A DNA stretch of 12,894 nucleotides from Candidatus Pacearchaeota archaeon CG10_big_fil_rev_8_21_14_0_10_35_13 (GTDB taxonomy: Archaea > Nanobdellota > Nanobdellia > Pacearchaeales > GW2011-AR1), in the NCBI GenBank assembly GCA_002763035.1, contig PFDC01000063.1:1-12894 (forward strand), read 5' to 3'. This document shows, one piece after another, positions 1 to 12,894 of this stretch. How positions within the stretch are numbered: position 1 is the first letter of the stretch; each line of letters starts with the position of its first letter. A model generated the notes under the pieces. The model was not told where the DNA came from, searched no databases, and saw only the letters and a program-made list of their open reading frames with translations. Both the position numbers and the translations under genes were made by a program.

Positions 1-80
1 GCCTCGAGCAGGAATCGAACCTGCGCACCCCGAAGGGTCCGGATTAGCAATCCGGTGCAATACCATTATGCGATCGAGGC
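1..80 (-). tRNA. tRNA-Ser (anticodon GCT)
   Basis: Read on the minus strand this folds as a class II tRNA. It has a 7-bp acceptor stem (GCCTCGA/TCGAGGC), a 3-bp D stem (GCA/TGC), and an anticodon stem CCGGA/TCCGG around loop TTGCTAA, giving anticodon GCT for serine AGC/AGT codons. The extra arm is ACCC-TTCG-GGGT, a 4-bp stem closed by a UUCG tetraloop. The T arm is GCAGG-TTCGATT-CCTGC. The long variable arm agrees with serine. The 5' end is at 80; the 3' acceptor strand ends exactly at base 1, so the discriminator base and any CCA lie outside the window. A TATA-like CTTTTTAAG at 103-111 (minus sense) sits at promoter distance upstream. Confidence 0.95.
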
Positions 81-102
81 ATGATAATGATAGAAACGTA
101 GG

Positions 103-111
103 GCTTAAAAA
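103..111. promoter_or_regulatory. TATA-like element between tRNA-Ser and cardiolipin synthase, possibly bidirectional
   Basis: CTTAAAAAG here reads CTTTTTAAG on the other strand. It lies about 25-30 bases upstream of the tRNA-Ser 5' end (80) and about 50 bases upstream of the cls ATG (158). No other good TATA box is visible between the two genes, so one box may serve both directions. This is inferred from position only. Confidence 0.45.
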
Positions 112-157
112 GTTTGTTATACTAAATAAAAATGAGAAAAGGTGAAAAAAATGTAAT

Positions 158-1603
158 ATGGAATTAATAACAATTATTTGGTTAAGCACAGTAATAATAG
201 TAGCATTATACATCATAAGCGTAATATTCTACTTATTACTAGACAACAGAAGCCCAGAAACAACAATAGCATGGGTAATGATAATACTAACACTACCAAT
301 AATAGGACTACTAGCATACTTATTCTTAGGAAAAAACTGGAGAAGAAAAACAAGAAAGATGCTCAAAGAAAGAAGAAATACAGAAAACAGAATAAAAACA
401 TTCCTTAAAGGATACAAAGAATTACACGAAGCAACAATAAAAAACATAGAAGGAGGGGGAATACACCCACAAACCATAGAACTAGTAAACCTGTTAAGAA
501 GGAACTCCGGAGCATTAATAACAGCAGATAACGAAGTGAAAATAATACAAAAAGGAATAGAAAAATTCGAATTATTAATGAAAGACTTAGAAAAAGCAAA
601 AAAACACATACACCTAGAATACTACATATGGAAAAGTGATGAGTTAACAAAGAAAATACACGAAATACTAATAAGAAAAGCAAAAGAAGGAGTAGAAGTA
701 AGACTAATGTACGACGCAATAGGAGGAAAAGGATTCAAGAACAAAGACAAGAAAGAATTAAGAAAAGCAGGAATAAAAGTTAGAGCTTCATCAACAAAAC
801 TACAAACACTGAATTATAGAAATCACAGAAAGGTAGCAGTAATTGACGGAAGAATAGCATACGTTGGAGGAATGAACGTAGCAAAAGAATACATTGACGG
901 AGGAAAAAAGTTCAAGAAATGGAGAGACACACACCTAAGAATTACCGGAAGCGAAGTATTAACAATACAAGGAATATTCATAGTATCATGGTACAGACTG
1001 ACAAACGAAGAATTATTCTCAAACAAATACTTCCCTAAACCAGAAATTACAGGAAAAACATTACTACAAACAACAACTTCAGGACCAGACAGCAAATGGG
1101 AAGCAGTAAAACAACTATACTTCTCACTAATAAACTCCGTAGACAAATACATCTACTTAGAAACACCATACTTCCTACCAGACGAAAGCATTAATATGGC
1201 ACTAAAAACTGCAGCCCTAAGAGGGCTAGACGTAAGAATAATAATCACCGGAGTCCCAGACTACAAAGTAGCATACCATGCATCAAAAACATTTTATAAA
1301 GGACTATTAGAAGCAGGAGTAAGAATTTACGAATACATGGAAGGATTCATGCACTCAAAAACTTTAGTACTAGACGACGAAATATCGACCGTAGGGACAG
1401 CAAACCTAGATCCCAGAAGCTTCACACTAAATTATGAACTAAACACACTAATAATAGACAAAAAAAAAGCCCTAGAACTAAAAAAGACTTTTAACGAAGA
1501 CCTAAAAGGATGTAAAGAAATAACCCTACGAAACGTAGAAAGCTGGGGCATTATAAGCAGGATAGGACACTCAATAGCAAGACTATTCGCACCATTACTA
1601 TAA
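158..1603 (+). CDS. cls: Cardiolipin synthase, phospholipase D family
   Basis: This 481-residue membrane enzyme probably joins two phosphatidylglycerol-like lipids (archaetidylglycerol in archaea) into a cardiolipin-type lipid; the substrate is inferred. Residues 1-28 and about 36-57 are two membrane segments with the typical short N-terminal domain of bacterial-type Cls (SPETTIAWV... ending in a Gly before a basic stretch). Two HKD motifs follow: H223-x-K225-x4-D230 (HRKVAVID) and H399-x-K401-x4-D406 (HSKTLVLD). Each is followed by a G/N-rich phospholipase D tail (YVGGMN; GTANLDPRS). The length matches the Cls family. The ATG at 158 is preceded by GGTGA at 141-145, a plausible Shine-Dalgarno site. 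The stop overlaps by six bases the convergent stop of the minus-strand gene ending at 1598. Other PLD-type transphosphatidylases are possible, but the N-terminal domain favours Cls. Confidence 0.87.
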   Translation: MELITIIWLSTVIIVALYIISVIFYLLLDNRSPETTIAWVMIILTLPIIGLLAYLFLGKNWRRKTRKMLKERRNTENRIKTFLKGYKELHEATIKNIEGGGIHPQTIELVNLLRRNSGALITADNEVKIIQKGIEKFELLMKDLEKAKKHIHLEYYIWKSDELTKKIHEILIRKAKEGVEVRLMYDAIGGKGFKNKDKKELRKAGIKVRASSTKLQTLNYRNHRKVAVIDGRIAYVGGMNVAKEYIDGGKKFKKWRDTHLRITGSEVLTIQGIFIVSWYRLTNEELFSNKYFPKPEITGKTLLQTTTSGPDSKWEAVKQLYFSLINSVDKYIYLETPYFLPDESINMALKTAALRGLDVRIIITGVPDYKVAYHASKTFYKGLLEAGVRIYEYMEGFMHSKTLVLDDEISTVGTANLDPRSFTLNYELNTLIIDKKKALELKKTFNEDLKGCKEITLRNVESWGIISRIGHSIARLFAPLL

Positions 1604-2095
1604 CTTACCAAACTTATCCAAAAAAGAATCAAACAAGTACGAATTATCACCAACACGAACCTCAAAAAACTTATGAATCATCAAACCTCTAGAAAGAGTA
1701 ATTCTCTCATGAAAATCCCCCTCAGAGAACTGACCAGTACTAATAAGTAAAGACTTAGCAACAAGGGACTGAAGATGACAAGGAAGGAACTGATCATTAA
1801 GAATAAGCTTATCAGCACTAATATAGAAATGCTTATAGAACTGTAGGTAGAGATAATAACGCTCATTAGAAAAATGGTCATTCATAAAAACATAAACGTT
1901 AGTAAGAGTCTGAAGTTGATTATCAGCCCTAAGACTCAGAGAGACATTTGCTAAATCATCACCAGTACCAATATGATGAGGGAAGAAAAAACCAGGAAAA
2001 AAGAAGTAAGGAATAACTATTGTGAATAAAGAGATAGTTATAACTAAAAGAATTAAATAAAAAAACCATTTTAACAGAAGTTCACCTCTTACCAT
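1598..2095 (-). CDS. Hypothetical single-pass membrane protein
   Basis: I do not recognise this protein. The call uses the ATG at 2095 (165 residues); a TTG two codons upstream is the only other near start. Residues about 9-33 are very hydrophobic (WFFYLILLVITISLF and onward), giving an N-terminal signal anchor with most of the protein probably outside the membrane. The remainder is ordinary soluble-looking sequence with one Cys and no motif I can name. Its start overlaps the end of the upstream gene (stop at 2082) by 14 bases, so the two are probably translated together. A GGTGA lies just after the ATG rather than before it, so the true start is not certain. The stop codon overlaps convergently with cls. 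T-ending codons match the other minus-strand genes, which supports real coding. Confidence 0.5.
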   Translation of the reverse strand: MVRGELLLKWFFYLILLVITISLFTIVIPYFFFPGFFFPHHIGTGDDLANVSLSLRADNQLQTLTNVYVFMNDHFSNERYYLYLQFYKHFYISADKLILNDQFLPCHLQSLVAKSLLISTGQFSEGDFHERITLSRGLMIHKFFEVRVGDNSYLFDSFLDKFGKL

Positions 2096-2300
2096 CAACA
2101 ATTTTCTCAGCTTTAATAATCATACCATTCTTCAAACCAATAAAAACACCACCATCAATACCCTGAACGAAAGAAGCCTCACCAGGATCAATAATACTAT
2201 TCAACTCATCAAGCTCAATAAACATCAGCCTTACCAAGGAAAAACTTACCACCACCAGGACCACCCATGAAAATATCAAGACAACAAACTTTAAAAGCAT
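2082..2300 (-). CDS. Hypothetical small membrane protein
   Basis: A 72-residue frame starting at ATG 2300. Residues 1-27 form a strong hydrophobic segment, followed by a short polar domain (DELNSIIDPGEASFVQGID, then a Lys-rich end). It would be an anchored partner of the next gene, which it overlaps by 14 bases. The frame is open further upstream, but that would run into the initiator tRNA at 2323-2397, so the ATG at 2300 is preferred. Reasons for doubt: its first codons coincide with the likely promoter of the tRNA on the other strand, and no TATA box is visible at the right distance for this start. It could be a chance frame, or the 5' part of a gene displaced by rearrangement. Function unknown. 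Confidence 0.35.
   Translation of the reverse strand: MLLKFVVLIFSWVVLVVVSFSLVRLMFIELDELNSIIDPGEASFVQGIDGGVFIGLKNGMIIKAEKIVDGKR
2289..2297 (+). promoter_or_regulatory. Probable TATA box of initiator tRNA-Met
   Basis: CTTTAAAAG lies about 26-34 bases before the tRNA 5' end at 2323, the usual spacing for an archaeal promoter of a tRNA with little or no 5' leader. It falls inside the first codons of the predicted minus-strand gene 2082-2300. Confidence 0.5.
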
Positions 2301-2322
2301 AACTATCGCTATAACCTTGTAG

Positions 2323-2397
2323 AGCGAGGTGGAGCAGCCCGGAGTGCTCGCGAGGCCCATAACCTCGAGGTCGGTGGTTCAAATCCACCCCTCGCTA
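2323..2397 (+). tRNA. Initiator tRNA-Met (anticodon CAT)
   Basis: The cloverleaf is complete. The acceptor is AGCGAGG/CCTCGCT with A1:U72 and discriminator A73. The D arm is GAGC-AGCCCGGAGT-GCTC. The anticodon stem is CGAGG/CCTCG around loop CCCATAA. The variable loop is AGGTC and the T arm is GGTGG-TTCAAAT-CCACC. A1:U72, A73 and the TTCAAAT loop are hallmarks of archaeal initiator tRNA, so this is the initiator and not the elongator. No CCA is encoded. Two positions are odd. Base 33 is C instead of the nearly universal U. The top of the three initiator G:C pairs in the anticodon stem (29:41) is A:U. A T-rich stretch at 2401-2410 follows and could terminate transcription. Confidence 0.95.
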
Positions 2398-2398
2398 T

Positions 2399-2410
2399 AC
2401 TTTTCTTCTC
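2399..2410 (+). terminator. T-rich terminator after initiator tRNA
   Basis: The pyrimidine run ACTTTTCTTCTC starts two bases after the tRNA. Oligo-T stretches are the usual intrinsic terminators in archaea. It is short and interrupted by C, so the call is moderate. Confidence 0.4.
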
Positions 2411-2429
2411 TAGAAAGTTGTAAGAACAA

Positions 2430-2438
2430 TATATAAAC
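2430..2438 (+). promoter_or_regulatory. TATA box of rnhB
   Basis: ATATATAAA in an AT-rich spacer is centred about 26 bases before the rnhB ATG at 2460, so the mRNA is probably leaderless. No Shine-Dalgarno sequence is seen before that ATG. Confidence 0.55.
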
Positions 2439-2459
2439 TAATAATTCATAAAAAAATTG

Positions 2460-3134
2460 ATGGTAATTATAGGAATAGATGACGCAGGAAGAGGACCAGT
2501 AATAGGACCAATGGTACTAGGAGGAGTGATGATAGAAAAAATAACAGAAGAAAAACTCAAAGAATTAGGAGTAAAAGACAGCAAGATGCTATACCCAAAA
2601 CAAAGAACTAAGATGAAAAAAGTGATAGAAGAAATAAGCAAAGGAAGCAAAGCAGTAATTATGACAGCTAAAGAAATAAACGATTACATGGACAAAAACA
2701 TTAACTTGAACACTATAGAAGCAATAGCAGCAGCACAAGTAATAAACTACTTACTAAAAGAAAAAGAAGAAGAAGTAACAATAATACTAGACTGCCCATC
2801 AGTAAACACCAAAGCATGGCTAGAAAGAGTAAAGGAATTCATGATAAGAAAAGAAAACGTGAAGTTTATATGCGAACACAAAGCAGACCAAAACTATGTA
2901 GTAGTAGGAGCAGCAAGCATAATAGCCAAAGTAACAAGAGACGAAGAAATAAAAAAACTCAGAGAGAAAATAGGAAAAGACTTCGGAAGCGGATACCCAA
3001 ACGACCCAAAAACTAAAGAATTCCTAAAAGAACATTATAAAGAATACCAAGAAGAAGAAATATTCAGAAAACACTGGAGCACTATAACAAGACTAACAGA
3101 AGAAAAGACCGGAATACAAAAGAAACTCTACTAA
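2460..3134 (+). CDS. rnhB: Ribonuclease HII
   Basis: This enzyme cuts RNA in RNA-DNA hybrids and single ribonucleotides in DNA, and so supports primer removal and DNA repair. The 224-residue protein shows the archaeal RNase HII order: GIDDAGRGPVIGPMV at residues 5-19, GVKDSKML about 38-45, LDCPSVN with D111, HKADQNY with D143, then AASIIAKVTRD, GSGYPNDPKT and HWSTI near the C-terminus. Aligned with characterised archaeal enzymes (for example the T. kodakarensis D-E-D-D set), the catalytic acids are D7, D8, D111 and D143. The second acid, normally Glu, is Asp here. The ATG at 2460 is chosen over a TTG one codon upstream because a TATA box at 2430-2438 fits a leaderless start. It stands alone, convergent with the next gene. 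Confidence 0.95.
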   Translation: MVIIGIDDAGRGPVIGPMVLGGVMIEKITEEKLKELGVKDSKMLYPKQRTKMKKVIEEISKGSKAVIMTAKEINDYMDKNINLNTIEAIAAAQVINYLLKEKEEEVTIILDCPSVNTKAWLERVKEFMIRKENVKFICEHKADQNYVVVGAASIIAKVTRDEEIKKLREKIGKDFGSGYPNDPKTKEFLKEHYKEYQEEEIFRKHWSTITRLTEEKTGIQKKLY

Positions 3135-3165
3135 TAATATTATAACAAGAAAGAACCATTAACCA

Positions 3166-3174
3166 CAAAAAAAC
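3166..3174 (-). terminator. T-run terminator of the 3196-3477 gene
   Basis: On the minus strand this reads GTTTTTTTG, seven T in a row about 22 bases after the stop codon at 3196, typical of archaeal intrinsic termination. On the plus strand it is an A-run between two convergent genes. Confidence 0.5.
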
Positions 3175-3195
3175 AATAAATTTATTATAAAATAC

Positions 3196-3477
3196 TTATT
3201 TCTGTAATAAATCATCAAGAACACTAGACTTACGAACATCAGACTTGCGAACATCAGAACCACTAAAAAGAGTACTATAAAGATTATGAAGCCTTAAAGA
3301 ATAAGGATCAAGGGAAACAGGAACATTACCACCTGGAAGACTTTGAGAATTAAAAGCATAACCATCAGGCACTGGAAGCCTTCTAGAAGCATCAGGACTA
3401 TTAATAGAAACACCAGCACAAACCATACCTAAACCAGACACTACCATAACATAAGATAAAAAATTATTCTTAACCAT
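3196..3477 (-). CDS. Small exported or anchored hypothetical protein
   Basis: I do not recognise this 93-residue protein. It begins with a short basic N-terminus (MVKNNF) and a hydrophobic stretch at about residues 6-23 that ends in small residues (MVCAGVS). This looks like a signal peptide or signal anchor; the Cys could even be a lipid-attachment site, but the fit is weak. The mature part is polar and Pro/Ser-rich, and ends in a direct repeat SDVRK-SDVRK made by two copies of a 15-base unit. A TATA-like TTTATTTA (minus sense) about 26 bases before the ATG suggests a leaderless mRNA, and a T-run follows the stop. T-ending codons match other minus-strand genes. These signals support a real gene, though its small size leaves doubt. 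Confidence 0.55.
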   Translation of the reverse strand: MVKNNFLSYVMVVSGLGMVCAGVSINSPDASRRLPVPDGYAFNSQSLPGGNVPVSLDPYSLRLHNLYSTLFSGSDVRKSDVRKSSVLDDLLQK

Positions 3478-3498
3478 AAAATAATTTAGTATTATGAG

Positions 3499-3507
3499 TA
3501 AATAAAG
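3499..3507 (-). promoter_or_regulatory. TATA box of the 93-residue protein gene
   Basis: TTTATTTA on the minus strand is centred about 26 bases before the ATG at 3477, consistent with a leaderless start. It lies in the 130-base divergent spacer shared with smc. Confidence 0.45.
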
Positions 3508-3579
3508 GTTGTTATAAAGAAATTAATTATGCAACAAACAAACATAAGTCATAAGAACAAAAAAACATAATAGCAATTC

Positions 3580-3588
3580 TTAAATATA
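3580..3588 (+). promoter_or_regulatory. TATA box of smc
   Basis: TTAAATATA is centred about 24 bases before the smc ATG at 3608. No Shine-Dalgarno site is visible, so a leaderless smc mRNA is likely. Confidence 0.6.
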
Positions 3589-3607
3589 CACTAATTCTGT
3601 AATAAAT

Positions 3608-6600
3608 ATGCCCTTCATAGAAAAATTGGTGATGAAAGGATTCAAGAGCTTCTCAAGCGAATCAACAATACCATTCAGTAACGGAATGAACGCCGTAGTA
3701 GGACCAAACGGATCGGGGAAATCATCGCATTATGATACCCTAGTAACCCTCGATAATGGTAGAGAAATTAAGCTAGGAAAACTTGTTGAAGACCAACTAA
3801 AAAGAACAAAAACTCACAAAAAATTAGACGACGGAATCTACGCTGATGGTACCTTAAAAGAACCAATAACCATACTATCATTAAATAAAAGAACTATGAA
3901 AGCTGAACCAAAGATTGTGACTAAATTTATAAAAAGAGAAGGGGAAGAACTTTATAAGTTAAGAACTGTAAGCGGGAAAGAAGTAAAGGCTACAGGTTGT
4001 CATCCTGTGATGTCCTTCAAAGAAGGAGAGGTTAGGAGCCTATTAATAAGTGAATTAAAACAAGGAGATCTTATTGCCTCACCAAGGATAATTAAAACTA
4101 AAGGGAATATAGGCATTAACCATGAAATTTTTAGGATCATGGGCTACCTCATAGGTGATGGTTATATAGCAAGAGATAGAATAGAGTTTGTGAATCAGGA
4201 CAAAGAGGTATTAGGGGACTTTAGGAAATTAATGAGTGAACACTACACAAAAGACTTAAAAATAAGAAGAGAGAAAAGTGTTGAAAGAATATACTTAAGA
4301 GATGTCAAAACAGTGAAAACGATTAGAGATTACTTCATAAAAGATTATGATAAATCTATAACTTCTAAAGTAAAAAAAATACCTGAAGACTTATTAGAGG
4401 GAAACAACCAATGTGTTGCTAATCTTCTAGCCGGGCTTTATGACACTGATGGTAGCGTAAGAAAAAACATACCTGTTATTGAATACTGCACTAAGAACAA
4501 AGAACTCGCTAATCAAGTTCAAGGACTGCTATTAAGGTTTGGAATAATGTCTAAAATTAAAAAAAGGATGTGCGTGGCTACTAATACCACAGAGAAGATA
4601 AAGGGGGAATACTACTACATTTATATCTACGGCAAGGAAAACTTAGAGAAATTCTACGATAATATCAAGCTGAGAATTATGAGAAAGAGAGAGATTATCA
4701 AACATCATTTAGACAAGAGGACTACCCCAAATCCAAATACTGATATTCTCCCAGCTGAAACTAACGATTATGTGAAAGAAATCGCTTCTTTATTAGGAAT
4801 TAAGGCTAAACCATTAAGAAAAGATTATCCCCTACTTTCAGCGTACATAGAAAAACGTTGTCTGCCTACAAGAAGTGGGATATTAAGATTACTTCAGATC
4901 TTCAAGAAGAAACTTTTATCATTAAAAGAAAACTATAACTCCTTATCAATGAACCAGTTACCCCTGGTAGAATGTATGGATAACCTTAATTTATCTGGTC
5001 AGAGCACATCATTAAACCTTGGATTATCAAGAGGAACAATTAGAGATCGCTGGGCTACAAATAAGTTTAATCCGAAACCAGAGAACTTACAAAAATTCCA
5101 TGATTATATCAAGAATATCTTTGAGTACAGGCTGGCTAAAATTAAAACTTTAATGACACTATTAAACAATCTCGCTAATTCAGACATTTATTGGGATAAA
5201 ATAATATCAATAGAAAAACTTCCAAAAGAGGAATGGGTTTATGACTTAACTATAGAGAATAATCACAATTTCATAGCAAATAACATCTTTGTTCATAACA
5301 GCAACATCACAGACGCAGTATGCTTCGTACTAGGAAGACTAAGCATAAAAAGCCTAAGAGTAGCAAAAGCAGCTAATCTAATATTCGCAGGAACAAAAGA
5401 ACACAAACCATTCAGTGAAGCAACAGTAAAAATAGTATTTAATAACGAAGACGGAGGACTATCAATAAACACTAAAAGTGTAGAAATACAAAGAACAGTA
5501 AGGAGAACAGGACAAAGCATCTACAAAATAAACAAAGAAACAAAGACCAGAGGAGAAGTACTAGAACTACTAACACAAGCAGGAATAGACCCCTACGGAT
5601 TCAATATAGTACTACAAGGAGAAATAATGGACTTAGTAAAGATAGGACCAGAAGACAGAAGAAAAGTAATAGAAGAAGTAGCAGGAATAAGCGTTTATGA
5701 AACAAGAAAGAACAGAAGCCTAAAAGAATTAGAAAAAACCGAAGAGAAACTCAAAGAAATAAACGCCATACTAAGAGAAAGAACAGCATACATGAAAAAC
5801 TTAGAACAAGAAAGACAACAAGCACTAAAATACCAAAGACACGAACAAAACGTGAAGAAATACAAAGCAAGCATTATAGAAAGACAAAGAGGAGAAAAAA
5901 CTAAAGAACTAGAAAGAATAAACCAAGAAATAGAAAAGAACAATACAACAAAAGAAAAACTTAAAGAAAAACTAACAAAACTAAGAGAAGAACTAATAAT
6001 TAGAGAAAAAGAAACTAATGAAATAAACGATTACACACAAAAAAGTTCTGGAATAGAAATGGAATCGTTACATGAAGCAATCACTAATCTAAGAGCAGAA
6101 CTAGCAGGACTAGAAGTAAAAAAAGACAATAATGAACACCGACTAGAAGAAATGCTTAGACGTAGAGAAAACCTTAAGACAAACATAAAAAATTACGAAG
6201 AAGAAATAACCATGCTAAAAAAGAAAAGTCCAATAATGGAACAGAAAATAAAAGAACTAGAAAAGAAAAAGAAAGAACTAGAAGCAGTAGAAGAAAAAAG
6301 AAAAAGTTATTACGGGATGAAAACAGAACTAAACTCCATAAGAACAAGAACACAAGACAAACTAGGCCAACTACAAAGAGTAAAAGGAGAAACAGAATAC
6401 ACCATTAAAGAAATAGAAAGACTAGCAGAAGGACTAACAAGTAAAGAAACAGAATCATGCCGCAAAGAAATACAAAAAATAAAAGATGAAAACGTTAAAC
6501 TAATAGAAGAAACCGAAGAAAAAGAACAAGTAAGAAGAGAAATAGAAAGAACACTAACAATCTATGATAGAGAAATAAATGAGAATAAAGACATAAAGAA

Positions 6601-8050
6601 ACAAGTAAGCGAAATAGACACCTGTCCATTATGTAAGAATAAGATGACCGAGAAACACTTAGAAGAAGTATACAACGAATGTGACAACAAAATAAATAAT
6701 TCAGAAAAATCCCTCACTGAAAGCGAAGATAAACTACAAAAAATAAAAGGAGAAACTACAAAAATAAGAGAAAAATTGTTATATAACAACGAACTGCTAG
6801 AAAAGAAAAACCAAGAATTAGTAAGACTAAACAGCATTAACGAAAAGAAAGAATACATAAAAAAATATTATGTTCAAGAGAAGACCTTAGAAGAAGAGAT
6901 TGAGACCTTAGAAAAGAAGAAGAAAACCCTAGAAAACGAAAACAACAATAATAAAGAAGTAGAAGAATTATATGACAAACTATTAATGGAAATAGAAGAC
7001 ATATCATCAAGAACAGAAAATAATATAGACACAGAACTAAAATTCAAACAAAGAGACTTAGACCAAACAAGAAACATAATAAAACAAACATTCCGTGATG
7101 AAGAAGAATTAAGCACCGAAATAGAAGAACTAAAGAATAATTATGATAACAAAAATAAAGAACTAAAAAAGAAAGAAACACAAGAACAAGAACTACAAAA
7201 GAAATACCAAAAACTCTTTGAAAAGAGAGCAAAACTACAAAAAGAATCATATGAAATAAGTAATCAAACAATAGGATTAGAACATGAAATAAGAAACAAC
7301 GATGATAAGATAAACAATCAAAAGATAGAATGGGCAAGAACTGACGCAGAAATACAAAACTTAAACGTAGAAATAAGCGAATATGAAGGGATAGAAATAA
7401 TAAATATGCCAGTAGATAAGCTAAGAGCTAAACTACAAGAAACACAAGAAATGCTCATAAGAATAGGAAACGTTAATATGAGAGCATTAGAAGTATACGA
7501 AGGAGCAAGAGAAGAATACGAAAAAGTATCAATAAAAGCAGAAACGCTAAACAATGAAAAAGAAGAAATAATGAAAGTAATAGAAGTAATTGACAAGAAA
7601 AAGAAAAGAACATTCATGAAAACCATGGACTCAGTGAATGAATTATTCACGAGAAACTTCTTACAACTAAGCACTAAAGGACAAGCATTCCTAGACCTAG
7701 AAAACAAAGAAGACCCATTCGCAGGAGGACTAAATATCATAATAAGGGTAGCTAGAGGAAAATACTTTGATGTATCAAGCCTATCAGGAGGAGAAAAAAC
7801 CCTAGTAGCACTATCACTAATATTCGCAATACAAGAATACAAACCATACCCATTCTACATATTTGACGAAGTAGACGCCGCGTTGGACAAAAGAAACTCA
7901 GAAAAACTAGCATCACTAATAAAGAAACATATGAAAACAGGACAATACATTGTAGTAACACACAACGACGCATTAATCACAGAAAGCACAATACTATATG
8001 GAATAAGCATGCAAGACGGAATAAGCAAGGTATTAAGCCTAAGAATATGA
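3608..8050 (+). CDS. smc: SMC chromosome protein with intein in Walker A and a Rad50-like zinc hook
   Basis: This is an SMC ATPase precursor of 1480 residues. Removing the intein (39-564) leaves a 954-residue protein that would dimerise and act in chromosome folding or segregation. The N-terminal head is typical SMC: KGFKSF, Walker A GPNGSGK(38)/S(565) joined by splicing, NITDAVCFVLG, LIFAGT and Q-loop VLQGEIMDLV (Q670). Two coiled-coil arms span about 700-1000 and 1015-1290. The C-terminal head has NVNMRAL, signature LSGGEK (1392-1397) and Walker B YIFDEVDAALD (D1420, E1421). The FDEVDAALD form marks SMC, not Rad50. Between the arms is CPLC (1006-1009) followed by KNKMTEKHLEEVY, like the zinc hook of Rad50, and no globular SMC hinge is recognisable. 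The protein is short for SMC (usually about 1150-1200), as expected without a hinge. The ATG is placed by the conserved N-terminus and a TATA box. The stop TGA begins a 56-bp tandem array. Confidence 0.95.
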   Translation: MPFIEKLVMKGFKSFSSESTIPFSNGMNAVVGPNGSGKSSHYDTLVTLDNGREIKLGKLVEDQLKRTKTHKKLDDGIYADGTLKEPITILSLNKRTMKAEPKIVTKFIKREGEELYKLRTVSGKEVKATGCHPVMSFKEGEVRSLLISELKQGDLIASPRIIKTKGNIGINHEIFRIMGYLIGDGYIARDRIEFVNQDKEVLGDFRKLMSEHYTKDLKIRREKSVERIYLRDVKTVKTIRDYFIKDYDKSITSKVKKIPEDLLEGNNQCVANLLAGLYDTDGSVRKNIPVIEYCTKNKELANQVQGLLLRFGIMSKIKKRMCVATNTTEKIKGEYYYIYIYGKENLEKFYDNIKLRIMRKREIIKHHLDKRTTPNPNTDILPAETNDYVKEIASLLGIKAKPLRKDYPLLSAYIEKRCLPTRSGILRLLQIFKKKLLSLKENYNSLSMNQLPLVECMDNLNLSGQSTSLNLGLSRGTIRDRWATNKFNPKPENLQKFHDYIKNIFEYRLAKIKTLMTLLNNLANSDIYWDKIISIEKLPKEEWVYDLTIENNHNFIANNIFVHNSNITDAVCFVLGRLSIKSLRVAKAANLIFAGTKEHKPFSEATVKIVFNNEDGGLSINTKSVEIQRTVRRTGQSIYKINKETKTRGEVLELLTQAGIDPYGFNIVLQGEIMDLVKIGPEDRRKVIEEVAGISVYETRKNRSLKELEKTEEKLKEINAILRERTAYMKNLEQERQQALKYQRHEQNVKKYKASIIERQRGEKTKELERINQEIEKNNTTKEKLKEKLTKLREELIIREKETNEINDYTQKSSGIEMESLHEAITNLRAELAGLEVKKDNNEHRLEEMLRRRENLKTNIKNYEEEITMLKKKSPIMEQKIKELEKKKKELEAVEEKRKSYYGMKTELNSIRTRTQDKLGQLQRVKGETEYTIKEIERLAEGLTSKETESCRKEIQKIKDENVKLIEETEEKEQVRREIERTLTIYDREINENKDIKKQVSEIDTCPLCKNKMTEKHLEEVYNECDNKINNSEKSLTESEDKLQKIKGETTKIREKLLYNNELLEKKNQELVRLNSINEKKEYIKKYYVQEKTLEEEIETLEKKKKTLENENNNNKEVEELYDKLLMEIEDISSRTENNIDTELKFKQRDLDQTRNIIKQTFRDEEELSTEIEELKNNYDNKNKELKKKETQEQELQKKYQKLFEKRAKLQKESYEISNQTIGLEHEIRNNDDKINNQKIEWARTDAEIQNLNVEISEYEGIEIINMPVDKLRAKLQETQEMLIRIGNVNMRALEVYEGAREEYEKVSIKAETLNNEKEEIMKVIEVIDKKKKRTFMKTMDSVNELFTRNFLQLSTKGQAFLDLENKEDPFAGGLNIIIRVARGKYFDVSSLSGGEKTLVALSLIFAIQEYKPYPFYIFDEVDAALDKRNSEKLASLIKKHMKTGQYIVVTHNDALITESTILYGISMQDGISKVLSLRI
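3722..5299 (+). mobile_element. LAGLIDADG homing-endonuclease intein in smc
   Basis: This in-frame intein of 526 residues covers residues 39-564 of the precursor. Block A starts with Ser39 (SSHYDTLVTLDNG, with D5 and T6 of the block conserved). Block B is T129-G-C-H132. The endonuclease motifs are IMGYLIGDGYI (catalytic D184) and LAGLYDTDG (catalytic D281). Block F is VYDLTIENNHNF, and block G ends in His563-Asn564 before Ser565, the +1 nucleophile. All splicing residues look intact, so it should splice itself out and leave GPNGSGK-SNITDA. Both endonuclease acids are present, so it may still home into empty smc alleles. An extra region at about 380-525 includes an HTH-like segment (459-482). 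Base use differs clearly from the flanking smc sequence, which points to horizontal acquisition. Confidence 0.95.
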
Positions 8051-8216
8051 TTAAGTTATTATTTGTGCAAGACGGAATAAGCAAGGTATTAAGCTTAAGA
8101 ATATGATTAAGTTATTATTTGTGCAAGAAGGAATAAGCAAGGTATTAAGCTTAAGAATATGATTAAGTTATTATTTGTGCAAGAAGGAATAAACAAATTG
8201 CTTAGTCTAAGGATTC
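8011..8216 (+). repeat. 56-bp tandem repeat of the smc 3' end
   Basis: Three near-identical 56-bp units lie at 8011-8066, 8067-8122 and 8123-8178. They differ at two positions: offset 7 reads C, C, A and offset 29 reads C, T, T. A diverged fourth copy of about 38 bases starts at 8179. Each unit starts with the last 13 codons of smc and adds about 16 bases of 3' flank. There are no variable spacers, so it is not CRISPR. The fourth copy runs into the 3' end of the convergent gene 8202-8792. Confidence 0.95.
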
Positions 8217-8254
8217 AGCAATATAACCAACAAGACCTGAGATTTCCCTCATAA
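8047..8254 (+). other. Chain of three micro-ORFs with ATGA overlaps after smc
   Basis: Because of the 56-bp period, each stop TGA overlaps an ATG as ATGA at 8047, 8103 and 8159. This gives open frames 8047-8106 (19 residues, MIKLLFVQDGISKVLSLRI), 8103-8162 (19 residues, the same with E for D) and 8159-8254 (31 residues, starting MIKLLFVQEGINKLLSLRI). ATGA overlaps often allow translational coupling. It is not known whether any peptide is made; by parsimony they are by-products of tandem duplication. Confidence 0.3.
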
Positions 8255-8792
8255 GAACACGCTTCTTATCACCAAAATCAGCAATACCGCGATTTTCTGC
8301 ATCAAGCCTTAACTCTCTAGCAAGAATCCTCACATCATTTAAACCAATCTTCTCAAGATGTTGCCTAACAGCCTCAAAAGTAACACCTATCTTACCAGTA
8401 ACAAGATTCCTAACTCTAGAACCGATCTCCTTAAGACTAAAACCCTCATAAGCCAACCTCTCAATATCAGGACGCCTAATAACTCTACAAGGAACAGGAA
8501 AGTCAAGACCTGACTCATGAATATACTGATACGCCCTAGCCCTACAAACGCCTCTACGTTCTATAACCCCCAAAGCCTCATCAAGATTAGCACCCTCCTC
8601 ATGAAGCTTGAGAACCTGCGCCCTATGACTATCACCCTTTAATGGGACAGCAATACCAAACTTTCTAATATCATAATGAACCTTTCCATAAGTTAACCCA
8701 AGGGTTGAACAAATCTCTTTAATATAATGACCTTTAGAAGCAAGCCGCTCAATAGCCTCCCTCCTTTTCTGATAATTAACCTGTAATTTCAT
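8202..8792 (-). CDS. Putative DNA-binding protein with three HTH-like units
   Basis: A 196-residue soluble protein that I cannot assign to a named family. Three successive segments look alike and fit a helix-turn-helix: about 10-46 (ERLASKGHYIKEICSTLGL, then KVHYDIRKFGI), 55-96 (LKLHEEGANLDEALGVI, then AYQYIHESGL) and 107-151 (ERLAYEGFSLKEIGSRV, then AVRQHLEKIGL). Each has a helix, a turn at about 'G-x-x-hydrophobic-x-E', and a recognition-like helix ending in a short hydrophobic tail. A C-terminal helical region (about 155-196) follows. The most likely role is sequence-specific DNA binding, perhaps regulation; nothing shows a catalytic function. A TATA-like element about 24 bases before the ATG suggests a leaderless mRNA. 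Its 3' end overlaps the last, diverged copy of the smc repeat. A strong inverted repeat lies upstream at 8890-8950. Confidence 0.72.
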   Translation of the reverse strand: MKLQVNYQKRREAIERLASKGHYIKEICSTLGLTYGKVHYDIRKFGIAVPLKGDSHRAQVLKLHEEGANLDEALGVIERRGVCRARAYQYIHESGLDFPVPCRVIRRPDIERLAYEGFSLKEIGSRVRNLVTGKIGVTFEAVRQHLEKIGLNDVRILARELRLDAENRGIADFGDKKRVLMREISGLVGYIAESLD

Positions 8793-8810
8793 AAGACTAT
8801 AATGGTAAAG

Positions 8811-8824
8811 CCATATAATAAATT
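8811..8824 (-). promoter_or_regulatory. Probable TATA box of the triple-HTH gene
   Basis: The minus-strand sequence ATTTATTATATGG is centred about 24 bases before the ATG at 8792, which fits a leaderless start. A second consensus box, TTTATATA (minus sense, 8868-8875), lies further upstream and would give a leader of roughly 50 bases. Confidence 0.45.
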
Positions 8825-8889
8825 AACTATTGACCTATAAGAGATCTTACGATTTCTTAATTCTTAGTATATAAATTATAAAGGGTAAT

Positions 8890-8950
8890 GCTAAGCTCAT
8901 TACTAATCATTGCTTATAACTATCATAATCATAAGGTTATGAGCGTTAGC
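8890..8950. repeat. Imperfect inverted repeat / long stem-loop
   Basis: The left arm GCTAAGCTCAT (8890-8900) pairs with the right arm ATGAGCGTTAGC (8939-8950) as 11 base pairs with one bulged base. A nested 5-bp pair, CTTAT (8913-8917) with ATAAG (8931-8935), lies inside. It sits between the T-rich end of the surface-protein gene and the promoter of the HTH gene, so it could be an operator, a 3' stabilising hairpin or a small RNA. Confidence 0.6.
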
Positions 8951-8962
8951 GAATTAAATTGT

Positions 8963-8997
8963 AAAAAACTAATAACAAATAAAAAAGAAAATAAAAA
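8963..8997 (-). terminator. Oligo-T terminator of the surface-protein gene
   Basis: On the minus strand, T-runs of five and six occur at 8993-8997, 8981-8986 and 8963-8968, starting about nine bases after the stop codon at 9006. Clustered T-runs are typical archaeal intrinsic terminators. Confidence 0.6.
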
Positions 8998-9005
8998 GAT
9001 TGTTT

Positions 9006-10226
9006 TTAGTAGTAACTTTCTCCGAATTCTTCGGACTTTTGAGGTTTCCTAGTAAGCAGTACTATAAGTATAACCAATAGTACAACGAAGACTATGGCCA
9101 ATACTACGGTAAGTACTACCGCGTTGCTACCAGCAATGCTACCAGTAACATTAGCAGTAAATGGAACTCTCTTAACAAGAGCACCATTGCTATTGACATT
9201 GACTCCGAAGTTATAGGTTCCAGAGTTATCAGCACGAACAGTTATTGAAACTGTCTTGCTGCTCATAGGACCAACAGTAACTACTGGTTCATTAGCTCTC
9301 ACTAACAAGCCACTAGCACTTTCCGGAATTATCTCGTAAGTCTTGACATTACTGCCAGAATTCACAAGAATCAAGTCATAAGTAATCTCGCTACCCTTGC
9401 TGAAGTCCTTAATAGCTGAGGAGGTCAATACTTCACTAGCCATTTCAGTACCAGAAACAACCAATTTCTTGGTCATACTTGTAACTGAATCAACTGTTGA
9501 AGCTTCGATTACTAGGTCATAAACTCCAGAAACGGCATTGGAAGGAACGACTAAGTTCAATCTACCAAGAACTGCATCTTCCTTACCATTGTCCTTACTG
9601 TCCTCATCAAGAGGGGTTATGTCCCCGAAGTAAGCACGCTTTTCAACACCAAGTTCAGGAATACTTACCTTAACAAAGGTGTCATCAAGCCTGTTGAATC
9701 CTCTATTCTTAAGAACCACATCAATACTCAAGGCGTTACCAGCACTAACTGTTCTGCTGAATTCAACTGAAAGGATTTCTATGTTGTAAGATTCTCTCTG
9801 AAGCATCAAAGGGAAACTTTCTTCATGATATCCTGTACCAGTCTCAATTCTTACGAACAAAGTGAATCTTTCAGAAGGGTCGATATCTGAAGGAAGTCTC
9901 AAAGCTAAAGTTTTGGCGTAAGTACTACCGTTCAATAATTCGAACCTACTAGTAGAATCCACTATGTCAGTTCTGTAACCACTAATCCAGGCCTTAACCT
10001 TAGCATCAGAAGCATCATCAAGAGCTGAGAATACGACCTTTAAAGGAAGTACATCGCCAGCATTACCAGCAATACTGCTGATACCTGAAGACACATCGAC
10101 GCCGTTAATGGTAGCCTTGAAATCAGTAACTGCAAGGTTCCCAGTACTTAATGCACTAACTGCACCAAATACTGTTAACATTGAGATAACTGCTAACATG
10201 GAAACCAAAAATGTTTTGTTTATCAT
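9006..10226 (-). CDS. S-layer-like surface protein with C-terminal membrane anchor
   Basis: This 406-residue protein is probably exported and held in the cytoplasmic membrane, facing outward as a cell-surface or S-layer-associated component. Residues 1-26 are a signal peptide (MINKTFLVSMLAV onward, ending AVSALS). Next come three beta-rich domains at about 27-150, 151-262 and 263-365. The second and third resemble CARDB/NEW3-type Ig-like folds (LSIDVVLKNRGFN; ITYDLILVNSGSNVKTYEI; GPMSSKTVSITVRADNSGTY), as in the archaeal COG1361 S-layer-type group. About 368-392 is one long Val/Leu membrane helix, then a short tail (RKPQKSEEF...YY). Sequons such as NGST and NVTG suggest glycosylation. A strong BRE/TATA promoter (10276-10290) and mixed synonymous codons hint at high expression. 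The exact family is inferred from pattern, not an alignment. Confidence 0.83.
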   Translation of the reverse strand: MINKTFLVSMLAVISMLTVFGAVSALSTGNLAVTDFKATINGVDVSSGISSIAGNAGDVLPLKVVFSALDDASDAKVKAWISGYRTDIVDSTSRFELLNGSTYAKTLALRLPSDIDPSERFTLFVRIETGTGYHEESFPLMLQRESYNIEILSVEFSRTVSAGNALSIDVVLKNRGFNRLDDTFVKVSIPELGVEKRAYFGDITPLDEDSKDNGKEDAVLGRLNLVVPSNAVSGVYDLVIEASTVDSVTSMTKKLVVSGTEMASEVLTSSAIKDFSKGSEITYDLILVNSGSNVKTYEIIPESASGLLVRANEPVVTVGPMSSKTVSITVRADNSGTYNFGVNVNSNGALVKRVPFTANVTGSIAGSNAVVLTVVLAIVFVVLLVILIVLLTRKPQKSEEFGESYY

Positions 10227-10275
10227 TTTGGGTTTTGTTTTAACAAATTTAGTTATAATACATACAGAATAACGC

Positions 10276-10290
10276 TTTATAAACTTTGCG
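10276..10290 (-). promoter_or_regulatory. BRE plus TATA promoter of the surface-protein gene
   Basis: The minus strand reads CGCAAAG then TTTATAAA, a near-consensus archaeal TFB-recognition element followed directly by a TATA box. The expected start of transcription is near 10255, leaving a leader of about 28 bases before the ATG at 10226. No Shine-Dalgarno site is visible in that leader. This is the best-matching promoter in the window. Confidence 0.75.
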
Positions 10291-10417
10291 ATAGTAACAG
10301 ATTTGGGTCACTCTCAAGTAGTAGTGATTTTCTTGGAACTATTTACCATGTTATCCGGCTTAGGTAACAACATTAAATATTCTTAACTACCTGCTGGTAA
10401 CTATAACCTCTTTACCA

Positions 10418-10882
10418 CTATATGATTCTTTGAAACTCGTCGCTAACTTGACCAATATTCTCTAGAAGGTATGAATGCATTTTACCAATAAGCACTGACT
10501 GTATTCCTTCCTTCAATTTTCCAGTACACAAATCAATATCTCTTTGCGGAGACTCAACAACACCCAGAGGAAGACTACAAACCATGTCCTTACCATTCAA
10601 CCCCTCAAGTTCTGAACTACCACTACGCAACTGTAATAACTTAACATAAACCACACAATTATCACCGCTATTACCCTCAATACGATAATACCAATCAGCA
10701 GTATCACTAGTCTTAATGAATGATGCACTAGAACAAGCACTCAATGAATCACTAAAACAATCATCATCATTACATGCCTCAACATACAATAATCTAAAAA
10801 ATATCATACTAACAGCTACTGCTGTAACAATGAAGAATAATACTAGTAGTATCACAACCCTTTTATCAGACAAAAAACCCAT
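10418..10882 (-). CDS. Cys-rich single-pass membrane protein, unknown function
   Basis: A 154-residue protein not assignable to a named family. Residues 1-8 are short and basic, and about 9-31 form a membrane segment (VVILLVLFFIVTAVAVSMIFF), so the rest should lie outside the cytoplasm. The outer part carries seven cysteines (ACNDDDCF, LSACSS, DNCVVY, MVCSLP, DLCTGK), a number and spacing that suggest disulfides. It reads as a small beta-rich domain followed by a helical C-terminus. It starts 43 bases after the stop of the 10926-11288 gene. A TATA-like TTTTTAAA (minus sense, 10904-10911) about 25 bases before the ATG suggests its own leaderless mRNA. It could be an envelope or pilus-related accessory protein; that is only a guess from topology. 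Confidence 0.68.
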   Translation of the reverse strand: MGFLSDKRVVILLVLFFIVTAVAVSMIFFRLLYVEACNDDDCFSDSLSACSSASFIKTSDTADWYYRIEGNSGDNCVVYVKLLQLRSGSSELEGLNGKDMVCSLPLGVVESPQRDIDLCTGKLKEGIQSVLIGKMHSYLLENIGQVSDEFQRII

Positions 10883-10903
10883 GATAAAACTAAGAGTGAA
10901 GTG

Positions 10904-10911
10904 TTTAAAAA
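10904..10911 (-). promoter_or_regulatory. TATA-like box of the Cys-rich membrane protein gene
   Basis: TTTTTAAA on the minus strand is centred about 25 bases before the ATG at 10882, in the 43-base spacer after the upstream gene. Confidence 0.45.
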
Positions 10912-10925
10912 GGTTATCTTAACTA

Positions 10926-11288
10926 TCAGAATAAGCGCCACCCAGTAACTCTAGAAGCAAGGTCCTTAACATGTTTAGGACTAATGCCCCTATCATAAGT
11001 ACTACTACAACCATTAAATATTGCCATTCTTCCTTCAGGGAAAAGATTACAAAAACCAGCACCACAAAGAACATAAGGAGAATCATCAGGAAGCTTAGGA
11101 ATCCCCTCATCATCATAAGTTGTAACAACTCCAAATTCATCAGCAAAACCTAAAAGAATAGTAGAATGATTACCACTAGAAACATCATGGCTAAACCTCA
11201 ATAACGGAGCATTATCGGGACCATAGAACTGCAAGACCTTGTACCTGCCCTCATTATCAGGCCAATTAACCAGCGGAATATTACTCAT
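10926..11288 (-). CDS. Hypothetical soluble protein
   Basis: I do not recognise this 120-residue protein. It has no signal peptide or membrane segment and looks cytoplasmic. The sequence is rich in Gly, Asp, Pro and aromatic residues, with a stretch LCGAGFCNLFPEGRMAIF about residues 74-91 and a conserved-looking end (GISPKHVKDLASRVTGWRLF). Two Cys in CGAGFC could bind metal, but no second pair is clear. The gene starts 39 bases after the dnaG stop on the same strand and may be co-transcribed with dnaG. A TATA-like ATTTATTAATT about 25 bases before the ATG also allows its own leaderless mRNA. T/G-ending codons agree with its minus-strand neighbours, which supports real coding. Confidence 0.58.
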   Translation of the reverse strand: MSNIPLVNWPDNEGRYKVLQFYGPDNAPLLRFSHDVSSGNHSTILLGFADEFGVVTTYDDEGIPKLPDDSPYVLCGAGFCNLFPEGRMAIFNGCSSTYDRGISPKHVKDLASRVTGWRLF

Positions 11289-11307
11289 GAAGAGATGTTC
11301 TAATAAG

Positions 11308-11320
11308 AATTAATAAATAT
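11308..11320 (-). promoter_or_regulatory. TATA-like box of the 120-residue protein gene
   Basis: ATATTTATTAATT on the minus strand is centred about 26 bases before the ATG at 11288 and lies between the dnaG stop and that start. It suggests independent transcription in addition to any read-through from dnaG. Confidence 0.4.
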
Positions 11321-11327
11321 TACTATA

Positions 11328-12542
11328 CTAAATATTCAATAACCTAATCTTAGTATCCATTCTAGAAAAGCCCTTAGCAGCAATATAATGAATACCCCTA
11401 CTCTCAGAAGCACGAATGATACTAGGAGTAGCATTACCATCAACAATTACACAAAATATTGGTTTCTCAGTACGATTAATAACTGTAGAAGCACTACGAA
11501 CACTCATACTACTAATTATTTCAATCTTATCATTAATTATTAACACAATACCCTTACCACTAACCTCACCAGCTAAGGAATTAATCTTCTTAATATCATC
11601 AGTACTTAATTCACGAAAAGGAAAATTCTCAAGACTATCCTGAGAATAGGAGGAGCGAGGGCGGGAACCGCCTCTCGAATAACTACTCCTACGATCTCCA
11701 TAACCCCTATCTCTATTCTCACTGTAAGAACTCTCATAACTCTGAGAAGAAACCTTCTTCCTCAAAGCCTGAAGTATCTCCTTACCAGTAAGTTCCTCAA
11801 CTTCCTTACCATCAGGCGCAAAAGCAACAAAGTTAACACTTGCGTTATCCATAACATTCCTCACGATAAGCTTACCACCACGATCACCATCAACGAACAG
11901 AATAATCGTCTTAGACTTACTCAATTCCTTAACAGCTTCTGGAAGTTTAGTACCATTCATAGCAATAACATTACTAACATTATTCTTTAAAAGATTAATA
12001 ACATCAGCCCTACCTTCAACAACGATTACTTCATCACCAGACAAATCACCTGATGGAAGTTTCTCATCACCATACTCTTGAAGCTTATCAATCTTAACAG
12101 AAGTCTTAATACTATCAGCTATTTCCTTACCACTATCATTATTACCATCTATTTGTTCTAGTAATTTCTTAGCACGTTCAAGAATGTAATCACGCTTACT
12201 ACCACGAACATCCTCAACCTTACTAACCTCTATCTTAGAATCACTAGGGCCAATACGTTCAATAGTTTCAATAGCAGCACCAATAATAGTAGTCTCAGCC
12301 TTATCAAGAGCTGAAGGAATACTAATACTACCAGTAGTCTTACTACCCTCATGAGATAATTCTACATCAATCCTACCAATCTTACCTTCCTTCTGAAGTT
12401 CACGCATTTCAAGATCACTACCCAAAAGTCCTTCGGTCTGACCAAAAATGGCACCGATAACATCAGGCTTCTCCAAACGCCCCTCAGCGGAAAAAGTGGC
12501 ATGAATCATGTACTTAATCGATACTGGACTAATTTTTGCCAT
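11328..12542 (-). CDS. dnaG: Archaeal DNA primase DnaG (TOPRIM)
   Basis: Archaeal DnaG is a TOPRIM protein found with the RNA exosome and able to make primers. The 404-residue protein opens with the archaeal signature MAKISPVSIKY and the conserved KPDVIGAIFGQTEGLLG and LQKEGKIGRIDVE. The TOPRIM domain shows VEGRADV with E176 and VDGDRGG with D218 and D220, the expected catalytic and metal-binding acids. A linker at about residues 270-310 is rich in Ser, Tyr, Arg and Gly. The C-terminal domain (about 311-404) ends RMDTKIRLLNI. The ATG at 12542 is chosen over a TTG seven codons upstream because GGAG lies about eight bases before it and the family starts there. The length is normal. It leads a minus-strand cluster with two small unknown genes. 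Confidence 0.96.
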   Translation of the reverse strand: MAKISPVSIKYMIHATFSAEGRLEKPDVIGAIFGQTEGLLGSDLEMRELQKEGKIGRIDVELSHEGSKTTGSISIPSALDKAETTIIGAAIETIERIGPSDSKIEVSKVEDVRGSKRDYILERAKKLLEQIDGNNDSGKEIADSIKTSVKIDKLQEYGDEKLPSGDLSGDEVIVVEGRADVINLLKNNVSNVIAMNGTKLPEAVKELSKSKTIILFVDGDRGGKLIVRNVMDNASVNFVAFAPDGKEVEELTGKEILQALRKKVSSQSYESSYSENRDRGYGDRRSSYSRGGSRPRSSYSQDSLENFPFRELSTDDIKKINSLAGEVSGKGIVLIINDKIEIISSMSVRSASTVINRTEKPIFCVIVDGNATPSIIRASESRGIHYIAAKGFSRMDTKIRLLNI

Positions 12543-12550
12543 AATTTTTT

Positions 12551-12555
12551 CTCCT
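12551..12555 (-). promoter_or_regulatory. Shine-Dalgarno site that decides the dnaG start
   Basis: The minus strand reads AGGAG here, eight bases before the ATG at 12542. It lies inside the seven-codon extension from the upstream TTG, which argues for the ATG. A TATA-like TAAATAAATT at 12571-12580 lies further upstream. Confidence 0.6.
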
Positions 12556-12736
12556 AAGCTCAATGCTTAAAATTTATTTAATTTTGTTAAAGAAATAATC
12601 ACTGCGCTCATCAAGAGCCCGAAAGCCCTAAAAAACCCCTAATAACAACAGGTTTTTACTGAACATGATTTTGTGAAATGATGTGATGTAATAATCGAAG
12701 ACTATTTCTCTCAACAAAAAAGGGAAAGAATGCAGG

Positions 12737-12745
12737 TTTATAAAA
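12737..12745 (+). promoter_or_regulatory. Orphan TATA box, plus strand
   Basis: TTTATAAAA matches the archaeal box A. It would start a transcript near 12767, in a locally GC-richer segment with no clear reading frame, so a small RNA is a possibility. Confidence 0.45.
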
Positions 12746-12827
12746 TCTTCGGTGGGGATGCTCAGACAAAGTGTCCCAGATGAGGGGTGGTTATCTTTTA
12801 GTTATATACTAGAGTTTCCGAATTTAA

Positions 12828-12837
12828 CTTATAAATA
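12828..12837 (+). promoter_or_regulatory. TATA-like box near the right edge
   Basis: CTTATAAATA would direct plus-strand transcription from about 12858 into the sequence beyond the window. Confidence 0.35.
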
Positions 12838-12894
12838 CCTCCTCAAACTTTTCTAGTCGTTTTGGCTTGCTTTCAATAAATACAATCTCTCTGA

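Follow-up and report, generated by a model that had tools for sequence, protein, structure and literature searches.

A Pacearchaeales SMC protein with a putative Rad50-type zinc hook in place of the hinge

An SMC-type gene in the genome of a Pacearchaeota archaeon encodes a CPLC motif at the middle of its coiled coil. This raises the question of whether the encoded protein is a chromosomal SMC, a Rad50 or another zinc-hook protein, and of how two of its chains would be joined. The window analyzed here is the whole stretch of DNA, with a length of 12,894 nt.

The smc gene and its head domains

The smc ORF (3608–8050; plus strand, as are all features of the gene) is 1480 aa long and was recognized from the ORF list and from Pfam and NCBIfam matches as encoding an SMC-type ATPase with an in-frame intein. 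SMC_N (161.6 bits), Intein_splicing (99.1 bits) and LAGLIDADG_3 were identified in the Pfam scan. The top NCBIfam match, best of 42 families, is SMC_prok_A with 502.6 bits, which is below its equivalog cut-off of 729.4, and the ASRP model NF045487 and the Rad50 model NF003034 reach 114.8 and 71 bits, respectively. The N-extein (3608–3721) contains GFKSF (3638–3652) and Walker A GPNGSGK (3701–3721), which gets its final Ser from 5300–5302 once the intein is spliced. The LAGLIDADG intein (S39–N564; 3722–5299) was assigned from Intein_splicing, LAGLIDADG_3 and the identical insertion site in relatives. The C-extein (5300–8047), delimited by ORF translation and in silico splicing, comprises the remaining N-head, both arms, the hook and the C-head, and the ABC signature motif LSGGEK (7781–7798) and Walker B FDEVDAALD (7862–7888) were read from its translation. 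GFKSF, GPNGSGK, LSGGEK and FDEVDAALD are thus all found in the translation. In silico splicing gives an SMC of 954 aa with CPLC at residues 480–483, the same positions that the earlier note had given.

The Walker A intein site is common to loci L020, L025, L039, L041, L047, L080, L091, and L100, some of which may represent one genome under two handles. The C-terminal junction reads HN/SN in eight relative loci, three of which also have the N-terminal junction GPNGSGK/. The first intein residue is Cys in two relatives, compared to Ser in the window intein.

A 56-bp tandem repeat (8010–8196, 3.3 copies, 97% match) begins within the smc 3′ end and extends beyond the stop. Directly past smc, a convergent ORF of 196 aa (8202–8792, minus strand) has weak helix-turn-helix matches below the cut-offs. 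Besides smc, the ORFs of the window include genes for RNase HII, for a PLD-like protein, for a Toprim protein, which we presume to resemble DnaG, and for a weakly HTH-like product. In profile scans of the window, which covered its small ORFs in part, no Mre11-like ORF or kleisin was found near smc. A tRNA-Ser (GCT)-like sequence was recognized by eye at 2–80 on the minus strand, and ARAGORN called only a tRNA-Met (2323–2397).

In a profile search of PDB, Smc chains were matched at up to 526.6 bits and the best Rad50 at 62.1 bits. The head-domain tree, proposed as a check by the earlier note, groups the protein with SMC and not inside Rad50; in this tree of 76 rows the window protein stands among the hook SMCs, and SMC and Rad50 are split at 100 across a very long branch, with a long-branch warning from the program. 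A Rad50 identity was ruled out by the NCBIfam scores, the PDB profile search and the head tree, and the protein was not filed as Rad50 because its heads are not Rad50-type. An ASRP identity was rejected by score only (NF045487, cut-off 300). No ClsN- or Sph-labelled record was found among the 40 listed of 54 plasmid records.

The apex of the coiled coil

The proposed zinc-hook cysteines, CPLC (6623–6634), correspond to ORF residues 1006–1009 and are in frame. They belong to the apex loop DTCPLCKNKMTEKH (6617–6658), which lies outside the helix in the model. Among the 217 aligned columns of 81 segments excised around the apex motif, only C, P, and C are invariant, and H, T, and D of the loop are conserved in 80, 79, and 77 of the 81 segments, respectively. 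Each of the 80 named relatives retained (the top 80 of 412 confirmed loci) has a central CPxC, indicating that the motif is not there by chance.

Rad50_zn_hook (PF04423) was not listed as a match on the whole smc ORF at E up to 10. On the window apex segment it scores 18.5 bits (E-value 0.0018) against a cut-off of 24.3, and the Rad50 of the source genome itself gets no further than 19.9 bits. With an E-value limit of 0.01, it matches 52 of the 81 segments, with a best value of 8.9e-8. The apex profile matches the Rad50 hook profile with an E-value of 8.1e-19, and still does so at 1e-12 when both cysteines are masked; arm segments taken from these proteins give 7.6e-4 and 0.03. Against PDB, the top two of 345 matches of the apex profile are chains 6zff and 1l8d of the P. 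furiosus Rad50 hook (E-values 2.9e-6 and 1e-5). A likeness to the Rad50 hook, which the earlier note had proposed, is therefore borne out by the hook profile, PDB and Rad50_zn_hook comparisons. The apex profile has matches in at least 192 of 199 genomes of the order, a figure that is no count of hook SMCs, as Rad50 hooks can match too.

AlphaFold2 predicts the apex as two helices joined in a hairpin by a hook loop (helix-hook-helix; pLDDT 96.8). Chain 1l8d_B superposes on the predicted apex with 2.5 Å over 100 columns; the VIA-align comparison is non-discriminating, as many unrelated coiled coils score equally. The N-terminal arm (5834–6622, 263 residues) and the C-terminal arm (6635–7465, 277 residues) were delimited approximately, from the arm measure and the helices in the models. 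Arm medians of 97 hook SMC sequences are nearly symmetric (264/277 residues). By comparison, the ten long hinge SMCs taken from the class, with three unparsable and three short-armed ones left aside, have arm medians of 291.5/302 and a hinge stretch of 139.5 residues. The near-symmetry and the somewhat shorter arms suggest that the hook stands at the place of about 140 hinge residues. Among the hinge SMCs, those from families f51 and f29 (L232, L233, and L238; L231 is cut by a contig end) have strongly shortened arms of 169–202 residues in proteins of 894–945 aa.

As the earlier note had proposed, neither arm contains a hinge: SMC_hinge has no match in the smc ORF in the Pfam scan at E up to 10, a setting at which HMMER filters discard most matches above 0.1, and none in the source genome. 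Given this absence of the hinge, the protein was not filed as a canonical SMC. In a similar scan, SMC_hinge reaches 90–108 bits in all four hinge-type relatives of the class. None of the 199 genomes of the order has SMC_hinge over the cut-off. The single weak match among them (19.4 bits, in G142) lies in an ORF of 311 aa and was taken as a false positive because this ORF is CofD by Pfam (288 bits), and with it the idea of a hidden or split hinge was rejected. SMC_hinge was identified in 167 of 234 class genomes, all listed outside the order. Since 49 of the 234 belong to the order by manual count, hinges occur in 167 of 185 outside genomes, indicating that the scan picks up hinges where they are present. 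The other 18 comprise 12 without an SMC match and six with weak or partial SMC matches, one of them a fragment at a contig end. In the predicted model of the full-length relative L070, the part between residues 168 and 830 has no strand that is at least three residues long, and hinge-like strands are absent.

Distribution of apex types and partner genes

Among the best 80 of 412 confirmed loci, the nearest named relative, with 58% identity, is from a Candidatus Pacearchaeota archaeon. Most of these 80 loci are labelled Pacearchaeota, and the others Nanoarchaeota, Nanoarchaeia or archaeon, except for one Aenigmarchaeum and one Patescibacteria label, which may stem from wrongly labelled bins.

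SMC was found in 52 of 56 panel relatives. Of the 33 genomes of the same family that were read by hand, 29 encode a hook-bearing SMC, three have no SMC match and one has a 48-aa fragment. The 19 genomes from other families of the order comprise eight with a hook, eight whose full-length SMC (about 800 aa) has no CxxC, two with only pieces of SMC and one without a match. In the four panel genomes outside the order, the SMCs have no CxxC and have a hinge by Pfam.

In a careful SMC-only tree of 43 rows, the 27 hingeless rows (19 with the hook, eight with neither hook nor hinge) form one clade with support of 100/99. The suggestion of a distinct archaeal SMC branch thus holds, as these SMCs form one clade and no hinge over the cut-off was found in the order, against 167 of 185 sampled class genomes outside it that have one. 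Within the hingeless clade, a hookless pair from family f7 branches as sister to the remaining 25 rows (100/96), whereas in the quick 76-row tree f7 falls outside this clade. The hook label requires three changes on the 43-row tree. Together with the position of f7, this implies either a basal gain of the hook followed by losses, or loss of the hinge, then gain of the hook and then losses. The best reading is that the hook replaced the hinge early in the order.

The third SMC type of the order (L052, L053, L055–L057, L059, L062, and L063), hingeless and without CxxC, is 782–810 aa long, and its apex appears from sequence to be helical and of its own kind. Among the hookless tips, that of f4 matches that of f6 (E-value 1.7e-10), and the f7 tip does not match f4. 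In family f13, no SMC match was found in eight of nine sampled genomes (G203, G215, G224, G238, G245, G250, G256, and G261), two of which are single contigs with 94–95% completeness, and the ninth (G231) has a weak SMC match. Family f13 may be a lineage lacking SMC.

The source genome encodes the kleisin ScpA in an ORF of 307 aa (about 60.4–60.7 bits, cut-off 24.6), and ScpA was identified in 178 of the 199 genomes of the order, in 169 of them over the cut-off. ScpB was found in 53 of 56 panel genomes and not in the source genome, which is 82% complete; the binding of ScpB to ScpA in archaea is doubted in the accessible part of a published study (PMC7055376). A separate Rad50 is encoded on another contig of the source genome in an ORF of 735 aa with AAA_23 (65.7 bits) and its own CPTC. 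The ORF preceding it encodes a calcineurin-like phosphoesterase (Metallophos, 49.4 bits), which we read as a putative Mre11 or Mre11-like protein. Separate Rad50 ORFs with their own CPxC are present in all seven genomes of the order that were read.

Proposed role, alternative readings and known systems

We consider it very probable that the window protein acts in a chromosomal Smc-ScpA complex as its SMC subunit, with a Rad50-type zinc hook taking the place of the globular hinge. In Rad50, two hooks share one zinc. The zinc affinity of the Rad50 hook is very tight, according to the accessible part of one paper (PMC6969161). Two SMC chains would be joined at the arm apices by one zinc ion between two CPxC motifs, and the opposite end of the ring would be closed by ATP-driven engagement of the SMC heads and by the ScpA kleisin. 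Zinc binding and homodimerization through one zinc are suggested by the motif, its place, its conservation and the predicted fold, and the protein probably binds ScpA and takes part in chromosome folding.

An identity as Rad50 or as a coalescin/Sph-type protein (ASRP), with no more than a resemblance to SMC, is extremely unlikely. The hook motif is like those of these families, and both the Rad50 and the ASRP models match over the whole length, but the scores are far under the cut-offs of these models, and the head tree and the PDB profile give SMC. In addition, the source genome has its Rad50 and the Mre11-like phosphoesterase elsewhere, and ASRP exceeds its cut-off in none of 119 genomes of the phylum, only three of which are from the order. 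Pairing of SMC with Rad50 through their hooks, which would couple chromosome folding to break repair, also appears very improbable. Both proteins carry CPxC in one cell; nevertheless, their hook loops differ in the four genomes where both were read (CPLCKNKMTEKH in SMC vs CPTCLRNVDNDY in Rad50 in the source genome, CPLCQSKMTQEH vs CPTCLQDVPDRH in G026, CPLCKSKITEEH vs CPTCLQEIKEEY in G011, and CPTCLRVIDDAA vs CPKCKQIVPQQH in G039), and the source-genome Rad50 is shorter than the SMC. We give similarly little credence to CPxC being a structural zinc site or a redox switch at the tip, with dimerization by the arms or heads. The hookless hingeless SMCs of the order suit this idea, as some of these proteins, if they dimerize at all, do so without a CPxC site. 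Against it, the invariant C, P, and C supply each chain with two ligands, as is the case in Rad50, and the apex resembles the Rad50 hook in both profile and predicted shape.

The origin of the hook is a separate question. The protein could have the proposed function with a hook that arose by convergence on the SMC arm, which we regard as possible, though the less probable origin. The motif is short, and the sister position of the hookless f7 SMCs means that loss of the hinge may have preceded gain of the hook. However, the likeness extends past the cysteines, as several Rad50 rows also have, for example, LD preceding the motif and [IV]TxxH following it, and the masked-cysteine match is still strong. 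The SMC hook CPTCLRVID of G039 also resembles the hook CPTCLRNVD of the source-genome Rad50. We infer that the hook was probably derived from a Rad50 gene by recombination. For the order as a whole, we lean slightly toward a history in which the SMC hinge was lost and a hook was taken from a Rad50 gene, making closure of the condensin ring dependent on one zinc, with a further helical apex module in several families.

The hook SMC is real, conserved and unusual, and was previously found described only as an engineered protein and not in nature. No description of a natural hook-bearing SMC was found in the open literature searched, a search with most subscription papers and bioRxiv outside it, so that priority is uncertain. 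The finding touches on the roles of the SMC hinge beyond dimerization (DNA binding, gate and loading). From a comparative point of view, a natural lineage that keeps SMC heads, long arms and ScpA without a hinge argues strongly that the hinge fold can be dispensed with, in line with what engineered chimeras suggest in the accessible parts of PMC5344682 and PMC6969161. If the proposed reading is true, the SMC dimerization module is exchangeable in nature while heads, arms and kleisin are retained. Three apex types (hinge, hook and helical tip) in one archaeal class provide material for studies of loop extrusion and DNA entry gates, and the presence of two hook proteins raises the question of how SMC and Rad50 hooks avoid mispairing in one small cell.

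Compared to the canonical SMC of Smc-ScpA and ScpAB complexes, the window SMC has the same head domains, motifs and long antiparallel arms and an ScpA gene in its genome, but it lacks the hinge, and the arms of hook SMCs are shorter than those of the ten long hinge SMCs. With the Rad50 zinc hook (PF04423; 1l8d, 6zff) it shares the apical CPxC, similar flanks and a predicted hook loop, whereas its heads are of the SMC type, no Mre11-like neighbor is present and its genome encodes a separate Rad50. Rad50 and ASRP are named as zinc-hook families in the accessible part of PMC9389158. ASRP, including coalescin ClsN and Sph (NF045487; PMC9389158), is likewise an archaeal SMC-superfamily protein with a zinc hook, which is putative in the window protein; the latter differs by profile score, as it scores as SMC and far below the ASRP cut-off, and in having 954 aa against a model of 593 positions. 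Engineered exchanges of hinge and hook are described, as far as the accessible parts show, in two papers, one for each direction (PMC5344682 and PMC6969161). The closest counterpart is the engineered Smc(Zh) of Bacillus subtilis, in which the heads and arms are likewise those of SMC and the hinge is exchanged for a Rad50 hook, and which is functional; B. subtilis with this Smc carrying the P. furiosus Rad50 hook grows on rich medium (PMC5344682, accessible part). Smc(Zh) was made in the laboratory, whereas the window SMC is natural and common to many genomes of one order.
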